NCBI RefSeq assembly: GCF_002188635.1
Contig: NZ_NINX01000007.1
Span: 1 to 64,000, forward strand
DNA: 64,000 bases
Origin: Pigmentiphaga sp. NML030171
Lineage (GTDB): Bacteria; Pseudomonadota; Gammaproteobacteria; Burkholderiales; Burkholderiaceae_B
Reading direction: 5' to 3'
The notes beneath the pieces were generated by a model. The model worked only from the letters and a program-made list of their open reading frames with translations, was not told the origin of the DNA and searched no databases. This document shows positions 1 through 64,000 of this stretch, one piece after another (within the stretch, counting starts at the first letter, position 1; every line of letters begins with the position of its first letter). The position numbers were made by a program, and so were the translations under genes.

Positions 1-66
1 CTGTTCCGCCAGCCTCACCGCCTCGCGCTTGAACTCGTCCGTGAAATGTCTTCTGTTTCGTGCCAT
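1..66 (-). CDS. IS3-family transposase OrfA, N-terminal part (cut by window edge)
   Basis: The 22 visible residues begin MARNRRHFTDEFKREAV and continue RLAEQ. This is the usual opening of IS3/IS911-type OrfA proteins, a helix-turn-helix DNA-binding protein (the FTxEFKREAVRL pattern). The start ATG is at 66-64, preceded by a purine-rich GGAGAGCGAAGCG that can serve as ribosome binding site. In this family OrfA is joined to the DDE transposase OrfB by a programmed frameshift; that part lies outside the window. The assignment rests on a short but characteristic segment. Confidence 0.75.
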   Translation of the reverse strand, partial: MARNRRHFTDEFKREAVRLAEQ

Positions 67-131
67 CGCTTCGCTCTCCAGGCATGATCATGCCATCTGA
101 TCTGTCCGGAGTAACGGGGCAAGCCCAGACA
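1..131 (-). mobile_element. 5' end of an IS3-type insertion sequence
   Basis: A transposase OrfA reading frame enters from the left edge on the minus strand. Its upstream flank reads, on the minus strand from about 131, TGTCTGGGCTTGCCCCG followed by a CCGGACAG stretch. A start in TG with an internal TCCGGACA block looks like IS3-family terminal inverted repeats. The other end is outside the window, so neither the inverted repeat nor a target duplication can be confirmed. The boundary at 131 is an estimate. Confidence 0.45.
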
Positions 132-502
132 GCATGATCGACGGTATTCCGGGCTGTGGTGCGCGTCGAGATTTTGAGCGCTACATCTTGTTTGTCGCCT
201 CATCATTCCCTAAACTGTTCCCTCAGCGCCCCGACTTTTGAGAAGGTCCAATATCCATGCTGGTTTACGCCCCTTTTGGGATCGTGCCCCAGCCACCACG
301 AATTTGATGCCCAGCCTTTTGGCTGGGCATTTTCATTTGTGCAGCAGACTTTGACGAAAGCCTAACCACACGTCCCAAGTCGTCCCGCTACTTTCACGTT
401 TGCCCGAACCTTGGGTTGTACCAGCTATCGCCAACGCGTCATGTAACCAACGTGATATATAAAGAACGGCAAGCGGCATACAAAAAAACCTGAGGAAGAG
501 GC
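132..502. other. Intergenic region with no supported gene
   Basis: About 370 bases between the insertion-sequence end and the DUF4236 gene. It contains a strong hairpin (307-330) and otherwise no open frame that resembles a protein. The GCCCCAGCCACCAC stretch near 291 loosely recalls a tRNA or tmRNA 3' end, but no acceptor or T-stem partner can be found. Confidence 0.5.
307..337 (+). terminator. Rho-independent terminator hairpin
   Basis: A perfect 10-bp inverted repeat, ATGCCCAGCC and GGCTGGGCAT, with a TTTT loop is followed by TTTCATTTG. The stem is GC-rich and a short T tract follows on the plus strand, as for an intrinsic terminator. No intact gene ends just upstream, so it may be left over from a gene displaced or lost at this boundary. 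Confidence 0.6.
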
Positions 503-1687
503 ATGGCGCTACGCTTTCGGCGGTCCATCAAACTGGCACCCGGCGTCCGCATGAATGTCAGTGGATCCGGCGTGAGTTGGACGCTCGGGCCTCGCGGCGC
601 GACGGTTGGCATCGGCAAGCGAGGCACCCGTTTGAATACGAGCTTCATGGGGCTTTCTTCCAGCCAAATCCTTTCTCGCCCTCTTCCCCGTCCCCGACAA
701 GCCGCGCCACCTGCACTGTCCGCACCAACCCGGTCTATCCCGTTGACTTGCTCGGTGGACGACGACGGCGTCCTATCCTTCCAGGACGAGCACGGTAACA
801 CTCTGGACGATGCCCTGGTCGAGATTGCCAAGAAGCAAAATCGCGCTGCGGTCCTCGGGCTTATTCAACGCAAATGCGACCAGATCAACGGGGAATTGGA
901 CGGGTTGGCGACCATTCATCTTCACACGCCTTCTCCCCATACGCCTCCGCGCTTCCACCCTGAATCCTATTCGGAGCCGACGCCGACGGCGCCGATGCCG
1001 CCTCGGCCACGTTGGTGGGAAAAGTTTCTGTCCAAACGCTTGGCGAAGCTGGACGCGCTTTACCAGCAGGCGCTTGCCGAGCACCAGGTCCGAGTAGAGT
1101 CCTGGCAAAGGGAAAAGGCTAAACACGAACAGGAGCAGGCAGCTAAGCAGCGCTTGATCGAGGAAGGCATCTATACCGATACGGTAGCGATGGAGTGCTG
1201 GCTGGAGGCGAATCTTCAAGAGATCGCTTGGCCACGTGAAACCTTGGTCGCCTTGGAAATTGCCGACGAAGGGCGCCATATTTTATTGGACGTAGACTTG
1301 CCGGAAATCGAGGACATGCCCGCTAAGCTCGCGGCTGTACCGACCCGTGGTTTGAGGCTTTCAGTTAAAGAGCTACCCTCTGCTCAGGTCCGCAAGCGCT
1401 ATATGGCGCATGTTCACGGCATCGCTTTTCGGTTGATCGGCGAAACCTTCGCGGCTCTGCCAATCGTCCAGCGCATCACGCTATCAGGTTTCTCCCAGCG
1501 CAATGACCCTGCCACGGGACAGCTCCGGAACGATTATCTATATTCGGTCTTGGTGGATAGAGAGGCATGGTCGCATATCGATTTCGCACAACTCACCGCG
1601 ATTGACGTCGTAGAAGCCCTGGGTAGATTCGAATTGCGACGACAGATGAGCAAAACGGGCATTTTCAAACCGATCGAACCGCTTTGA
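503..1687 (+). CDS. DUF4236 domain protein, function unknown
   Basis: The 394-residue protein opens with a DUF4236 domain (about residues 1-52; motifs FRRSIKLAPGVRMNVSGSG and TVGIGKRG). That short domain is found in bacterial proteins of unknown role. A proline-rich linker (about 150-175) follows, then a charged helical stretch (about 185-225, many K, E and Q) and a C-terminal half that I do not recognise. No signal peptide or membrane segment is seen. The start at 503 has a good AGGAAGAGG ribosome binding site. The gene stands alone between an insertion-sequence end and unrelated genes, and its composition is lower in GC than the rest of the window, so it may be accessory DNA. Confidence 0.8.
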   Translation: MALRFRRSIKLAPGVRMNVSGSGVSWTLGPRGATVGIGKRGTRLNTSFMGLSSSQILSRPLPRPRQAAPPALSAPTRSIPLTCSVDDDGVLSFQDEHGNTLDDALVEIAKKQNRAAVLGLIQRKCDQINGELDGLATIHLHTPSPHTPPRFHPESYSEPTPTAPMPPRPRWWEKFLSKRLAKLDALYQQALAEHQVRVESWQREKAKHEQEQAAKQRLIEEGIYTDTVAMECWLEANLQEIAWPRETLVALEIADEGRHILLDVDLPEIEDMPAKLAAVPTRGLRLSVKELPSAQVRKRYMAHVHGIAFRLIGETFAALPIVQRITLSGFSQRNDPATGQLRNDYLYSVLVDREAWSHIDFAQLTAIDVVEALGRFELRRQMSKTGIFKPIEPL

Positions 1688-1750
1688 TTTATCCCAGCAT
1701 TCCTTGTGGAATGAGAGCTTTGCCATTCCGTGGCCGATTGGGAGAGAGCA

Positions 1751-2158
1751 ATGAAAGTACACGGTCAATGCCATTGCGGCGCGATCCGCTACGAGGCCGA
1801 GGTCCAGCCTGGATCGATGCGGGTTTGTCATTGTTTGGACTGCCAGATCATGTCGGGTTCGGCGTTCCGCACGAACATTCCCGCGCCGGCCGAGACGTTC
1901 CGGTTGCTGCAAGGCAAGCCGCGCCACTATGTGAAGACCGCCGACAGCGGCGCGCAGCGGGTCACCGGTTTTTGCGAGCAGTGCGGCACGCAACTCTACG
2001 CGACCGATCCGGGTACGCCGAAGCGCTATTCGCTGCGGGTCGGCACCCTGGCGCAGCGCGACCAGGTGGGCGGTCCGCAGGCGCAGATCTGGACGCGCCG
2101 CCGTGTCGGCTGGATGCCGCCGCTCGAAGGCGTTGATGAGGTCGACGGGCAGCCGTAG
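1751..2158 (+). CDS. GFA-family zinc-binding protein
   Basis: Member of the glutathione-dependent formaldehyde-activating (GFA, Mss4-like fold) family. The cysteine pattern is complete: CHCG near residue 7, CHCLDCQ near 28-34 and CEQCGTQL near 77. These are the residues that bind two zinc ions in the founding enzyme, S-(hydroxymethyl)glutathione synthase. Most family members have no proven substrate, so only a generic assignment is justified. The start at 1751 is chosen because GGAGAGAGCA sits just upstream; an in-frame ATG at 1730 would add seven residues outside the domain. Length (135 residues) is typical. No functional link to its neighbours is apparent. Confidence 0.85.
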   Translation: MKVHGQCHCGAIRYEAEVQPGSMRVCHCLDCQIMSGSAFRTNIPAPAETFRLLQGKPRHYVKTADSGAQRVTGFCEQCGTQLYATDPGTPKRYSLRVGTLAQRDQVGGPQAQIWTRRRVGWMPPLEGVDEVDGQP

Positions 2159-2210
2159 CCGTGCCGTTAGGCTGAATTTTCCCGCGCTTCGGTGCCTTGG
2201 GGGGCAAGGT

Positions 2211-2474
2211 TCAGGTGGACTCGTCCGAATCAAGCCGCAGCAGCCGTCTGGCATTACCACTCTCGATCGCCCTGCGGTCTTCCGGTAACAGTTCGAGCCT
2301 ATCCATCTGCTCCACCGCATGCCGCAACGGGAACCGGTCGTAGTCGCTGCCGAACAGGATCTGGCTGACGGGGACCCGGCTCATGAGTAGCGCCATCTGT
2401 TCCGGCGAGTAGGCCTGCGCGCACTCGAAGTACAAGTGGCGGAACTCCGCCGTGATGCCTTCGGGAAACAGTTC
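2211..2474 (-). pseudogene. C-terminal remnant of an amidohydrolase-2 family protein
   Basis: Read leftward, the sequence encodes ELFPEGITAEFRHLYFECAQ, then VPVSQILFGSDY and ESGNARRLL. This is the C-terminal third of an amidohydrolase family 2 (ACMSD/decarboxylase-type) TIM-barrel enzyme, including the SQILFGxD active-site strand. Homology stops abruptly at about 2474, where the opposite strand begins to encode the tail of a different enzyme. The N-terminal two thirds, with the first metal ligands, are missing, so the fragment cannot be functional. Confidence 0.7.
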
Positions 2475-2870
2475 GGCCTGGCGGCCGATCCCGGCACCCT
2501 GTACCTGGTCCGGCCAGACCACAACGTCGCGGCGCGCTGGAAACGACCGGACCTTCGCCGCGTGCGGGAGCCAGTGAACCGCCTCGTTCTGAAGGAGACG
2601 GTGAACCGCGAGCCGACCTTGCCGCGGCCGGCGCTCAGCGCGACGGAGCGGGTGTACAACAGTTTGGGCGAACTGCTGGACCGCACGCAGAACAAGCTGG
2701 AAATACTGACGGCCCTGGCGCTGCGGCTAGGCGTGGACTTGAGTGACGCCGAGGCTTTCGAGCGGGCGGTGCAGGCGATAGAGGCCGCGCAGGAGGCGCG
2801 GCAGCATGCGATGCCGCAGGCCGACGAGGCCATCGGCATTCCGGTCAACGGATTGGACGCCTTGCCTTGA
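2475..2870 (+). pseudogene. C-terminal remnant of an FAD-dependent monooxygenase
   Basis: The frame opens with ADPGTLYLVRPDHNVAARWK, the typical C-terminal LVRPDxxVAxRW motif of flavin aromatic hydroxylases of the MhpA/PheA type. It continues to a stop at 2870 through a helical tail (YNSLGELLDRTQNKLEIL) that I do not recognise. The catalytic and FAD-binding parts are absent. The break at about 2475 coincides with the break in the amidohydrolase remnant on the other strand, so one deletion between two formerly divergent genes would explain both. No start codon or ribosome binding site is convincing. Confidence 0.55.
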
Positions 2871-3663
2871 AGGCCCCGGGTCGCGAGTCGCTGCTGCGCA
2901 CGCAGGAGCGCCTTGGCGGCGGGCGTGTCGGTGCTCGACCCCACTTATCATATCCATCGACTGTCGTGATCCGAAGGGAATCCGGCTGGAACTTCCCTGG
3001 CCTAAGATCGATTGTCGCTACCTCGAGCAGACCGTCGGCAGGCGCATGTCAAGTTGCGGCAATGGGCGTTGCGTGACAAAACGCCGTTGCATACCGCATA
3101 TGCGCAGCCTGGACCCGGTACGGCATGAAGTAAAGTGGAGAACCTGCTTGATCGATGTCACTGTGAAGTAATGGCGCCAGCTCGATGAAACGCATGATGC
3201 CCTAAAGCGCAGTCAGGTCGATGTTCTCACCATGTCGGCTGAAGTGGCACAAAGTCAACGTGGTCATCGGGTTTCCTGTCGATCGACGGCTGGTACCCGA
3301 AATCGAAGCTCTCCAGTCCTTTGATGAACGGGAGCTTGGGCCAACGAGGTCCGCATGGTGAGCATATAGATGAGCTGGTGCTGCGTCACTTGGCGCTGCA
3401 GCCACCGCCCAAACGCGTTCGGTGGAAAGGCCTTTGCCTGTCGAAAGAAGGTGCAGCCGAAAACGGGCTAAGTAGCAGTCGAGAGGTAGATGAGGAAACG
3501 CGTCTACCTTGATTTGTTGCCTCAACCCGCACCGAGAGAATTTCTTGATTGGGCGGCAGGGTTTTTCCCCGCTCTTGGAAGGTGGGGAAAACCCGAGACA
3601 TCGATTGTTACAAAATGCGTAAAATTGCCTCGCCAAATGCGCCGATAGCGCAGGGGGGCGGGG
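2871..3663. other. Non-coding or decayed region upstream of the nucleotide cassette
   Basis: Almost 800 bases with only short open frames, none resembling a known protein. It contains an imperfect palindrome at 3559-3594 about 70 bases before the next gene, and otherwise nothing I can support. The composition is more AT-rich than the flanking chromosome-like DNA. Confidence 0.5.
3559..3594. promoter_or_regulatory. Imperfect palindrome upstream of the cassette
   Basis: The arms GGGTTTTTCCCC and GGGGAAAACCC face each other across a 13-base spacer, with one T unpaired. The element lies 69 bases before the first gene of the three-gene cassette. It could be an operator or a transcript hairpin. 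No T tract follows directly, so a terminator is less likely. Confidence 0.4.
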
Positions 3664-4572
3664 ATGCCAACTACATCGGACCGCAAAGACCGTGGCCGGA
3701 AGCCGGTTCGTACGTTCGCCGACTACCAAGCCATGGTCGAACGAACCGACGAGCGCAAGAAGGTCATCGTATCCCTACTTGGTTTGGCTGGCGAGCTCGG
3801 GGACCTCAATTCGACCTTCAAGAAACTGGTGCTGCAACGTGACAGCCAAACGCTTCGCGGAGACCTTCGAGAGGAAATCGGCGACATCCTCTGGTATCTG
3901 ACCAGCCTTGCCGTCCTCCATAAAATTCCTCTGCAAGAGGTGGCACGAGAGAGCGCGCGCAAGGCGGAACGACTTTATTCGCAGGGCGAGGTGAACCGTT
4001 TCGACGACGGCTTTGATCACGAAGAGCGCCTGCCACGGCAGTTCAGCGTCACGTTCTCGGAGAAGCGAAACGGCAAGCAATTGTTGGTTCGCATTATGGT
4101 CAGCGGCGTTATCGTCGGCGACACCCTAACCGACAACGCCCATAAGGGGGATGGCTACCGATATCACGACGTATTCCATTTAGCCTACGCCGCGGTACTT
4201 GGCTGGTCTCCGGTGGTCCGGCGTCTCTTGCGGCGCAAGCGTAGGAGTGACCCGCGCATCGACGAAATTGAAGACGGTGGCCGTGCGGTAGTGGTCGAAG
4301 AGGCTATCTCTGCGCTCGTCTTTAACGAAGCGCCGCAGCGAGCCTGGTACAGCGAAGAGAGTTCAGTCGACATCGGCCTGCTCAAGACCATCATTCGCCT
4401 TACCGCTGGATTGGAAGTCCATCGCTGTACTGCGAAACAGTGGAAGGCCGCTATCCTACAGGGCTACTCGGCGTTCAAGCAGTTGAAGGATCACTGCGGT
4501 GGTCGCATTGATGTGGACCTCGACCGGCAGACCTTGACCTATCACCCGCCACAAACCGTCGAGGATTCGTAG
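3664..4572 (+). CDS. MazG-type nucleotide pyrophosphohydrolase with extra C-terminal domain
   Basis: The N-terminal part (about residues 35-105) carries the all-alpha NTP pyrophosphatase signature: GELGD at 43-47, then EEIGDILWYL with E71 and D74. These acidic residues bind Mg2+ in MazG-like enzymes, which hydrolyse (d)NTPs to monophosphates and pyrophosphate. The 302-residue protein is far longer than a single MazG domain. Residues about 120-302 form a second region with YRYHDVFHLAYAAVLGW and EEAISALVF; I believe this occurs in other MazG-like proteins but know no function for it. The start is preceded by AGGGGGGCGGGG. Its stop TAG overlaps the GTG start of the next gene by one base, so the two are translationally coupled. 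Confidence 0.8.
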   Translation: MPTTSDRKDRGRKPVRTFADYQAMVERTDERKKVIVSLLGLAGELGDLNSTFKKLVLQRDSQTLRGDLREEIGDILWYLTSLAVLHKIPLQEVARESARKAERLYSQGEVNRFDDGFDHEERLPRQFSVTFSEKRNGKQLLVRIMVSGVIVGDTLTDNAHKGDGYRYHDVFHLAYAAVLGWSPVVRRLLRRKRRSDPRIDEIEDGGRAVVVEEAISALVFNEAPQRAWYSEESSVDIGLLKTIIRLTAGLEVHRCTAKQWKAAILQGYSAFKQLKDHCGGRIDVDLDRQTLTYHPPQTVEDS

Positions 4573-5279
4573 TGATTGCGCACAACGTTGTCGGCATCAC
4601 GCCGCTGGACGCCTGGCGCGAGGGTGTTCAAACCCTTCTCACCAGGGGCGAGTTCTTTAACCTTTTCACGACTGTCGAACAGCCGGCCGCGTTCGACCTT
4701 TCGTGGCTTCAGACTCATTCGCCGCGACGAAGGGGAAGTGGCCGCGATGATCTGCGGGAGGTCATCAAGACCATCTTCCCGTATGATCTCGCACAACGCA
4801 CGACGGATCGGCAGGATCTCTACAACGAATACTTGCGTTGCCATGATCGAGCAATGAGGTTCGTTCGCAACCGTGGAACATGGGGGACGTATTTCGAGCG
4901 GCTCGTGCGCTTCCCCGGACATCCCGAGACCAATCAACTTGAAACTGTTATCGGCAAGCTCTGCACTTGGCCAAGACGAAGCGGGACCAGCTTGGTATTT
5001 CATCTGTCGACACCGGTCTGCGATACTCCCCGTACTCGCGGAGGGCCATGTTGGCACTTCGGTGAAATAATCTGGCACCCGGGCAACCGTCTTGATTTGG
5101 TGGTGGTCTATCGCAACCACGATTTCTTCAACAAGGCTCTCGGTAACTTTATTGGCCTAGGCCAGCTTCTTAATTTCATATGTGCCGCCTCGGGCAAGAC
5201 GCCCGGGCGCTTGTTGTGCCACTCGGTGCACGCCTACAACGGTGGCGGGACTGAAGCACTGCGTGCCTTGGCGGCTTGA
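4572..5279 (+). CDS. Thymidylate-synthase-like protein
   Basis: The C-terminal half of this 235-residue protein matches the thymidylate synthase/dCMP hydroxymethylase fold. C160 in RGGPCWHFGEI sits where ThyA has its PPCH nucleophile. The following YRNHDFFNKALGNF gives R181, D184, F186 and N192 at the same mutual spacing as R166, D169, F171 and N177 of E. coli ThyA (from memory). HSVHAY (H220, Y222) matches the HxY motif. The N-terminal half is divergent, and ThyA is somewhat longer (264). Known family members methylate dUMP or hydroxymethylate dUMP or dCMP; which of these applies here, if any, cannot be said. The GTG start overlaps the previous stop, and the third cassette gene follows after 3 bases. 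Confidence 0.7.
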   Translation: MIAHNVVGITPLDAWREGVQTLLTRGEFFNLFTTVEQPAAFDLSWLQTHSPRRRGSGRDDLREVIKTIFPYDLAQRTTDRQDLYNEYLRCHDRAMRFVRNRGTWGTYFERLVRFPGHPETNQLETVIGKLCTWPRRSGTSLVFHLSTPVCDTPRTRGGPCWHFGEIIWHPGNRLDLVVVYRNHDFFNKALGNFIGLGQLLNFICAASGKTPGRLLCHSVHAYNGGGTEALRALAA

Positions 5280-5282
5280 ACG

Positions 5283-6389
5283 ATGATGGCGACTAGGCAA
5301 CAGTTTGTTGACCTTGTACGTCGCGTGAAGGCGTGCAAGCGGTGCCCGCGCATGGCAGATAGCGCGCGCGTTTTCGGCGCAGGATGTGGTTCGCTCAGCG
5401 CCAAGGTGATGTTCATCGGCGAAGCCCCTGGGCGACTCGGAGCCGATGCTTCGGAGCTTCCGTTTCACGGCGATAAGTCCGGCCACAACTTCGAGTCGCT
5501 GCTGGAGCAAGTGGGGCTGAGCCGCTACGATGCCTTTGTGACCAACGCCGTGTTGTGCAATCCGAAGGACGAGAATGGTAATAACGCTACGCCCACGCCA
5601 TCAGAGGTGGCCAACTGCGCCTCATTCCTGAAAGAGCAACTGGATCTTGTGGACGCTCCTGTGGTTGTGACATTGGGCGCGGTTGCCTTGCGGGCTGCTG
5701 CACTTGTCACGGCTCATACACTTACGCTCAAAGATAGCGTGCGGAAGGTCCATCTCTGGGCCGGGCGCCAACTTATTCCGGCCTACCACCCGGGCCAGCG
5801 TGCCATGGTCCATCGCAGCTTTGCCAACCAACTGGCGGACTACCAGTTCATTGCTGAGGCTGTGCGTCGAGGCAGTGGTGGTTCCGCGCGGCGGAAACCA
5901 TCAACCAAGCTAAGCCGGGCGTCGGAGAAAGTTGGTGCCGCTGCCCGGGTACTACTCGAGGAAAGCGGCGAGCTGAGTTACTTCGCCCTGCACAAGCTAT
6001 TGTTCATGGCCGAGGTTCGGCATCTCGAAGCTTCTTCGGAGCGCCTCACGGAGGGCTACTATGTGCGACAGAAAGATGGACCCTACTGCGTCGAGCTTCA
6101 TGCCAGTCGGCTGACTGCGCTCATTCCGGGCTGCTTCACTCGCACTGTCGGCAGGCAACTGATGGTGTCGCTCCGTCAGGATGTCCTGTTTGGCGTTACA
6201 TCGCAAGCCGATATACTCCCCCCGGCTGCAAGACGCATCTTGTCGGAGGTGGCGGGCAAGTACGGCCACCTGCCGGCCGGGAAGCTAAAGACCGCGATTT
6301 ATTTGACGGCTCCCATGCGTGAAGTAATGCGCAAAGAGAAGACGCTAAGGATGAACCTGTTCAACAGCGCGGTGCTTCCACCACCTTGA
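5283..6389 (+). CDS. Uracil-DNA glycosylase family (4/5) protein fused to a C-terminal domain
   Basis: Residues about 8-195 form a family 4/5 uracil-DNA glycosylase domain. C18 and C21 (CKRCP), C92 and C112 are placed like the 4Fe-4S ligands; GEAPG (46-50) is motif 1, TPTPSEVANC is the second-cysteine region, and YHPGQ (168-172) is the HP motif. Such enzymes excise uracil or deaminated bases from DNA. After a basic linker (about 200-210), residues 211-368 form a separate domain with LHKLLFMAEVRHL and YVRQKDGPY. These resemble Panacea/DUF4065 proteins, many of which are antitoxin-linked, but this is a by-eye match only. It is the last gene of the MazG/TS/UDG cassette. Confidence 0.75.
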   Translation: MMATRQQFVDLVRRVKACKRCPRMADSARVFGAGCGSLSAKVMFIGEAPGRLGADASELPFHGDKSGHNFESLLEQVGLSRYDAFVTNAVLCNPKDENGNNATPTPSEVANCASFLKEQLDLVDAPVVVTLGAVALRAAALVTAHTLTLKDSVRKVHLWAGRQLIPAYHPGQRAMVHRSFANQLADYQFIAEAVRRGSGGSARRKPSTKLSRASEKVGAAARVLLEESGELSYFALHKLLFMAEVRHLEASSERLTEGYYVRQKDGPYCVELHASRLTALIPGCFTRTVGRQLMVSLRQDVLFGVTSQADILPPAARRILSEVAGKYGHLPAGKLKTAIYLTAPMREVMRKEKTLRMNLFNSAVLPPP

Positions 6390-7167
6390 GCCACCAAGCC
6401 GAAATAGGCGCGAAAGCAAATGGCCTACTGGTCTGTAATGTATCTGGTTGAACCGCCTATGCCCACAATATGACGCCTCCAATCTTGTCGAGGCGCTGCG
6501 TATGGTGTCGAGCACGCCGAACATTTAGATGTTCACCTATGAGGAAGTCGCCGAGCGCGTTCGCTGCGTTCAAGAGGTTCGAGCCAGACGGTGCGGCGGA
6601 ATGCGGTCCGTAAGCTCGTTGAGTTAATTCTTGCGTAAGACCGAAATTCCGCCTGGGGAACACCGGTACAGCGTCCAACACCGCGGCATTATGCAATACG
6701 GCATTTGTTACCGGCTTGCCGAGGTCGCACTGCCGCTGAGCGACGATAACCATATCCAGGGGCTACTGCGCCGGATGGCGAGCAACATCATGCTGCCCGC
6801 CGATCGTAAGCAGTTTTAGGCAAGGGTGCATTGTAGGAGATCGTGCTGCTGGCTCATTTTGCCAAAGCCTGAATTGCCGCCCGATTTGAGGACCTGTTGG
6901 ACATCGTGGCTACGTCAGACGACGAAGACTATCCGTTCGCTTGCAATAAGGTGTGGATCGAGAACGGCGTCAAAGCTCACATCCGCAAAGCAGGTCAGCA
7001 ACACTGACTCTGCAAGCATTCTTCGATCTCTTCCCAGCACCAAGATTTTCCAGCAATGCCAGCGGTGCTTTGAAACCGGCATAAAGCCTTGGCTCTGCAA
7101 GGTTCGTGTACGTGCAGGGCGTTGCACCAGGAAGCGCGTCAATAACGACAGCCGTCGAACTTTCACC
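6390..7167. other. Region without an intact gene at the right edge of the accessory segment
   Basis: Some 780 bases with no intact gene. A 44-codon stretch at 6873-7007 looks like former coding sequence (DLLDIVATSDDEDYPFAC, then VWIENGVKAH), but in-frame stops precede it at 6834 and 6870, so it is probably a decayed fragment. Composition changes to the high-GC chromosomal type as the LysR gene at 7168 begins. Confidence 0.5.
6873..7007 (+). pseudogene. Short decayed coding fragment, origin unknown
   Basis: The frame encodes acidic, protein-like sequence (FEDLLDIVATSDDEDYP, then ACNKVWIENGVKAHIRK) and ends in TGA. It is interrupted upstream by stops at 6870 and 6834 and has no start or ribosome binding site. 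I do not recognise the family. It is listed because its amino-acid composition looks coding while its surroundings do not. Confidence 0.3.
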
Positions 7168-8073
7168 CTATCTTCGCAGCGGAGCGAGCAGGTCGGACAG
7201 GAAGTCGAGCAACGCCCGGGTCTTGGCAGGCAACAACTGGGAGGTCGTCACTGCGTAGACAGGCAGGCTGGTGGCGCTCCAATCGGAAAGCACGGGAACC
7301 AGCCGGCCAGCCTCGACTTCGGGAATGGCGAAAACGTCGGCCATGACGGCAATGCCATTTCCCGCCACGGCCAGATTGCGGATGAAGCCCACGTTATTGG
7401 CTGCCGCGCGACCCCGTACTTCGACTTCCACGGAGCGTCGAGAGGCCCGCAACGTCCAACGCCGCTCGATCTGGTCGGAACCCCGTTCGCTGCGAAGCAC
7501 GCACTGGTGCTTCGTCAGGTCCTGCGGGTTGCGCGGATGACCGAAGCGGGCAAGGTAGTCGGGAGAGGCATACAGCCGCCTGGGCAAGTCGCCCAGGCGC
7601 CGGATGACAAGCGATGAATCGGGAAGCTCTCCCATGCGCACCGTGACGTCATACCGCTCCGCAAGCGGATCCATCCACTTGGGAGTGAAGTGCAGGTCCA
7701 GCGTGACGTCGGGGTACCGATCGAGAAATTCCCGCACCTTGTCTGCGGTGAGGCGGACCGTGAAATCGATGGGAGCCGCGATGCGCAAGGGGCCATTGGG
7801 CCGGGACGGCGCCGTCTGCGCCAGCTGCGTTGCCATGGCGATTTCATTCATCCCCCGGCTGCATTGTTCGAAGTAGCGCTGTCCCTCTTCCGTCAGCACC
7901 AGCGTCCGGGTGGTGCGATTGATCAATTTGATGCCCAGCTCTTTCTCCAGCGCGGCAATGCTGCGGGAGGTAGACGACTTCGGCATTTCCAGCGCGTTCG
8001 CCGCCGCCGTGAAGCTGCCCGTTTTCGCGACCTCGAGGAAAACGCGGACGTGATGAATCAGGTGGGGTTTCAT
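7168..8073 (-). CDS. LysR-family transcriptional regulator
   Basis: A typical 301-residue LysR protein. The N-terminal winged helix-turn-helix (about 5-64) carries the SFTAAANALEMPKSSTSRSI recognition region and the NRTTRTLVLTEEG wing. A co-inducer-binding domain of the CrgA/DsdC-like subgroup follows (from about 90, GPLRIAAPIDFTVRL). It is divergent from the esterase/Bug/monooxygenase operon starting at 8220 and probably controls it. A perfect-armed inverted repeat lies 11-32 bases upstream of its start codon and would suit autoregulation. The inducer is unknown. Confidence 0.92.
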   Translation of the reverse strand: MKPHLIHHVRVFLEVAKTGSFTAAANALEMPKSSTSRSIAALEKELGIKLINRTTRTLVLTEEGQRYFEQCSRGMNEIAMATQLAQTAPSRPNGPLRIAAPIDFTVRLTADKVREFLDRYPDVTLDLHFTPKWMDPLAERYDVTVRMGELPDSSLVIRRLGDLPRRLYASPDYLARFGHPRNPQDLTKHQCVLRSERGSDQIERRWTLRASRRSVEVEVRGRAAANNVGFIRNLAVAGNGIAVMADVFAIPEVEAGRLVPVLSDWSATSLPVYAVTTSQLLPAKTRALLDFLSDLLAPLRR

Positions 8074-8083
8074 GACGATCTTG

Positions 8084-8105
8084 ATTGTTCCTTGTTGGGA
8101 ACAAT
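8084..8105. promoter_or_regulatory. Inverted repeat, probable LysR operator
   Basis: The arms ATTGTTCC and GGAACAAT flank a 6-base spacer (TTGTTG) in the 146-base intergenic space between the divergent LysR and esterase genes. LysR proteins bind such interrupted palindromes. Its position right before the regulator's start fits autorepression. Confidence 0.55.
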
Positions 8106-8219
8106 GTTATCCGGAAAAGCTATTTGTGGAACGAACCGGCCTCAATAGAATGGCTGCGGCGTAACGATCCGGTGCCTGTACGGCCTTGAGAGATCACCGC
8201 CCAAGAACAAGGAGACAGC

Positions 8220-9857
8220 ATGTTCGAAGAGCAACTTGTCCGCGTACTGGCGATTTCCGCCTTGCTGGGCTTGATGGGGATAGCGGGTTGCGGAGGAGAC
8301 GGCAGTGCGCCGGCCGCCGCGCCGGCAGAGACTTTCGCGGCCGCCACCAGCTGTGAAAGCCTCCGGAGCCTTCGGCTTCAGAACGTCGAGATCACCGCCG
8401 CCCAGGCCGTGCCTGCGGGGACTTACCAACCGGCTGGAAGCACCTCGGCTTTCGGCAACCTTCCCGCATTCTGCAGGGTGACCGCCAGTCTGGCGCCGGT
8501 ACCGGGGTCCAGGATCGGCGTCGAGCTATGGCTGCCCGCTGCGTCGTGGAATGGCCGGTACCAGCAGTTGGGGCAGAACGGCTGGGGCACGGCGTTCTCA
8601 TCCTACTGGGGCTCGATGGCGCCTCATCTCCGGAACGGCTACGCCATCGCCATCACCGACGGAGGGCACGCCGCGACCGCCGTCACCGATGCCACGTGGG
8701 CGATCGGCTTTCCGGAGCGCATCGTTGATTTCGCGTATCGCGCCACGCATGAGACGGCGGTCGCGTCCAAGGCGATCATCAAGGGGTTCTATGGGAAGTC
8801 CGCGGTCTACTCCTATTTCAATGGCGCTTCGACCGGGGGCAGAGATGGCCTGATGTCGGCGCAGAAATTCCCGACGGACTTCAATGGCGTGCTTGCCGGC
8901 TCGGCGCTGATCAACTGGACCCGCGTGGCGACGCAGAAGCTCTACGCGAGTCAACAGTTGCTGAAGGCCGGGATCCAGGGCGCGGCGGGCGCCTCCTTGC
9001 TGGATCTGGCAAGGAAATCGGCCATCGCCGCGTGCGATGCCGACGACGGCATTTCCGACGGCATCTTGCGGGATCCGCGCTCCTGCCGATGGGATCCTCA
9101 CGCGCTTCTGTGCCATGCCGGCCAAGACTCATCGAGCTGCCTGACCAGCCTGCAAGCCGATGCGCTGACGACAGTCCTGTCCCCGTTGCGCGACCCGGTC
9201 ACGCTCGAATATCTGTACCCGGGGTACCTGCATGGGTTCGAAAACGACTGGACAGGGTTTGGCTACGTGAATGGCACGCCTGCACACGCGGCCACGGTCT
9301 ACAAGATCGCGCTGGGGCAGCCCGATTGGGATGCTTCCACGTTCGACGTTCACTCTGACCTGCCCCTGGTCGAGGCCACGCTCGGCTTCATGAACGCCGA
9401 CCAGCAGGCTGACTTGAGCGCGTTCAGGCAGGCCGGGGGCAAGCTCATCCAGTATCACGGCTGGCAAGACGCGGTGACGATGCCGGAACGCATCGTCCAG
9501 TACTACGAGGAGGTCCGGAACCGCACGACAGGTGGCGACCTTGCCGCGGAGCAAAGCTTCTATCGCCTGTTCATGATGTCAGGGGTCGGGCACGGAGGCG
9601 CCGGCGAAGGTGCGTGGCACTTCGGGGCGATTGCGCAGCAGGCCGTGGCGGGCGATGCCGAACATGACGCCGTCCTGGCACTGCGCAATTGGGTGGAGAA
9701 GGGTGCCGCGCCAGAAAAATTCGTTGCGACGAAGTTCCAGGACGGCGACGTCACCAAGCCGGTGATGTTGCAGCGCCTGATGTGTCCGTACCCCCGTCAG
9801 GCTGTCTACAGGGGCAGTGGCGAAACGCAGTCGGCCGACAGCTTCTACTGCGGCTAG
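8220..9857 (+). CDS. Tannase/feruloyl-esterase family lipoprotein
   Basis: A 545-residue alpha/beta hydrolase of the tannase/feruloyl esterase family, which hydrolyses esters of gallic or hydroxycinnamic acids. A lipoprotein signal ends in LMGIAGC (C24), so the enzyme is probably anchored in the periplasm or outer membrane. The nucleophile elbow is GASTGG (S204), with Asp in YHGWQDAV and His in GVGHGG completing the triad. Fungal and bacterial relatives have a Cys before the Ser and another after the His joined by a disulfide (CS-D-HC); here both are replaced, by A and G. It starts after AAGGAGACAGC. Context with a Bug receptor and an aromatic-type monooxygenase suggests degradation of an aromatic ester. 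Confidence 0.85.
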   Translation: MFEEQLVRVLAISALLGLMGIAGCGGDGSAPAAAPAETFAAATSCESLRSLRLQNVEITAAQAVPAGTYQPAGSTSAFGNLPAFCRVTASLAPVPGSRIGVELWLPAASWNGRYQQLGQNGWGTAFSSYWGSMAPHLRNGYAIAITDGGHAATAVTDATWAIGFPERIVDFAYRATHETAVASKAIIKGFYGKSAVYSYFNGASTGGRDGLMSAQKFPTDFNGVLAGSALINWTRVATQKLYASQQLLKAGIQGAAGASLLDLARKSAIAACDADDGISDGILRDPRSCRWDPHALLCHAGQDSSSCLTSLQADALTTVLSPLRDPVTLEYLYPGYLHGFENDWTGFGYVNGTPAHAATVYKIALGQPDWDASTFDVHSDLPLVEATLGFMNADQQADLSAFRQAGGKLIQYHGWQDAVTMPERIVQYYEEVRNRTTGGDLAAEQSFYRLFMMSGVGHGGAGEGAWHFGAIAQQAVAGDAEHDAVLALRNWVEKGAAPEKFVATKFQDGDVTKPVMLQRLMCPYPRQAVYRGSGETQSADSFYCG

Positions 9858-9901
9858 ACCGGGGATCGTCCGTATTCATCAACTTTTCAGGGCATAGGCA
9901 A

Positions 9902-10867
9902 ATGATAAAGAGACGAACATTCCTGGGCATGTCCTCGCTGTTGGCCGTCCCGCTGATCTCGCGCGCGAATGATTACCCGCGGATGCCGATCAACCTGGTG
10001 ACCCCGCTCGCGGCGGGGGATGCCGCGGACCGCGCGGCGCGCCTGATCGGGCAGGAACTCTCGAAGTTGCTGGGCGTTGCCGTCACGGTCATGAACCGCC
10101 CGGGCGCCGGCGGTTCGCTGGGGACCCAAGCCGTCATCCGGGCGCCCAAGGATGGATATACCTTGCTCTACGCACAGAACAGCCCGCTGACCATCCGGCG
10201 CGTGATCGATCCCGAGGCGGCCAACTACGATCCATTGACGGACCTGACGCCACTGGCGCTGACGACCAGAAGCCCGTCGGTACTGGTGGTCCATAAAGAC
10301 GCGCCTTTCAAGACCATCAAGGAAATGGTCGACCTCGCACGACAGCGTTCCGGCGGCATCAACATCGGGAATGCCGGACCCGGATCCGTCGGCGAGATAA
10401 GCGTCCAGTTGATGAATGCGGCGGTGGGCGCGCCGTTGAACTCGGTGAACTACAAGGGCGCGGCGCCCGCCGTGACCGACCTGCTCGGCGGCTACATCGA
10501 TGCGGTGATCCTTGCGCTGGGCGCCGTAAGCGCCCATATCCGCAGCGGATCGTTGCGCGCTTTGGCGATCTCGTCGCCGTTCCCGGATTTCCCCGCCATC
10601 CCGACGCTGCGCAAGCTCGGATACAACGCCGATCTCCTGGGCGTATGGTTCGGCTTTTTCATGCCCGCCGGCGTTCCCGGGCACGTCATCGACACCTTGC
10701 TTCCCGCGCTGGAACAGGCGGCACGCAGCCCCGCCATCTCGGCGCAATTGCTTCCATCGGGCATGACGCAGGAATGGGGATCCCGCCAGGCGCTGGCCGA
10801 GGAAATTGCCACCGAGTATCGATCCATCAAGGAGCTGCTCGGTCCCACTTCAAAGAACGGAAAATGA
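9902..10867 (+). CDS. Bug-family periplasmic solute receptor
   Basis: Member of the Bug/TctC family of tripartite tricarboxylate transporter receptors (321 residues), which bind carboxylates in the periplasm. The N-terminus KRRTFLG resembles a twin-arginine signal, and mature sequence begins near DYPRMPINLVTP. Family landmarks are NRPGAGGSLGTQAVIRAPKDGYTLLY (seen in two parts), NYKGAAPAV and LRALAISS. The usual AAGG ligand loop reads LAAGDAADRAAR, an uncommon variant. No TctA/TctB membrane genes are nearby, as is common for Bug proteins. It sits 44 bases after the esterase gene and 10 bases before the monooxygenase, so one operon is likely. Confidence 0.9.
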   Translation: MIKRRTFLGMSSLLAVPLISRANDYPRMPINLVTPLAAGDAADRAARLIGQELSKLLGVAVTVMNRPGAGGSLGTQAVIRAPKDGYTLLYAQNSPLTIRRVIDPEAANYDPLTDLTPLALTTRSPSVLVVHKDAPFKTIKEMVDLARQRSGGINIGNAGPGSVGEISVQLMNAAVGAPLNSVNYKGAAPAVTDLLGGYIDAVILALGAVSAHIRSGSLRALAISSPFPDFPAIPTLRKLGYNADLLGVWFGFFMPAGVPGHVIDTLLPALEQAARSPAISAQLLPSGMTQEWGSRQALAEEIATEYRSIKELLGPTSKNGK

Positions 10868-10877
10868 AGGATCAGTG

Positions 10878-12071
10878 ATGTCGAAAAGCATTCAGGTAGC
10901 CATTGTGGGTGGTGGCATCGGCGGGCTCGCCGCCGCAGTGGCGTTGTCTCATCGGGGAATCCGGGTCGCGGTCTATGAACAGTCGAGCGTGCTGCGGGAA
11001 GTCGGCGCAGGCCTCTTTGTCTATCCCAACAGCCTGAGGCAGCTCGAGCGGATCGGCCTGGGCGAAGCCCTGGCCCGGGTCGGCGCCAGGGTGGGCCAGG
11101 GGTCGGAGTATTACCGCATGGACGGTTCGGTCGTCGGCAAGATACTGACCACCGACTCGAGCGGCTGGAACGGGATGTATGGCATGCATCGCGCCGATCT
11201 CCTGAAGGTATTGGAGGATGCGATGCCCGCGGGGTCCATACATACCGGTCATCGGTGCATCGGCTTCAGCCAGGATGAAGCGGGGGCAAGCCTGACCTTC
11301 GACAACGGCCACGTCGCGCGTGCGGACGTCGTGATCGGGGCCGATGGCATCAATTCGGTCTTGCAGAAATACGTCGTGGAACCGTCGGCCCCTGAATACG
11401 CGGGATTCCGGGCATACCGGGGCTTGATCTCCTCTGACCGGATTCCCGAATGGAGACGGGAGGCACACCAGGTCTGGATGGGGGACGGCAAGCATTTCAT
11501 GGTGTTCCCGGTCCGCCGAGGCGAAATGGTGAACTACGTCGGCTTCGTCCCGACAACGAGCGAGACGGTGGAATCCTGGTCCGCCGTTGGCGACCGCGAT
11601 GAGCTCGCCGCGTCATTCGCCGGCTGGGACCCGCGCGTGACCGGATTGCTCGCCAAGGTCGAAACGTGTTTCTGGTGGGGACTGTTCGACCGCAAGCCGC
11701 TCGAGAAATGGGTGAACGGACGCCTGGCATTGCTTGGCGATGCGGCTCATCCGATGCTTCCCCACCTGGGGCAAGGCGCGAACCAGGCCATCGAAGATGG
11801 AACGGCCCTGGCGGTCCTGCTGCAAGGATGCGCCGATGGCGACTCGGTTCACGACGCGCTGAAGCGCTATGAGGCGCTGCGGCGGCCCCGTACCGCCATG
11901 GTGCAGGCGGAAGCCCGGAAGAATGGCTTGCGCTACGACTCCAAGTACGCGGATCTCGGACAGCGCGACCGGGAGATCGCCAACTCTTCGACGTTGCGCA
12001 AGTCGCTGTATGACTACGATATCGAGAAGGAGGCCATCGAGCTGCTCCGCCTCGGCCCTGTTTCTGCGTAG
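10878..12071 (+). CDS. FAD-dependent monooxygenase (salicylate hydroxylase-like)
   Basis: A 397-residue class A flavoprotein hydroxylase. The dinucleotide-binding GGGIGGLAAAVAL is at residues 11-23, the DG motif ADVVIGADGINS near 150-162 contacts both cofactors, and GDAAHPMLPHLGQGANQAIED near 290 binds the FAD pyrophosphate (shown here as a contiguous region). These enzymes use NAD(P)H and O2 to hydroxylate aromatic acids such as salicylate or 3-hydroxybenzoate. The operon with an esterase suggests it oxidises the released aromatic acid, but the substrate cannot be read from sequence. The GATCAGTG leader gives only a weak ribosome binding site, and the previous stop is 10 bases away. Confidence 0.88.
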   Translation: MSKSIQVAIVGGGIGGLAAAVALSHRGIRVAVYEQSSVLREVGAGLFVYPNSLRQLERIGLGEALARVGARVGQGSEYYRMDGSVVGKILTTDSSGWNGMYGMHRADLLKVLEDAMPAGSIHTGHRCIGFSQDEAGASLTFDNGHVARADVVIGADGINSVLQKYVVEPSAPEYAGFRAYRGLISSDRIPEWRREAHQVWMGDGKHFMVFPVRRGEMVNYVGFVPTTSETVESWSAVGDRDELAASFAGWDPRVTGLLAKVETCFWWGLFDRKPLEKWVNGRLALLGDAAHPMLPHLGQGANQAIEDGTALAVLLQGCADGDSVHDALKRYEALRRPRTAMVQAEARKNGLRYDSKYADLGQRDREIANSSTLRKSLYDYDIEKEAIELLRLGPVSA

Positions 12072-12205
12072 GCTCCGATCCTCGCCCGGGTCAGCCGCCC
12101 CGTACGAATTTAGCAGGCCTATTCGAGCATTAAGAAATGGTCGCTTGGTGGCCGGGGCTTCGCGCCATAGCATGGCTCATCACTATGTTGGCGCGAATCT
12201 GAAGC

Positions 12206-12379
12206 ATGGTCGGGAACTCGTTCGGCTGTACCGTCATGGCGACGATGGCGGTGAAGAATGTACTGGTCCGCCTGTTGCCCCGCCTGGAGGAAGCGGCCGG
12301 GCGAGCCGTGACGCTGCGTATGGGCACCATAGCCGGCCTCCAGTCGGAAATCGAATGGGGCGCGGAATTCGACGTGGCG
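12206..12379 (+). pseudogene. N-terminal remnant of a ModA-like substrate-binding protein
   Basis: The frame reads VKNVLVRLLPRLEEAAGRAV, then TLRMGTIAGLQSEIE and GAEFDVA. This is the start of a molybdate-binding-like periplasmic protein (motifs SAMAVKxVL, LPxFExA and GAxFDVA). Homology ends at about 12380 and the frame stops at 12409. The next frame carries the tail of an unrelated protein, so the remainder of the gene was probably lost by deletion. Confidence 0.5.
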
Positions 12380-12615
12380 ACCTGGATCAACGGGGCTTGC
12401 CGGGGGTAAGCGTGCTGACGACCGAGTTCCGCGATGCCTTTGCCAAGCAATGCGCGGCAATTGGTTTCGAAGGGGCGTCGCTTTACGTGCCGCACCCCAT
12501 GCAGAACCGCACGACCGTGGAGCTGCATCGACTCGCGGAAGAGTCGTTCGAAAGCATTCTTGCAAGCCTGACCGCCAGCGCCGAGCAGGCGTGCGTATCC
12601 GCATCCGGCGCCTAA
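12380..12615 (+). pseudogene. C-terminal remnant of a UGSC-family protein
   Basis: From about 12380 the frame reads LDQRGLPGVSVLTTEF, then IGFEGASLYVPHPMQNRT, up to a stop at 12613-12615. This is the C-terminal part of a UGSC-type protein (a glycine-reductase-like thiol family); the UGSC active-site segment and everything before it are missing. Together with the ModA-like remnant just upstream it marks a deletion joining two genes out of frame. Its stop overlaps the end of the convergent PepSY gene. Confidence 0.5.
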
Positions 12616-13865
12616 GGCCGCGTACAGGCGGGCGCGGGGTCGGCCCTTGCTCGCCGGCGCGCTCCTGCCTTGCGCCGCCAGACCAGGACGCCCGTCGCGC
12701 TCAGCATGGCGACCATCAGCCCAACGACCGTAACGAGCGCTTGAAGCGGCCAACCCCACCGCGCAGCCATGTGCAGGCCGGCCAGCCAACTGGTGATCGT
12801 GTCGCCGCTGGCGGCGCCGGTGGGAAACCAGGACAGGCGAAGCTCGCCCGTGTTGCCATCGAAGGCGACGACGGTACGGCCCACGCGTTCGCGCACGTCC
12901 AGGCTGCTGCGCACGTAGTAGCTGAACAGCGCGCGCCGCGGATCGTAGTACAGCAGGTCTTCGCGCTGGATGGAGAATCCCTTCGCCGACGCTTGTTCTT
13001 CCATCAACCTCCGGCCGGTCTCCAGGGCTTGTTGCCAGCTAAGACCGGGCTGGTCCTGGGGCGCCGTCAGTGTCGGCTGCGAACGCGTATCGGCCTGGAA
13101 CGACAGGCCGCCGCGTGCCATGACCGCATCGTAGGCCGGTGTCAGGTTGAACGCCACGCTGCTCCACGCGAATACGAAGAGCATGGCCCAGATCCACAGG
13201 CCGCCCGCCCGATGCAGGTCGAACGTGAGTTTGTAGCTGCCGCCTTGCCAGCGTACCCACCACGCAGGCATCCATCGCCGCAGCCAGGATTTGCCGGCCA
13301 TTCCGCCGGCCCGCCGCGGCGAGGCCGAAGCGGCCGGCAGGGTCAGCCACAGGCCGACGAAGCAGTCCACCGTCCAGAGCAGCGCCGCGGCGCCCAGCAT
13401 CAGCGTGCCCGCCAGGCCCAGCGCCAGCGAATGGTGCAGGCGATAGATGAAGGGCATGACGTACCGGGCGCCAGGTGCGGCCTGCCCCAGGACACGGTCG
13501 CCGAGCACCTGGCCGGTATAGGGCTGGACCAGCACCTGCGCCACCGGCGGGACAGGCTTGCCGGTATCGTCAGGACCGGGCGCGACAAAGAAGACCGCCG
13601 AGCGGCCTGGAGGTTGGCTCAACGGTACATGGTTGACCCGCCGGTGCGGATACGCCTGCGCCACCCGTGCGCGCAGCGCCAGGGCATCCAGCGGCTGCGC
13701 GGCGCCGGGAGACGGGTGCGCCGTCAACAGCCGTGGTGCGAGCAAGGCATCCAGCTCGTCGTACCAGGCCAGCAGCGCACCGGTCAGGCCCGCGACCAGC
13801 AGGAAGCCCGCGGCCACCAGTCCGATCCAGCGGTGCAGCCGCGCGATTGCCGGCCGTAAGCGCAT
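12612..13865 (-). CDS. PepSY-associated membrane protein (iron-uptake linked)
   Basis: A 417-residue inner-membrane protein of the PepSY_TM family with about four membrane segments: residues 14-34 (LVAAGFLLVAGLTGALLAWY), about 148-175, about 205-230 and about 375-395. Conserved LHRW at the N-terminus, IYRLHHSL and TFDLHRAGGLW provide histidines that in this family may bind haem or support ferric-siderophore reduction. It follows the TonB-dependent receptor by 7 bases, the usual position for such proteins, so it probably acts in release or reduction of imported iron. That role is inferred from context. Confidence 0.88.
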   Translation of the reverse strand: MRLRPAIARLHRWIGLVAAGFLLVAGLTGALLAWYDELDALLAPRLLTAHPSPGAAQPLDALALRARVAQAYPHRRVNHVPLSQPPGRSAVFFVAPGPDDTGKPVPPVAQVLVQPYTGQVLGDRVLGQAAPGARYVMPFIYRLHHSLALGLAGTLMLGAAALLWTVDCFVGLWLTLPAASASPRRAGGMAGKSWLRRWMPAWWVRWQGGSYKLTFDLHRAGGLWIWAMLFVFAWSSVAFNLTPAYDAVMARGGLSFQADTRSQPTLTAPQDQPGLSWQQALETGRRLMEEQASAKGFSIQREDLLYYDPRRALFSYYVRSSLDVRERVGRTVVAFDGNTGELRLSWFPTGAASGDTITSWLAGLHMAARWGWPLQALVTVVGLMVAMLSATGVLVWRRKAGARRRARADPAPACTRP

Positions 13866-13872
13866 GCCGGGC

Positions 13873-16368
13873 TCAGAAGTCGATCGTGGCCGAGAGGTAG
13901 ACCGTGCGCGGCGCCGACAGGACGATGCCGCCGGATCCCGCGCTTCCTTCCCAGTAGCTGCTGTTGGCCAGGTTCAGCACGTTCGCGCGCAGGGTGACGG
14001 GGTACCCGAGCGCCCGCGTCCGGTAGCGCGCGCCGGCGTCCCAGCGGGTCCAGCCGGGCAGCCGCAGGGTGTTGGCCGCATTGACGTATTGCTTGCCGGT
14101 GGCGAGCACGCGCGTGGTCAGCGTCAGGCCGGGCAGGAAGGGGGCGTCCCACTCCAGGCCGACGTTGGCGATCCAGCGCGGCGCCACGATGGCGTCCTTG
14201 CCGTCGTTGGTACCGCCCTGCGTGCGCATCTGCTTGGCCTGCAGGTAGGTCATGCCCCCCAGCAGCCGCACGCCGCGCGCCAGTTCGCCGAAGGCGCTGA
14301 GTTCCATCCCCCGGTTGCGCTGTTCCCCGTCCATCACGTAGCGATAGGCCAGCGGCGTGCTGCCGGGCACGGTGATCGCGTTGGGCTGCTTGAGCTCGAA
14401 GAGGGATACGGTGCCGATCACCCGTCCGAAGTCGATCTTGGCGCCCAGTTCCTTCTGCTTGGTCTTGACCGGCGGAAAGGTCTCTCCGCTGTTCTCGGCA
14501 TCGGCCGGTGCGGTGGCGCCGGGGCTCAGCCCTTCGATGTAGTTGGCATACAGCGAGACGTGGTTCCAGGGCTTGACCACCAGGCCGACAGCGGGCGAGT
14601 TGACCGTGCGTTCGTAGCCGGAAGTGCGCGGATTCACGGGCGCGGTGGCGGCATAGTTGTCCACGCTGATCTTCTGCCGGCGCACGCCCAGAATGAGCCG
14701 CACCGCATCGTCGTTCCAGGAAATGCTGTCCGAGATGCCCACCGACGACAACTGCGTTTCCGAGGCCTTGCGGGTATCCAGAAAGCCCGCGAACGGCGCG
14801 CCGGCTTGCAGCGGGTCCGGGATCCTGGCGGGGTTGTACAGGTTGGAGGCGGTACCCGCCCATTGTGCAAATCCGTAACCGGCCGTGGTGTCCAGCGAGG
14901 ATGCCGCCACGTTGATTTCGTGCAGGGCGTTCAGCGCCTCGAACTTCATCCGGGCGCCCGCCAGGAACGATTTGGACTTGGATGTTTCCGGATAGTTGAC
15001 GGGCGAAGTGGCAAGATCACCCGCCGGGTTGAGGATGCGAGACTCGGTGCGGTAGTTGCTGTGGCGGTGGTCGCGCGCGCCAGCGGCGCCGTAGACCATG
15101 AGCGACGACGACACGTCGAACTCCACTTGCGCGACCTGGTAGTCGTCCACATACTTGCGCCGTTCCCAGTCCTGGGCGAAGCGCGCGCCGGTCTTCGGCG
15201 CGGCGGGCACGGCCGTGAGCGCGGGCGCCAGGCGATAGCCCACGGACGCGGCGCGCGCGTCGTCGGACTGGTATCCGAGATCCAGCGAGGCGCGAAGCCG
15301 CTCGCCCCGGTAGTCCAGGCCCAGCGACGCCGCGCCCAGCTTGACCGATTGTCCCGACGTCGCGGTGTCTCCGCTGCGATAGACGCCATTGGCCCGCACG
15401 CCGAACTGATTCTGTTCGCCGAATCGCCGGCCCAGGTCCACATGCGTTCCCCACAGCGAATCAGAGGCATAGCTGCCCGTCAGCCGCGTGATGGGCGCGT
15501 CGGTCGCGCGCTTGGGTACCACGTTGATGGCTCCGCCCACTCCACCGCTGGGGGCCATGCCTGTCAACAGCGCGCTGGGACCCTTGAGCACCTCCACGCG
15601 TTCTACCGTTTCCAGCGACAGCGTGCCATAGGGCAGGACGCCGTACAGGCCATTGAGAGAGATATCGCGGTTGCCCAGTCCGAAGCCGCGCAGGAAGAAG
15701 TTGTCGCCGCCGCCCACGCTGGTATTGCGCCCGCGCGAACTCATGCGCACGGCGGGGTCGTTGTCCAGGACATCGGCCAGGGTGGCTGACTGCTGGTTCT
15801 GCATCAGTTCGCTGGTGTAGCTTGCCACATTGAAGGGCGTGTCCATCACGTCCTGATTGCCCAGCAGGCCCAGCCGGCCGCCGCGCGCGACCTGTCCGCC
15901 GGCGTACGGCGGCGGAAGTTCGGCTTCGGATTCGCCGCGCGCCGTCACGGTGATGGTCGGCAGCATCGTATCGCTGGTCGATGGCAGGAGCGGCGCGGCG
16001 CGCAGGACATAGCCACCGCCGGCCGTGGTCACGGCTTCCAGCCCCGAGCCGGCCAGCAGATGCGCCAGGCCGTCGCGCACGCCGAAATTGCCCGACAGGC
16101 CCCGGCTGGTCTTGCCGGCGGTGAGCGAGCCGTCGATCGACAGCGTGATACCCGCGGCGGCGGCGAAGCGATTGAGTGCCTGGTCCAGCGTGCCCGAGGG
16201 AATCTCGTGCCGAAGTACCGCATCGCCTTGCGCCGCGGCCTGGGCCCGGGTCGCGGCGGGCAGTGCCAGGGTGCCCGCCGCCAGGCAGAGCATCAGCGCC
16301 GCGCGCGCCAGCGGCGTGCGCGGGCAAGAGGGCGGGGTATGGGGTCGGCTGCGGTGGCGCGGATGCAT
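13873..16368 (-). CDS. TonB-dependent siderophore receptor with signalling (STN) domain
   Basis: An 831-residue outer-membrane transporter of the FpvA/FecA transducer class. After a signal peptide ending near residue 43, an STN signalling domain (about 53-125, EIPSGTLDQALNRFA) would contact the FecR anti-sigma factor. The plug (about 165-290) carries LADVLDNDPAVRMS, FFLRGFG and VEVLKGPSALLTG. The beta-barrel ends in YLSATIDF with the terminal aromatic residue needed for assembly. The ligand is probably a ferric siderophore. It lies downstream of fecI- and fecR-like genes, matching the cell-surface signalling arrangement. The start at 16368 is preceded by GGAAAGGAAAACC. Confidence 0.93.
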   Translation of the reverse strand: MHPRHRSRPHTPPSCPRTPLARAALMLCLAAGTLALPAATRAQAAAQGDAVLRHEIPSGTLDQALNRFAAAAGITLSIDGSLTAGKTSRGLSGNFGVRDGLAHLLAGSGLEAVTTAGGGYVLRAAPLLPSTSDTMLPTITVTARGESEAELPPPYAGGQVARGGRLGLLGNQDVMDTPFNVASYTSELMQNQQSATLADVLDNDPAVRMSSRGRNTSVGGGDNFFLRGFGLGNRDISLNGLYGVLPYGTLSLETVERVEVLKGPSALLTGMAPSGGVGGAINVVPKRATDAPITRLTGSYASDSLWGTHVDLGRRFGEQNQFGVRANGVYRSGDTATSGQSVKLGAASLGLDYRGERLRASLDLGYQSDDARAASVGYRLAPALTAVPAAPKTGARFAQDWERRKYVDDYQVAQVEFDVSSSLMVYGAAGARDHRHSNYRTESRILNPAGDLATSPVNYPETSKSKSFLAGARMKFEALNALHEINVAASSLDTTAGYGFAQWAGTASNLYNPARIPDPLQAGAPFAGFLDTRKASETQLSSVGISDSISWNDDAVRLILGVRRQKISVDNYAATAPVNPRTSGYERTVNSPAVGLVVKPWNHVSLYANYIEGLSPGATAPADAENSGETFPPVKTKQKELGAKIDFGRVIGTVSLFELKQPNAITVPGSTPLAYRYVMDGEQRNRGMELSAFGELARGVRLLGGMTYLQAKQMRTQGGTNDGKDAIVAPRWIANVGLEWDAPFLPGLTLTTRVLATGKQYVNAANTLRLPGWTRWDAGARYRTRALGYPVTLRANVLNLANSSYWEGSAGSGGIVLSAPRTVYLSATIDF

Positions 16369-16483
16369 GGTTTTCCTTTCCGAGGGGAGCGTTGCGGCCT
16401 CGTATCTGCGCGAGGGCCTTTCCTGGTATCCCGGATGAAAAGGAAAAAGTGCTACGGCAAGCGGAAAAAACTCGATGCGGTTT

Positions 16484-17500
16484 CTAGCCTGCCCGCGCGC
16501 GGACCGTCACCCAGTATCGCGTCACGCTGTCGATGCGCACTGGCAGGGCATGGGCCAGGGTCGACAAGGCCAGGTCCGTGTCGTCGAGCGGGTACACGCC
16601 GGAGACGACGAGGTCCTGCACCGCCGGGTCGCAGCGCAGCAGGCCGCTGCGATAGCGGCCCAATTCAGCCAGGAAGTCCCGCAAGCGCATGCGTTCGGCT
16701 ACCAGCCGTCCATGTGTCCAGGCTGAATCCCCGGGCAGGGATGCCACCGGCGATTCCACCGCCGTCGCGGAGAACCATGCACGCTGTCCCGCTTCAAGTC
16801 GTACCGGGCTCGCAGCGGTCAGGCGCGGCTGGATCCGCACTGCGCCTTCGTCCACCGACGCCATCGATCTGCCGTCGGACAGCCGCACGGTGAACCGCGT
16901 GCCGATTGCCTGTACGGCCCCGTGCTGGGTATGCACGGTGAAAGGGCGGGAGGCAAGACCCTCGGCGCCGAGCGGGTCCGGCGCCGTCGCGATGAAGACC
17001 TCGCCGGCGCGCAGGAGCACGTCGCGCGCCTGCGTCGTGAACCGCAGGTCGATCGCGCTGTCGGTGTTGAGCACCAGGCGCGTGCCGTCGGGTAGCAGCA
17101 GGTCCCGCCGTTCGCCGCGGCCCGTCCGATGCTCGGCCAGCATGGATTGCACCGGTGCCGTGTTTCGCGCCGCGTAGGCGGCCACGCCTGCTGTCGCGAA
17201 CAGGCCTACGGTCCGCAACAGGGTGCGGCGGGTGGAGGCGCTACGCGCGGCATCCGCCGCGCGTAGCGCCTCGCCTTCCACCGGTCCGGTCAGCGACCGG
17301 ACGCGCTGGCCGGTGCGCTGTACCTGGCTCCAGGCCCGTGCATGGTCGGTGTCCTGCGCCAGCCAGCGGTCGAATGCGGCGCGCTCGCGCGGCGTGACTT
17401 CGCCCGACCAGAATGTCACCTGCCATTCCAGCGCGCGCTGCACCGCGGACTCCGGGACGCCGGAAGATTCCGGGGCCGGTGTAGCATGCGCGGCACTCAC
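16484..17500 (-). CDS. FecR-like anti-sigma regulator
   Basis: A 338-residue inner-membrane regulator of the FecR family. The cytoplasmic N-terminal domain (DUF4880 type, about 20-60, WQVTFWSGEVTPRERAAFDR) binds the sigma factor. A membrane segment (about 95-111) is preceded by a twin-arginine-like TRRTLLR. The periplasmic FecR domain follows (about 125-225, HRTGRGERRDLLLPDGTRL), with a C-terminal domain that would meet the receptor's STN domain. It starts at GTG, overlapping the stop of the sigma gene (GTGA), so the pair is translationally coupled. Confidence 0.92.
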   Translation of the reverse strand: MSAAHATPAPESSGVPESAVQRALEWQVTFWSGEVTPRERAAFDRWLAQDTDHARAWSQVQRTGQRVRSLTGPVEGEALRAADAARSASTRRTLLRTVGLFATAGVAAYAARNTAPVQSMLAEHRTGRGERRDLLLPDGTRLVLNTDSAIDLRFTTQARDVLLRAGEVFIATAPDPLGAEGLASRPFTVHTQHGAVQAIGTRFTVRLSDGRSMASVDEGAVRIQPRLTAASPVRLEAGQRAWFSATAVESPVASLPGDSAWTHGRLVAERMRLRDFLAELGRYRSGLLRCDPAVQDLVVSGVYPLDDTDLALSTLAHALPVRIDSVTRYWVTVRARAG

Positions 17501-18021
17501 TGCTTGTTCCCACCTTCCGCGGCCAGCATCGCTGCGTGCAGGGATTGCGCCGACCGCAGCATGTACTTGCGCACCGTGGCGAAAGAAATGCCCAGGCTCT
17601 TGGCGATCTGGGAATACGTGAGTCCGTCGAGTTGCGACAGCAGGAACGTCTGGCGTACCTTGGCCGGCAGCGCGCCCAGTGCGCGGTCCACCAGCAGCAG
17701 TTCCTCGATGATCAGCGCCCGTTGTTCAGCCGAGGGGGCCTGCGCCTGAGGCCGGTGCGCCAGGGCCTCCAGATAGGCGGCTTCCACCAGGCGCCGGCGG
17801 TGGAGGTCGATCACCAGTCCTTTGGCGACCTGCGTCAGGTGGGCGCGCGATTGGTCGGCCTCCGGCGTTCTTCCCGTCAGCAGGATGCGCAGAAAGGTGT
17901 CATGCGCCAGGTCGGCCGCATCCCCCGCGTGGCCCACGCGCCGGCGCAGCCAGCCCTGCAGCCAGCCGTGGTGGTCGCTGTACAGGGTGTGGAACTTGAC
18001 GGTGGTGTCGCCGGAGGGCAT
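17497..18021 (-). CDS. FecI-like ECF sigma factor
   Basis: A 174-residue ECF sigma factor of the iron-uptake (FecI) group. Region 2 (about 10-75) includes DAADLAHDTFLRIL, and region 4 (about 110-165) includes LPAKVRQTFLLSQLDGLTY and the helix-turn-helix YSQIAKSLGISFATVRKYM. It should direct RNA polymerase to the receptor promoter when the receptor senses its siderophore. A Fur-box-like sequence lies about 30 bases upstream of the start, so iron probably represses it. The order sigma, FecR, receptor, PepSY is standard for these cassettes. Confidence 0.93.
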   Translation of the reverse strand: MPSGDTTVKFHTLYSDHHGWLQGWLRRRVGHAGDAADLAHDTFLRILLTGRTPEADQSRAHLTQVAKGLVIDLHRRRLVEAAYLEALAHRPQAQAPSAEQRALIIEELLLVDRALGALPAKVRQTFLLSQLDGLTYSQIAKSLGISFATVRKYMLRSAQSLHAAMLAAEGGNKQ

Positions 18022-18049
18022 GTGGGGCCTGCGCGGGGTGGAGCATATT

Positions 18050-18070
18050 GATGCGAACGATTCTCATTAT
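18050..18070 (-). promoter_or_regulatory. Fur-box-like operator of the iron cassette
   Basis: On the minus strand the sequence ATAATGAGAATCGTTCGCAT matches the Fur consensus GATAATGATAATCATTATC in most of its first ten positions (AATGAGAAT, then a weaker right half). It lies 29-49 bases before the FecI-like start codon, where it would overlap the promoter. Low-iron derepression of the whole cassette is the expected result. Confidence 0.65.
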
Positions 18071-18084
18071 ATGCGTTGACCTGA

Positions 18085-19329
18085 TTATGGCAATAAAGAT
18101 GGCTCGACATCCGGCCCCAGCATCCCATCCGCAATTCTCCGCGCGGTATTGACCGAGTCGGTCATGCCAAGATGACCGTGTCCCACGGCCAGCCAGAGAC
18201 CTGGCTCGATGGCCGGGCCGATGACGGGCAGCGAATCGGGCATGCAGGGACGATGGCCCATCCAGTGTGTAGCCGTTGCGTTAGCCAGTCCGTCGAAGGT
18301 TTCGCGTACGATGCGTTCGAGCAGGCGCGCGCGGCGCATGTCCGGGGGACGGTCGAGGCCCGCGATCTCGACCGTGCCGCCTACCCGCAGTCCGTCCTCC
18401 ATCGGGGCCAGGAATATCTTGCGGTCGGCCAGCACCACCGAGCGCGAGACCAGCCCGGCACAGCCCGAGAACTGTGCGTGATAGCCGCGCTGGCTCTCCA
18501 GCGGCAGCCGGATGCCGAGCGGCTCCAGCAGGCGCGTGGACCATGCGCCGGCGGCCACCACCACCCGGGAAAAATGTTCGCCACCTCGTCCGGAATTCAG
18601 CTCCCATCCGTCGCCGTCGCGCTTGAGCGCCCGCACCTCGTCGCGCCGTACCTCGCCGCCGCGCGCGGCGAACGCCCGCACGATGGCCTGGACATAGCGC
18701 AGCGGATTGAGGATGGTTCCGTCGTCGGGCAGGAATACGCCAACCGTGTAGCGCTTGCCCACATGCGGTTCCAGTTCCAGGATGCCGGGACGGTCGAGCA
18801 GCGTGAAGGGCAAGCCGTGCGAGGCGCGCAGCCGCCACGCGGCTTCGTCCTGGGCGTGGGCATGGCTGTCGGGATAGAGGTGAAGCTGGCCGCGCTGAAG
18901 GATGAGTTCCGGGACGCCGACTTCGCGGGCAAGGGCCTGGTGCGCCGCGACGGCGCCGGCGTGCAGGCGTGCCAGCGTGCGCGACGCTTCCGCGACCTTG
19001 GCGGCGCGGGCCGACGCCAGGAACCTGAGCAGCCAGGGCAGCGCTCGAGGCAGGTAGCCCAGGGGAAGGAATAGCGGGCTTTCGGGATCGCGCAGCATGC
19101 TGGGCAGCGAGGCCAGGATGCCGGGCATGGCCAGCGGGGCGACGGAACTCATGCTGATCGCGCCCAGGTTGCCGAAGCTGCAACCGCGGCCCGGCTCGTC
19201 ACGGTCGATCAGCACGACGTCGGCGCCACGTCGGCGCAAGGCATGAGCGATACATGCGCCGACGATGCCCGCGCCTATCACGGCGATACGCTGTTCCGGG
19301 CCGGGCGATGGGGTTGCCGCTATCCGCAT
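18085..19329 (-). CDS. FAD-dependent D-amino acid dehydrogenase-like oxidoreductase
   Basis: A 414-residue DAO/DadA-family flavoprotein. The FAD-binding Rossmann motif IAVIGAGIVGACIAHAL lies at about 15-31, followed by LIDRDEPGRGCSFGN. The C-terminal part has GHRPCMPDSLPVIGPA and LAVGHGHLGMT, the usual FAD-closing region. DadA-type enzymes oxidise D-amino acids to 2-oxo acids and pass electrons to the respiratory chain. The start at 19329 overlaps the end of the upstream dipeptidase gene by 10 bases. With a dipeptidase and a Bug receptor in the same operon, the likely job is oxidation of an amino acid released from an imported peptide or N-acyl compound; the substrate is not shown. Confidence 0.87.
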   Translation of the reverse strand: MRIAATPSPGPEQRIAVIGAGIVGACIAHALRRRGADVVLIDRDEPGRGCSFGNLGAISMSSVAPLAMPGILASLPSMLRDPESPLFLPLGYLPRALPWLLRFLASARAAKVAEASRTLARLHAGAVAAHQALAREVGVPELILQRGQLHLYPDSHAHAQDEAAWRLRASHGLPFTLLDRPGILELEPHVGKRYTVGVFLPDDGTILNPLRYVQAIVRAFAARGGEVRRDEVRALKRDGDGWELNSGRGGEHFSRVVVAAGAWSTRLLEPLGIRLPLESQRGYHAQFSGCAGLVSRSVVLADRKIFLAPMEDGLRVGGTVEIAGLDRPPDMRRARLLERIVRETFDGLANATATHWMGHRPCMPDSLPVIGPAIEPGLWLAVGHGHLGMTDSVNTARRIADGMLGPDVEPSLLP

Positions 19330-20540
19330 ATCTCGCGGAATACGCGCATGTAGTTCGCGCCGACGATCTTGACGACGGTGGATTCGGCCATGCCCCGGCG
19401 CAGCATGGCGGCGGTCAGGTTGGGCCACTTGTCCCAGGTTTCCAGGTCCAGCGTCTGCGCGTTCGGATCGAAGCGGTCCTGCGGGCGCCAGCCCACCCAG
19501 TTGAAGCTGCCGCTCTCGGGCCGGATCATCGACGGCGTCCAGGCCAGTGCGTTGTAGTAGGGCTTGCCCCAGTCGGTACCGACGCCGACGTGATCCTCGC
19601 CCATTACATTGACCAGGTGCTGGAGGTGGTCGACGACGGTGTCGAGCGTGGCCCAGCTGCGCGGCTTGCCGTGTTTCTCGGCTCGGCCGTCGCCTTCGGC
19701 CGGCAGGATGAAGGCCGGCAGCACCACCACGCCGGCGTAGCCCCCGCCGTCGGCGATGCCCTTCAGTACGTCGTCGGGCAGGCCTCGGGGGTGGCCGCTG
19801 AGCGCGCGGGCGGCGGTGTGGGTGGCCACGATCGGCGCCCTGGACGCGGCCACCGCGTCGCGCGCGGTGTTCGCGCTGGCGTGCGAGAGATCGACCATCA
19901 TGCGCCGCGCATTCATCCTCTCGACCAGCGCGGCGCCGAAGCGGCTCAGGCCGCCGTCGTTCGTCTCCAGGCAGCCGTCGGCGAAGCGGGTACGCAGGTT
20001 GTACGTGAGCTGCATGCTGCGCACGCCGAGTTCGTGCAGGACTTCCACCCGGCCGAGGTCGGCCCCGACGGGCTCGGCGTTCTGCAGGTTGTACATGACG
20101 GCGTGCCGGCCGTCGCGGTGCGCGGCCTCGAGTTGCGCGGCGTTGGTGGCCAGCGTCACCTGTCCACCCAGCGAGGCCATGAGCGTTTCGGCGCGCCGCG
20201 CGCTGGCGATCGTCGCATCCAGGGCAGTGTCGGGCGGACCGGATGCGTACAAGGTGTAGTTGCATGCCGTGACACCCGAGCGCCACCAGTACGAAAGATA
20301 GGTTTCGCGCGTTTCGGGATCCTGCGCGCACTGGGCGATGAGGTGTTCGGCCATGGCCTTCTTGATGGCGGGGCGCGAGCCGCCCTGGGCCTGCAAGGCC
20401 TTGCCGATCTCGATCATGGCGGGCGTCAGCGCCCATTCGTCGACGAAGCTGGGCGCGAGCGAGTCGATGACGATGTGCTCGGCGTGGATGCGGCGGGCGG
20501 TCTCTTCCGCTTGCGCCGCCGTGGGTGTCGGTCTGTTCAT
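19320..20540 (-). CDS. M19 (membrane dipeptidase) family metallo-hydrolase
   Basis: A 406-residue renal-dipeptidase-like amidohydrolase. Recognisable metal sites are the Glu in MYNLQNAEPVG, His in DLSHAS, His in ATHTAARALSG and Asp in GVGTDWG. The N-terminal HxD that usually completes the first site reads VID in HIVIDSLAPSF, so one zinc ligand seems absent, as in some divergent members. No signal peptide is seen. M19 enzymes cleave dipeptides, often with a D-residue at the C-terminus, or beta-lactams and N-acyl amino acids. The downstream DadA-like gene fits that idea. An alternative start at 20558 overlaps the Bug stop (ATGA); 20540 was chosen for its GCGGGGCAACC leader. Confidence 0.85.
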   Translation of the reverse strand: MNRPTPTAAQAEETARRIHAEHIVIDSLAPSFVDEWALTPAMIEIGKALQAQGGSRPAIKKAMAEHLIAQCAQDPETRETYLSYWWRSGVTACNYTLYASGPPDTALDATIASARRAETLMASLGGQVTLATNAAQLEAAHRDGRHAVMYNLQNAEPVGADLGRVEVLHELGVRSMQLTYNLRTRFADGCLETNDGGLSRFGAALVERMNARRMMVDLSHASANTARDAVAASRAPIVATHTAARALSGHPRGLPDDVLKGIADGGGYAGVVVLPAFILPAEGDGRAEKHGKPRSWATLDTVVDHLQHLVNVMGEDHVGVGTDWGKPYYNALAWTPSMIRPESGSFNWVGWRPQDRFDPNAQTLDLETWDKWPNLTAAMLRRGMAESTVVKIVGANYMRVFREICG

Positions 20541-20554
20541 GGTTGCCCCGCGTG

Positions 20555-21556
20555 TCATTGCGGCTGGATGCCGGCCAGGGAGACCAGCTCTTTGAGCTTC
20601 GCGATGTCCTGCTTGATGATCGCCGCATACTCCTCCGGCGTGCCTCCCAGTGGGCGGGCGCCCGCCGCCTGCATCTGCCGGATCGTCTCGGGCGATTTCA
20701 GGATCGCGTTGATCTCGCGATTGAGCCGATCCACGACGTTGCGCGGAACGTTGGCCGTGGTGAGCACTCCCTGCCAGCTCCTGACCGCGTAGCCCGGCAG
20801 GCCCGTTTCGTCGCAGGTGGGGGCATCGGGCAGCAGCGCGCTGCGTCGGACGTCGCCCAGGCAGACCACCTTGAGGCTGCCGTTCCTCAGGTAAGGCAGG
20901 TAGGCGGTGACGGCGTCGATGGTGACCTTGACCTCGCCGGAAACGATGTCGCGTATGGCTTCGCCGGTGCCTTTGTAGGGCACGTGATTGACCTGGATGC
21001 CGGCCATGCTGGTGAACAGGACCTGCGCCATGTGGCTGGACGAGCCGATACCGGTCGAAGCCATGCTGACGCCGCCCGGGCTCGCCTTGGCGTAGGCGAT
21101 GAACTCGGCGGCGCCGCGCACGGGCAGGGACGGATGGGCGATCAGCGCATTGAGCGTGGTGGTCACCGTGGTGATGGGCTGGAAATCGGCCACCGGATCG
21201 AAGGGCAGCGATTTGTAGAGCGCGGCATTGATGGCGTGGGCCGCCGAGGTGTAAAGAAGGGTATAGCCATCGGCGGAAGCCTTCGCCACGGCACTGGCCG
21301 CGATGCTGCCGCCCGCACCGGGACGGTTCTCCACCACGACCGACTGCCCGAGCCGCTCGGACAACTGCAGCGCGATCATGCGTGCGGACAGGTCGGTGGC
21401 GCCGCCCGCCGAGAACCCAACCAGCATGCGGATCGGCCGGCCGGGGTAGTCGTCGGCCGCGCCCGCGCGGGGCGCGAAGGCCAGCCCGCCCGCCAGGACG
21501 GCGGCCAACGGCGCCCCCAGAGAGAACTTCAAGCCCCACGCTGTTGCATGTTTCAT
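20555..21556 (-). CDS. Bug-family periplasmic solute receptor
   Basis: A 333-residue Bug/TctC protein. The Sec signal peptide (about 1-33) ends AGA before ADDYPGRPIRMLVGF. The ligand-pocket signatures SAGGATDLSARM, VVENRPGAGGSIAA and HVPYKGTGEAIRD are intact, so it should bind a carboxylate or amino-acid-like ligand in the periplasm. A strong GGGGGAAG ribosome binding site lies 6-13 bases before the ATG at 21556. It is the first gene of an operon with the M19 dipeptidase and the DadA-like enzyme and is divergent from a LysR gene, which probably regulates it. No transporter membrane subunits are encoded nearby. Confidence 0.92.
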   Translation of the reverse strand: MKHATAWGLKFSLGAPLAAVLAGGLAFAPRAGAADDYPGRPIRMLVGFSAGGATDLSARMIALQLSERLGQSVVVENRPGAGGSIAASAVAKASADGYTLLYTSAAHAINAALYKSLPFDPVADFQPITTVTTTLNALIAHPSLPVRGAAEFIAYAKASPGGVSMASTGIGSSSHMAQVLFTSMAGIQVNHVPYKGTGEAIRDIVSGEVKVTIDAVTAYLPYLRNGSLKVVCLGDVRRSALLPDAPTCDETGLPGYAVRSWQGVLTTANVPRNVVDRLNREINAILKSPETIRQMQAAGARPLGGTPEEYAAIIKQDIAKLKELVSLAGIQPQ

Positions 21557-21688
21557 GATTCTTCCCCCGGTTTCGAGCACTATCATTTCCGCGGATGCGC
21601 TACTGTCCCCAGCATACAGACGCCGAAATCCGCGATCCAATCCTGTTTTTCTCTGAACCCATAAAAATCGCCTATACCCGATTCCGCC

Positions 21689-22576
21689 ATGTTCAAAGTG
21701 CGTCAGCTCGAGGCTTTCCACGCAGTGATGGTCGCGGGAACCGTGACGGGGGCCGCCGTGCGGCTCGGGTTGTCGCAGCCCGCCATCAGTACCCTGATCG
21801 CGGGGCTGGAGTCCGATCTCGGCTTCAGCCTGTTCGTGCGCGAAAAAAGCCGCCTGCAGCCCACCGAAGAGGCCAAGTATCTCCACGGCGCGGTGGTGGG
21901 CGCGCTTCAAGGGCTGGACGGCATAGCGCAGCTCGCGGCAGATATCCGCGATGCGAAGGCGGGCAGCTTGCGGATCGCGGCGCTTCCCATGCTGGCGCTC
22001 GAATTCCTGCCGCGCGTCGCCGCCCACTTCCTGCGGGACTACCCGGGCGTCAACGTCACCTTGCAGGCACGCAGCTCACCCACGGTCGTGACCCTGGTCA
22101 CCACCCAGCAGTTCGACATCGGATTCTCGGAGACGGCGTATGACCCAGGATGGGTCGACGCCGAAAAGCTCCGCCTGCGCTGCGTCTGTGTCCTGCCCGC
22201 ACAGCATCCGCTGGCGGGAAAGGATGTCATCCGTCCGGCCGACCTGAGCGGACTGCCCATCGTGACAGCGCCGCGCGACCACATCCGCACGCAGCGCCTG
22301 CAGGAGCTGTTCGCCGAAAATGGCGCCACCCTGTCCATCAAGGTCGAGACGCCGCTGTTCGCGTCGATGTGCGCGTTCGTGGCAGAAGGCGTGGGCTACA
22401 GCATTGTCGATCCCGTCACTGCCCACGATTTTTCAGGCCGGGGCCTGGTTGCGCGCCGGTTCGAGCCGGCGTTCTTCAATGACTTCGCGATGCTGTTTCC
22501 GGCGGGAAAACCCCGGTCGCTGGTCACGCAGGCGTTCGTGCGGCTGGTTGCCGAATTCCTGAAGGACTATGACTAG
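21689..22576 (+). CDS. LysR-family transcriptional regulator
   Basis: A 295-residue LysR regulator. The helix-turn-helix (about 1-60) includes AVMVAGTVTGAAVRLGLSQPAIS and the wing LFVREKSRLQPTEEA. The effector domain starts near residue 90 (GSLRIAALPMLALEFLPR). It is divergent from the Bug/dipeptidase/DadA operon, with 132 bases between the start codons, and is the probable regulator of that operon. I found no convincing perfect inverted repeat in the intergenic space. Confidence 0.92.
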   Translation: MFKVRQLEAFHAVMVAGTVTGAAVRLGLSQPAISTLIAGLESDLGFSLFVREKSRLQPTEEAKYLHGAVVGALQGLDGIAQLAADIRDAKAGSLRIAALPMLALEFLPRVAAHFLRDYPGVNVTLQARSSPTVVTLVTTQQFDIGFSETAYDPGWVDAEKLRLRCVCVLPAQHPLAGKDVIRPADLSGLPIVTAPRDHIRTQRLQELFAENGATLSIKVETPLFASMCAFVAEGVGYSIVDPVTAHDFSGRGLVARRFEPAFFNDFAMLFPAGKPRSLVTQAFVRLVAEFLKDYD

Positions 22577-22731
22577 TGTCTTGTCCTGCGTCCGGCGGTT
22601 GTTGCTCAGCCGAGTAACCAAACCGACATATCCGCCTGTCACCATGCGCGGTCCGAGAATGCTTTCCAGTTCGTGCGGATGCGATCAATCTTTCCAATCT
22701 CCCTCGGGACGGGACGCAAAGGCCGGCCAGA

Positions 22732-23460
22732 ATGCGTGCCATGGCTGCGGGGTTGATCGGTTCCGGACTGATGGCCTGGGGAGCATGCGGGTCCGATCCA
22801 GCCTCGGGCGCCGAGTCGCCACGCGTTTTCTCTCCTGAGGATTCGAGTTCCGCCCAGCCCGCGGCGGACCGGGCACAGGCTGTGTTCGAGTTCGACATTC
22901 CCGCGATGCCGCTGGCCGACGCGCTGCACCGCTATGCCTCGCTGACCCGCCGCGCCGCATTGGTTCGCAGCGAAACGGTTGCCGGCCGCAGGTCGTCGGC
23001 GGTGAAGGGGCGTTACACATCCGACGAAGGACTGGCGCGATTGCTGGCGGGAAGCGGTCTGGAGGCGGAAAGCATAGCGGACGGCCCCGCGGATGCATTC
23101 GTGCTGAAGCCCGTCCAGGGTCTGGCGTGGTCCATGGCGTCGGCGCTGAATCGTGCCGGCGACTATCCGGCCCGGGTCCAGGCGCGCTTGTGGGACGCCT
23201 TGTGCGATTCGCCCGCGACCATGCCTGGCGCGTATCGTGCCTTGCTGCGGTTCCGGATCGACGGCCAGGGGCGGGTAGGGGCGGTCCAACTGCTGGAATC
23301 GACGGGAGACGCGGTGCGCGACCGGGCGGTGCGCAGTGCGATCGGCCTGGTGCGGATGGAGATGCCGCCGCCGTCCGGCATGCCGCAGCCGTTGACCATG
23401 ATCGTGCTGCCGAACGATCCCGGCGATCCGGCCGGCTGGCGGCACTGCGGAGCGCCCTGA
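22732..23460 (+). CDS. Stand-alone STN domain protein with TonB-C-like domain
   Basis: A 242-residue exported protein (N-terminal hydrophobic stretch about 1-27). Residues about 51-127 form an STN domain (VFEFDIPAMPLADALHRYAS, then LARLLAGSGLEAE), normally the signalling part of TonB-dependent receptors or the secretin N-domain. Residues about 145-237 (LLRFRIDGQGRVGAVQLLES, then MPPPSGM) resemble a TonB C-terminal domain. There is no beta-barrel. Its gene ends 2 bases before an ECF sigma gene that is followed by fecR, so it could be the signal-giving partner of that FecR. This pairing of domains is unusual, and the role is inferred. Confidence 0.75.
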   Translation: MRAMAAGLIGSGLMAWGACGSDPASGAESPRVFSPEDSSSAQPAADRAQAVFEFDIPAMPLADALHRYASLTRRAALVRSETVAGRRSSAVKGRYTSDEGLARLLAGSGLEAESIADGPADAFVLKPVQGLAWSMASALNRAGDYPARVQARLWDALCDSPATMPGAYRALLRFRIDGQGRVGAVQLLESTGDAVRDRAVRSAIGLVRMEMPPPSGMPQPLTMIVLPNDPGDPAGWRHCGAP

Positions 23461-23462
23461 CC

Positions 23463-23978
23463 ATGTCCCAGGGCGCGCAACCCATTCTGCTGGATTACCT
23501 GACCAAGCGTTACGGCGAACTGAAATTGCGGCTGGCGCGCGTACTGCGCAATGCCGATCTGGCCGGCGATGCGTTGCAGGACACCTGGCTGCGGTTGAAC
23601 AGCGAGAAGTCCGGCGGCATCGGGTCGGTGCAGAGTCCGAGGGCGTATCTGATGCGCATGGCGGCCAACGCGGCGGTGGACATCCAGCGCCGGCATGGCC
23701 AGTCGTTGCCGCATGAGGAGGTCAGCGCCCTGCTGGAGCTGGCGGATCCGGCGCCCGGCCCGGCCGAACAGGCCGAGGCGCGCTCCGACCTTGCCGCCTT
23801 GGTCGCTATGTTGAACCGTCTGCCCAGCCGGCAGCGCGAAGTCATCGTGCTGGTGCGCCTGGAAGGCATGGCGCAGAAGGAAGTGGCCCGGCGCCTGGGC
23901 GTGTCGCTGCGAACCGTGGAGATGGATCTGAAGCGCGCGCACGAATATCTGGATGCCCGGATGACAAATGAAAAATAG
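23463..23978 (+). CDS. ECF sigma factor (FecI group)
   Basis: A 171-residue ECF sigma factor. Region 2 includes NADLAGDALQDTWLRLNS and PRAYLMRMAANAAVDIQRR; region 4 includes LPSRQREVIVLVRLEGMAQK and the recognition helix VARRLGVSLRTVEMDLKR. The FecI type is indicated by size and by a fecR-like gene starting 97 bases downstream. The start lies 2 bases after the STN/TonB gene stop. It most likely transcribes the large exoprotein gene that follows fecR, or an unlinked target. Confidence 0.92.
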   Translation: MSQGAQPILLDYLTKRYGELKLRLARVLRNADLAGDALQDTWLRLNSEKSGGIGSVQSPRAYLMRMAANAAVDIQRRHGQSLPHEEVSALLELADPAPGPAEQAEARSDLAALVAMLNRLPSRQREVIVLVRLEGMAQKEVARRLGVSLRTVEMDLKRAHEYLDARMTNEK

Positions 23979-24074
23979 TTGCGGTTATGGCGGTCGTCAA
24001 ACCGTCATAGTCGATCCATGGGAAATCCGGCCGGCGCTGGCCAGGACGGCCGGCACCCACGACAAGTTCATGCG

Positions 24075-25070
24075 ATGAGACGCTCGACATCTTTCGACAG
24101 CTCTTCGGCCTCGGCCGACGCGATCCAGCGGCAGGCGCGCCTGTGGCTGCGCACGCTCGCGTCGGGCGACGTCAAGCCCTGGGATGCCGAGGCGTTCAAG
24201 CGATGGCTGCATGCCAGCCCGGCTCACCAGCAGGCATTCCGGGATGTCCGGCGGCGGTGGGACGAACTGGGCCCCGGGGTGGCGGAGATGCTGCGAACCA
24301 ATGCCCAGGCCGCGGTCTTTCACGAGCGCACACTGCGTGTCCCGAGGCACGGCCGACGCGCGTTCCTGGGGGCCGCCGCGGGGGTGGCCGCGGCAGCTTC
24401 GGTGGCGGTGCTTTATCCGCCGGCGGGGGTGTGGCCGCCCTTTGGCGCATGGGGGGCCGATTTCCACACCGCCGCCGGTGAGCAGCAGGCCCTGAGCCTT
24501 GCACATGTCAACGTCACACTCAATACCCAGACGCGCATCCGGCAACAGGGCGCGGGTACCGGCATGCATGGCATCGAGCTGCTGGCGGGCGAGGCCGCCA
24601 TCGATTTCGACGGCGCGGGCCGGGCCTTCACCGTGATGGCCGGTGCCGGCCGCAGCACGGCGCAGACGGGAAGCTTCGAGGTGCGCAACCTGAAGGGGCG
24701 GGTCTGCGTGACCTGCATCGCCGGGCTGGTCCGTATCGAGCATCCGGCCGGCGGCGCCATGTTGCAAGCGCGGACGCAGGCCGTCTATGACGAGACATCC
24801 TTGAGCGGAGTGGCCGCGGTCGATCCGGGCAACGTGTCCGCATGGCGCAGGGGGGAGCTGGTCTTCAACCATACCCGGCTGGGCGACGTGCTGGACGAGA
24901 TCAACCGCTATCGCCCAGGGAAGATCATGTTGCTGAACGATGCGGCCGCACAGCGTCCGGTAACGGGCCGTTTCGTGATCGCGGCGCTCGACTCGGCGCT
25001 TTCCCAGCTTCAACACAATTTCGATTTGCACGCCCGTTCGCTGCCCGGCGGATTGCTGATTCTCAGCTGA
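24075..25070 (+). CDS. FecR-like anti-sigma regulator
   Basis: A 331-residue FecR protein. The N-terminal sigma-binding domain (about 17-62, ARLWLRTLASGDVKPWDAEA) precedes a twin-arginine-like GRRAFLGAAAG at 93-103 and a membrane segment (about 98-114). The periplasmic FecR domain (about 130-235, ADFHTAAGEQQALSL) follows, and a C-terminal segment (GDVLDEINRYRPGKIML, about 275-291) is typical for contact with an STN domain. ATG 24075 is the first plausible start. The nearest STN-bearing gene is the stand-alone protein two genes upstream, not a TonB receptor. Confidence 0.9.
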   Translation: MRRSTSFDSSSASADAIQRQARLWLRTLASGDVKPWDAEAFKRWLHASPAHQQAFRDVRRRWDELGPGVAEMLRTNAQAAVFHERTLRVPRHGRRAFLGAAAGVAAAASVAVLYPPAGVWPPFGAWGADFHTAAGEQQALSLAHVNVTLNTQTRIRQQGAGTGMHGIELLAGEAAIDFDGAGRAFTVMAGAGRSTAQTGSFEVRNLKGRVCVTCIAGLVRIEHPAGGAMLQARTQAVYDETSLSGVAAVDPGNVSAWRRGELVFNHTRLGDVLDEINRYRPGKIMLLNDAAAQRPVTGRFVIAALDSALSQLQHNFDLHARSLPGGLLILS

Positions 25071-25072
25071 TC

Positions 25073-25092
25073 GAAAAAACCTGCGGTTTTTC
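25073..25092 (+). terminator. Weak hairpin after the fecR-like gene
   Basis: GAAAAAACC, TGC and GGTTTTTCC form an 8-bp stem with one unpaired A, directly after the fecR stop. The T run lies in the stem, as in some AT-stem terminators or attenuators. It may lower read-through into the exoprotein gene. Confidence 0.35.
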
Positions 25093-25255
25093 CAAACCAC
25101 GTTCCGTCTTAGCGCATCGGATCCGGAAACGCACCGGCGGATGGTGCGGGATTCGCGCGGATACGGCCGGCGGCGATGCCGCCGGCATGGCAATGGCTCA
25201 ACTATTGGCGGGATCGGTCATGGGTACACGGGGGCGCGGCGACATGGGACGTGGG

Positions 25256-28200
25256 ATGACACGCAAGGAGTGGCGGCACTTCAAGCCGGCGCCCGTGGCG
25301 CGCGCCATCGCCATGGCGTTGGCGGCGGGCGGCATGGTGGGAAGCGTCCAGGCGCAGCAGGCCTTCAGCCCCGCATGGTTCGCCGCCAAGGGGGCGGCGC
25401 AGGCCAACGCCGCGACGACCGGCCGCCTGCCCAACGGCGCGCCGGCATCCAGCCTGGCCGGCATCAATGCGGCGCAACGCGCCAATGCGCAGCGCTCGTA
25501 CGAGAACCTGAACCTGGCCGCCCGCGCGATCGCGGCACAGCAGGCCGTGCAGGCAGCGGCGCGCGAGGCCGCATGGGGCCGGGGCCCGGACCTCGTCGAC
25601 GGCTTGGGAGAGGGCGGCCTGAAGGTGGACGGGAACAGCCTGACCGCCGGCTGGCTCAACGCCCAGGCTCCCGTGCAGACGCAGTCGGCAGGCAGGACCG
25701 AAGTGGTCATCGGCCAGACCGCCGAGAAGGCGATCCTGAATTGGGAGACGTTCAACGTCGGCCGGAACACCACGGTCAGGTTCGACCAGCGTGGAGGCGC
25801 CCAGGCCGACGGCTCCAACACCTGGATCGCGCTGAACCGAGTGAACGATCCCAGCGGCCGCCCCAGCCAGATCGCCGGCCGGATCCAGGCCGAAGGCTCG
25901 GTCTATATCGTCAACCGCAACGGCATCCTGTTCACCGGCACGAGCCAGGTGAATACCCGCTCCCTGGTGGCCAGCTCGCTGCGGCTGACCGACGAACAGT
26001 TCAAGCTGGGCATCAACAATCCCCGGCGGATGAGCAACGGGGGCAACGATTTCGCCATTCCCCAGTTCGGCGAGTTCACCACCGAGCAGCCTGTCATCTA
26101 TGGGCAGTCGGGGTACCAGCCCGGAGACGGCACGACACCGGACAAGCTGGGAACCATCGACCGCTTCGTGCCGGGAGCCCCGCCCGGCGAGGTCGTCGTC
26201 GAGGCGGGCGCCACGCTGGCCACAGGGCAGGGCGGCAAGCTGATGCTGTTCGCGCCCAAGGTGCGCAACGCCGGCGCTCTGTCGGCGCCCGACGGCCAGG
26301 TCATCCTGGCGGCAGGAGAGAATGTGTTCCTGGCCACGCCGCGCCTGGACGACCCCGCGGGCGTGCGCGGCCTGGACGTCGCCGTGTCGGCCGTGCCCGG
26401 CTGGGCGTTCACCGGCGGACAGGTCGCGGGAGCGCTGGGCCTGTCGCCGGTCTATGGCGATGCGCAGTTCGTGGCCGGCCTGCGCGATGTGGTCTTTCCC
26501 GAGATGGCCCAGCGCGCCGCGCAGGTGGGCTACGAGGTGGTCAACACCGGCAGCATCCGGTCCGACCGCGGCAACATCACGCTGCAGGCGCGCGACGTGC
26601 GGCAGCTTGGCGCGCTGACCGCGACGACCGCGCTCAACAATCGCAGCGGCTCCATCCTGCTGCGTGCCTGGGGGCTCGGCACGCACATGTATGCGGACGG
26701 CATGAACGAACTGGTGAACTGGTCGGCCGGCACGCTGACGCTCGGGCCGTCCAGCGTGACACAAGTTCTGCCCGATACATCCGACATCGGCGAGATCGAA
26801 GCCTCCGCGCTTGCCACCCGCTACCAGCCAGGACGGGTGGACCTGTATGGGCAGTTGATCGATCTCAAGCCGCAAGCGGGCGTGCTGGTGCCGGCCGGCA
26901 CCATCAACATCGAGTCGGCGGTCAATCCCCTGTTCACCCAGCAGCCCTGGTACAAACCCGGCAGCGTGGGCGATGCCAGCCGGATCTACATCGACAGCGA
27001 CGCGTTCTTGAGCGTGGCCGGCGTGAGGGACGTGCTGGTGCCCATGGCACGCAATTTCGTCGAGGTCGAGCTGCGCATCAACGAGTTGCGCGACTCCCCA
27101 TTGCTGCGCGACTCGTGGCTGCGGGGGTCGAAGCTCATCGTCGACCGTCGCGCCAACGGCATCTTTACGGACGGTCCGATGGCCGGCGTCAATTGGGTGC
27201 AGAAAGACAACGGCAGCGGCCAGGTGGGCTACGTGCCGGGCGAGTGGATAGGCACGCCCCTGGGCGACGTCGCCGGCTGGGTGGGCGTGGGCAAGACAGA
27301 CCTGGCAGAGCTGTCGGCCGATGCGGGCACCATCACGATGCGGGCAGGCGGCTCGGTCATCACCCGCGGCGGTTCGATGCTGGACATCTCGGGTGGCTCG
27401 GTGCGGTACACGGACGGTGTCAACACGGCGACCAAGCTGCTGGGGGCGGACGGCAGGCTCTACACCATGGACCGTGCGCTGCCCGATATCGGGTATGTGG
27501 GCATCGCGGGCCAGTACGCATCGTCCAGCCCGCGCTGGGGAGTCAAGGAGACCTGGCGCAGTCCGGTCATCGGCGCCAATGCGATGGAAGGGGGGTACGT
27601 CGAAGGCCGCAACGCGGGATCGGTCCAGGTCTTCGCCGGCGATGCGATGGTGCTGGAAGGCGAGGTCTGGGGCGGTACGATCATCGGCGATCGGCAACAG
27701 TCGGGTGGCAACGGCGGGGGCAGGCTCGAACTCGGAGGCGGCTCGGTCGAGGACAAACCCTGGTCGCCCGGCAAGATCGTCGTCAGCAACGATCCGCTGC
27801 GGCTGGGCGCGGACTTCGTCTCGACTTCGGCCCTGGGTGACGAGTTCTACATGGCCGACCCGTCGAAATCGCGCAAGCTGACACACCTGCTGGCCGATGG
27901 GCTCAGCCGCTCGGGCCTGGGCGAGATCGCCCTCAACATCGTCCGCGGCGATTTCGTCCTGGCCGCGGATGCGGTGCTGGAACTGTCGCCAGGGGCATCG
28001 TTGTTCGTGTCGGGGGGCGAAGGATCGACCTCGGACATCTACATCGATGGCACGATCCGGGCGCCGGGCGGATCCCTCCGGCTGGACTCCTCCGCGGGCC
28101 GGCTGTTCCTGGGCGCGGACAGCCGGCTGGATGCCGGCGGACAATGGGTCAACCGGTGGCGCGACGGTGCGATGCCGTCCGCATGGGCCATCGATGCCGG

Positions 28201-31200
28201 TACCGTCGACCTGGGCGTGGGCGAGCTGGTGGCCGCGCCCGGCGCGATCATCGACGTGTCCGGAGGCGGGCGAGTGGAAAGCGGTTCGCGGGGCGAGCCG
28301 ATACTGCGGGCCGGCAACGCGGGAAGCGTGCGTCTGGGCGGCCTGCGCGCGGGCATGGACCTGGAGGCCCTGGACCTGCGGGCCTACGCGCTTGGAAACG
28401 CCGGCAGCCTGGCTCTGATGACGACGGACTCGGTCACGATCGGCGCGGTGGAACGGGATGATGCGGCACTGCACGTGCCGGCTTCGCTGTTTGCCCAGGA
28501 TGGCTTCGGAAACGTGTCCATCTCTGTCATGTCCGACGGCGGCGACATTGTCATTCCCGAAGGTGCCGATATCGTGCAGGCCGCCGTGGGGCTCGATCTG
28601 GCGCTGCTCGACTACCATCGGCTGGCGACGGGAGAGCGCCTGGCGGACCACCTGCCTGCCACCATGCCGCGTCTGGAGCAGCGTGTGGCGCGCGGCGCGT
28701 CGGGCTTGTCCCTGGGTACCCGCGGCGGCGACATCGTGGTGGGCCAGGGCGCGCGCGTGCGCACCGAGGTGGGCGGCTCGCTGGCGCTGGCGGCCGGGGT
28801 CAACGGCGGTACCGTGGTGGTGGCGGGCCGGCTGGAGGCGCCTTCCGGCCGTATCGACCTGGCCGGCACGCAGGTGACGCTGTCCGCCGGCGGCGAACTG
28901 CTCGCGCGCGGCACGCCGGTGATCTATCGCGACGCGCGCGGCTGGCGCCGGGGCGAGGTGCGCGACGGCGGCGCCATTTCCATCAACACCGCCAGGCTGG
29001 CCCTGGCCCGGGGAGGGCTGGTGGACGTTTCGGGCGCCTCGGGAAGCATCGACGAGCCGTCGTACGGTCCATGGGGACCGCGCGATCCGCAGGCCGTCAC
29101 GCTGGACAGCAACGGCGGCTCGATCTCGATCTCGGGAACCGGGCTGGTCGAAAGCACGCTGCGCGGGCTGGCAGGCGGGCCTCGCGCCGCCGGGGGGCGG
29201 CTGCGCTTCGACATGCAGGCGGCGAGCGGGCCCGACGGTTCCGCGGCGGAAAGGCTGCGGCAGGCGATGCAATGGATGGATCCCGACTGCTATGGCCTGG
29301 CCGGCAATGGCGTGTGCGACTACAGCAACTGGCAGGAAGCGCTGGACTTCGACTGGAGCCCGTTGATCGGCGGGGCCGCGCCTTTCGTGATTCCGTCCGC
29401 CCTGCTGGCTCATCTGGAAGACCGCAAGGAACTGGTGCTGTCCGAAGGGCTGCCGGCTCCCGCGCTCGAATCCGAACCGCTCGATCCGGCGGCATTCGGC
29501 CTGAGCGATGCGGCGCTCGATTTCTTCCGCGACAGCCTGCTTTACTCGGACCTGTTGCGGGAAGTGTTGCAGAGTCCCGGCAAGATCCACGCGCTGACCG
29601 TGAGGCCGGGCGCGTTCGCCGCCGGAGGATTCGCGGACCTGGCCCTGGTCAATTCAGTGCAGGGAGCCATCAGGCTGGATGGCGTGGACGTGTCGGCGAA
29701 CCGATCCATGGTCTTGAGCGGGCAACTGGTGGGACACGAAGGGACCTCGTCGTCGCTGCGTGCGCCGCACATCGCCCTGAGCGCGATGGCCACGCCGGGC
29801 GGTTCCGCGCCGGTTGCGCAAGGCGGCGCGGGCCGGCTGGCGCTGAATGCGGAGCTGATCGATGTCGTGGCCGATGCCGCCGCGCTGGCGGCCGGCGGCG
29901 GCCGGGCCCGGATCACGGGATTCGGCGAGACCCGCTTCCGGGCCGGAGAGATCCGCCTGGGAAGCGCATTGCCGGAACAAATGACCGGTAACGAGGCGCT
30001 GCGGGTAGACCTGGACGTAGACGGCGACCTGGTGCTGGAGGCAGGCCAGGTCTATCCCGGCACGGCGATGACCGCCACGCTGCGCGCCGGCAACGCCATC
30101 CGGGTCGAGCGCCTGGGCGGCGACCTTCCGGTGCCGCTTTCGGCGGGCGGCACGCTACGTATCGAGGCTCCGGTCATCCAGCAGGACGGCGTGCTGCGCG
30201 CGCCATTGGGAACCATCGAGCTGGTTGCCGGCCAGCGTCTCGTCCTGGGCGCGGGCAGCCTGACCTCGGTCGCCGGGGCCGGTATCGCCGTTCCGTACGG
30301 AACCTTGTCTAACGACGAGCAGTGGCGGGACCCGACCAAAGCCGATGACGGGTCCAGCACATCGCAGGCCATGCTGGCCGTGCCGCCCGAAAAACGCATT
30401 TCGCTGCAGGCGCCCGACGTGGCGGTGGGCGCCGGGGCGGTGGTCGACATTTCCGGCGGCGGCGATCTGTATGCGTGGGAACACGTGCCCGGCCCGGGCG
30501 GATCGCACGACGTGCTGGCCATGCCCGGGATGTATGCGATCGTGCCCGATGCGCCGGGAGCGGCGCCATTCAGCGACCTGCCTGCGGGCGAGCGCGTATG
30601 GCTGGCCGGCGGGCCCGGCCTGGCGTCGGGCTGGTACACCCTTTTGCCGGCAAGGTACGCCCTGCTGCCTGGCGCCTTCGCGGTGCAGGCGACGGGTAGG
30701 TCGTGGTCCGGTCCGGACCGGCCAGGCTTCGAAACGCCTGACGGCAGCCTCGTCATGCAGGGGCGGCGGGGCAACGCGTATGACGGTTTCGAGCCCGTGA
30801 CGGCGGCGGTCTGGCGAGTTCTGCCGGGCAGTACGGTGCGGCGCTACACGGAATACAACGAAGCGTTCGCCAACGAGTTCTTCTCGTCCGATGCCTTCAA
30901 GCTGACGCAGTACCGATTGACCGGCCAGGACATCGTGACGCCCCGCCTGCCCCGCGACGGCGGCGCCGTGGTGTTCAATGCCGGACAGACCCTGCTGCTG
31001 GACGGTTCCCTGCGCTCCGCGCCCGCCGGCGAAGGCCGTGGCGGGCTCGTGGACATCGCCGGAGAAAAGATCGCCATTCTTGGCAAGGGGCAGGACGCCG
31101 CGGCGCTGCGGGGCGAAGGCTATCTCGTCATCGACGCCGCAAGCCTGTCGACGTTCGGCGCCGGCAGCCTGCTCATAGGCGGCCGCCGCCAGGGCGCCCC

Positions 31201-34200
31201 GCAGGGCCTCATGTTGGATGTCACGGCCAGCGACATCATCGTCCGCAACGATGCCGGGTCGGCGCTGTATGGTCCGGAGATCATCCTGGCCGCGAGCGAT
31301 CGCGTCGCCGTCGATGGGGGCAGCGTGATCCATGCCCGCGGCGACGCCGCCCGAGGCACCGGGGATCTGGTCGTCCAGCCGCAGCGGCAAGCGGTCTACA
31401 CGGATCCCGACGGCAATCTCGACGATAACTGGGATGGCGTGATCAACGAACTCGATGCCGCGGATGACGTGCTGACGAGTCCCGCGGCCGATTGGGGGGC
31501 CCTGATCAGGGTCGCGAATGGCGATGCGCTCAAGGTCATTCGCCAGAATGTGGATACGACGCGAGGCGGGCTGGCCGTGGTGGGGGCGGGCGCGGTCCTG
31601 GAAGGCGGCGCGTCGCTGCTGATCGATGCGACACGCACGACCGAGCTGGCTGCAGGCGCACGAATTTCCGCCGACGATCTGTCGGTGGCGGCGGGGCGCA
31701 TAGGCTTTGGCGGCGGGTCGGGCATGGTGCTCGATACGGCAACGCTCGGCCAATTGTCGGACTCCCGTCACCTGACCTTGCGCAGCTATTCCAGCTTCGA
31801 TTTCCATTCGTCGCTGGACCTGGGCAAGGCCGGCGTGTCTTCGCTGACCTTCGACGGCGCATCGTTCGCCGGCCACGGCGACCATGACATCACGGTAAGA
31901 GGAGGCACGATCGTCCTGGCCAACAGCGGCGGCCATGCGGGAGAGGCGGGCGCCGGCCGCGGGCATCTCGTCCTGGACGCCGACACGCTGGTGCTGGGAG
32001 AAGGGTCGAAGCGGTTCAGCGGCTTCGACGGCATGACCTTCGCCGGCCGCACGCAGATCGTGGCGGAAGGGACGGGCGGCGTCGATGCCGGGCGGGCTGC
32101 CCTGACGCTGGCGACTCCGCTGGTGACCGGCCGTGGCGGCGCCGCGCAGCATCTGGCGACCACGGGCCGCCTGGCGATCGAAGCCTCGGACGGCAACGCT
32201 TCCGGCCTTGCTCCGCAGGACAGCCTGGGCGCCCGGCTTTCGTTCACGGGCGCAAGCATCGACGTGAACGGACATGTCGCCGCGCTAGGCGGTGCCGTGG
32301 AAATGGTGGCCACCCATGGCGACCTGGTCGTGGCGGAAGGGGCGCGCATCGATGTCGGCGGTTTTGCCAAGGCGTTCTACGACGTGGCCGAGTTCGCGGA
32401 TGCAGGCCGCATTGCCTTGTCGGCCGTGGGCGGCAACGTCGATCTGCGGGCGGGCAGCAGCCTGAATCTCGCGGCGGACGCGCGTGGCGGCAACGCCGGG
32501 ACCTTGACGCTTGCCGCGGCCGGCGGCGGCAACGTCATGCTGGACGGCGCGATCGCGGCGCATGCGGGCGAGGGCGGACAGGCCGGCAAGGTCGCGCTGG
32601 ACATCGAGACGCTGCCTGCCTTCGGGGCACTCAACGTGCGATTGAATGAAGCGGGCTTCAACCATACCCGCGAGTTCCGGGTCCGCAAGGGAGATGTCCT
32701 GCTCGACGGCACGACCATCGTCGAACATTTCCTGTTGACCGCCGACGCCGGCACCGTGGACATCGCCGGTACCGTCGATGCGCGAGCCGGCTACGGCGGA
32801 TCCATCCGTGTCATCGGCGGCGACGGCGTGAGCATGCGCGACAGCGCCCGCCTCCTGGCAGGCGCCACGGGCGAGCTGGGCAGCGGCCGTGTGACGATCG
32901 AGGCGACGGGCGGCGAACTGGCCCTGGCCGGCGGCGTCATCGACGTGGGCGGCGCGGAGGGCGGCAAGGTGCGCCTGCGGGCCGGACAAACCGTTGATCA
33001 TGCGGACGTCCGGGTCGGCCGGCTGGACGTGGCCGTGGCCGGCGCGCGGTCGACCGTGCTGGAGGGCGTGGCCGTCTACGACAGCGGTTCGGTCGACGCG
33101 GTCAAGGCGGCGGCGATAGAGGATGCCGGGACGTTCATGGCGAATGCCGGCACCATCGCCGCCAGGCTGGGCGGCGATGGCATCACGCTCGCCCCGGGTA
33201 TCGAGATACGCAGCGCGGCCGACCTGGCACTCGAAAGCGACTGGAACCTGCTGACCGATTTCGCCGCGTCCAGGGAAGGAACGCTTACGCTGCGCGCGGG
33301 TGGCGACCTCGTCGTGGGAGGGCACCTGAGCGATGGGTTCGACCGTGCGGATCGTGGCGGCGTCCTGCGGGATACTGCTTCATGGAACTTGAGGCTTGTC
33401 GCCGGCGCCGACCTGGCGGCGGCCGATGCGCTGGCGCTGCGTCCGCTGGCGGCGCAGGCCGACGGCAAGGGATCCGTGCGCGTCGGCACCGCAGGCACGG
33501 GAAAGGACGGCGACGAGGGGGCCGGCAAGCTCGTACGCACGGGCACGGGAGATATCGAGGTGCGTGCCGGCCGCGATCTGGTGCTGGCCCACAAGGAGTC
33601 GGTGATCTACACCGCGGGCCGACGGGACACGACGACGTGGAGCGATTTCACGACGGCCAATCCGGCGGCGGTGTACGGCGTACAGGGAGGCCACCTGGAC
33701 ATCCAGGCGGGCGGAAGCATCCAGGCCAGCCATTCCGGCCAGCGGTTCGTCGAGTGGCTGAACCGGCAGGGCAACGTCGGCGAAGGCATGTATTTCGGCG
33801 AATACAACAGCGGCGAGTACGGAGTTCGTCCCGACGGATCGTATGGCTACATCTATCTGCCGCCGGAACAGTCCAGCTGGTGGATCAACTACGGCGCCTT
33901 CCAGCAGGGAGTCGGGGCGCTGGGCGGCGGCAACGTGAAGGTCTCCGCCGGCGGCGATCTGGACAACCTGGTCGTCGTCCTGCCCACGACCATGCGCATG
34001 CGCGGCGGGCGGACGGCCGACGAGGCCCGCACCATGGAAGTCCGCAACGGCGGATCGATGGAGGTGGAAGCAGCCGGCGCGATCCGCGGCGGCCAGTACT
34101 ACGTGGCGCGAGGCTCGGGCCAGTTGCGCGCTGGCGAGACCGCCAGCGGCCACAATGTGGTCGTTACCCGCAACCAGGGAGAAATCGACGAGCGGATCAC

Positions 34201-36571
34201 GGTGCTGCCCGTCGCGCCCGTGCTGGCGCTGGGCGATGCGACGCTGCGCCTTGCCACCGCCGGGGACCTGCGCGTGCAGTCCGTGATCGACCCGCTGCTG
34301 ATCCGCTACGGCGATGACGGCACGGGTTTCCTGCCGCGGCTCGACCACGGTTCCTACATGAGCGGCTATACCGGACGCAGCGCGTTGAGCCTGGTTTCCA
34401 CGGGCGGCAATGTCACGCTGGTGAACCAGGCCGAGTTCGCGTTCCGCGACGTGTCCCTGCGCAGCAATACCACCGGCCAGGACCGGCTCGTCGGCCTGGG
34501 CGGCAATCTTTATCCCGCCCTGACCCGCGTCGTCGCGCTCAACGGCAATGTGGAGAACCAGGGACCGATGTTCGTGATGCCCGGCGCGGGCATGGACTTG
34601 AACGTGATCGCCGACGGCGATGTGCGTTTCGATGTCCAGAATTTCAAGGTGATCGACGATGCCACGCGCTCGGCGCCCTACGCGCGCATCGTCATGGCCA
34701 GGGCGATTCCCGGGATGATGCCTTCGCCCGATATGCCCGCGGGCGGGGGCGGCAATCCGTTCCAGGCCGATCTGATGGCGTTGATGCAGAATGCCATCAG
34801 CCCGTATTCCAGCTTGCATGCCTACTACAAGGGGCTCGCCAACCCCGACGTATTGCCGCTGGCGGACGATCATGAGCCCAGCCGCATCTATGCCGCGCGG
34901 GGGTCGATCGTCGGGCTCGACCTGGCCGCCAGCGAGCAGATGAGGATACGCGCCGGCACGGACGTGAGGGGTTTGCTGGTCGATGCGCGCAACGTGCGGG
35001 CGAGCGACATCACGCTGATCGATGCCGGCAACGATATCCTGGCGATGAGGCCGGTGCGCGACCGGTGGGGGCTGAACAACGGGACAGGCCGGATCGTGGT
35101 GCAGGGGCCGGGCGCGCTGGTCCTGGCGGCGGGCCGCGACGTATATGCGGACAACCTGACGGTCGAGACCGTGGGCAATCGCCAGTTCGATCCGGCCACG
35201 AATCGGCCCATCCCCGGTACCGACGTCAACGGCCTGCCGGCGACCGGAGCGGCGATCACCGTGATGGCCGGGCTCGACAAGGCGCCGGGCTACGACGCGT
35301 TCGCGGCCGCCTATCTGGACCCGGCGAACGTCGCGGCCATGCCCGATTACCTGAAAGCCGCCGGCGACGGGGGCGCCGTGCTGCCGGTCTACCTGACCGA
35401 CGGAATCGAGGTCCGGCCCGGCGGGGAGGAGAAAGTGGTGCGGCGCGGCCTCGTTTCCTACATGCGGGACATGACCGGCCAGACGCTGGCCCCGCTCGAC
35501 GCGTGGAAGCGCTTTCAGGATCTGCCGCGACTGGCTCGCGAACAATTCCTGCGGCAGGTGTACCTGCTCGAGCTGCGCGAGGCCGGGCGCGACCAGAACG
35601 AACCCGGCATCGGCGGATTGCCGCGCAATGGCGGCTACAACCGCGGCCATGCGGCCATCGAGACGTTGTTCCCTGGCGACGGCTGGCGGGGCAGCGTGGC
35701 GGCCAATACCATGATGCTGCGTACCATGGCGGGTGGCGACGTGAGCGTGCTGACGCCGGGGGGCGGGCTGCAGGTGGCGGCGCTGGGCGCTACGGTCGCG
35801 CCAGGCTATGGCCTGGTCACGCTGGATTCCGGCCATATCGACATCTTCGCCAGGAATGACGTCGTGGTGAACCGCTCCCGTATCCTGGCGTTCGTGCCCG
35901 AAGCCAGGCGCGAGGGCAGCGACATGATCATCTGGTCCACCGAAGGCGATATCGATGCCGGGCGCGGCGCCAAGACGCTGCGCGTGCCATCGGCGCCGGA
36001 GGTGCTGACCGACATCGACGGCTTTACGACGATGCGCGAGCGCTCGGACATGAGCGGCAGCGGCATCGGTACCGTGGGCGACGGCGACCTGGACCTGATC
36101 GCGCCGGAAGGGACCGTCAACGCGGGCGATGCCGGCGTGCGGGTGGCCGGCAATCTGAACATTGCGGCCCTGCACGTGCTCAACGCCGAGAACATCCAGG
36201 TCAAGGGGCAGAGCAAGGGCCTGCCGCAGGTGGCGGCCGTCAACGTCGGCGCCCTGACCAATGCCAGCGCGGCGGCATCGCAGGCCGTCGCCGCCGCGCA
36301 GGACGTGGTGCAGCGCGAGCGCGTCGCGGCCAGGCAAAACCTGCCATCCGTCTTTACCGTTCGGGTACTTGGCTTCGGCGGCGAGCCGGCCAGCGAGAGC
36401 CGCGGCGAAGGCCGCGAGGCGCGATCCGGGCCCCAGGCGCAGGCTGGCGGGGACCGGCGGTACGATCCGGGGCATCTGATCCAGCTGGTCGGGCTGGGGC
36501 ACAACATCGACCCGCGCCTGGCTGCCCGCCTGACGGAAAGCGAAAGACGGCAATTGGAGCGCAACCGCTGA
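25256..36571 (+). CDS. Giant filamentous-haemagglutinin-family exoprotein (TPS domain, DUF3739)
   Basis: A protein of about 3,770 residues. The signal peptide spans about 1-35 (VARAIAMALAAGGMVGSVQA). A two-partner-secretion (TPS) domain follows (about 90-300, TEVVIGQTAEKAILNWETFN and VNRNGILFTGTSQVNTRSLV). Next are some 3,000 residues of beta-helix repeats rich in GG, VD and AGA turns. The C-terminal DUF3739 region (last ~450 residues) includes NTMMLRTMAGGDVSVLTPGG and LQVAALGATVAPGYG. Such TpsA proteins are secreted through a TpsB porin and act as adhesins or in contact inhibition; no TpsB or toxin tip is seen here. Earlier in-frame ATGs at 25220 and 25186 are possible starts. Two RGD tripeptides occur but may be chance. 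ECF sigma genes lie on both sides. Confidence 0.9.
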   Translation: MTRKEWRHFKPAPVARAIAMALAAGGMVGSVQAQQAFSPAWFAAKGAAQANAATTGRLPNGAPASSLAGINAAQRANAQRSYENLNLAARAIAAQQAVQAAAREAAWGRGPDLVDGLGEGGLKVDGNSLTAGWLNAQAPVQTQSAGRTEVVIGQTAEKAILNWETFNVGRNTTVRFDQRGGAQADGSNTWIALNRVNDPSGRPSQIAGRIQAEGSVYIVNRNGILFTGTSQVNTRSLVASSLRLTDEQFKLGINNPRRMSNGGNDFAIPQFGEFTTEQPVIYGQSGYQPGDGTTPDKLGTIDRFVPGAPPGEVVVEAGATLATGQGGKLMLFAPKVRNAGALSAPDGQVILAAGENVFLATPRLDDPAGVRGLDVAVSAVPGWAFTGGQVAGALGLSPVYGDAQFVAGLRDVVFPEMAQRAAQVGYEVVNTGSIRSDRGNITLQARDVRQLGALTATTALNNRSGSILLRAWGLGTHMYADGMNELVNWSAGTLTLGPSSVTQVLPDTSDIGEIEASALATRYQPGRVDLYGQLIDLKPQAGVLVPAGTINIESAVNPLFTQQPWYKPGSVGDASRIYIDSDAFLSVAGVRDVLVPMARNFVEVELRINELRDSPLLRDSWLRGSKLIVDRRANGIFTDGPMAGVNWVQKDNGSGQVGYVPGEWIGTPLGDVAGWVGVGKTDLAELSADAGTITMRAGGSVITRGGSMLDISGGSVRYTDGVNTATKLLGADGRLYTMDRALPDIGYVGIAGQYASSSPRWGVKETWRSPVIGANAMEGGYVEGRNAGSVQVFAGDAMVLEGEVWGGTIIGDRQQSGGNGGGRLELGGGSVEDKPWSPGKIVVSNDPLRLGADFVSTSALGDEFYMADPSKSRKLTHLLADGLSRSGLGEIALNIVRGDFVLAADAVLELSPGASLFVSGGEGSTSDIYIDGTIRAPGGSLRLDSSAGRLFLGADSRLDAGGQWVNRWRDGAMPSAWAIDAGTVDLGVGELVAAPGAIIDVSGGGRVESGSRGEPILRAGNAGSVRLGGLRAGMDLEALDLRAYALGNAGSLALMTTDSVTIGAVERDDAALHVPASLFAQDGFGNVSISVMSDGGDIVIPEGADIVQAAVGLDLALLDYHRLATGERLADHLPATMPRLEQRVARGASGLSLGTRGGDIVVGQGARVRTEVGGSLALAAGVNGGTVVVAGRLEAPSGRIDLAGTQVTLSAGGELLARGTPVIYRDARGWRRGEVRDGGAISINTARLALARGGLVDVSGASGSIDEPSYGPWGPRDPQAVTLDSNGGSISISGTGLVESTLRGLAGGPRAAGGRLRFDMQAASGPDGSAAERLRQAMQWMDPDCYGLAGNGVCDYSNWQEALDFDWSPLIGGAAPFVIPSALLAHLEDRKELVLSEGLPAPALESEPLDPAAFGLSDAALDFFRDSLLYSDLLREVLQSPGKIHALTVRPGAFAAGGFADLALVNSVQGAIRLDGVDVSANRSMVLSGQLVGHEGTSSSLRAPHIALSAMATPGGSAPVAQGGAGRLALNAELIDVVADAAALAAGGGRARITGFGETRFRAGEIRLGSALPEQMTGNEALRVDLDVDGDLVLEAGQVYPGTAMTATLRAGNAIRVERLGGDLPVPLSAGGTLRIEAPVIQQDGVLRAPLGTIELVAGQRLVLGAGSLTSVAGAGIAVPYGTLSNDEQWRDPTKADDGSSTSQAMLAVPPEKRISLQAPDVAVGAGAVVDISGGGDLYAWEHVPGPGGSHDVLAMPGMYAIVPDAPGAAPFSDLPAGERVWLAGGPGLASGWYTLLPARYALLPGAFAVQATGRSWSGPDRPGFETPDGSLVMQGRRGNAYDGFEPVTAAVWRVLPGSTVRRYTEYNEAFANEFFSSDAFKLTQYRLTGQDIVTPRLPRDGGAVVFNAGQTLLLDGSLRSAPAGEGRGGLVDIAGEKIAILGKGQDAAALRGEGYLVIDAASLSTFGAGSLLIGGRRQGAPQGLMLDVTASDIIVRNDAGSALYGPEIILAASDRVAVDGGSVIHARGDAARGTGDLVVQPQRQAVYTDPDGNLDDNWDGVINELDAADDVLTSPAADWGALIRVANGDALKVIRQNVDTTRGGLAVVGAGAVLEGGASLLIDATRTTELAAGARISADDLSVAAGRIGFGGGSGMVLDTATLGQLSDSRHLTLRSYSSFDFHSSLDLGKAGVSSLTFDGASFAGHGDHDITVRGGTIVLANSGGHAGEAGAGRGHLVLDADTLVLGEGSKRFSGFDGMTFAGRTQIVAEGTGGVDAGRAALTLATPLVTGRGGAAQHLATTGRLAIEASDGNASGLAPQDSLGARLSFTGASIDVNGHVAALGGAVEMVATHGDLVVAEGARIDVGGFAKAFYDVAEFADAGRIALSAVGGNVDLRAGSSLNLAADARGGNAGTLTLAAAGGGNVMLDGAIAAHAGEGGQAGKVALDIETLPAFGALNVRLNEAGFNHTREFRVRKGDVLLDGTTIVEHFLLTADAGTVDIAGTVDARAGYGGSIRVIGGDGVSMRDSARLLAGATGELGSGRVTIEATGGELALAGGVIDVGGAEGGKVRLRAGQTVDHADVRVGRLDVAVAGARSTVLEGVAVYDSGSVDAVKAAAIEDAGTFMANAGTIAARLGGDGITLAPGIEIRSAADLALESDWNLLTDFAASREGTLTLRAGGDLVVGGHLSDGFDRADRGGVLRDTASWNLRLVAGADLAAADALALRPLAAQADGKGSVRVGTAGTGKDGDEGAGKLVRTGTGDIEVRAGRDLVLAHKESVIYTAGRRDTTTWSDFTTANPAAVYGVQGGHLDIQAGGSIQASHSGQRFVEWLNRQGNVGEGMYFGEYNSGEYGVRPDGSYGYIYLPPEQSSWWINYGAFQQGVGALGGGNVKVSAGGDLDNLVVVLPTTMRMRGGRTADEARTMEVRNGGSMEVEAAGAIRGGQYYVARGSGQLRAGETASGHNVVVTRNQGEIDERITVLPVAPVLALGDATLRLATAGDLRVQSVIDPLLIRYGDDGTGFLPRLDHGSYMSGYTGRSALSLVSTGGNVTLVNQAEFAFRDVSLRSNTTGQDRLVGLGGNLYPALTRVVALNGNVENQGPMFVMPGAGMDLNVIADGDVRFDVQNFKVIDDATRSAPYARIVMARAIPGMMPSPDMPAGGGGNPFQADLMALMQNAISPYSSLHAYYKGLANPDVLPLADDHEPSRIYAARGSIVGLDLAASEQMRIRAGTDVRGLLVDARNVRASDITLIDAGNDILAMRPVRDRWGLNNGTGRIVVQGPGALVLAAGRDVYADNLTVETVGNRQFDPATNRPIPGTDVNGLPATGAAITVMAGLDKAPGYDAFAAAYLDPANVAAMPDYLKAAGDGGAVLPVYLTDGIEVRPGGEEKVVRRGLVSYMRDMTGQTLAPLDAWKRFQDLPRLAREQFLRQVYLLELREAGRDQNEPGIGGLPRNGGYNRGHAAIETLFPGDGWRGSVAANTMMLRTMAGGDVSVLTPGGGLQVAALGATVAPGYGLVTLDSGHIDIFARNDVVVNRSRILAFVPEARREGSDMIIWSTEGDIDAGRGAKTLRVPSAPEVLTDIDGFTTMRERSDMSGSGIGTVGDGDLDLIAPEGTVNAGDAGVRVAGNLNIAALHVLNAENIQVKGQSKGLPQVAAVNVGALTNASAAASQAVAAAQDVVQRERVAARQNLPSVFTVRVLGFGGEPASESRGEGREARSGPQAQAGGDRRYDPGHLIQLVGLGHNIDPRLAARLTESERRQLERNR

Positions 36572-36590
36572 GCGTGGAGACTGGTCCGTC

Positions 36591-37130
36591 ATGGATACGA
36601 TTAGCATCGCCGCATCCACTCGCGCGCACCTGGTCGGAAACTACGCCAGGCTGCGCCAACGCCTGGCCCGCCGCCTGGGATGCGTGGACCTGGCCGCCGA
36701 CTGTCTGCACGACGTGTGGCTCAAGCTGTCGCGGCCCGTCGAAGCCGACGTGGCGAATGCCGACGCCTACGTATGGCGGATGCTGTGCCATACGGCCACC
36801 GACCACCTGCGATCGCAGCGTCCGTCGGTGTCCCTGGACGATCCGGACATCGACGCCCTCGGACTGGCCGATGCCGGCCGGGGACCGCAGGCGGCCGTCG
36901 AGGCCCGCTCCGAGCTTGCACGGCTGGATCGCGCCCTGGAGGGACTCTCGCGCCGCCAGCGCGCGGTCCTGATCGCCGTGCGCGTCGAGCAGCGCAGCCG
37001 GCGCGACGTGGCGGATTGGCTGGGGGTTTCCATCAGGACCGTCGATACGGCGCTGCACGAGGCCTTGGCCCACTGCAGCGCCTACTGCGGCCGCAAGGGG
37101 ACGGACTCCGCTCTGTCCATCCTCGAATAG
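36591..37130 (+). CDS. ECF sigma factor
   Basis: A 179-residue ECF sigma factor. Region 2 includes VDLAADCLHDVWLKLSRPV and DAYVWRMLCHTATDHLRSQ; region 4 includes RRQRAVLIAVRVEQRSRRDV and the helix-turn-helix DWLGVSIRTVDTALHEAL. It begins 20 bases after the exoprotein stop and is probably co-transcribed with it. No fecR- or anti-sigma-like gene follows; the next genes are convergent. It might give positive feedback on the exoprotein locus or share the FecR upstream, but this is speculation. Confidence 0.88.
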   Translation: MDTISIAASTRAHLVGNYARLRQRLARRLGCVDLAADCLHDVWLKLSRPVEADVANADAYVWRMLCHTATDHLRSQRPSVSLDDPDIDALGLADAGRGPQAAVEARSELARLDRALEGLSRRQRAVLIAVRVEQRSRRDVADWLGVSIRTVDTALHEALAHCSAYCGRKGTDSALSILE

Positions 37131-37148
37131 TTCACCCCCGCGGGGGAA

Positions 37149-37478
37149 TTACTTGCCCCGGCTGGCCTTGCTCACATACAGCGCCAGCGCCTCGATATCC
37201 GCGTCGCTCATGGTGGCCTTGAACGACGGCATGCTGCCGATGCCGTCGCGCAGCGCGCGGGCAACGCGGGGAGCGTCGGGTTGCAATTCGTCCAGCACGG
37301 GGCCGATGGTGCCTTCGGCACCGGCATCCTTGAGGGTGTGGCACACGGCGCAGGCCGGGGTGGCGGTGGTGAACAGTTTCTTGCCGCGCGCCATTTGCGC
37401 GGCGTCGTCGGCGGCATGCGCCGTGGTGGCGGCCAGGGCCGAGAAGGCCAGCGTACAGAAGGTAAGGACGTTCTTCAT
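37149..37478 (-). CDS. sorB: Sulfite dehydrogenase c-type cytochrome subunit
   Basis: A 109-residue periplasmic monohaem cytochrome c. The signal peptide (about 1-22) ends AHA before ADDAAQ. The haem site is CAVCH (about 43-47), and the distal Met is probably in GSMPSF. Size and position directly after the molybdenum subunit match SorB, which takes electrons from sulfite oxidation by SorA and passes them to the respiratory chain. It is the last gene of the minus-strand operon sigma, anti-sigma, sorA, sorB. Confidence 0.85.
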   Translation of the reverse strand: MKNVLTFCTLAFSALAATTAHAADDAAQMARGKKLFTTATPACAVCHTLKDAGAEGTIGPVLDELQPDAPRVARALRDGIGSMPSFKATMSDADIEALALYVSKASRGK

Positions 37479-37539
37479 GTCTAGAGTGTTGGCTTGAGGA
37501 GAGACATGCCCCGGGGAGTGCCCCGGGGCGTACCGCCGC

Positions 37540-38763
37540 CTAGGCGACGGTGATGGTGACGGCGTGATCGGCCCAACTGGTGTTGTTGTAGCCGCTCTGG
37601 TTTTCACCGCGCGTTTCGGGCTGGACGTTGCCCTGGTCGTCGGTGGCGCGGCTGGCCAGCACGTGCTTGCCCTTGGGCAGGGTGGCCTGCAGCACGAACT
37701 GGCGCCAGGCGTACTTGCCCATGTCGGGGCCCACCAGGCGTGCGGCGCGCCAGGTCTTGCCGCCGTCCAGCGAGACTTCCACGCCCTTGATGCCATGCAG
37801 ACCGCCGAAGGCCACGCCGTGGATCTGCACGGTGCCGGCCGCCTGGGTGCCGTCCTCGGGAACGGGGCTGTTGATCCAGGACTTGACGCTCATCTCCTGC
37901 ACCGAGGGCTGGCTGGGGTCGCCCTTGCCGCCCGGGGGCGTGATGCGGTAGCCGTGCGACATGATGCGGGCGTCGCTTTCCTTGGGGGTGAAGGCGAGCT
38001 GCTTGATGTACTTGATGTTGTTGACGCCGGTGTAGCCGGGCACGATCAGGCGCAACGGGCCGCCGTGGGCCAGGGGGATGGGCTCGCCGTTCAGTTCCCA
38101 GGCCAGGATGGCGTCCTGCATGGCGGCGACGGGAACGGAGCGTTCGACGATGACGGTCTTGGGGTCGATGCCGGCCGGCAGCACTTCGCCGCCGGTGCCG
38201 GTCATGTAGGGCACGCCGTCGATCAGGCCGCCCAGGGCCTGGACGACGTCGCGCACGGGCACGCCGCTCCAGGTCACGCAGCCGGCGGCGCCGACCGTCC
38301 AAGGAGTGCCGCTGGGCTTGCTGGGGAAGAAGCCGCGGCCGTTGCCCGAGCATTGCAGCACCATGGTGACGGTCTCCAGCCCCAGGGTCTTGAGCTCGCG
38401 CAGGCTCAGGGTCCTGGGCTGCTTGACGCCGGCGACCTGCAGTTGCCAGGCGTCGCGGTCGGCCACGATGGATTCGGAGGGCGTGGGCAGGTTGTTGCGT
38501 ACGTACAGCTGGTTGGTGGGCGTGACCACGCTGGTGCCGAAGGCGCTGCGCTTGGTTTCGATGGTGGTGCTGCTGTGCACGACGACCGCGTCGGCGTTCT
38601 TCCAGCCGGCGTAGCCGGGCAGGGGTTTGGCCGCCGCGGGGGCGGCGGCGGCCTGGGCCAGGGCCTGGCCGTGCAGGCCCGCCAGTCCGGCGGTCGCGGC
38701 CACGGTGGCGCCGCCCGCGAGCAGGCGGCGGCGGGGCAGGGAGGTGGGGGTGGTGTCTTGCAT
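37540..38763 (-). CDS. sorA: Sulfite dehydrogenase molybdopterin subunit
   Basis: A 407-residue protein of the sulfite oxidase family. It has a twin-arginine signal (PRRRLLAGGATVAAT) and a mature sulfite-oxidase fold. The molybdenum-ligand cysteine lies in VLQCSGNGRGFF, followed by WSGVPVRDV, substrate and cofactor contacts around HGGPLRLIVPGYTG, and the C-terminal dimerisation domain (VQIHGVAFGG and VEVSLDGGKTW). Length equals SorA of Starkeya as I recall it. The enzyme oxidises sulfite to sulfate in the periplasm and detoxifies sulfite formed from organosulfonate or thiosulfate metabolism. The ribosome binding site AAGGAGAGACC precedes the start. Confidence 0.92.
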   Translation of the reverse strand: MQDTTPTSLPRRRLLAGGATVAATAGLAGLHGQALAQAAAAPAAAKPLPGYAGWKNADAVVVHSSTTIETKRSAFGTSVVTPTNQLYVRNNLPTPSESIVADRDAWQLQVAGVKQPRTLSLRELKTLGLETVTMVLQCSGNGRGFFPSKPSGTPWTVGAAGCVTWSGVPVRDVVQALGGLIDGVPYMTGTGGEVLPAGIDPKTVIVERSVPVAAMQDAILAWELNGEPIPLAHGGPLRLIVPGYTGVNNIKYIKQLAFTPKESDARIMSHGYRITPPGGKGDPSQPSVQEMSVKSWINSPVPEDGTQAAGTVQIHGVAFGGLHGIKGVEVSLDGGKTWRAARLVGPDMGKYAWRQFVLQATLPKGKHVLASRATDDQGNVQPETRGENQSGYNNTSWADHAVTITVA

Positions 38764-38798
38764 GGTCTCTCCTTGTTGTTGTGGATGAGAACGGGAAA

Positions 38799-39389
38799 TC
38801 AGGACGCGGGGGCGGTTTCGGGTTGCCCCAGCGCGCGCGAGGCCACGGACAGGGCCTGTTTCTTCTGGGCGATGAGTATCAGCGGGCGGCCTTCGTGCGA
38901 GCGCACGACTTTCCAGTAGGTGTTGGCCCACCAGCCCTCGCCGTCGGGAATCTGCTGGAACTGCTCGAAGGACAGCACGGTGACGATGCCGCCTTTCTCG
39001 AAGAAGGTGGTCAGGTGGTAGGCGCGTTCCCGGCCGATGTCGCAGGGGCGCATCAACTGGATGTAGCCGGGCAGCGCCTGCTGCGGCGGGAGGTCCAGGT
39101 GGCGCGCCATTTCCGTGGCGGGCAGGAAGCTGCCGCGCAGCGTGCGCTCGTAGTATTCGTGCTCGATGGCCGAGCGCACCAGTTCGGGCGGGCGCATGGC
39201 GAAGACGGCGCCGGCCGCCGAGCCGGCGACCAGCACGGCTGCCAGCATGCCGCGCAGGCCGCGCCGCGCGTGCCAGGGCGTGTGGCGCAGGAGGTGCGCG
39301 GGCGGATCGCCCGGTTCGAACGCCAGGGCCAGCTCGGCGCGGGCGCGCAGGTCGAATTCCGTGTCTTGGAGGCTGTCGTCGCAATTCAT
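38799..39389 (-). CDS. Putative anti-sigma factor, membrane anchored
   Basis: A 196-residue protein with a cytoplasmic N-terminus, one membrane segment (about 48-64, MLAAVLVAGSAAGAVFAM) and a periplasmic C-terminal domain containing EYYERTLRGSFLPATEMARHL and GWWANTYWKVV. The general form resembles DUF3379-type proteins, often anti-sigma factors. Its start overlaps the stop of the ECF sigma gene (ATGA), the arrangement expected of a cognate anti-sigma factor. It lacks a zinc-binding HxxxCxxC motif. Function is inferred from topology and coupling. Confidence 0.75.
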   Translation of the reverse strand: MNCDDSLQDTEFDLRARAELALAFEPGDPPAHLLRHTPWHARRGLRGMLAAVLVAGSAAGAVFAMRPPELVRSAIEHEYYERTLRGSFLPATEMARHLDLPPQQALPGYIQLMRPCDIGRERAYHLTTFFEKGGIVTVLSFEQFQQIPDGEGWWANTYWKVVRSHEGRPLILIAQKKQALSVASRALGQPETAPAS

Positions 39390-39931
39390 GGGGTTTGTTT
39401 TCGCAGCGGTATGACACTGGCCGCCGTGTCCGGCGCGGCAGGGCGCGGGGGAGCTTGCAGGGCGGCCTTCAAGGCATCGCGGGCGCGCGCCAGGCGCGAC
39501 AGCACGGTGCCGGGCGCGATGTCCAGCGCCTCGGCCATCAGGGCCGTGGGCATGTCGTCGAAGTAGTACAGCACCAGCACTTCGCGGTGGATGGGGGCGA
39601 TGCGGGACAGGGCCTTGACCACGTCAAGTTGCTCGTCCAGCGCATGGGCGCGGGGGTCGGCTTCTTCCTCGACCCGGCCGTCCCCTTGCAGGCTCGTCTG
39701 GGCCGGATCGAGATTGCGGAAGGCATGGCGCCGCATGATCTGGAACAGCCAGGCGCGCGCCATGGCCGGATCGCGCAACTGGTGGCGAAAGCGCCAGGCG
39801 CTGGTGAAGCAGTCCTGCACCACGTCCTCGGCGATCGCCCGGGAGCCGGTCAGGGCCCAGGCGCTGCGCAGCAGGAAACGATAGTGTTCGCGCACCCATT
39901 GGTTGTAGCGCGACTCGGCGGAAGAGATCAT
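39386..39931 (-). CDS. ECF sigma factor of the sulfite dehydrogenase operon
   Basis: A 181-residue ECF sigma factor. Region 2 includes GSRAIAEDVVQDCFTSAWRF and ARAWLFQIMRRHAFRN; region 4 includes IAPIHREVLVLYYFDDMPT and LMAEALDIAPGTVLSRLARAR. An in-frame TTG at 39940 would add three residues; ATG 39931 is preferred. Upstream of an anti-sigma candidate and sorAB, it probably controls the operon in response to sulfite or related stress. ECF factors are known to control sulfite oxidation genes in Sinorhizobium. Confidence 0.9.
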   Translation of the reverse strand: MISSAESRYNQWVREHYRFLLRSAWALTGSRAIAEDVVQDCFTSAWRFRHQLRDPAMARAWLFQIMRRHAFRNLDPAQTSLQGDGRVEEEADPRAHALDEQLDVVKALSRIAPIHREVLVLYYFDDMPTALMAEALDIAPGTVLSRLARARDALKAALQAPPRPAAPDTAASVIPLRKQTP

Positions 39932-40001
39932 GTCGTACAAGAGCGCGCCGGGCGGGGTTTCATTCCCTCCGGCGAGGGTAAGGGTATTCCCTGACGAGAC
40001 A

Positions 40002-40967
40002 TCACGCCCCCGGCATCACGATGCGGGCTCCCTTCCAGACGCCATCGGCCACCAGCGCCTCGCACTGCGTCCGCAGCATCCGCAGGAATTGCCACAGTCC
40101 GGTCGTCATGGAGCGGTTGTTCGCATAGGCGATGACGAGCCGGCGCGACAGGTCGGGCTTGCGGATGGGCAGCGCCGCGAGCCGGCCTGTCTCGACCTCG
40201 TCGTGCACGCCGGAGAAGGGCAGCACCGTGCAGGCCAGATCCGTCATCGGCATCTGCTTGGTCAGCGTGAGCGAAGTGTCGAACTCGTGGCGCACGTCCA
40301 GGCGCACCCGGTGCACCGCCGCCTGGTCTTCCAGCAACTCGCGCAAGCCGTGGGGGCGGCTGGGCAGGGACAGGGGGAAATCCCCCAACTGCGAGAAGCT
40401 GACGGATTTCTTGTTGCGGGCTCGAGCGGGCGTCATGACCAGGCATAGCTCTTCGTCCATCAGCGGGTCGGCATGCAGGCCCGCGATCGGGATCATCGTA
40501 TAGAGCAGCGCGAAGTCCAGGTGTCCCCGGTGCAGGGAGTCGACCAGGGCGCGATGGAAGCCTTCGACGACGTGCATGCGCAGGGTCGGCAGCGTCGTCC
40601 TTACAGTGCTCAGGAGCCGTGGGCCCAGGATGTTGGCGATGGATGGCGGCAGGCCCATGGTGACCTGGCGCAGGCCGGCATCCTCGACTTCCGCCATGGC
40701 AAGCCGGCGTCCGTTCAGCAACTGCTCGAAGCCCGGCAGCACGGCTTCGTAAAGGCGCCGCCCCGCCGCCGTCAGCGTCACGCCCCGGCCCACGCGCTCG
40801 AACAGGCGGGCATGCATCTCCCGTTCCAGTTTCAGGACGTGGCGGCTGAACGTCGGCTGGCTGACTCCGGCGCTGAGCGCGCCGCGCGAGAGCGATCCCG
40901 CCTGCGCGGCCAGCACGAAGAAGTGCAGCGACGTGAAGTCGGCGTTCTGGAGTTCACCGAATTTCAT
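40002..40967 (-). CDS. LysR-family transcriptional regulator
   Basis: A 321-residue LysR protein. The N-terminal helix-turn-helix (about 8-68) includes FFVLAAQAGSLSRGALSAGV and the wing RLFERVGRGVTLTAAG; an effector domain starts near 95 (QVTMGLPPSIANILGPRL), resembling the NAC/CynR-like subgroup. It is divergent from the catabolic gene series beginning at 41077 and is the best candidate for its regulator. An 18-bp palindrome is centred 21 bases upstream of its start. Confidence 0.92.
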   Translation of the reverse strand: MKFGELQNADFTSLHFFVLAAQAGSLSRGALSAGVSQPTFSRHVLKLEREMHARLFERVGRGVTLTAAGRRLYEAVLPGFEQLLNGRRLAMAEVEDAGLRQVTMGLPPSIANILGPRLLSTVRTTLPTLRMHVVEGFHRALVDSLHRGHLDFALLYTMIPIAGLHADPLMDEELCLVMTPARARNKKSVSFSQLGDFPLSLPSRPHGLRELLEDQAAVHRVRLDVRHEFDTSLTLTKQMPMTDLACTVLPFSGVHDEVETGRLAALPIRKPDLSRRLVIAYANNRSMTTGLWQFLRMLRTQCEALVADGVWKGARIVMPGA

Positions 40968-40978
40968 GGCCGGCGCCT

Positions 40979-40996
40979 TTATTCGATAGTGAATAA
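40979..40996. promoter_or_regulatory. Palindrome, probable LysR operator of the catabolic series
   Basis: TTATTC and GAATAA are perfect arms around GATAGT. The element lies 12 bases before the LysR start and 81 bases before the divergent Bug gene. The layout is that of a LysR recognition site used for autorepression and activation. Confidence 0.55.
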
Positions 40997-41076
40997 CAAG
41001 TATACGAATTTGCATGCCATGGCGGCTCGCGGCCCAGTAGAGTGGGAGCCACAACACAAAGCACAGGAGACATGCC

Positions 41077-42042
41077 ATGGCCTTCATCCGGGTACTCGTC
41101 ATGCTTGGCGCATTGGCCGTGTTCAACCATGCCGCACAGGCCCAGGACTACCCGGACAGGCCCTTGCGCCTGGTCGTCCCGTTCTCGGCCGGCGGCGTCA
41201 CCGATCTGGTGGCGCGGATCTACGCCGGCGAACTGGGCAAGGGGCTGGGGCAGACGGTGGTGGTGGAGAACAAGACGGGCGCGGCCGGCGCGGTCGCCAT
41301 GGATGCGGTCAAGCAGGCGGCGCCGGACGGCTACACCCTGATGCTGGCGACGATAGGCACCCAGGCCCTCAACCCCGCGCTGCTGCCGAACCTGCGCTAT
41401 GCGCCGGGCGACCTGGACTACGTGACCATGCTGACCACCGTGCCGCAACTGCTGGTGGTGAACGCGAAGTCGCCGATACGCACGGTGGCCGAACTCGTGG
41501 ACCATGCGAAAAAGCATCCGGGCAAGCTGTCCTACGGTTCGTCGGGCATCGGTTCCGCGCCGCACCTGGCGGTCGAGATTTTCGCCTCGCGGGCCGGTTT
41601 CCGGGCCGTGCACGTGCCCTATCGGGGCAGTTCGCAATCGATCACGGACCTGATCGCGGGGCAGCTCGATTTCATGATCGATCCCGTGACGACGACCCTG
41701 CCGTACATCCATTCCGGGAAACTGCGGGCGCTGGCCGTATCGACGCCCCAGCGCCTGCCCGCGCTGCCGGACCTGCCGACCATCGCGGAGTCCGGATATG
41801 CCGACTATGACGTGGGCGTGTGGAACACCATCGCGGTGCTCAACGGTACGCCGCGCCCCATCGTCAAGCGCCTGGCCGCGGAATCGGCCCGTATCCTGGC
41901 TTCCGAGCCCGTACGCAAGCGGCTGCTGGAGGTGGGCGCGGTGCCCGTTCCGGCGTCGCCGGACGAGACCCGCGCGTTCGTGGAGCGGGAGCAGGCCAAG
42001 TACCTGCAGATCGTCCGCGATGCCAACCTGAAGGTGGAATAG
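41077..42042 (+). CDS. Bug-family periplasmic solute receptor
   Basis: A 321-residue Bug/TctC receptor. The signal peptide (about 1-22) ends AQA before QDYPDRPLRLVVPF. The pocket motifs SAGGVTDLVARI, VVENKTGAAGAVAM and HVPYRGSSQSITD are complete. It starts the catabolic series and ends 2 bases before the SDR gene, so it is co-transcribed with the enzymes and presumably imports or senses their carboxylate substrate. Confidence 0.92.
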   Translation: MAFIRVLVMLGALAVFNHAAQAQDYPDRPLRLVVPFSAGGVTDLVARIYAGELGKGLGQTVVVENKTGAAGAVAMDAVKQAAPDGYTLMLATIGTQALNPALLPNLRYAPGDLDYVTMLTTVPQLLVVNAKSPIRTVAELVDHAKKHPGKLSYGSSGIGSAPHLAVEIFASRAGFRAVHVPYRGSSQSITDLIAGQLDFMIDPVTTTLPYIHSGKLRALAVSTPQRLPALPDLPTIAESGYADYDVGVWNTIAVLNGTPRPIVKRLAAESARILASEPVRKRLLEVGAVPVPASPDETRAFVEREQAKYLQIVRDANLKVE

Positions 42043-42044
42043 GC

Positions 42045-42821
42045 ATGGATCTCGGTCTGCAAGGACGCCGTGCCCTGGTGTGCGCGGCCAGCAGCGGCCT
42101 CGGGCTGGCCTGCGCGCAGGCGCTGGCCGGCGAGGGCGTGGAGGTGGTCATCGTCGGAAGGGACCCGGCCCGGCTGGACGCCGCGGCGCGGCACATCGCC
42201 GGCACCGGCGCCAGGGCGGCGGTGACGACCGTCGTCGCCGATCTGTCGGATCCACGGGTATGCGGCGAGCTGCCGAGCCGCACCGGCGTTCCGGACATCC
42301 TCGTCACCAATGGCGGCGGGCCGCCGGTACGGCATGACGCGACCGGCATCGACGGCGCGCTGTGGGAATCGGCGATGAACGGCCTCTTCCATGGTCCCAG
42401 GGCATTGATCGGCGCTTGTGTGGACGGGATGCGTGCGCGGGGCTTCGGCCGCATCGTCAACATCTCTTCCGCCGCGGTGCTGAGTCCGCGCTCCGGATTC
42501 GCGCTGTCGGTGTCGCCCCGCGCGGCGCTCATCGCCTTCTGCGACCTGCTGGCGCGCGAGGTCGCGCCGTACGGCGTGACGGTGAACCATCTGCTGCCGC
42601 ACAGCATCGAGACACAAAGGCTGCGCGACAACCTGGCGGCCGAGGCCGCCAATCTGGGAATCGGCGCGGACGAGCTGCGCGCACGCCGCGTGGCCTCGAT
42701 TCCCGTGCGGCGAGCGGGCCGGCCACAGGAGCTCGGCGCCTATTGCGCATTCCTGTGCGGCGCGCAGGCAGGCTATGTGACGGGGCGCAGGCACGTCATC
42801 GACGGTGGGACCTATATCTGA
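42045..42821 (+). CDS. SDR-family protein lacking the catalytic tyrosine
   Basis: A 258-residue short-chain dehydrogenase/reductase. The cofactor segment LVCAASSGLGLACAQAL lies at 11-27, and the NNAG equivalent is TNGGG. NISS with the catalytic-type Ser at 141-142 is kept, but the YxxxK pair is replaced: ALSVSPRAAL puts L154 and R159 there. I recall other FabG-like SDRs with a similar LSxxxRxAL form, so it may be a specialised subgroup rather than a dead enzyme. It may still bind NAD(P). Its stop overlaps a possible ATG of the next gene. Role unknown, probably in the catabolic series. Confidence 0.85.
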   Translation: MDLGLQGRRALVCAASSGLGLACAQALAGEGVEVVIVGRDPARLDAAARHIAGTGARAAVTTVVADLSDPRVCGELPSRTGVPDILVTNGGGPPVRHDATGIDGALWESAMNGLFHGPRALIGACVDGMRARGFGRIVNISSAAVLSPRSGFALSVSPRAALIAFCDLLAREVAPYGVTVNHLLPHSIETQRLRDNLAAEAANLGIGADELRARRVASIPVRRAGRPQELGAYCAFLCGAQAGYVTGRRHVIDGGTYI

Positions 42822-42835
42822 TGGAGATGGAAACG

Positions 42836-44578
42836 ATGAACGACTCCGCGGCGGCATCGCCGAGCGGCGGCGAGCTGCTGGTGCGTTGCCTGATCGAGCA
42901 GCGGGTGGACCTGGCCTTCTGCGTGCCGGGCGAAAGCTACCTGGATGCGCTGGATGCCCTGTTCGAACAGCGCGGGCGGCTGCGCCTGATCGTGTGCCGC
43001 CACGAGGCGGCGGCCGCCAACATGGCCGAGGCCTACGGCAAGCTGACCGGCAAGCCGGGCGTGTGCTTCGTCACGCGCGGGCCTGGCGCCACGCATGCCA
43101 GCATCGCCGTGCATACCGCGCACGAGGACGAGACGCCGCTGGTGCTGTTCGTCGGGCAGGTCGCGCGCGGGCACATGGGCCGCGGTGCCTTCCAGGAGGT
43201 CGATTACCGCGCCATGTTCGGCGGCATGGCGAAATGGGTGGCCGAGGTGGATGATCCGGCCCGGCTGCCCGAGATCGTCGCTCGCGCCTTCCAGGTCGCG
43301 GCCGGCGGCCGGCCCGGTCCGGTCGTGCTGGCGCTGCCGGAGGATGTGCTGGAAGCGCGAACCCCCGCTCCCGTCGCGCCGTCGCGCGCGTGGTCGCGGC
43401 TCGGCATCGAACCGACGGCGGCCGCGCTGGCCCAGGTGCATGGCGAACTGGCGCGCGCCCGCAAGCCACTGCTGGTCGTGGGCGGCGGCGGGTGGAGCGC
43501 GCAGGCGTCCGAAGCCCTGGCCGACTTCGCGCGAACCCTGCGGCTGCCGGTCGTGGCCGAGTTCCGCTGCCAGGACTACCTGGACAATCGCCACGACAGC
43601 TATGCCGGCGACCTGGGGCTGTCGACCAATCCGGCGCTGGCGGCCCGCGTGCGCGACAGCGACCTGCTGCTGGTGCTGGGCGGCCGGTTGTCGGAAGCCT
43701 TGACCGGCGGCTATCGGCTGGTCGACGTGCCTCGGCCGCGCCAGCGGATGATCCATGTGCATGCCGACGTCGATGAGCTGGGCCGCGTCTACCAGGCCGA
43801 CGTCCTCGTGCCCGCGACGCCGGAGGCTTTCCTGCGTGCGGCGCTGGCGGCCCGCCAGCCGTCGCTCGCGGCGGATCCTTCATGGCAGGACTGGACGCGC
43901 GCGGCCCGGTCCGATTATCTGCGCTTCCTCGCGCCCACGCGGGAAGGTGGCACCGTCGACATGGCCCAGGTCGTGGCCACCCTGGACCAGGAACTCGCAC
44001 CCGATGCCATCGTGACCAACGGCGCGGGCAACTACACCACCTGGCTGCACCGGCACTACCGCTACAAGCATTTCCGCGGCCAGCTCGCGCCGCTGAACGG
44101 CGCCATGGGCTACGGCCTGCCCGCGGCCATCGCGGCCAAGATCCACGAGCCGCGGCGACAGGTCGTGTGCCTGGCGGGCGACGGCTGCTTCCTGATGAAC
44201 GTGCAGGAACTGGAGACGGCCGTCCGCTACAACGCCGCCATCGTCGTCGTGGTGGTGGCCAACGGCTCGTACGGCACGATCCGCGCCCACCAGGAGCGGC
44301 GCTTTCCCGGGCGGGTCTACGCGACCGACATCGGCAACCCCGATTTCGTGGCGCTGGCCCGCTCCTTCGGATTGTCCGCCGAGCGGGTCACGCGCCACGA
44401 GGACTTCGCGCCGGCGCTGCGGCGGGCGCTGGACGCGGGCGTGCCGAGCCTGATCGAGCTGCCCACCGAGATCGAACACCTCAGCGCCCAAAGCCGGCTG
44501 TCAGCCGTCCGCGATCGCGCGCTCGCCGCGGCGCGCCAGCATTCTTCCCAACCCCAGGTTCCAGGAACGCCAGCATGA
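42836..44578 (+). CDS. Thiamine-diphosphate-dependent enzyme (acetolactate synthase-like fold)
   Basis: A 580-residue ThDP enzyme of the acetolactate synthase/benzoylformate decarboxylase superfamily. The N-terminal PYR domain has E57 in CRHEAAAANMAEAYG, the Glu that activates ThDP, then FVTRGPGATHAS. The central domain has PLLVVGGGGWSA. The C-terminal PP domain has GDGCFLMNVQELETA and ANGSYGTI, which bind Mg-diphosphate. Decarboxylases or carboligases of 2-oxo acids share this fold; the reaction here is not assignable. ATG 42836 was chosen for its GGAG at 42823; ATG 42821 overlapping the SDR stop is also possible. The next gene overlaps by 4 bases. Confidence 0.9.
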   Translation: MNDSAAASPSGGELLVRCLIEQRVDLAFCVPGESYLDALDALFEQRGRLRLIVCRHEAAAANMAEAYGKLTGKPGVCFVTRGPGATHASIAVHTAHEDETPLVLFVGQVARGHMGRGAFQEVDYRAMFGGMAKWVAEVDDPARLPEIVARAFQVAAGGRPGPVVLALPEDVLEARTPAPVAPSRAWSRLGIEPTAAALAQVHGELARARKPLLVVGGGGWSAQASEALADFARTLRLPVVAEFRCQDYLDNRHDSYAGDLGLSTNPALAARVRDSDLLLVLGGRLSEALTGGYRLVDVPRPRQRMIHVHADVDELGRVYQADVLVPATPEAFLRAALAARQPSLAADPSWQDWTRAARSDYLRFLAPTREGGTVDMAQVVATLDQELAPDAIVTNGAGNYTTWLHRHYRYKHFRGQLAPLNGAMGYGLPAAIAAKIHEPRRQVVCLAGDGCFLMNVQELETAVRYNAAIVVVVVANGSYGTIRAHQERRFPGRVYATDIGNPDFVALARSFGLSAERVTRHEDFAPALRRALDAGVPSLIELPTEIEHLSAQSRLSAVRDRALAAARQHSSQPQVPGTPA

Positions 44579-45366
44579 TTCCCAATCCTCTCGTCAAGAA
44601 ACTCGCCGCTTCGCAGACCGTCCTGGGCGTCGCGGTGCGCCAGGCCCGCACCGTGGACATCGCGCGGATCATGAAGACCGCGGGCTACGATTTCCTGTTC
44701 ATCGACACGGAACACACCCCCGTGCCGGCCGACGTCGTGAGCCAGATCTGCCAGGCCGCCCTGGGTTCGGGTATCGCGCCCATCGTGCGCACGCCCAACC
44801 TCGAGCGCGTCCACGCCATCCACGCGCTGGACAGCGGCGCGCAAGGCCTGGTGTTTCCCCACGTGGAGAACGCCGACGAGGCGCGGCACATCGTCGACAT
44901 CTGCCGCTATGCGCCGGCGGGCCACCGCTCCATGGCCTATGGCCTGCCGCACGTCGAGTTCGCCAGCCACGACCCTCGCGAGCTGATGGACTTCGTGAAC
45001 CGCGAAACGCTGATCGCCGTCATGCTGGAGACGCCCGAGGCCATCGAGCGCTGCGAGGAGATCGCGGCCGTGCCGGGCATAGACATCCTTCACGTGGGCA
45101 CGCAGGACCTGTCGGCCGAGATGGGCATCCCGGGCGAGGTGGGCGCGCCGGCCGTCGCGCAGGCCATCGAGCGGGTATCGCGCGCCTGCGCGGCCCATGG
45201 CAAGGTGCTGGGCGTGGGCGGGTGCTACGACCCCGAGTTCATCCGGCGCTACGTCACCCAGGCGCGAGCCCGGTTCTTCGTGGTCGGCAGCGACCTCGGC
45301 TACCTGCTGGGCGCCGCCCGCGCGCAGTCCGCCAAGGTGCGCGCGTCGCTGGAAACCCTGGGCTGA
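44575..45366 (+). CDS. HpcH/HpaI aldolase family protein
   Basis: A 263-residue class II aldolase-type TIM barrel. FIDTEHTP (E46, H47) holds the catalytic base region, VFPHVENADEAR the phosphate/carboxylate loop, and LETPEAIE plus GTQDLSAEMG the metal-binding Glu and Asp. Family members cleave 4-hydroxy-2-oxo acids such as 4-hydroxy-2-oxoheptanedioate to pyruvate or glyoxylate plus an aldehyde. It overlaps the ThDP enzyme gene (ATGA) and precedes an RraA-like gene by 6 bases. The downstream aldehyde dehydrogenase could oxidise the aldehyde formed. Confidence 0.92.
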   Translation: MIPNPLVKKLAASQTVLGVAVRQARTVDIARIMKTAGYDFLFIDTEHTPVPADVVSQICQAALGSGIAPIVRTPNLERVHAIHALDSGAQGLVFPHVENADEARHIVDICRYAPAGHRSMAYGLPHVEFASHDPRELMDFVNRETLIAVMLETPEAIERCEEIAAVPGIDILHVGTQDLSAEMGIPGEVGAPAVAQAIERVSRACAAHGKVLGVGGCYDPEFIRRYVTQARARFFVVGSDLGYLLGAARAQSAKVRASLETLG

Positions 45367-45372
45367 ACGGCC

Positions 45373-46065
45373 ATGGCCGAGGAGCAAACCATCATGCACG
45401 ACATCCACGAACGGCTCCGGTCCGCCGGCGCCAGCACCGTGTGCGCGGTACTGGACATGCTGGGCGCCACCGGCACCATCACCGGGCTGCCGGCCATCCG
45501 CCCCGGCGGATCGTTCGCGGGGCCGGCCTTCACCGTGCAGGCTTCGACGGGGCCGCTCGGCACTTACGACCCGGGCGATTTCGACATCGCGCAGTATGCG
45601 GACCAGGCCGGCGCGGGGCAGGTGATCGCGATCGACGCGGGCGGCGCGCGCGTCTCGCTGGCGGGGGGCATCGCGGCGCTGGCCAGCGCGCGGCGCGGCG
45701 TCGCCGCCTGGGTGGTCGACGGCGGCATGCGCGACGTGGACGAGCTGGGGGAAGCCGGCATTCCCATCCACGTACGCCATGGGGTGGCCGTCACCGGCCG
45801 CACCCGGGTCCGCATCGAACGGGTCAACGGTCCCATCGTCATCGATGGCGTTTCCGTCCAGCCCATGGACGTGCTGGTCGGCGATGCAAGCGGGATCGCC
45901 TGCGTGCCGGCGCGCCGGCTCGCTCAGGTGGCGGCCATGGCGGACTGGATCGCCGGCCGTGACCGGATCGCGGGCCGTCTGGTCCGGGAAGGGCTCTCGT
46001 TTTCCCGCGCCTTCAAGGAAGCGACCGCGGAGTACACGGCCTTGCATGGGCCACTGGAAAACTGA
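45373..46065 (+). CDS. RraA-family aldolase-like protein
   Basis: A 230-residue RraA-fold protein. GGMRDVDELGEAGIPIHVRH contains the Arg and Asp that, in 4-hydroxy-4-methyl-2-oxoglutarate aldolases of this fold, bind pyruvate and Mg2+; the N-terminal domain includes STVCAVLDMLGA. In catabolic operons this family usually acts as a pyruvate-forming retro-aldolase or oxaloacetate decarboxylase, rather than as the RNase E inhibitor first named RraA. It is the last gene of the tight block 41077-46065. A start at 45394 (MHDIHERL) is a second option. Confidence 0.88.
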   Translation: MAEEQTIMHDIHERLRSAGASTVCAVLDMLGATGTITGLPAIRPGGSFAGPAFTVQASTGPLGTYDPGDFDIAQYADQAGAGQVIAIDAGGARVSLAGGIAALASARRGVAAWVVDGGMRDVDELGEAGIPIHVRHGVAVTGRTRVRIERVNGPIVIDGVSVQPMDVLVGDASGIACVPARRLAQVAAMADWIAGRDRIAGRLVREGLSFSRAFKEATAEYTALHGPLEN

Positions 46066-46251
46066 GCCCGCTCAAACTTTTCACTGGCCGAAAACTCTCA
46101 AAACTCGCCTTGATGGCGCGGGACGCCGGGGTGCATCCTCTTTGGCGAGACGGCCTGAACGCCTGCCGCGCCCCGCGATACCAGCCAGGGTATTCCCCGT
46201 CTCCAGCGACGTGCCTCCGACGTGTCGGGCGCGCCTCGCCTGCATTCATCG

Positions 46252-46282
46252 AAAAAAAAGCGGAGCCCGCTTCCCGCGGGCT
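46252..46282 (-). terminator. Hairpin with T tract on the minus strand
   Basis: AGCCCGC and GCGGGCT form a 7-bp stem with a five-base loop, and eight consecutive A residues precede it on the plus strand. On the minus strand this is a stem followed, after four bases, by TTTTTTTT, a good intrinsic terminator. No minus-strand gene ends here. On the plus strand the same stem could still slow transcription between the two halves of the catabolic series. Confidence 0.45.
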
Positions 46283-46317
46283 TCTCGATACGCTGAACAC
46301 AGCACACGGAGACGACG

Positions 46318-47301
46318 ATGAAACCTTACGCATCCCCCCGCGCATGCGCCACGCTGGCCGCGCTGCTACTAGCCCTGCAGAGCGCCGCCGCGCAGGCGGA
46401 GGAATCCTGGCCCAGCAAGCCCGTCCGCGTGATCATGCCCTTCGCCGCCGGCGGCAGTTCCGACCTGGTCGGACGGCAGGTGGCGCAAAGCCTGAGCGCG
46501 CACTACGGCCAGCAGTTCGTGGCCGAGAACCGCGCGGGCGCCGGCGGCAACATCGGCGTCGATGCGGTGGCCAAGTCCGCGCCGGACGGCTATACCCTCG
46601 GCATCGGCACGTCCGGTCCGTTGGCCAACAACAAGTCGCTGTACCACCCCATGCCGTTCGACGCCGAGAAGGACCTGACGCCGATCGCGCTGGTCGGCGA
46701 GATCCCCGTCGTGATCGCGGTCAACCCGGCGGTGAAGGCCACTACCCTGGCCGAGTTCGTCGCCTTGAGCAAGTCGTCCGCCAATGCGGTGACGGTTTCC
46801 AATCCGGGCAACGGCACCATCGGCCACCTGGCCACCGAGTACCTGAGCATCCAGACCGGGGCGAAGCTCCAGCCGGTGCCGTACAAGGGCGATTCGCCGG
46901 CCATGGTGGATGCGATGAGCGGCTCGGTCTCGGCGGTCGTGGCACCGGTCACGTCACTGATTCCCAATATCCAGGCCAACAAGCTCAGGGCGCTGGCGGT
47001 GATGTCCAAGACGCGGTTCCCGGGCCTGCCCGACGTGCCCACGGCCAACGAGCAGGGCGTCAAGCTGGAAGCCACGGTATGGAGCGCCATGGTCGGGCCC
47101 GCCGGCCTGCCCAAGTCCATCGTCTCGTCGCTGAACGCCGAGATCAACAAGTACACGGCGTCGCCGGAAGGCAAGGCCAAGCTGAACTCGCTGGGCATGG
47201 TGCCGCTGTCGGGCACGCCCGAACAATTGCGCGAGCTGATGAGGAACGAGGCGACGAAGTGGCAGGAAGTCGTCAAGTCGGCACGGATCTCGATCGAATG
47301 A
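46318..47301 (+). CDS. Bug-family periplasmic solute receptor
   Basis: A 327-residue Bug/TctC receptor. The signal peptide (about 1-27) ends AQA before EESWPSKPVRVIMPF. The pocket motifs AAGGSSDLVGRQ, VAENRAGAGGNIG and PVPYKGDSPAMVD are present. It opens the second half of the catabolic series, 252 bases after the RraA-like gene, and its stop overlaps the aldehyde dehydrogenase start (ATGA). It is the second Bug gene in the series, so the two halves may handle different or successive substrates. Confidence 0.92.
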   Translation: MKPYASPRACATLAALLLALQSAAAQAEESWPSKPVRVIMPFAAGGSSDLVGRQVAQSLSAHYGQQFVAENRAGAGGNIGVDAVAKSAPDGYTLGIGTSGPLANNKSLYHPMPFDAEKDLTPIALVGEIPVVIAVNPAVKATTLAEFVALSKSSANAVTVSNPGNGTIGHLATEYLSIQTGAKLQPVPYKGDSPAMVDAMSGSVSAVVAPVTSLIPNIQANKLRALAVMSKTRFPGLPDVPTANEQGVKLEATVWSAMVGPAGLPKSIVSSLNAEINKYTASPEGKAKLNSLGMVPLSGTPEQLRELMRNEATKWQEVVKSARISIE

Positions 47302-48728
47302 CCATGAACACGCTGCAGTTCTATATCGACGGCGCCTGGGTGGATCCGGTGGCGCCGAGAAACCTGGAAGTCGTGAACCCGGCGACAGAGGAAAGCTTCG
47401 CGCGCATCAGCCTGGGGTCGCCCGAAGACGTGGAGCGGGCCGTGCGCGCTGCCCGGCGGGCGTTTCCGGCCTATGCCGCGACCAGCGTGCAGGAGCGCCT
47501 GGGGTGGCTGGAACGGATCGTCGCGGGCTTTCGCGCGCGGCTGCCGGAGCTGGCGCAGGCGATGACGATGGAGATGGGGGCGCCCATCACGTTCTCCACC
47601 GAACGCCAGGCCACCGTTGCGCTGTTCCACTTCGAAGAGGCGCTGCGCGTACTGGCCGGCTACCCGTTCGAGGAGCGCATGGGCAGCGGCATCGTCCGGC
47701 GCGAGCCCATCGGCGTCTGCGGACTGATCACGCCGTGGAACTGGCCGCTCAACCAGGTAGCCTCCAAGGTCGCGCCGGCGCTGGCCACCGGATGCACCGT
47801 CGTCCTCAAGCCCAGCGAGATCGCGCCGCTCAGTTCGCTGTTGTTCGCCCAGATCGTGCACGAGGCGGGCCTGCCGCCGGGTGTCTTCAACCTGGTCAAC
47901 GGCGACGGACCGACCGTGGGCGAGGCGATCGCCGCCCATCCCGCGATCGACATGGTGTCGTTCACCGGGTCCACGGGGGCGGGGGTGAGAGTCGCCAAGC
48001 TGGCGGCCGATACCGTCAAGCGCGTGGCGCAGGAACTGGGCGGCAAGTCCGCCAACATCATCCTGCCCGACGCCGACATCCGTGCCGCGGTGGTCGCGGG
48101 CGTGCATGCGTGCAACACGAACGCCGGCCAGAACTGCCAGTCGCCCACCCGCATGCTGGTCCCGCGCGATCGGCGCGACGAGGTGTTCGCGGCGGCACGC
48201 GACGCGGTGGCGGCGATACGCCTGGGCGATCCGATGGACCCGGCTTCCACGATGGGACCCCTGGTCAGCCAGGCGCAGTTCGACAAGGTCCAGCAATTGA
48301 TCCAGTCGGGCGTGGACGAGGGCGCCACCCTGGTGGCCGGGGGCGCCGGGCGTCCGCCCGGCCTCGAGCGCGGCTACTACGTGCGGCCCACGGTGTTCGG
48401 CGACGTGACGCCCGACATGCGGATCGCGCGCGAGGAGATCTTCGGCCCCGTGCTGTCCATCATGAGCTACGACGACGAGGACCAGGCCATCGCCATCGCC
48501 AACGATACGCCGTTCGGGCTGGCGGGGTTCGTGCAGTCGCCGGACCTGGAGCGGGCCCGGCGCGTGGCCAACGCGATCCGTGCCGGCCGCGTCTATCTGA
48601 ACGGCGCGCCATTCGATCGCAGCCTGCCCTTTGGCGGCTACAAGCAGTCCGGCAACGGACGCGAATTCGGGGTCTTCGGATTCGAGGAATATCTCGAGGT
48701 GAAGGCCATACTCGGCTACGGAAACTGA
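47298..48728 (+). CDS. NAD(P)-dependent aldehyde dehydrogenase
   Basis: A 476-residue aldehyde dehydrogenase. TPWNWP gives the oxyanion-hole Asn (N148), SFTGSTGAG the cofactor loop (221-229), QELGGKSANI the general-base Glu (E246) and NAGQNC the nucleophile C280. It oxidises an aldehyde to the acid; family members include those acting on betaine aldehyde and semialdehydes, but specificity is not readable. Two starts (47298, 47304) are close; the first overlaps the Bug stop. Likely to oxidise the aldehyde released by the aldolases upstream. Confidence 0.93.
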   Translation: MTMNTLQFYIDGAWVDPVAPRNLEVVNPATEESFARISLGSPEDVERAVRAARRAFPAYAATSVQERLGWLERIVAGFRARLPELAQAMTMEMGAPITFSTERQATVALFHFEEALRVLAGYPFEERMGSGIVRREPIGVCGLITPWNWPLNQVASKVAPALATGCTVVLKPSEIAPLSSLLFAQIVHEAGLPPGVFNLVNGDGPTVGEAIAAHPAIDMVSFTGSTGAGVRVAKLAADTVKRVAQELGGKSANIILPDADIRAAVVAGVHACNTNAGQNCQSPTRMLVPRDRRDEVFAAARDAVAAIRLGDPMDPASTMGPLVSQAQFDKVQQLIQSGVDEGATLVAGGAGRPPGLERGYYVRPTVFGDVTPDMRIAREEIFGPVLSIMSYDDEDQAIAIANDTPFGLAGFVQSPDLERARRVANAIRAGRVYLNGAPFDRSLPFGGYKQSGNGREFGVFGFEEYLEVKAILGYGN

Positions 48729-48731
48729 TTC

Positions 48732-49220
48732 ATGACGACTGCTGCAATGCATTCCGCCGCGAACGGCGGGGAGGCCCGCTGTTTCGAGGATTTCCAGGTG
48801 GGAGAGCGCTGGATTAGCGAGCCCACGGTGATCACCGAGGAAGAGATCATCGCCTTCGCCCGCGCCAATGATCCCCAACCCATGCACATGGACCCGGAAG
48901 CCGCGCGCGCAGGCCCTTTCGGCACGCTGATCGCGAGCGGCTGGCAGATCGCCGCGCTGTCGATGCGCGTATTCCTGCAGGCGGGCGGCTATGGCAAGAC
49001 CCCCATGGTGGGCATGGGCCTGGACGAATTGCGCTGGACGAAACCCGTGAAGGCCGGCGACACGCTGGTGGTCGAGCGCGAGGTCATCGAGACCGTGCGG
49101 TCGAAGTCGCGCCCCGGCATGGGCATGATCCGCACGCGCGTCACGGTGCGCAACCAGGACGGCGATGCCGTGATGTCGCTGGTGTCGCTCGGCAGGGTGC
49201 CGGCGCGCGCGCAGGCCTGA
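48732..49220 (+). CDS. MaoC-type hotdog dehydratase
   Basis: A 162-residue hotdog-fold protein of the MaoC/R-hydratase group. The hydratase signature is FARANDPQPMHMDPEAAR (about 38-55), with Asp and His of the catalytic dyad in NDPQPMH, then ASGWQIAALSM. Such enzymes hydrate enoyl-CoA to (R)-3-hydroxyacyl-CoA. Three bases separate it from the aldehyde dehydrogenase. A second MaoC gene follows across a palindromic spacer, and the two may form a heterodimer or act in sequence. Confidence 0.88.
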   Translation: MTTAAMHSAANGGEARCFEDFQVGERWISEPTVITEEEIIAFARANDPQPMHMDPEAARAGPFGTLIASGWQIAALSMRVFLQAGGYGKTPMVGMGLDELRWTKPVKAGDTLVVEREVIETVRSKSRPGMGMIRTRVTVRNQDGDAVMSLVSLGRVPARAQA

Positions 49221-49221
49221 C

Positions 49222-49284
49222 AGTTTGAAAAAGCCCCTTTGGGGGCAGCGCCGCGGAGCGGCAAGCGTGAGGGCATTTTTCAAG
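49222..49284. repeat. REP-like palindromic element between the two MaoC genes
   Basis: Outer arms TTTGAAAAAGCCC and GGGCATTTTTCAA enclose two inner hairpins, GCCCCTTTGGGGGC and GCCGCGGAGCGGC. The nested dyads fill almost the entire gap between the genes. From memory, similar sequences recur between genes of Bordetella and relatives; no second copy was seen in this window, so the repeat nature is unproven. Confidence 0.45.
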
Positions 49285-49293
49285 GGAGTCGTC

Positions 49294-49767
49294 ATGGTGG
49301 TTCTCGACCGTCCCGCCGATCTGAAGGCGTGGATAGGCAAGGAAATAGGGGTCAGCGAATGGCTGGCCATCGATCAGTCGCGCATCGACGATTTCGCCCG
49401 CATCTCGGGCGACGATCATTGGCTGCACGTGGACGTCGAGCGCGCTCGGCGCGAGATGCCGGATGGCAAGACCATCGCGCATGGTTTCATGACCTTGTCC
49501 TTCATTCCTTATCTGGTCCGCTCGGTCTATGCGATCACGCACCGGGGCCGCGGCCTGAACTACGGCACCAACCGGATCCGCTTCGTCAACCCGGTCCAGG
49601 TCGGCGACCGCATCCGCCTGCGCCAGCGCATCAAGGCGGTCGAGCGCGGCGAGGGGGGCGGGCAGGAAGGCGCCACGCGCGTGGTGTCGGACTGCACCAT
49701 CGAGATCGAAGGCAAGGAGCGCCCGGCGCTGGTCGCCGAGTTCCTGATGCTGGTCTATGACGAGTGA
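49294..49767 (+). CDS. MaoC-type hotdog dehydratase
   Basis: A 157-residue MaoC-family protein. FARISGDDHWLHVDVERAR (about 32-50) carries the hydratase-type Asp/His dyad, followed by AHGFMTLSFIP and NYGTNRIRFVNPVQVGDRIR. It is shorter than, and clearly different from, the MaoC protein just upstream. The start at 49294 has CAAGGGAG in front. Its last 11 bases overlap the acyl-CoA synthetase gene, so the two are translationally coupled. It would hydrate an unsaturated acyl-CoA. Confidence 0.9.
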   Translation: MVVLDRPADLKAWIGKEIGVSEWLAIDQSRIDDFARISGDDHWLHVDVERARREMPDGKTIAHGFMTLSFIPYLVRSVYAITHRGRGLNYGTNRIRFVNPVQVGDRIRLRQRIKAVERGEGGGQEGATRVVSDCTIEIEGKERPALVAEFLMLVYDE

Positions 49768-51346
49768 CGCCGCCATGACCCAGAACGTGCACGACATCAT
49801 GGCGCGGCAGGCCCGGCAGCCTTTCGTCGACTTTCCTTCCCTGATCGCCCGCCACGCGAGCGAGCGGCCCGGCGCGCCCGCCTTCCGCTGCGGCGGCGAC
49901 ACGCTCGACTGGGCCGGACTGGCCCGCGCGACGGAACGCGTCGCGGCCGCCTGCGCGGCCCTGGGCGTCGGACCCGATGGCAAGGTCGCCCTGCTGGCTT
50001 CGCCGGGGCTGCGCGCCATCCAGGCGTTCTTTGGCGTGGTACGGGCCGGCGGCTGCGTGGTGCCGCTGGCCACGTCGGCGACGGCGGCGACGCTGATGGG
50101 CATGCTGGGCGATTCGGACGCCACGGTGCTGGTGGCCGATGCCGACGCGCGTGAAAGCCTGAAGGCGGTCGAGGCGGAATTGGCCGCGGCCTTGCCCCAT
50201 CGCCTGGTTGCGCTGGATTTCCAGGCGCCGGGCTGGCTGGGGTGGGACGACTGGCTGGCGCGCGGCGGCCAGCCGCCCGCCGTGGACCACCGGGCCGACC
50301 AGGCCTTCAACCTGATCTACAGTTCGGGCACCACCGGCAAGCCCAAGGGCATCCTGCACCTCCATGGAATGCGGTCGCGGCAGGCCAACCGGCGCAGCTT
50401 CGGACTGGGGCCGGACAGCGTCATGCTGCTGTCGACGCCGCTGTATTCGAACACCACGTTGCAGCCCATGCTGGCCACGGTGGCCAATGGCGGGTCGACG
50501 GTCCTGATGCGCAAGTTCGACGCCGCCGAGTACCTGCGGCTGTGCGCCGCGCACCGGGTCACCCACACCATGCTGGTCCCCGTGCAGTACCAGCGACTGC
50601 TGGCGCACGAGGACTTCGCGCGCACGGACCTGTCGTCCTTCGTGCTCAAGCAATGTACCGGCGCGCCGCTCGACGCCAGGGTCAAGTCGCAGATCCTGGC
50701 CCGGTGGCCGGGCGGGCTGCGCGAGATCTATGGCATGACCGAGGGCGGATGCAGCTGCGTGCTCGACGCCCATGAGTTTCCGGACAAGCTCGGCACGGTC
50801 GGCCGTCCGGCGCCGGACCACGACATGCGCATCGTCGACGACGACGGCCGGGTGCTCGCGCAGGGCGAGGTCGGCGAGATCGTCGGCTGGTCGCCGTACA
50901 TGATGGCCGGCTACTACAAGCAGCCGCAGGCCACCGAGGCCTTCTACTGGCGCGACGACTCGGGCATCGCCTTTCACCGCAGCGGCGACATCGGCCGCTT
51001 CGACGACGAGGGATTCCTGATCCTGCTCGATAGGAAGAAGGACCTGATCATCTCCGGCGGGTTCAACATCTACGCGACCGACCTGGAATCGGTGGCCGCC
51101 GCCCATCCCGAGGTGGCCGACGTGGCGGTCATCGGCATTCCCAGCGAGCAATGGGGCGAGACGCCGCTGGCGCTGGTCGTGCTCAAGCCGGGCAGCACGC
51201 TGGACCCGGAGGCGCTGCGGTCGTGGGTGAACGGCCAGGTCGGGCGCACCCAGCGGCTGGCCGCCGTGGAATATCGAAGCGAACTGCCGCGTTCGGCGCT
51301 GGGCAAGCTGCTCAAGCGTGAGCTGCGCCAGCCTTACTGGACATGA
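49757..51346 (+). CDS. AMP-dependent acyl-CoA synthetase/ligase
   Basis: A 529-residue ANL-superfamily enzyme. The P-loop is YSSGTTGKPKGILHLH (about 191-206), the aromatic A5 motif is YGMTEGG, and the A8 hinge region is RSGDIGRFDDEGFL with DRKKDLIISGGFNIY. The catalytic Lys near the C-terminus is in RSALGKLLKREL. It activates a carboxylic acid with ATP and CoA through an acyl-AMP. The benzoate- or 4-coumarate-like type is plausible, but the substrate is unassigned. It would provide the CoA thioester for the two hydratases and the SDR in the same block. Confidence 0.93.
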   Translation: MTSDAAMTQNVHDIMARQARQPFVDFPSLIARHASERPGAPAFRCGGDTLDWAGLARATERVAAACAALGVGPDGKVALLASPGLRAIQAFFGVVRAGGCVVPLATSATAATLMGMLGDSDATVLVADADARESLKAVEAELAAALPHRLVALDFQAPGWLGWDDWLARGGQPPAVDHRADQAFNLIYSSGTTGKPKGILHLHGMRSRQANRRSFGLGPDSVMLLSTPLYSNTTLQPMLATVANGGSTVLMRKFDAAEYLRLCAAHRVTHTMLVPVQYQRLLAHEDFARTDLSSFVLKQCTGAPLDARVKSQILARWPGGLREIYGMTEGGCSCVLDAHEFPDKLGTVGRPAPDHDMRIVDDDGRVLAQGEVGEIVGWSPYMMAGYYKQPQATEAFYWRDDSGIAFHRSGDIGRFDDEGFLILLDRKKDLIISGGFNIYATDLESVAAAHPEVADVAVIGIPSEQWGETPLALVVLKPGSTLDPEALRSWVNGQVGRTQRLAAVEYRSELPRSALGKLLKRELRQPYWT

Positions 51347-51357
51347 AAGGGGCAAGC

Positions 51358-52125
51358 ATGGAACAAGTCTGCCTGGTGACCGGCGCGACCGGCCGCAACG
51401 GCGCGGGGTCGGCCACCATCAAATTCTTCGCCAAGCAGGGCTGGCGCGTCGTCGTCAACTACTCGCGGGACGAGGCGGCGGCGCAGGAGGTGGCGGCCGA
51501 GTGCCGCTCGCTGGGCGCGGCCGACGTGCTCGTGGCCCGCGCCGACGTGACCAGCGACGACGCCTGCCGCGCCATGGCGCGCGACATCGAGCAGCGCTGG
51601 GGGCGACTGGACGCGCTGGTCAACAACGCGGCCGTGACCACCTTCAACGACCACAAGAATCTGGACGGCCTGTCGTTCGAGGACTTCCAGCGGGTGTTCG
51701 CGGTCAACGTATCGGGCGTCTACGTCGTCACGCGGGCCATGGCCGCACTGCTGCGGCGTACGGGCAATGCCTCGGTGGTGAACATCTCGTCGGTGGGCGG
51801 ATTGCGCGGCACCGGGTCCAGCATGGCCTACGCCGCGTCCAAGAGCGCGCTCAACGCCATGACGTTCTCGTTCGCCCGCGTGCTGGCGCCCGAGGTCCGC
51901 GTCAACGCGCTGCTGCCCGGGTTCATCGAAGGCGACTGGCTGATCAACGGCATGGGGCGCGAGCGCTACGAGGCCGTGCGGGCGGCGCTGATCGCCAAGA
52001 ACCCGCTCAAGTCGGTGCAGACCCCGGACGAGATCGCCGAGGCCGTCTGGTGGCTGGTGCATGGCCCGGCCGCGCTGACCGGGGAACTGGTGCAGCTGGA
52101 CGCGGGGGGGCGGCTGGTGGTGTAG
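51358..52125 (+). CDS. SDR-family dehydrogenase
   Basis: A 255-residue classical short-chain dehydrogenase. The cofactor loop is VTGATGRNGAGSAT, NNAAV takes the NNAG place, and the catalytic residues are S144/S145, Y158 and K162 (MAYAASKSALN). It probably oxidises a 3-hydroxyacyl-CoA made by the MaoC hydratases or reduces the ketone. ATG 51358 has AAAGGGG in front; an upstream ATG at 51343 overlaps the ligase stop. It is the last gene of the series; the following esterase is convergent. Confidence 0.9.
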   Translation: MEQVCLVTGATGRNGAGSATIKFFAKQGWRVVVNYSRDEAAAQEVAAECRSLGAADVLVARADVTSDDACRAMARDIEQRWGRLDALVNNAAVTTFNDHKNLDGLSFEDFQRVFAVNVSGVYVVTRAMAALLRRTGNASVVNISSVGGLRGTGSSMAYAASKSALNAMTFSFARVLAPEVRVNALLPGFIEGDWLINGMGRERYEAVRAALIAKNPLKSVQTPDEIAEAVWWLVHGPAALTGELVQLDAGGRLVV

Positions 52126-52152
52126 CGGCCGTGCCCCGCGTCACGAGGCGAG

Positions 52153-53979
52153 TCAGGAGCAGTTGTAGCTGCTCGCCACGAGCGGATTGCCGCTGACGTA
52201 GCGGGCCTGCTGCGGGTACAGGCAGAGAGGCCAGGTCTTGGGTGGCGAACCCTCGGCCGATGCCTTGCTCGATATTTCCAGCCGCGCCGGCGCAATGCCT
52301 TTCTCGACCCAATCCGTCAGGGCCCTGTATAGCTGATCATTGGTGGGCAGCGGCGGGGCAGCGTCGGCATTGGGACTGCCGTTGACGAAGCCATGGAACA
52401 TTCCCGGCACGAGATAGAAACGGTAGAAACCCTGGATCGCGTCGTACCCTCCCATGGCCCGCATCACCCGGTTGTAGTAGTGCATCGATCCGCCCGGCTT
52501 GATCAGGGAGTCCGCCAATCCGTGATACATCAGGAGCTTGGTCCCATGGTCGCGCAGCGCCGAGAGGTCGGGCGTGTCGGTGTTGATGAATGCGAACTGT
52601 TCCTGCAGCGCGAGGCCGCGATCATAGGCGTATGCCAGCCAGTCGTGGGTGAAGGTCCTCCACAGATCACGTCCGTCGCCTCTCGCGTTGATGAAGCTGG
52701 CAGGAGCGTAGGCGCCGTTCTCCAGTTGCAGCGCCACTTGCGACGCACTGTTCGGCGTAGGCCCGCGCAGGAAGTTGGCCAGGCTCGAACCGCGCGGAGG
52801 TCCGTACCAGCGCTGTCCGGCTGCCAGGGATACGCTCCAGCCGTTGTCCGCTTCCGGTGAAGGGGCGGTGCCGTCGTCGGTCTGGCCATACCAGATCTTG
52901 TTGAATGCGACCGCTTGCTCGCGGGTGATGCAGGCCGCGCTGGCGTTCGCGCCGCCATCCGCCGCGCACAGTACCGACGGGTCGGTGGTCGGATCATACC
53001 GGCACGATGCCGGGTCAGGCACGTAGCCAAGGTGCGTGCCGCCCACCATGTCGCACGCTGCCACGGCAGCCGTCGACACCAACTGCTCCTGCTCCGCTGT
53101 GAATCGGTGACCGCCGAGGTCGCGTTCGAATACGACCTGAGGATGCAGGTGGCTGGTACTGAACCGGCTCCAGTTGATGGCTGGCGCGCCGGCCAGAATG
53201 CCGTCGAATTGTTCGGGGAATTTCTGGGCCGCCTTCATGCCTTGGCGGCCGCCTGTGGAGAAGCCGTTCCAATAAGTGTGCGCCGCTGCTTTGCCGTAGT
53301 AGGCCTTTGCGAGAGCCTTGGTCTTGGTGACCAGCTGGAAAATGCTGCGTTCCGAAAAGTCATTCAGGAGCGCCAGGTTCAGACTGCCATCCGGGTTCAT
53401 CGCGAACGAGCCGAAATTGGCGGTATTTGCATGGCCGGTGTCGGTGGAAGCCGAGACGGCTCCTTCCTGCTGGGCGACGGTTGCCGGGTTGCCGCCTCCG
53501 GCTCCATCCGTGCCGGTACCCGCCAACTGGGTCGTATCCCCGTGGACTCCGCCCGCCCAGCCGCCGCCGCCCTTCAGGTGGATGCGATGGTTCCAGCGGG
53601 CGGCGCCAGGCAGCCATACCTCGATGCCAATGCCAGCCGAGGTCGACGGAGCGTCCTTCGGGCCGGCATTGCCGGGGCCGACATTAAGCTTGACCATGCA
53701 CACGTCAGCGGTGGCGACAGGCGTGCTCGCGGTTGGCGTACCCGAGAGCAGTAGCGGATCGCCTTGCCGGAACTGACGGACCATCAGCACGGTGGTCTGG
53801 TCGTCGGGACGAAATCCCGTGCGCAGCGAATCGTCGCACGCGAGGGGTGCCGCCGGGTCTTCCCGCGCAACGTCGTTTCCATCCCCGCCGCCACAACCGG
53901 CGATGCCGGCCGATATGGCGAGGCAGCCCGCCCCGCGACGGAGCATCCGCCACGATGGCTGGAGGCTCTTGAAGTCCAT
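52153..53979 (-). CDS. Tannase/feruloyl-esterase family lipoprotein
   Basis: A 608-residue relative of the esterase at 8220. The lipoprotein signal ends ISAGIAGC, and a glycine-rich spacer follows. The nucleophile elbow is GFSTGGRQG, Asp lies in MYHGLADSL and His in VPGMFHGF. As in the other paralogue, the Cys residues of the CS-D-HC disulfide are absent (F before Ser, G after His). Six or more other cysteines, such as in ACDM, SCRYD and AACIT, could form the lid-domain and calcium-site disulfides of this family. AGGAGACAGGC precedes the start. It is divergent from a LysR gene. Confidence 0.87.
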   Translation of the reverse strand: MDFKSLQPSWRMLRRGAGCLAISAGIAGCGGGDGNDVAREDPAAPLACDDSLRTGFRPDDQTTVLMVRQFRQGDPLLLSGTPTASTPVATADVCMVKLNVGPGNAGPKDAPSTSAGIGIEVWLPGAARWNHRIHLKGGGGWAGGVHGDTTQLAGTGTDGAGGGNPATVAQQEGAVSASTDTGHANTANFGSFAMNPDGSLNLALLNDFSERSIFQLVTKTKALAKAYYGKAAAHTYWNGFSTGGRQGMKAAQKFPEQFDGILAGAPAINWSRFSTSHLHPQVVFERDLGGHRFTAEQEQLVSTAAVAACDMVGGTHLGYVPDPASCRYDPTTDPSVLCAADGGANASAACITREQAVAFNKIWYGQTDDGTAPSPEADNGWSVSLAAGQRWYGPPRGSSLANFLRGPTPNSASQVALQLENGAYAPASFINARGDGRDLWRTFTHDWLAYAYDRGLALQEQFAFINTDTPDLSALRDHGTKLLMYHGLADSLIKPGGSMHYYNRVMRAMGGYDAIQGFYRFYLVPGMFHGFVNGSPNADAAPPLPTNDQLYRALTDWVEKGIAPARLEISSKASAEGSPPKTWPLCLYPQQARYVSGNPLVASSYNCS

Positions 53980-54044
53980 GCCTGTCTCCTGTTCTGATGG
54001 TATTGCGCCGGCCGATCCAGTGTCTGAAAGGCGAGCGATTGCAG

Positions 54045-54097
54045 GAAGATTAAGCAAGCTGGAAAATTTAGTCTATTTAATGGCTTTGATAATCTTC
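54045..54097. promoter_or_regulatory. Widely spaced inverted repeat in the divergent esterase/LysR promoter region
   Basis: GAAGATTA at 54045-54052 and TAATCTTC at 54090-54097 are exact inverted copies 37 bases apart within the 134-base space between the start codons. They may be half-sites for the adjacent LysR protein on the two faces of the divergent promoters, but this could be chance. Confidence 0.35.
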
Positions 54098-54113
54098 AGC
54101 GGAAAACGAAATA

Positions 54114-54998
54114 ATGGACATGCGACTGCTCTGCGTTTTCGACGAGGTCTACAAGACACGCAGCGTGTCGCGGGCCGCCGAGAACCTGGAAATTCCGCAG
54201 ACGTCGGTAAGCCTTGCGCTCGCCCGCCTTCGGCGCCAGTTCAACGACTCCTTGTTCGTAAGAACGTCCGAGGGAATGATGCCTACGCCGCATGCCATGG
54301 AACTGCGCGTTCCCTTGCAGCATGCTCTTGAGCTACTGCGCAGCGTCACTCAACAGCGTGTCGTGTTCGACCCTTTGACGTCGAAGCGGCACTTCCGCGT
54401 CAGCATGACCGATATAAGCCATCTGGAATTTCTCCCGCGCCTGGTCCGGCGTGTGGAGACCATCGCGCCCCGGATCCACGTCGAAGTGCTGCGCATCGGC
54501 CCGGATACGGCATCCCGCCTGGAATCGGGCGAGTCGGATCTGGCCGTCGGCTACATGCCGGCGCTGGAAGCCGGGTTCTACCAGCAGAAGCTGTTCGACG
54601 AAGGGTTTGCGTGCGTGGCGCGAAAGAATCACCCGAGGCTGCAGGGGAAGATGACTCGGCAGCTATTCAAGCGCGAACGCCACGTGTCCATTACCGCGCC
54701 GGGAACCGGTCATGAGCTGGTCGAGCGCGAACTGAAACGGATCGGGGTGGATCACAGTGTCGTGTTGTCGCTTCACACGTTGCCGGGCCTCGGCAATCTT
54801 CTTGCCCACACGGATCTGATCGCGACCGTGCCGGCCCGGGTCGCCCAGACCCTGGCCGGGATCGCGGCGGTGAAACTCATCGCACCGCCGTTTCCATTGC
54901 CGGTCTTTGCGATCAAGCAGCATTGGCACGAACGCTTCCATCATGACCCGGCAAACCGATGGTTGCGCTCGTTGATCGCGGAGCTTTTCCTGGAATGA
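54114..54998 (+). CDS. LysR-family transcriptional regulator (NodD/NahR-like)
   Basis: A 294-residue LysR regulator. The N-terminal helix-turn-helix reads VYKTRSVSRAAENLEIPQTS, then LARLRRQFNDSLFVRTSEGM, and the effector domain begins near residue 87 with RHFRVSMTDISHLEFLP. The RFNDxLFVR pattern and the FRVxMTDxxxxxFLP segment are typical of the NodD/NahR/LinR branch, whose inducers are often aromatic. It is divergent from the tannase-like gene, which it probably regulates. Confidence 0.92.
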   Translation: MDMRLLCVFDEVYKTRSVSRAAENLEIPQTSVSLALARLRRQFNDSLFVRTSEGMMPTPHAMELRVPLQHALELLRSVTQQRVVFDPLTSKRHFRVSMTDISHLEFLPRLVRRVETIAPRIHVEVLRIGPDTASRLESGESDLAVGYMPALEAGFYQQKLFDEGFACVARKNHPRLQGKMTRQLFKRERHVSITAPGTGHELVERELKRIGVDHSVVLSLHTLPGLGNLLAHTDLIATVPARVAQTLAGIAAVKLIAPPFPLPVFAIKQHWHERFHHDPANRWLRSLIAELFLE

Positions 54999-55055
54999 CA
55001 TGCCGCGTGGGCGGCTACGTTCCCTGGGAGATTGTCCGCGCGGCGGGGCCGACCG

Positions 55056-55682
55056 TCAGTCCAGCTTCCTGGCGAATCCGCGCTGCACCGCGGGCCGCTC
55101 CATCAGCGCCGCATACCAGCGCGCCACGTTGGGGTAGGCCGCCAGGTCGACCTGGTGGCGTTCGTGCCGCCAGGCCCAGCCCAGGATCGCGAAGTCCGCG
55201 ATGGACAATTCGCCGGCCACATGGTCATTGGAGGCCAGGCGGGCATCCAGCACGCCATAGAGCCGGTGCGTCTCGGCGCTGAATCGCTGCAGGCCGTAGC
55301 GGCGGTCGGTTTCGTCGGCCACCGCCCTGAAGTGATGCACCTGGCCAGGAATGGGCCCGAAGCCGCCCATCTGCCACATCAGCCACTCCATGACCACTGT
55401 CTGCGCCCGCAGGTCGGCCGGCAGGAACTTGCCGGTCTTGCGCGCGAGATAGAACAGGATGGCCCCGGACTCGAACACGCTGATCGGCTGGCCGCCGGGC
55501 CCGTCGGGATCGACGATGGCGGGGATCTTGTTGTTGGGGCTGATGCGCAGGAACGAGGCCTCGAACTGCTGCCCGTTGCGGATGTCGACGGGTACCACCT
55601 CGTAGGGCAGTTCCATTTCTTCCAGGGCCACGCTGATCTTGCGGCCGTTGGGGGTGTTCCAGGCATGGAACTCGATGGTCAT
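55056..55682 (-). CDS. Glutathione S-transferase family protein (YfcG/Ure2-like)
   Basis: A 208-residue GST. The N-terminal thioredoxin-like domain has HAWNTPNGRKISVALEEM, where the TPNGxK motif is that of Nu-class YfcG/YghU proteins, then NKIPAIVD and SVFESGAILFYLA. The C-terminal helical domain has LSIADFAILGW with the conserved N-capping Asp. Nu-class proteins show glutathione-dependent disulfide reductase activity. The start MTIEFHAW at 55682 fits the family. It stands alone. Confidence 0.9.
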   Translation of the reverse strand: MTIEFHAWNTPNGRKISVALEEMELPYEVVPVDIRNGQQFEASFLRISPNNKIPAIVDPDGPGGQPISVFESGAILFYLARKTGKFLPADLRAQTVVMEWLMWQMGGFGPIPGQVHHFRAVADETDRRYGLQRFSAETHRLYGVLDARLASNDHVAGELSIADFAILGWAWRHERHQVDLAAYPNVARWYAALMERPAVQRGFARKLD

Positions 55683-55855
55683 GGGCGCGGATACCGGTTG
55701 GTGGAGGTCCAGACCATTATCCTCCACCGGCGGCCGGCGCCGGGTTTACCCGCATGCGTGGACGAAACTGATACCTCGTAGAAACAGAATGCGTTTTTCG
55801 GGCCATCCAAGCCCTTCTATCCTAGCCGCAACGACAAATAGGGCTGGGAGACGAC

Positions 55856-57013
55856 ATGAACGACATCCAACGGTGGCCGGCGCGGAGCGCGCTGATGGTG
55901 GCGCATTGCGCCGGCATGGTGGACCTGGTGGCATTGCCGGTATGGGTGGGCACGCTGATGTCCCGCTACGGCCTCGATGCCCAGCAGGCGGGAGCCCTGG
56001 CGACCTTGTTCCTGGCCGGGGCGGTGCTCGCCAGCGCCTGGCTGGCACCGCGTTTCCATGGCCTGAACGGGCGCTGGATCGCGCCGGCGGCCTTCGGGAC
56101 CGCGGCACTGGCGTTCTTCGCCTGCTCCCAGGTCAGCCAGTTCGGCGCGTTGGCGGCATTGCATCTCGCGGGCGGCCTGGCCAATGGCGTAGGCCTGAGC
56201 GTGACGCATGGCACCGTGGCGCGCACGGGCAACCCGCAGCGGTTGTTCGGAATCATGCAAACCATGCTGGGCGTGTTCGGCGTGATCTTCATGGCGGCCA
56301 CGCCGCAGCTCATCGGGGCGTTGGGCGGGCCAGCCCTGTTCGGCGTGTTCGGCGGCGTGATGCTGGTGGCCAGCCTCGTGACGGGGCTGTTCTTCCCTGA
56401 CGTGGCGGCCGCCGGCGGCCAGCAGGCGGTTTCCCGCAAGGCAGCGAAGCTGCCCGCGAGCGTCTGGTTCGGCATCTGGGGCATCAGCGTGATGGCCATC
56501 GTGCAAGGCATGGTTTTCAGCTTCATGGAACGCATGGGCGCGGACCGCGGGTTTTCCGTTTCCCAGTTGAATGGCCTGCTGATCGCGGTGGGGTTGTTCA
56601 ACCTGCCGGGGGTGATCGCGGCGCTGTTCCAGGCCCGCATCAATGCGCGCGTCGTGGTGCTGTGCGGCGCGACCGCGCAGGGCGTGCTCGCCATGCTGCT
56701 GGCCTCGAGCACGGCCTTCGAGCCGTACGCGGCAGCCGGTGCCGTATTCGTGGCGGTAATGGTCTTCACGCACATCTTCGCGTTCGGGCAGTTCGCCGCG
56801 CTGGACCCGTCGGGCCGGGCGGCGGCGGCGACTCCCGCCATGACCATGATCGGCGCCGCGGTCGGCCCGATCCTGGGCGGCACGCTGGTCAAGCTCAGCG
56901 GTTATCCCGCATTGGGCATGGCGGCGCTGGTGCTCGATGTGCTGGCCTTCGCATTGTTCATGCGGCTGGCGCTGCGGCCCGCCGCCAGCTATGCGGAAAG
57001 CCCGGTCAGATGA
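55856..57013 (+). CDS. MFS transporter
   Basis: A 385-residue integral membrane protein with about twelve hydrophobic segments (for example GALATLFLAGAVLASAWL, LFGVFGGVMLVASLVTGLFF and AGAVFVAVMVFTHIFAFG). The overall layout is that of the major facilitator superfamily: two six-helix halves with a charged central loop near residue 185-200 (VSRKAAK). The substrate is unknown. AGGGCTGGGAGACGAC precedes the start. It is convergent with the IclR gene. Confidence 0.85.
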   Translation: MNDIQRWPARSALMVAHCAGMVDLVALPVWVGTLMSRYGLDAQQAGALATLFLAGAVLASAWLAPRFHGLNGRWIAPAAFGTAALAFFACSQVSQFGALAALHLAGGLANGVGLSVTHGTVARTGNPQRLFGIMQTMLGVFGVIFMAATPQLIGALGGPALFGVFGGVMLVASLVTGLFFPDVAAAGGQQAVSRKAAKLPASVWFGIWGISVMAIVQGMVFSFMERMGADRGFSVSQLNGLLIAVGLFNLPGVIAALFQARINARVVVLCGATAQGVLAMLLASSTAFEPYAAAGAVFVAVMVFTHIFAFGQFAALDPSGRAAAATPAMTMIGAAVGPILGGTLVKLSGYPALGMAALVLDVLAFALFMRLALRPAASYAESPVR

Positions 57014-57032
57014 ATGCGCAGGTTCCCGCCTG

Positions 57033-57824
57033 CTACGCGAATGCCGCGCCGGCATCGGCCAGCGTCTGGCTCAGCTTCGCCGCCTCGGCGTTCATCATTT
57101 GCACCACTTCCTCGCGCCTGTCTCCCCGCAGGCGATGGTTCAGCGCGACGATGCTGATCGCGGCATAGTGGCTGCCCAGTAGCGTCGGCACGACTACGCC
57201 CAGCCCGGTGACTTCGGGCAGGATGTCGCCGTCGTTCAGCGCGTAGCCCAGCTGGCAGGCGCGCTCGACCATATGGTCCAGCACCGCCTCGGACAGTTTC
57301 CCGTAGCGGTTCAACCGGTGCCGGTTCCTGCGCATCACGTCGTCGCGTTCGGCCTGGGGCATGGCGGCCAGCAGCGCCAGTCCGCCCGCCGTGCTGCCCA
57401 GCGGGCGCCGCTCTCCCACCATCTGCGTCAGGGCCTTGACCGGATAACTGCCTTCCGCGCGTTCGATCACTACGCTGTCCGTGCCGCTGCGCGTGGTCAG
57501 GAACACCGTGTCGCCGGTGGCGCGCGCCAGCCGGTTCAGCACCGGGCCGCACAGCTCGCGCAGGTTGAAGTGGCAGTTCGCCGCCAGCCCCAGTTCGTAG
57601 GCCAGCATGCCCAGGAAGTACTCGCGCTTGGGCCCGCGCTGCATCAGCAACCCCTGCTCGACCAGGCAGGCCAGGATGCGATGGGCGGTGGGGGACTTGA
57701 GCCCGGTCTCGCGCGCCACCTCCGCCAGCGTGATGCCAGCGGTATTGCGGGCGGCCACTTTCTTCAGGACCAGGATGGTCCGCTCTATGCTTTGCGTGCC
57801 CGTGGAACTGGATTGGATTTCCAT
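57033..57824 (-). CDS. IclR-family transcriptional regulator
   Basis: A 263-residue IclR protein. The winged helix-turn-helix (about 10-72) has GITLAEVARETGLKSPTAHR and ILACLVEQGLL, and the ligand-binding GAF-like domain (about 85-255) has DTVFLTTRSGTDSVVIER and PLGSTAGGLALLA. It is divergent from a FAD oxidoreductase/Bug operon and probably represses it. One copy of a repeated 14-bp near-palindrome covers its own start codon, which suggests autoregulation. Confidence 0.92.
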   Translation of the reverse strand: MEIQSSSTGTQSIERTILVLKKVAARNTAGITLAEVARETGLKSPTAHRILACLVEQGLLMQRGPKREYFLGMLAYELGLAANCHFNLRELCGPVLNRLARATGDTVFLTTRSGTDSVVIERAEGSYPVKALTQMVGERRPLGSTAGGLALLAAMPQAERDDVMRRNRHRLNRYGKLSEAVLDHMVERACQLGYALNDGDILPEVTGLGVVVPTLLGSHYAAISIVALNHRLRGDRREEVVQMMNAEAAKLSQTLADAGAAFA

Positions 57825-57832
57825 ATTATGGA
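57819..57832. promoter_or_regulatory. IclR operator-like site, copy 1
   Basis: TTCCATATTATGGA, a near-palindrome, overlaps the start codon of the IclR gene. The identical 14 bases recur 86 bases to the right. IclR-family operators are often short A/T-centred palindromes of this kind. Confidence 0.5.
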
Positions 57833-57904
57833 CTCGTATTGACAGTGATTTACTGGATAAAACACACTGGATCGACTCAAAGCGAGTAATGAGGGCCAAA
57901 TATA

Positions 57905-57918
57905 TTCCATATTATGGA
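57905..57918. promoter_or_regulatory. IclR operator-like site, copy 2
   Basis: A second exact copy of TTCCATATTATGGA, ending 55 bases before the FAD oxidoreductase start, where the promoter is expected. The duplication of a 14-bp word in a 149-base space supports a regulatory role. Confidence 0.55.
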
Positions 57919-57973
57919 TTATTGGGCTTCTTCCACCGGACCACACCAGCCTGCTATCCAGGGAGACAGGAAG

Positions 57974-59380
57974 ATGGCGCAGCAACTCAAACAGGCGCAC
58001 TACGACGTCGTCGTGCTGGGCGGAGGCGCCGCCGGCGTCGCGGCCGCCGCGGCAGCGGCCAAGAACGGCCGCAAGACACTCATCATCGAGGCCAATCCCA
58101 TCCTGGGCGGCGAACTGCTCAGCGGCATGTCGCTGGACGGCGTGCTGAATGCCCGCGGTGAATACGTGGTGGGCGGTATTTCCGACGAGTTGTTCGACGA
58201 ATGCCGGCGCATGGACGGTTTCATCGGTCCGGTGCACGACCATCGCCTGATCTGCTATGTGTGCGTCGATCCCGAGATCATGAAAATCGCCGTGATGCGC
58301 GTCCTCGACCGGCATGGTGTGACTACCTGGGTCAACTCCTTCGCCGAGGACGTCGTGGTCCGGGACGGCGTGGTCACCGGCCTCGTGGTGGTCAACAAGA
58401 GCGGCCGCACGCTGGTGACGGCGGATCATTTCCTGGACTGCTCGGGCGACGGCGACCTGGCTGTCCGCGCCGGCGCGCCGTTCGAGATGAGCGATGACAG
58501 CGGCGATCTGCAGCCGGTGTCGCTGATGTTCCGGGTGGGCAACGTGGACAGCGCGACGCTGTTGCGCTTCGCGCGCGAGAATCCCGCCTCGATGGCGGTG
58601 GGCGAGAGCGACTACATCCGCGGGGACAAGACCGACGAGCAGTTGCTGGACCTGCTGGTCGAACAGGGCCAGCCATCGGTGTTCTTCAAGAGCGAGGGGC
58701 CTTTCCTGGGCGATGCGATCCGCCGTGGCGACCTGGCGCCCACCGCGTTGATCATGATCCAGCCGACTTCCGCCGCGCGCAAGGAGGTCTGCGTCAACGC
58801 CACCCGGGTGGGGGGCAACATCGACGGGACCGACACCGCGGCGGTCAGCGCCACCGTGGGCACCCTGATGGAGCAGGTCTGGCAGACCTATGAGTTCGTC
58901 AAGGCCCACTTGCCCGGCTTCGAGAACTCGGTGTTCGCCGGACTGGCCCCGCGCGTGGGCGTGCGCGAGACGCGACGCGTCATGGGCGACTACCTGCTGA
59001 CCAAGGAAGACGTGGTGTCGGGCCGCAAGCAGCCGGACTCCGTGGTTGCCAAGGGCGCGCAGCACGTCGACATCCACCAGTCCGGCACGACCCAGATACG
59101 CATTCCCATCGCCAACGGCGGCTCTTATGACATCCCTTTCGGCTGCCTGCTGCCCAAGGGGCTCAAGAACGTCATGGTCGCTGGCCGCTGCCTGTCCGCG
59201 ACGCGGGAAGGCATGGGCACGGCCCGCACCATGGGTCCCTGCATGGCCATGGGCCAGGCGGTGGGCACCGCGGCGGCCATGTGCGCCGAACGCGGCGATG
59301 CCGACGTGCGCCGCCTGCCGGTGAAGGAACTGCAGGCCAGGCTGCGCGCGCAAGGGGGCGTGATCGACGGCGTGTATTGA
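57974..59380 (+). CDS. FAD-dependent oxidoreductase (FAD_oxidored family)
   Basis: A 468-residue flavoprotein. The FAD-binding motif VVVLGGGAAGVAAAAAAA (about 11-28) is followed by LIIEANPILGGELLSGM. FLDCSGDGDLAVRAGA is the family's second FAD contact, and VAGRCLSATREGMGTAR with the GPCMAMGQAVGTAA tail closes the FAD site. The reaction is unknown; relatives are often annotated only as FAD-dependent oxidoreductases. AGACAGGAAG precedes the ATG at 57974. It is controlled by the divergent IclR gene and followed by a Bug receptor 83 bases downstream, so uptake and oxidation of one substrate is likely. Confidence 0.88.
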   Translation: MAQQLKQAHYDVVVLGGGAAGVAAAAAAAKNGRKTLIIEANPILGGELLSGMSLDGVLNARGEYVVGGISDELFDECRRMDGFIGPVHDHRLICYVCVDPEIMKIAVMRVLDRHGVTTWVNSFAEDVVVRDGVVTGLVVVNKSGRTLVTADHFLDCSGDGDLAVRAGAPFEMSDDSGDLQPVSLMFRVGNVDSATLLRFARENPASMAVGESDYIRGDKTDEQLLDLLVEQGQPSVFFKSEGPFLGDAIRRGDLAPTALIMIQPTSAARKEVCVNATRVGGNIDGTDTAAVSATVGTLMEQVWQTYEFVKAHLPGFENSVFAGLAPRVGVRETRRVMGDYLLTKEDVVSGRKQPDSVVAKGAQHVDIHQSGTTQIRIPIANGGSYDIPFGCLLPKGLKNVMVAGRCLSATREGMGTARTMGPCMAMGQAVGTAAAMCAERGDADVRRLPVKELQARLRAQGGVIDGVY

Positions 59381-59463
59381 ACGCCGCGCCGTCCGGCGCC
59401 ACCCTCCGGAGACAAGCGAGGGGGCGCCGGGCGTCTTGCCGACAACGAGGAAGGAGACCAACC

Positions 59464-60435
59464 ATGCATCGTTATCTTGCCAAGTTTTCCCTGGCCCTGT
59501 CGCTGGGCTGCGCGGCTGTCGCGGCCTGGGCGGGCGCCTACCCGGACCGGCCATTGAAGATGATCGTGCCCTTCGCCGCCGGGGCGTCGAGCGACATGCT
59601 GGCGCGTACCGTGGCCGATGGCCTGGCCACGCGCCTGGGCCAGCCGGTGGTGGTCGAGAACCGGGCCGGCGCGGGCGGCAACATCGGCGCCGACCTCGTC
59701 GCCAAGGCCGCGCCGGACGGCTACTCGCTGGTGATCGGGTCCATCGGCACGCACGCGACCAACAGTCTGATCTACGGCTCCATGCCATACGACACCGTGA
59801 AGGATTTCACGCCCGTGACGCTGGTCGCCTCGGTGTCGCTGGTGCTGGTCGTGCATCCCTCGGTGCCCGCGCGCGACGTCAAGCAGCTCATCGCCTATCT
59901 ACAGGAGCGACCGGGCAAGGTCAGCTATGCGTCCGGCGGAGTCGGCGCATCCCAGCACCTGGCCGGCGAGCTATTCAAGTATCTTGCCAAGGTCGACATG
60001 GTCCATGTGCCATACAAGGGCAGCGCGGGATCGATTCCCGACTTGATCAGCGGTCGCGTCCCGGTCATGTTCGCCGACCTGCCGCTGGTGCTGTCCTATA
60101 TCCAGAACGGTTCGCTGCGAGCCCTGGCGGTGGGTGATCGGGAACGCAGTCCGGTGCTGCCGTCGGTGCCCACGCTGGCCGAATCGGGCGTGCCCGATTA
60201 CCAGGCCAATGCCTGGTATGGACTGTTCGCTCCCGCCGGGACGCCGCCGGACATCGCCAACCGCCTGCAGCGCGAGGTCGCCGCGATTCTGGAGCAGCCC
60301 GAGGTCCGCAAGCGCCTGATCGCGCAGGGCGCCAATCCGAGCGGCATGGCGCCCGATGCCTTCAAGGCGTTCCAGCGCAAGGAGATCGACCGCTGGAAGA
60401 CGGTGGTGCAGGCGGCCCACATCAAGATGGATTGA
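59464..60435 (+). CDS. Bug-family periplasmic solute receptor
   Basis: A 323-residue Bug/TctC receptor. The signal peptide (about 1-23) ends AWA before GAYPDRPLKMIVPF. The pocket motifs AAGASSDMLARTV, VVENRAGAGGNIG and HVPYKGSAGSIPD are present; the usual AAGG loop reads AAGA. AGGAGACCAACC precedes the start. It is probably co-transcribed with the FAD oxidoreductase. No membrane subunits are nearby. Confidence 0.92.
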   Translation: MHRYLAKFSLALSLGCAAVAAWAGAYPDRPLKMIVPFAAGASSDMLARTVADGLATRLGQPVVVENRAGAGGNIGADLVAKAAPDGYSLVIGSIGTHATNSLIYGSMPYDTVKDFTPVTLVASVSLVLVVHPSVPARDVKQLIAYLQERPGKVSYASGGVGASQHLAGELFKYLAKVDMVHVPYKGSAGSIPDLISGRVPVMFADLPLVLSYIQNGSLRALAVGDRERSPVLPSVPTLAESGVPDYQANAWYGLFAPAGTPPDIANRLQREVAAILEQPEVRKRLIAQGANPSGMAPDAFKAFQRKEIDRWKTVVQAAHIKMD

Positions 60436-60439
60436 TGGA

Positions 60440-60455
60440 CTAGGGTAAACCCTAG
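60440..60455. promoter_or_regulatory. Palindrome upstream of the FUSC gene
   Basis: CTAGGGT and ACCCTAG are perfect arms around AA. The element lies just after the Bug gene and 187 bases before the FUSC start, next to a possible promoter (TAGAAT at about 60473). It could be an operator for an unlinked regulator. Confidence 0.45.
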
Positions 60456-60642
60456 GTTTGAGGTAGAATGGTGTCTTATCGCGCCTGCGCCTGGCCGCAG
60501 GCGCCGACGTGCTGACGCTCCGCCGCCCAGGCGGAGCCGTCCCTTCCGCGGTTCCCTCATCGCTTCCGCCGTACGGCATACGCCGTATCGGCGCGCACGC
60601 GTTGCGCCGGCATGCCCGGCACAGCGCGCGATTTTTTTCTGG

Positions 60643-61785
60643 ATGCCCATGATTGACGAAGACGATCGCCGTTCGCCCGCGCCTGCCCGGCCGCGCGGGA
60701 CGACACGCGCCAACGCGGCGCGGTACCTGCTCACGCCGGCCCAGCTGGAAGAAAGCCTGACCATGGCCGTGCCGCCGTCCGTGCGCAATGCCGTGGTGGC
60801 CGGGATGCAGGCGACCCTGGCCGTGGTCGTGGCCCTGGCGTGTTTCCACTATTCGCCCTGGCCGCAACTGGTCGGTTTCGGCGCGCTGGGCGCGCTGGCT
60901 TCGCTGTTCGGGCGCTACGCCTCGCGCGTGCGCCGCCGCCGCATGGTCTTCCTGAGCGCCTTGCTGCTGGTCGCCGCGACCCTTGCGACATCGATGGCGG
61001 CCCAGGCGGGGGCTTCGTCCACGATGATGGTGCTGGTCCTTGCGCTGGTGGCGGGAGTGTCCACGGTCGCAGTGTCGAGCTGGCGCCTGGGCGGACCGGG
61101 CGCCGTCATCATCGTGTTCGCGGCAGGCGCGGCGCTGGGCGCGGCCGGGTCCTGGGAAGCGGTCTTCGCGCGCGCCGCCGCCGCGGCCGCGGGCGGCGCC
61201 CTGGCCTGGATCATCTGTGTCCTGACCGATCGCCTCAGGCATGAAGAGCCCGCGACGGGCACCTTTCCTAGCGATCCTCCGCGCCCCATGCGGCACCGGC
61301 TGATCGCCGCCGGCCGCATCGCCACGGGCGCCGCCGTGGCCGCGCTGTTGGCGCACGCGGCCGGCTGGCAGCATCCCTCGTGGGCGGCCATAGGCGCGAC
61401 CGCCGTCATGCAGGGCGGGCACCTGCACATCACGATGAGCCGTGCGCTGCAACGGATGGCAGGCACCGTCGTGGGCGCCTGCGTGGCGGGCGCCATCCTG
61501 GCGCAATCGCCTTCGTTCTGGGCCGTGGTGGGCCTGATCGCGCTCTTCCAGTTCGTGACCGAGATCATCATCGGCTACAACTATGCGCTTGGACAGATCA
61601 CCGTGACGCCCATGGCGCTGTTGATGACGCACCTGGCTGCGCCCGCCATGGCCGGCAACATGGCGCTCGAGCGCGTATTCGACACCATCGTCGGCGCGGC
61701 GGCGGGCATCGTGCTGGCGGTGCTGTTCTCCAGTCTGGACGATCGGGCGTACCTGGCGCGCCACCGGCGAGCGGCCGGGCGCTGA
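60643..61785 (+). CDS. FUSC-family inner membrane protein
   Basis: A 380-residue membrane protein with two clusters of hydrophobic helices (about 50-185 and 220-365). The repeated pattern includes LVGFGALGALASLFGRYASR in the first half and WAAIGATAVMQGGHLHITMS, then RMAGTVVGACVAGAIL, in the second. This matches the FUSC (fusaric-acid-resistance-like) family, related to aromatic acid efflux pumps such as AaeB. The protein is about half as long as AaeB and lacks its large cytoplasmic domain. The substrate is unknown. An in-frame ATG at 60649 is also possible. Confidence 0.83.
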   Translation: MPMIDEDDRRSPAPARPRGTTRANAARYLLTPAQLEESLTMAVPPSVRNAVVAGMQATLAVVVALACFHYSPWPQLVGFGALGALASLFGRYASRVRRRRMVFLSALLLVAATLATSMAAQAGASSTMMVLVLALVAGVSTVAVSSWRLGGPGAVIIVFAAGAALGAAGSWEAVFARAAAAAAGGALAWIICVLTDRLRHEEPATGTFPSDPPRPMRHRLIAAGRIATGAAVAALLAHAAGWQHPSWAAIGATAVMQGGHLHITMSRALQRMAGTVVGACVAGAILAQSPSFWAVVGLIALFQFVTEIIIGYNYALGQITVTPMALLMTHLAAPAMAGNMALERVFDTIVGAAAGIVLAVLFSSLDDRAYLARHRRAAGR

Positions 61786-61876
61786 TGGCGGTCGGGCTGG
61801 CCAGGCCCGGAAATGCTTTATCATCGGGCGGCTCTCGCGCGGGTTCCGATCGCCGCGTGGATTCCCGCGGCATGCC

Positions 61877-63073
61877 ATGCTAGACCCCATCAGCGTCATC
61901 TTCGTCACGATCTTCTCCGCCATCATGAGCACGGCGGTACTGGGGTCGCTGCTGCCCACCGCCATTCCCGGGGTCAGGCGCTGGTTCAAGGCCAGCGTCA
62001 TGGCCATCGCAGCGCTGGCCCTGTTCCTGTTCCAGAACGTCGGGCCGCGGTGGCTGACGATCCTGGTCTCCAACCAGCTGCTGGCCCTGGCCATGCTGGT
62101 CATCCTGCAAGGGTGCAGGCAGTTCGTCGGGATGCGGCCCGTGCGCTACGCGGAATATGCGGGCTGGGCTGCCCTATTGGCGGCCATGGCCTACTGGACC
62201 TATGTGGTGCCCGACATCAACATCCGCATCGCGCTGGTGTCGGCGTTCTATGCCTACGCTTACATCCTGGTGGCCAGGATCGTGTTCATGGCGCGGCCGC
62301 TGTCCCGGCCCCACTACGCCTACTGGTTCGTCAGCATCGGCGCATGCCTGGGCGCGATCGGCCATGTGGGCCGGGGGCTGGCCTACGGCGTGGGATGGGT
62401 CAGGCAGGCGGAGCTGTTGCAATCGACGCCCGTCAACATCGCCTTCCTGGCGCTGGGCGTGCTGGCGCTGCCCTGGCTGTCGATCGGCATGGTGCTGCTG
62501 ACTCATGATCGCCTGGCCCATCGGCTCGAACGCCTGGCGAACCTGGATGAACTGACTGGCATCCTGGCGCGGCGCGCGTTCCTGGCGCAGGCCGACGCGG
62601 CCGCCCGCACCGCATCGCGCTCCGGGCGGCCGCTGGTGTTCGCCATCGTCGACATCGACCACTTCAAGAACATCAACGACACCCATGGGCATGCGGCGGG
62701 AGACCGGGTGCTGGCCCATTTCACCGGCGTGGTGGCCAGCAACCTGCGCGCCGGCGATGCCTTCGGCCGGCTGGGCGGCGAGGAGTTCGCCATTCTTTGT
62801 CCGGACACGTCCATGGGGGACGCGGTCAAGCTGCTGAACCGGCTGCGCGCCCGGGTCGCGCAGGCCGAGAGCGCGCTGCCGGGAAGCAAGCTCAAGGTCA
62901 CGTTCAGCGTCGGGGTCGACCAGTATCGCCCCGGCGAGGAACTGAGCAGCCTGATGGCGCGGGCGGACGCCGCGCTCTACACGGCCAAGGCGATGGGAAG
63001 GGACCGCGTCGTGACGGTGGCTGCCGATGCGGATCCGCTTCCCGCCGAAGGGTCTCCCGGATTGGCGACGTGA
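61877..63073 (+). CDS. Membrane-bound diguanylate cyclase (GGDEF)
   Basis: A 398-residue protein with six or so membrane segments in its first 210 residues and a C-terminal GGDEF domain (about 225-385). The domain has NLDELTGILARRAF, DIDHFKNINDTHGHAAGD and the active-site GGEEF. RAGD five residues before GGEEF is a canonical RxxD inhibitory I-site, so product feedback is expected. It should make cyclic di-GMP from two GTP and so affect biofilm or adhesion. No EAL domain is present. The sensor part is not recognised. Confidence 0.92.
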   Translation: MLDPISVIFVTIFSAIMSTAVLGSLLPTAIPGVRRWFKASVMAIAALALFLFQNVGPRWLTILVSNQLLALAMLVILQGCRQFVGMRPVRYAEYAGWAALLAAMAYWTYVVPDINIRIALVSAFYAYAYILVARIVFMARPLSRPHYAYWFVSIGACLGAIGHVGRGLAYGVGWVRQAELLQSTPVNIAFLALGVLALPWLSIGMVLLTHDRLAHRLERLANLDELTGILARRAFLAQADAAARTASRSGRPLVFAIVDIDHFKNINDTHGHAAGDRVLAHFTGVVASNLRAGDAFGRLGGEEFAILCPDTSMGDAVKLLNRLRARVAQAESALPGSKLKVTFSVGVDQYRPGEELSSLMARADAALYTAKAMGRDRVVTVAADADPLPAEGSPGLAT

Positions 63074-63097
63074 CGCGCCTGCCGTGCCGGCGGACGC

Positions 63098-63988
63098 TCA
63101 GCCCCCGGGCGCGCCCGTCTGTTGCAGCAGCCAGCCGCGAAAGGCCTGCAGGGCGGGCAGCGTGACATTGGCGGGCGGGTAGACCAGATAGTACGAAGTC
63201 GGCGAGCGCACCACCGGCCCGAAGGGCGATACCAGCCGGCCATTTTCCAGCTCGTCTTCCACCAGCAGGCGGGGCACCACCGCGGCGCCCAGGCCCGCCA
63301 TGGCTGCCCGCAGCACCAGCGAGAACGACTCGAATTTCATTCCTCCGGTGGTGCCTTCGGCGGGCAGGCCGCTGGCGGCCAGCCAGTCGTGCCAGGCATG
63401 CGGCCGGAACGTCATCTGCAGCGTGGGCACGCGCGGCAGGTCGTCCGGCGTGCGCAGCGTGGTCGCGGCCATCTCCGGCGTACAGACCACGACCATGTGT
63501 TCGTCCATCAGCCAGTCCGAGCGGGCGCCGGGCCAGCGGGTGTTGCCCAGGTTGATGGCGGCGTCCAGGCTGTTGTTCTGGAAGTTGAAGGGCAGCCGCG
63601 TGACGAGGGTGAGCGCGATGCGCGGATGTTCGCGCTGGAAGCGGGGCAGGCGCGGGATCAGCCATTGCGTGGCGACCGCGGGCACCACGCCCAGCCGCAG
63701 CACGCTGGCCGCGGGCTCGGTCGACACGGTTTCGATGATGGCCGATTCCAGCGCGTCGAGCGCGGGCGTCAGGCGCAGCAGCAGGATCTCGCCCGCGGAC
63801 GTCAGTTGCAGACGCTTGCGTACGCGTTCGAACAGCCGGACCCCGAGGAAGTCCTCCAGCGCCTGGATCTGGTGGCTGATGGCGCTCTGCGTCAGATTCA
63901 GCGAGTCCGCCGCCTGCGTGAAGCTCAGCGTGCGTGCCGACAGCTCGAACGCCTGGAGCATGACGGGCGAGGGGATCTTGCGACGCAT
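63098..63988 (-). CDS. LysR-family transcriptional regulator (GcvA-like)
   Basis: A 296-residue LysR protein of the GcvA/AmpR branch. The N-terminal helix-turn-helix has LSFTQAADSLNLTQSAISHQ and the wing LFERVRKRLQLTSAG; the effector domain starts near residue 95 (LRLGVVPAVATQWLIPRL). It is convergent with the diguanylate cyclase gene. Its promoter and any divergent target lie beyond the right edge of the window, so its role cannot be judged. Confidence 0.92.
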   Translation of the reverse strand: MRRKIPSPVMLQAFELSARTLSFTQAADSLNLTQSAISHQIQALEDFLGVRLFERVRKRLQLTSAGEILLLRLTPALDALESAIIETVSTEPAASVLRLGVVPAVATQWLIPRLPRFQREHPRIALTLVTRLPFNFQNNSLDAAINLGNTRWPGARSDWLMDEHMVVVCTPEMAATTLRTPDDLPRVPTLQMTFRPHAWHDWLAASGLPAEGTTGGMKFESFSLVLRAAMAGLGAAVVPRLLVEDELENGRLVSPFGPVVRSPTSYYLVYPPANVTLPALQAFRGWLLQQTGAPGG

Positions 63989-64000
63989 GTCATTAATCCT

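Follow-up and report, generated by a model that had tools for sequence, protein, structure and literature searches.

A MazG, thymidylate-synthase-like and UDG-Panacea gene cassette in an accessory genomic island: a candidate deoxyuridine-analogue conflict system

The window analysed here is a stretch of 64,000 nucleotides from Pigmentiphaga sp. NML030171 (contig NZ_NINX01000007.1, positions 1 to 64,000). Three genes near its start encode a MazG protein, a thymidylate-synthase (TS)-like protein and a uracil-DNA glycosylase (UDG)-superfamily protein (Table 1). Examination of the open reading frames and domain matches confirmed the original prediction, made from the letters alone, of three packed genes for a MazG-type protein, a TS-like protein and an Fe-S-type UDG fusion. 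Genes 1 and 2 overlap by 1 base, genes 2 and 3 are separated by 3 bases, and the three, all in one direction, likely form an operon.

Table 1 Features of the cassette and its island in the window.
Feature	Positions	Strand	Description or basis
Accessory island	about 2801-7165	.	~4,365 bp (4.37 kb), low GC, empty in two congeneric genomes
Gene 1 (P0001), MazG + MazG_C, 302 aa	3664-4572	+	PF03819 and PF18722 above cut-off
MazG_C domain	3991-4551	+	PF18722, residues 110-296
Gene 2 (P0002), TS-like, 235 aa, GTG start	4572-5279	+	TIGR03283, family alignments, PDB TS matches
Cys160 codon	5049-5051	+	aligned with TS nucleophile (assumed); invariant 31/31
Asn192 codon	5145-5147	+	aligned with pyrimidine-reading Asn (assumed) of L. 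casei TS; invariant 31/31
Gene 3 (P0003), UDG superfamily + C-terminal Panacea-like domain, 368 aa	5283-6389	+	Pfam, invariant Cys
UDG domain	5388-5819	+	PF03167, residues 36-179, 89.6 bits
SocA-like Panacea domain	5988-6290	+	PF13274, residues 236-336, just under cut-off

Comparison with congeneric genomes revealed two empty sites (G195:C33 and G191:C1), in which the match to the window runs to position 2800 and resumes at 7166, with 39-40 bp between. In 1-kb steps, GC content is 56-59% over 3001-7000; beyond 9 kb it is 63-73% in all steps except one of 59.4% at 54-55 kb. The description of the locus as lower-GC accessory DNA was thereby borne out. A nearby insertion-sequence end had also been proposed, and the repetition of window positions 1-130 in five other contigs of the same assembly is no more than consistent with this. 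Positions 1-9900 gave no near match in a plasmid collection, no match to E. coli was found at the DNA level, and neither an Rfam scan of positions 1-10000 nor promoter and terminator scans, with counts near the shuffled expectation, added anything.

In P0001, the MazG profile (PF03819) scores 23.9 bits against a cut-off of 22 and the MazG_C profile (PF18722) 271.5 bits. Orthologues in four other loci (L042-L045) share 42-46% identity with it. Alignment of 22 sequences revealed invariant MazG_C columns at D163, Y165, R166, H168, D169, H172, E212 and E213, which possibly constitute a second metal/nucleotide site.

P0002 gave no match in Pfam, PF00303 included. It matches TIGR03283, the methanogen-type thymidylate synthase, with an E value of 3.8e-11 and 42.9 bits, far below the equivalog cut-off of 174.55. 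When a profile of its family was searched against the PDB, 22 of 23 matches were to thymidylate synthases, although no single one was strong (E 0.046-0.49). We assign P0002 by these matches to the TS superfamily, as a remote member. Cys160 aligns with what we take to be the TS nucleophile, and Asn192 with the residue that presumably reads the pyrimidine in L. casei TS; the L. casei mapping comes from a single weak HMMER alignment, and hhalign against the host ThyA, itself not significant for the TS-like family, does not reproduce the Asn192 mapping. The Asp that follows a conserved Arg in canonical TS, presumably a folate contact, is kept in only 2 of 11 aligned TS-like proteins. A phage origin of the gene was rejected, with no match to the protein in 50,697 phage records; at least two viral contigs match a degenerate TS-like motif pattern, and such pattern counts are lower bounds because the patterns would miss the window protein's own GNF motif. 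Weak TS-like matches of 34-55 bits in single genes of ~500 aa (18 genomes plus one) appear to represent another family and were excluded from all counts.

The four Fe-S-type cysteines of P0003, C18 and C21 just upstream of the UDG domain and C92 and C112 inside it, are invariant in 5/5 aligned proteins. The best PDB matches are to the UDG TM0511 (1vk2/1l9g), and the score with TIGR00758 (family-4 UDG) is 90.3 bits, under the curated cut-off of 125.3. P0003 resembles family-4 UDG and UdgX in superfamily, four cysteines and best PDB match, but differs in lying below the NCBIfam cut-offs and in carrying a fused domain. That domain, unnamed in the original prediction, resembles Panacea, an antitoxin domain elsewhere. 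In P0003 it scores 24.0 bits with PF13274 (SocA_Panacea) against a cut-off of 25.7, and the profile matches 5/5 aligned UDG-Panacea proteins, the window's included, at E <= 0.01 (best 1.7e-6). In each of the 10 pairwise comparisons among five proteins, conservation is lower in the Panacea part than in the UDG half.

This trio, in this gene order, occurs at six loci: the window, L042-L045 and L164 (type-A loci). The original prediction had asked whether the trio co-occurs elsewhere, and these five further loci establish it as a conserved unit. The six TS-like proteins form one clade with support of 100/100, and Panacea is fused to UDG in 6/6 loci, never a separate antitoxin gene, its detection in L164 depending on a home-made profile. 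Among three of the five further loci, synonymous divergence is saturated and nonsynonymous divergence far lower for all three genes, indicating that the trio is under purifying selection.

Judged by sequence comparison, the window trio is a minimal branch of a wider, sparse and largely mobile family spanning bacteria and one archaeon, which the original prediction had not foreseen. Its members consist of ACP-HTH-ImmA-(C1 peptidase)-TS with MazG and either UDG or HMUDK_hel, the helical domain of 5-hmdU DNA kinase. Of 18 plasmid matches, 11 lie on plasmids typed conjugative. ImmA occurs in these relatives and in 0/6 type-A loci, where Panacea takes the place of the relatives' HTH and ImmA. An I42 (chagasin) domain on ImmA, detected with a profile built from one Pfam-confirmed seed (L016) and one iteration, is present in 75/75 loci with the C1 peptidase and 0/16 without; it is likely an inhibitor of that peptidase, and the pairing, also new relative to the original prediction, suggests a bacterial papain-chagasin switch. 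The short duplicate loci L001-L007, L021-L031 and L124 were left out of counts, and the 103-locus count below also omits L143-L163 and L172-L177. Since gene calls came from mechanical ORFs and home-made profiles, contig ends explain some genes scored as missing.

Housekeeping enzymes have these same domains, and a cassette that replaces or backs up thyA or ung was accordingly considered. The host genome contains one canonical ThyA and six UDG-superfamily matches, the window's included, so the cassette is not a replacement for either gene, and loss of the normal chromosomal copies, which would have favoured such a role, was not found. Among 11 genomes of the genus, the TS-like gene is carried by just one, and together with the empty sites this led us to reject a housekeeping role as extremely improbable.

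Analysis of 103 TS loci revealed UDG in 74, HMUDK_hel in 24, neither in five and both in none. Because many sphingomonad loci are near-copies, representative sets at 90% and 50% identity (66 and 26 loci) were also used, and the two again never occurred together. With rows carrying neither gene left out, the TS tree needs four exchanges between UDG and HMUDK_hel, or three without the long-branch row L014. Repeated exchange without coexistence suggests that UDG and HMUDK_hel probably share a type of target base in DNA, an unusually direct clue to a uracil-type base as target; this alternation, too, went beyond the original prediction. Accessory genes in a minority of the 103 loci point at deoxyuridine: dCTP deaminase in eight, a second ThyA in six and thymidylate kinase in four, with one further thymidylate kinase fused to HMUDK_hel in L110. 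In L176, ACP, HTH, ImmA, TS, HMUDK_hel, MazG, ThyA and DCD stand in a row on one strand. Home-made profiles detected no thymidylate kinase, DCD or HMUDK_hel in the six type-A loci, and a scan of the window genome for HMUDK_hel, the 5hmdU DNA kinase domain (PF18723), gave no match, but its controls were also silent. HMUDK_hel homologues were found in 490 phage records, 77 covering 80% or more, and among 25 matches listed some are annotated as P-loop nucleotide kinase or thymine pyrophosphorylase. Motifs had raised the suspicion that HMUDK_hel is an HhH-GPD glycosylase; this was discarded, as profile comparison gave no support and a PDB sequence search no credible match.

These observations bear on two alternatives. 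The fullest relatives parallel the phage 5hmdU pathways, with a TS-superfamily enzyme, a nucleotide kinase, a deaminase, HMUDK_hel and dNTP hydrolase logic (PMC6449724 for the part of the pathway given there), and one could imagine a similar hypermodification that marks or protects the DNA of plasmids and islands, with UDG or HMUDK_hel acting after incorporation and the window holding a reduced version. The conjugative plasmids would suit this. Unlike the phage pathways, the family resides on plasmids and islands with antitoxin-type regulators, which, like the TIR partners described below, fit immunity better; moreover, the window has a UDG, which would eliminate such a base instead of completing it, and no kinase or HMUDK_hel adjoins it. 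We regard hypermodification as improbable.

The second alternative is that the set removes, rather than makes, an odd nucleotide, since sanitising is the ordinary task of the MazG and UDG families. As a defence against phages with hypermodified thymine, the three enzymes would clear one foreign pyrimidine, such as 5-hydroxymethyl-dU, at three stages: MazG would hydrolyse the triphosphate, the TS-like enzyme would revert or divert the monophosphate, and UDG-Panacea would excise the base from phage DNA. The UDG/HMUDK_hel alternation agrees with a system that recognises bases of the uracil or hmU type in DNA, phage records contain many HMUDK_hel relatives, and base-excising restriction enzymes are known (PMC10273834). 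The thymidylate kinase and dCTP deaminase of some relatives point instead towards the making of a dU-type nucleotide. The TS-family enzyme would also have to run in the removal direction, for which we know of no precedent. Such policing is a possible but unlikely role.

The original prediction had proposed a check for clustering with defence genes, and such clustering was observed for relatives of the cassette. All eight TS-less MazG-UDG loci (L032-L038 and L040, of the same taxonomic family) are TIR-Nmad2-MazG-UDG operons; L041 carries TIR, Nmad2, HMUDK_hel and MazG, L110 has TIR and Nmad2 beside a TS system, and SLOG/TIR adjoin L032. Like the window, these operons have a MazG_C protein directly followed by UDG, but TIR and Nmad2 replace the TS-like gene and the UDG lacks Panacea. 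MazG_C adjoins UDG or HMUDK_hel in 11/11 MazG_C loci of the taxonomic family, the window included (10 UDG, one HMUDK_hel). The TIR of ThsB type (Thoeris) was seen in relatives only, and no TIR, Nmad or SLOG was seen beside the window cassette. Beside the type-A loci, in flanks otherwise judged by eye, the only defence-type gene identified was a reverse transcriptase by L043.

The gene arrangement of most proteobacterial relatives, in which the TS gene and regulators share a strand and converge with UDG-MazG on the opposite one, raises the alternative of an addiction module of mobile DNA, in which the TS-like product would be the poison, MazG and UDG the antidote, and Panacea or HTH-ImmA the control, so that loss of the element kills. 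The antitoxin-type domains and the plasmid location of some relatives agree with it. The window genes, however, all run in one direction, and since the TIR-Nmad2-MazG-UDG operons have no TS gene, MazG-UDG is not just a TS antidote; we consider an addiction module improbable.

Burroughs et al. 2015 is reportedly the bioinformatic precursor of predicted MazG/MazG-C/UDG/NMAD defence systems and could already describe part of the family. The statement that no described system has this combination stands for the exact trio of MazG, TS-like and UDG-Panacea proteins, of which the literature searched gave no description, but not for the class, which had been partly predicted before. In the DefensePredictor study (PMC13092281), defence systems that are predicted but not validated include MazG, MazG-C and a nucleotide-modification-associated domain, and the legend of the figure concerned also has UDG. 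A thymidylate synthase is one of the domains reported there for systems validated with phages, and the system that contains it might be a relative. In the parts of that study covered here, neither a TS-like/ACP/ImmA/C1 family nor a UDG-Panacea fusion is described. The NetFlax study has Panacea systems as its largest group and treats ImmA as a hub among antitoxin domains (PMC10440598). The relatives' HTH and ImmA and the window branch's Panacea recall RosmerTA (ImmA antitoxin) and Panacea toxin-antitoxin systems, but here the partners are nucleotide enzymes and Panacea is fused to UDG rather than separate.

Because the relatives have switches of antitoxin type and some lie beside immune genes, the cassette is probably a little-studied kind of defence against viruses or rival DNA. 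The defence role that had been guessed has become likelier through the TIR operons, the antitoxin-type domains and the listing of the same domains by DefensePredictor among its machine-predicted defence proteins (PMC13092281), although PADLOC models gave no match to the three window proteins. As a tentative preferred reading, the trio may act as a conflict cassette based on deoxyuridine analogues, gated and self-contained, whose targets are most likely phages or plasmids. In this pathway, MazG/MazG_C, of a family whose function is known, would hydrolyse pyrimidine dNTPs, predicted to be dTTP and/or dUTP, to monophosphates, depriving DNA synthesis of dTTP and supplying dUMP. The TS-like enzyme, placed by its superfamily and conserved Cys, would then place a substituent on C5 of dUMP or divert it from dTMP, with uracil or a 5-modified uracil, the predicted product, entering DNA at replication. 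Next, the divergent four-Cys UDG, recognised by its domain and cysteines, would by its presumed specificity excise this base. The lethal abasic sites and breaks so produced would lie where replication is most active, in the invader's DNA. That this UDG may be unable to accept a 5-modified base counts against the proposal. Finally, the fused Panacea, which by gene content replaces HTH and ImmA (in relatives often with the C1 peptidase and likely I42 inhibitor), would presumably keep the set inactive until infection.

It is conceivable, if unlikely, that the family embodies an immune or addiction strategy in which a false thymine is made, built into replicating DNA and cut out by a dedicated glycosylase, a programmed thymineless-type death gated by the fused Panacea in the window branch and by HTH-ImmA-I42/papain-type peptidase and acyl carrier protein in the wider branch. 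More generally, a cassette of the proposed kind, ~2.7 kb long and switchable, would bring dNTP hydrolysis and base excision together with the chemistry of thymidylate synthase. It would also offer a small experimental model of a class known mainly from prediction, and new enzymes that make or remove modified thymines may serve as DNA-labelling tools.

The window covers the first 64 kb of contig 24, part of a 5.86-Mb genome. The three open reading frames of the cassette are packed as the original prediction stated, with matching coordinates, a 1-base overlap between genes 1 and 2 and a 3-base gap between genes 2 and 3; the TS-like protein retains the conserved TS cysteine. In two genomes of the genus (G191 and G195), sequence matching the window runs to 2800 and resumes at 7166 after 39–40 bp, revealing a mobile island; GC is 56–59% over window 3001–7000. 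The genome encodes a single canonical ThyA and has five UDG-superfamily matches besides P0003 (the gene 3 product). The assembly holds further copies of window 1–130 in five other contigs, in two of which the copy starts at the first base. This repeat is probably a mobile-element end where the assembly broke, which leaves any genes to the left of the window out of view.

Coordinates of the cassette, its island and features of related loci
Feature	Location	Description
Gene 1	window 3664–4572, + strand	MazG+MazG_C protein
Gene 2	window 4572–5279, + strand	TS-superfamily protein; nearest model, methanogen TS
Gene 3	window 5283–6389, + strand	Fusion of a UDG-superfamily protein, in which four Cys are conserved, with a SocA/Panacea-like domain
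Accessory island	window about 2801–7165	Basis: empty site in congeneric G191 and G195
ImmA/IrrE	L016 6126–7148	Example with I42 domain
HMUDK_hel fusion	L064 10784–12760	One protein fusing HMUDK_hel, MazG and MazG_C (seen in alignment)
HMUDK_hel fusion	L110 4161–5852	Thymidylate kinase fused to HMUDK_hel

A genome-collection search with the TS-like family gave 189 relatives. Among the best 80 of these 189, MazG, TS and UDG-Panacea occur in the same order and tightly packed in L042–L045, and a fifth such trio (L164) was found in G642, a genome of the window's taxonomic order. The co-occurrence on which the original prediction turned thus extends to five further loci, and their TS proteins form one clade with that of the window (support 100/100). 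Comparison of L042, L043 and L044 showed saturated synonymous differences (0.82–0.90 per site) and nonsynonymous differences of 0.09–0.25 in all three genes, which argues that the three genes have been kept working. Home-made profiles detected no ACP, ImmA, C1, DCD, second ThyA or thymidylate kinase in any of these six loci; an HTH gene lies near one cassette (L043), on the opposite strand. L043 and L044, both from Bradyrhizobium, seemingly share a chromosomal neighbourhood that includes genes resembling rluD and rpoD (named by eye), which suggests an insertion hotspot. A reverse transcriptase gene adjoins the L043 cassette.

The wider TS family was collected from plasmid searches (18 records) and a genome scan. 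Many proteobacteria carry ACP-HTH-ImmA-C1-TS, with UDG-MazG on the opposite strand, while Actinobacteria, one cyanobacterium and others carry ACP-HTH-ImmA-TS with HMUDK_hel and MazG. A haloarchaeal plasmid (L014) encodes ACP, HTH, ImmA, C1, TS, HMUDK_hel, thymidylate kinase and PPTase, with no MazG in the stretch. The Pfam model PF18723 confirmed HMUDK_hel in L013, L014 and L110. Since the Pfam PP-binding model matched the L013 ACP below cut-off and the L016 ACP not at all, the ACP assignment rests on record annotation and an Asp-Ser motif of the phosphopantetheine-site type, invariant in 13/13 aligned proteins. AcpS occurs in 5/103 TS loci and PPTase in 1/103. The family is rare: counts that include the window's own genome each time were 2/268 genomes of its taxonomic family, 4/399 of the order, 3/369 of the class sample (strong matches; 1 more was weak) and 4/398 of the phylum sample (strong matches; 18 more were weak). 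The phylum sample also yielded, from 18 genomes, single genes of ~500 aa that score weakly as TS-like over one region (34–55 bits; L145–L163); these apparently represent a different, uncharacterised TS-like family.

UDG and HMUDK_hel alternate across the family and never occur together in the loci counted. A first count of 97 TS loci gave 70 with UDG, 22 with HMUDK_hel and 5 with neither; with six loci added (103), these became 74, 24 and 5. Representatives at 90% identity (n = 66) gave 43, 18 and 5, and those at 50% identity (n = 26) gave 11, 12 and 3. On the TS tree, leaving out rows with neither gene, four exchanges are needed, or three without the long-branch archaeal row, so the swap happened more than once. 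A locus from the window's genus (L041, in G194) encodes TIR, Nmad2, a TylF-like methyltransferase, HMUDK_hel and MazG; compared with TIR-Nmad2-MazG-UDG rows, it has gained the methyltransferase as well as HMUDK_hel in place of UDG. The simplest reading is that UDG and HMUDK_hel target one type of DNA base. That base is probably uracil-like: phage 5-hydroxymethyluracil chemistry gave HMUDK_hel its name, and its counterpart is a uracil glycosylase.

In the proposed pathway, MazG would hydrolyse dTTP/dUTP and the TS-like enzyme would act on dUMP; its product, or uracil, would enter DNA, the UDG would excise that base, and the Panacea domain would restrain the set. Asn192 of the TS-like protein is invariant and aligns, weakly, with an Asn that reads uracil in L. 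casei TS. The main rival, removal of foreign modified thymine, would use the same MazG, TS-like and UDG enzymes. However, a minority of relatives encode dCTP deaminase (8/103 TS loci) or thymidylate kinase (4/103, plus the L110 fusion), most clearly L176, where DCD, ThyA, MazG, HMUDK_hel, TS, ImmA, HTH and ACP share one row, and this favours making over removal.

The putative gate differs between branches. Papain-type peptidases are inhibited by chagasins, and in the 91 TS loci with ImmA a C-terminal I42 chagasin domain is present on the ImmA/IrrE peptidase in 75/75 loci with a C1 papain-type peptidase and in 0/16 without. ImmA-I42 is thus probably the own inhibitor of the neighbouring C1 peptidase, the pair likely forming a bacterial protease-inhibitor switch. 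None of these 91 loci has a UDG-Panacea fusion; the window branch has Panacea and lacks ImmA. In 10/10 pairs among five proteins, divergence is faster in the Panacea half of P0003 than in its UDG half. In NetFlax, ImmA acts as a hub among antitoxin domains, and the Panacea systems make up the largest group (PMC10440598).

MazG_C occurs at 11 loci in 10/268 genomes of the window's taxonomic family. Eight of the 11 (L032–L038 and L040, in 7 genomes; all eight checked) are TIR-Nmad2-MazG-UDG four-gene operons. Pfam typed ThsB_TIR and Nmad2 in L032, where SLOG and a second TIR gene adjoin; its neighbours also include a SLOG-patatin gene. Among TS loci, TIR and Nmad2 lie next to the MazG of L110, and in L063 and L087 the TS system itself contains Nmad2. 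Immune-type neighbours are seen in relatives, namely these eight MazG-UDG loci, L041 and L110, but none was observed alongside the window's own cassette, and PADLOC models did not match its three proteins. In DefensePredictor, the domains predicted to act in defence include MazG, MazG-C and one for nucleotide modification, UDG stands in the legend of the same figure, and thymidylate synthase, which could be a relative of the window-type protein, is listed among domains of validated systems (PMC13092281). The claim that no system with this combination had been described holds for the exact trio, which, like the TS/ACP/ImmA/C1 family, was not found in the partially covered literature searched; but the class had in part been predicted before as defence, and by its gene content the window cassette would belong to it.
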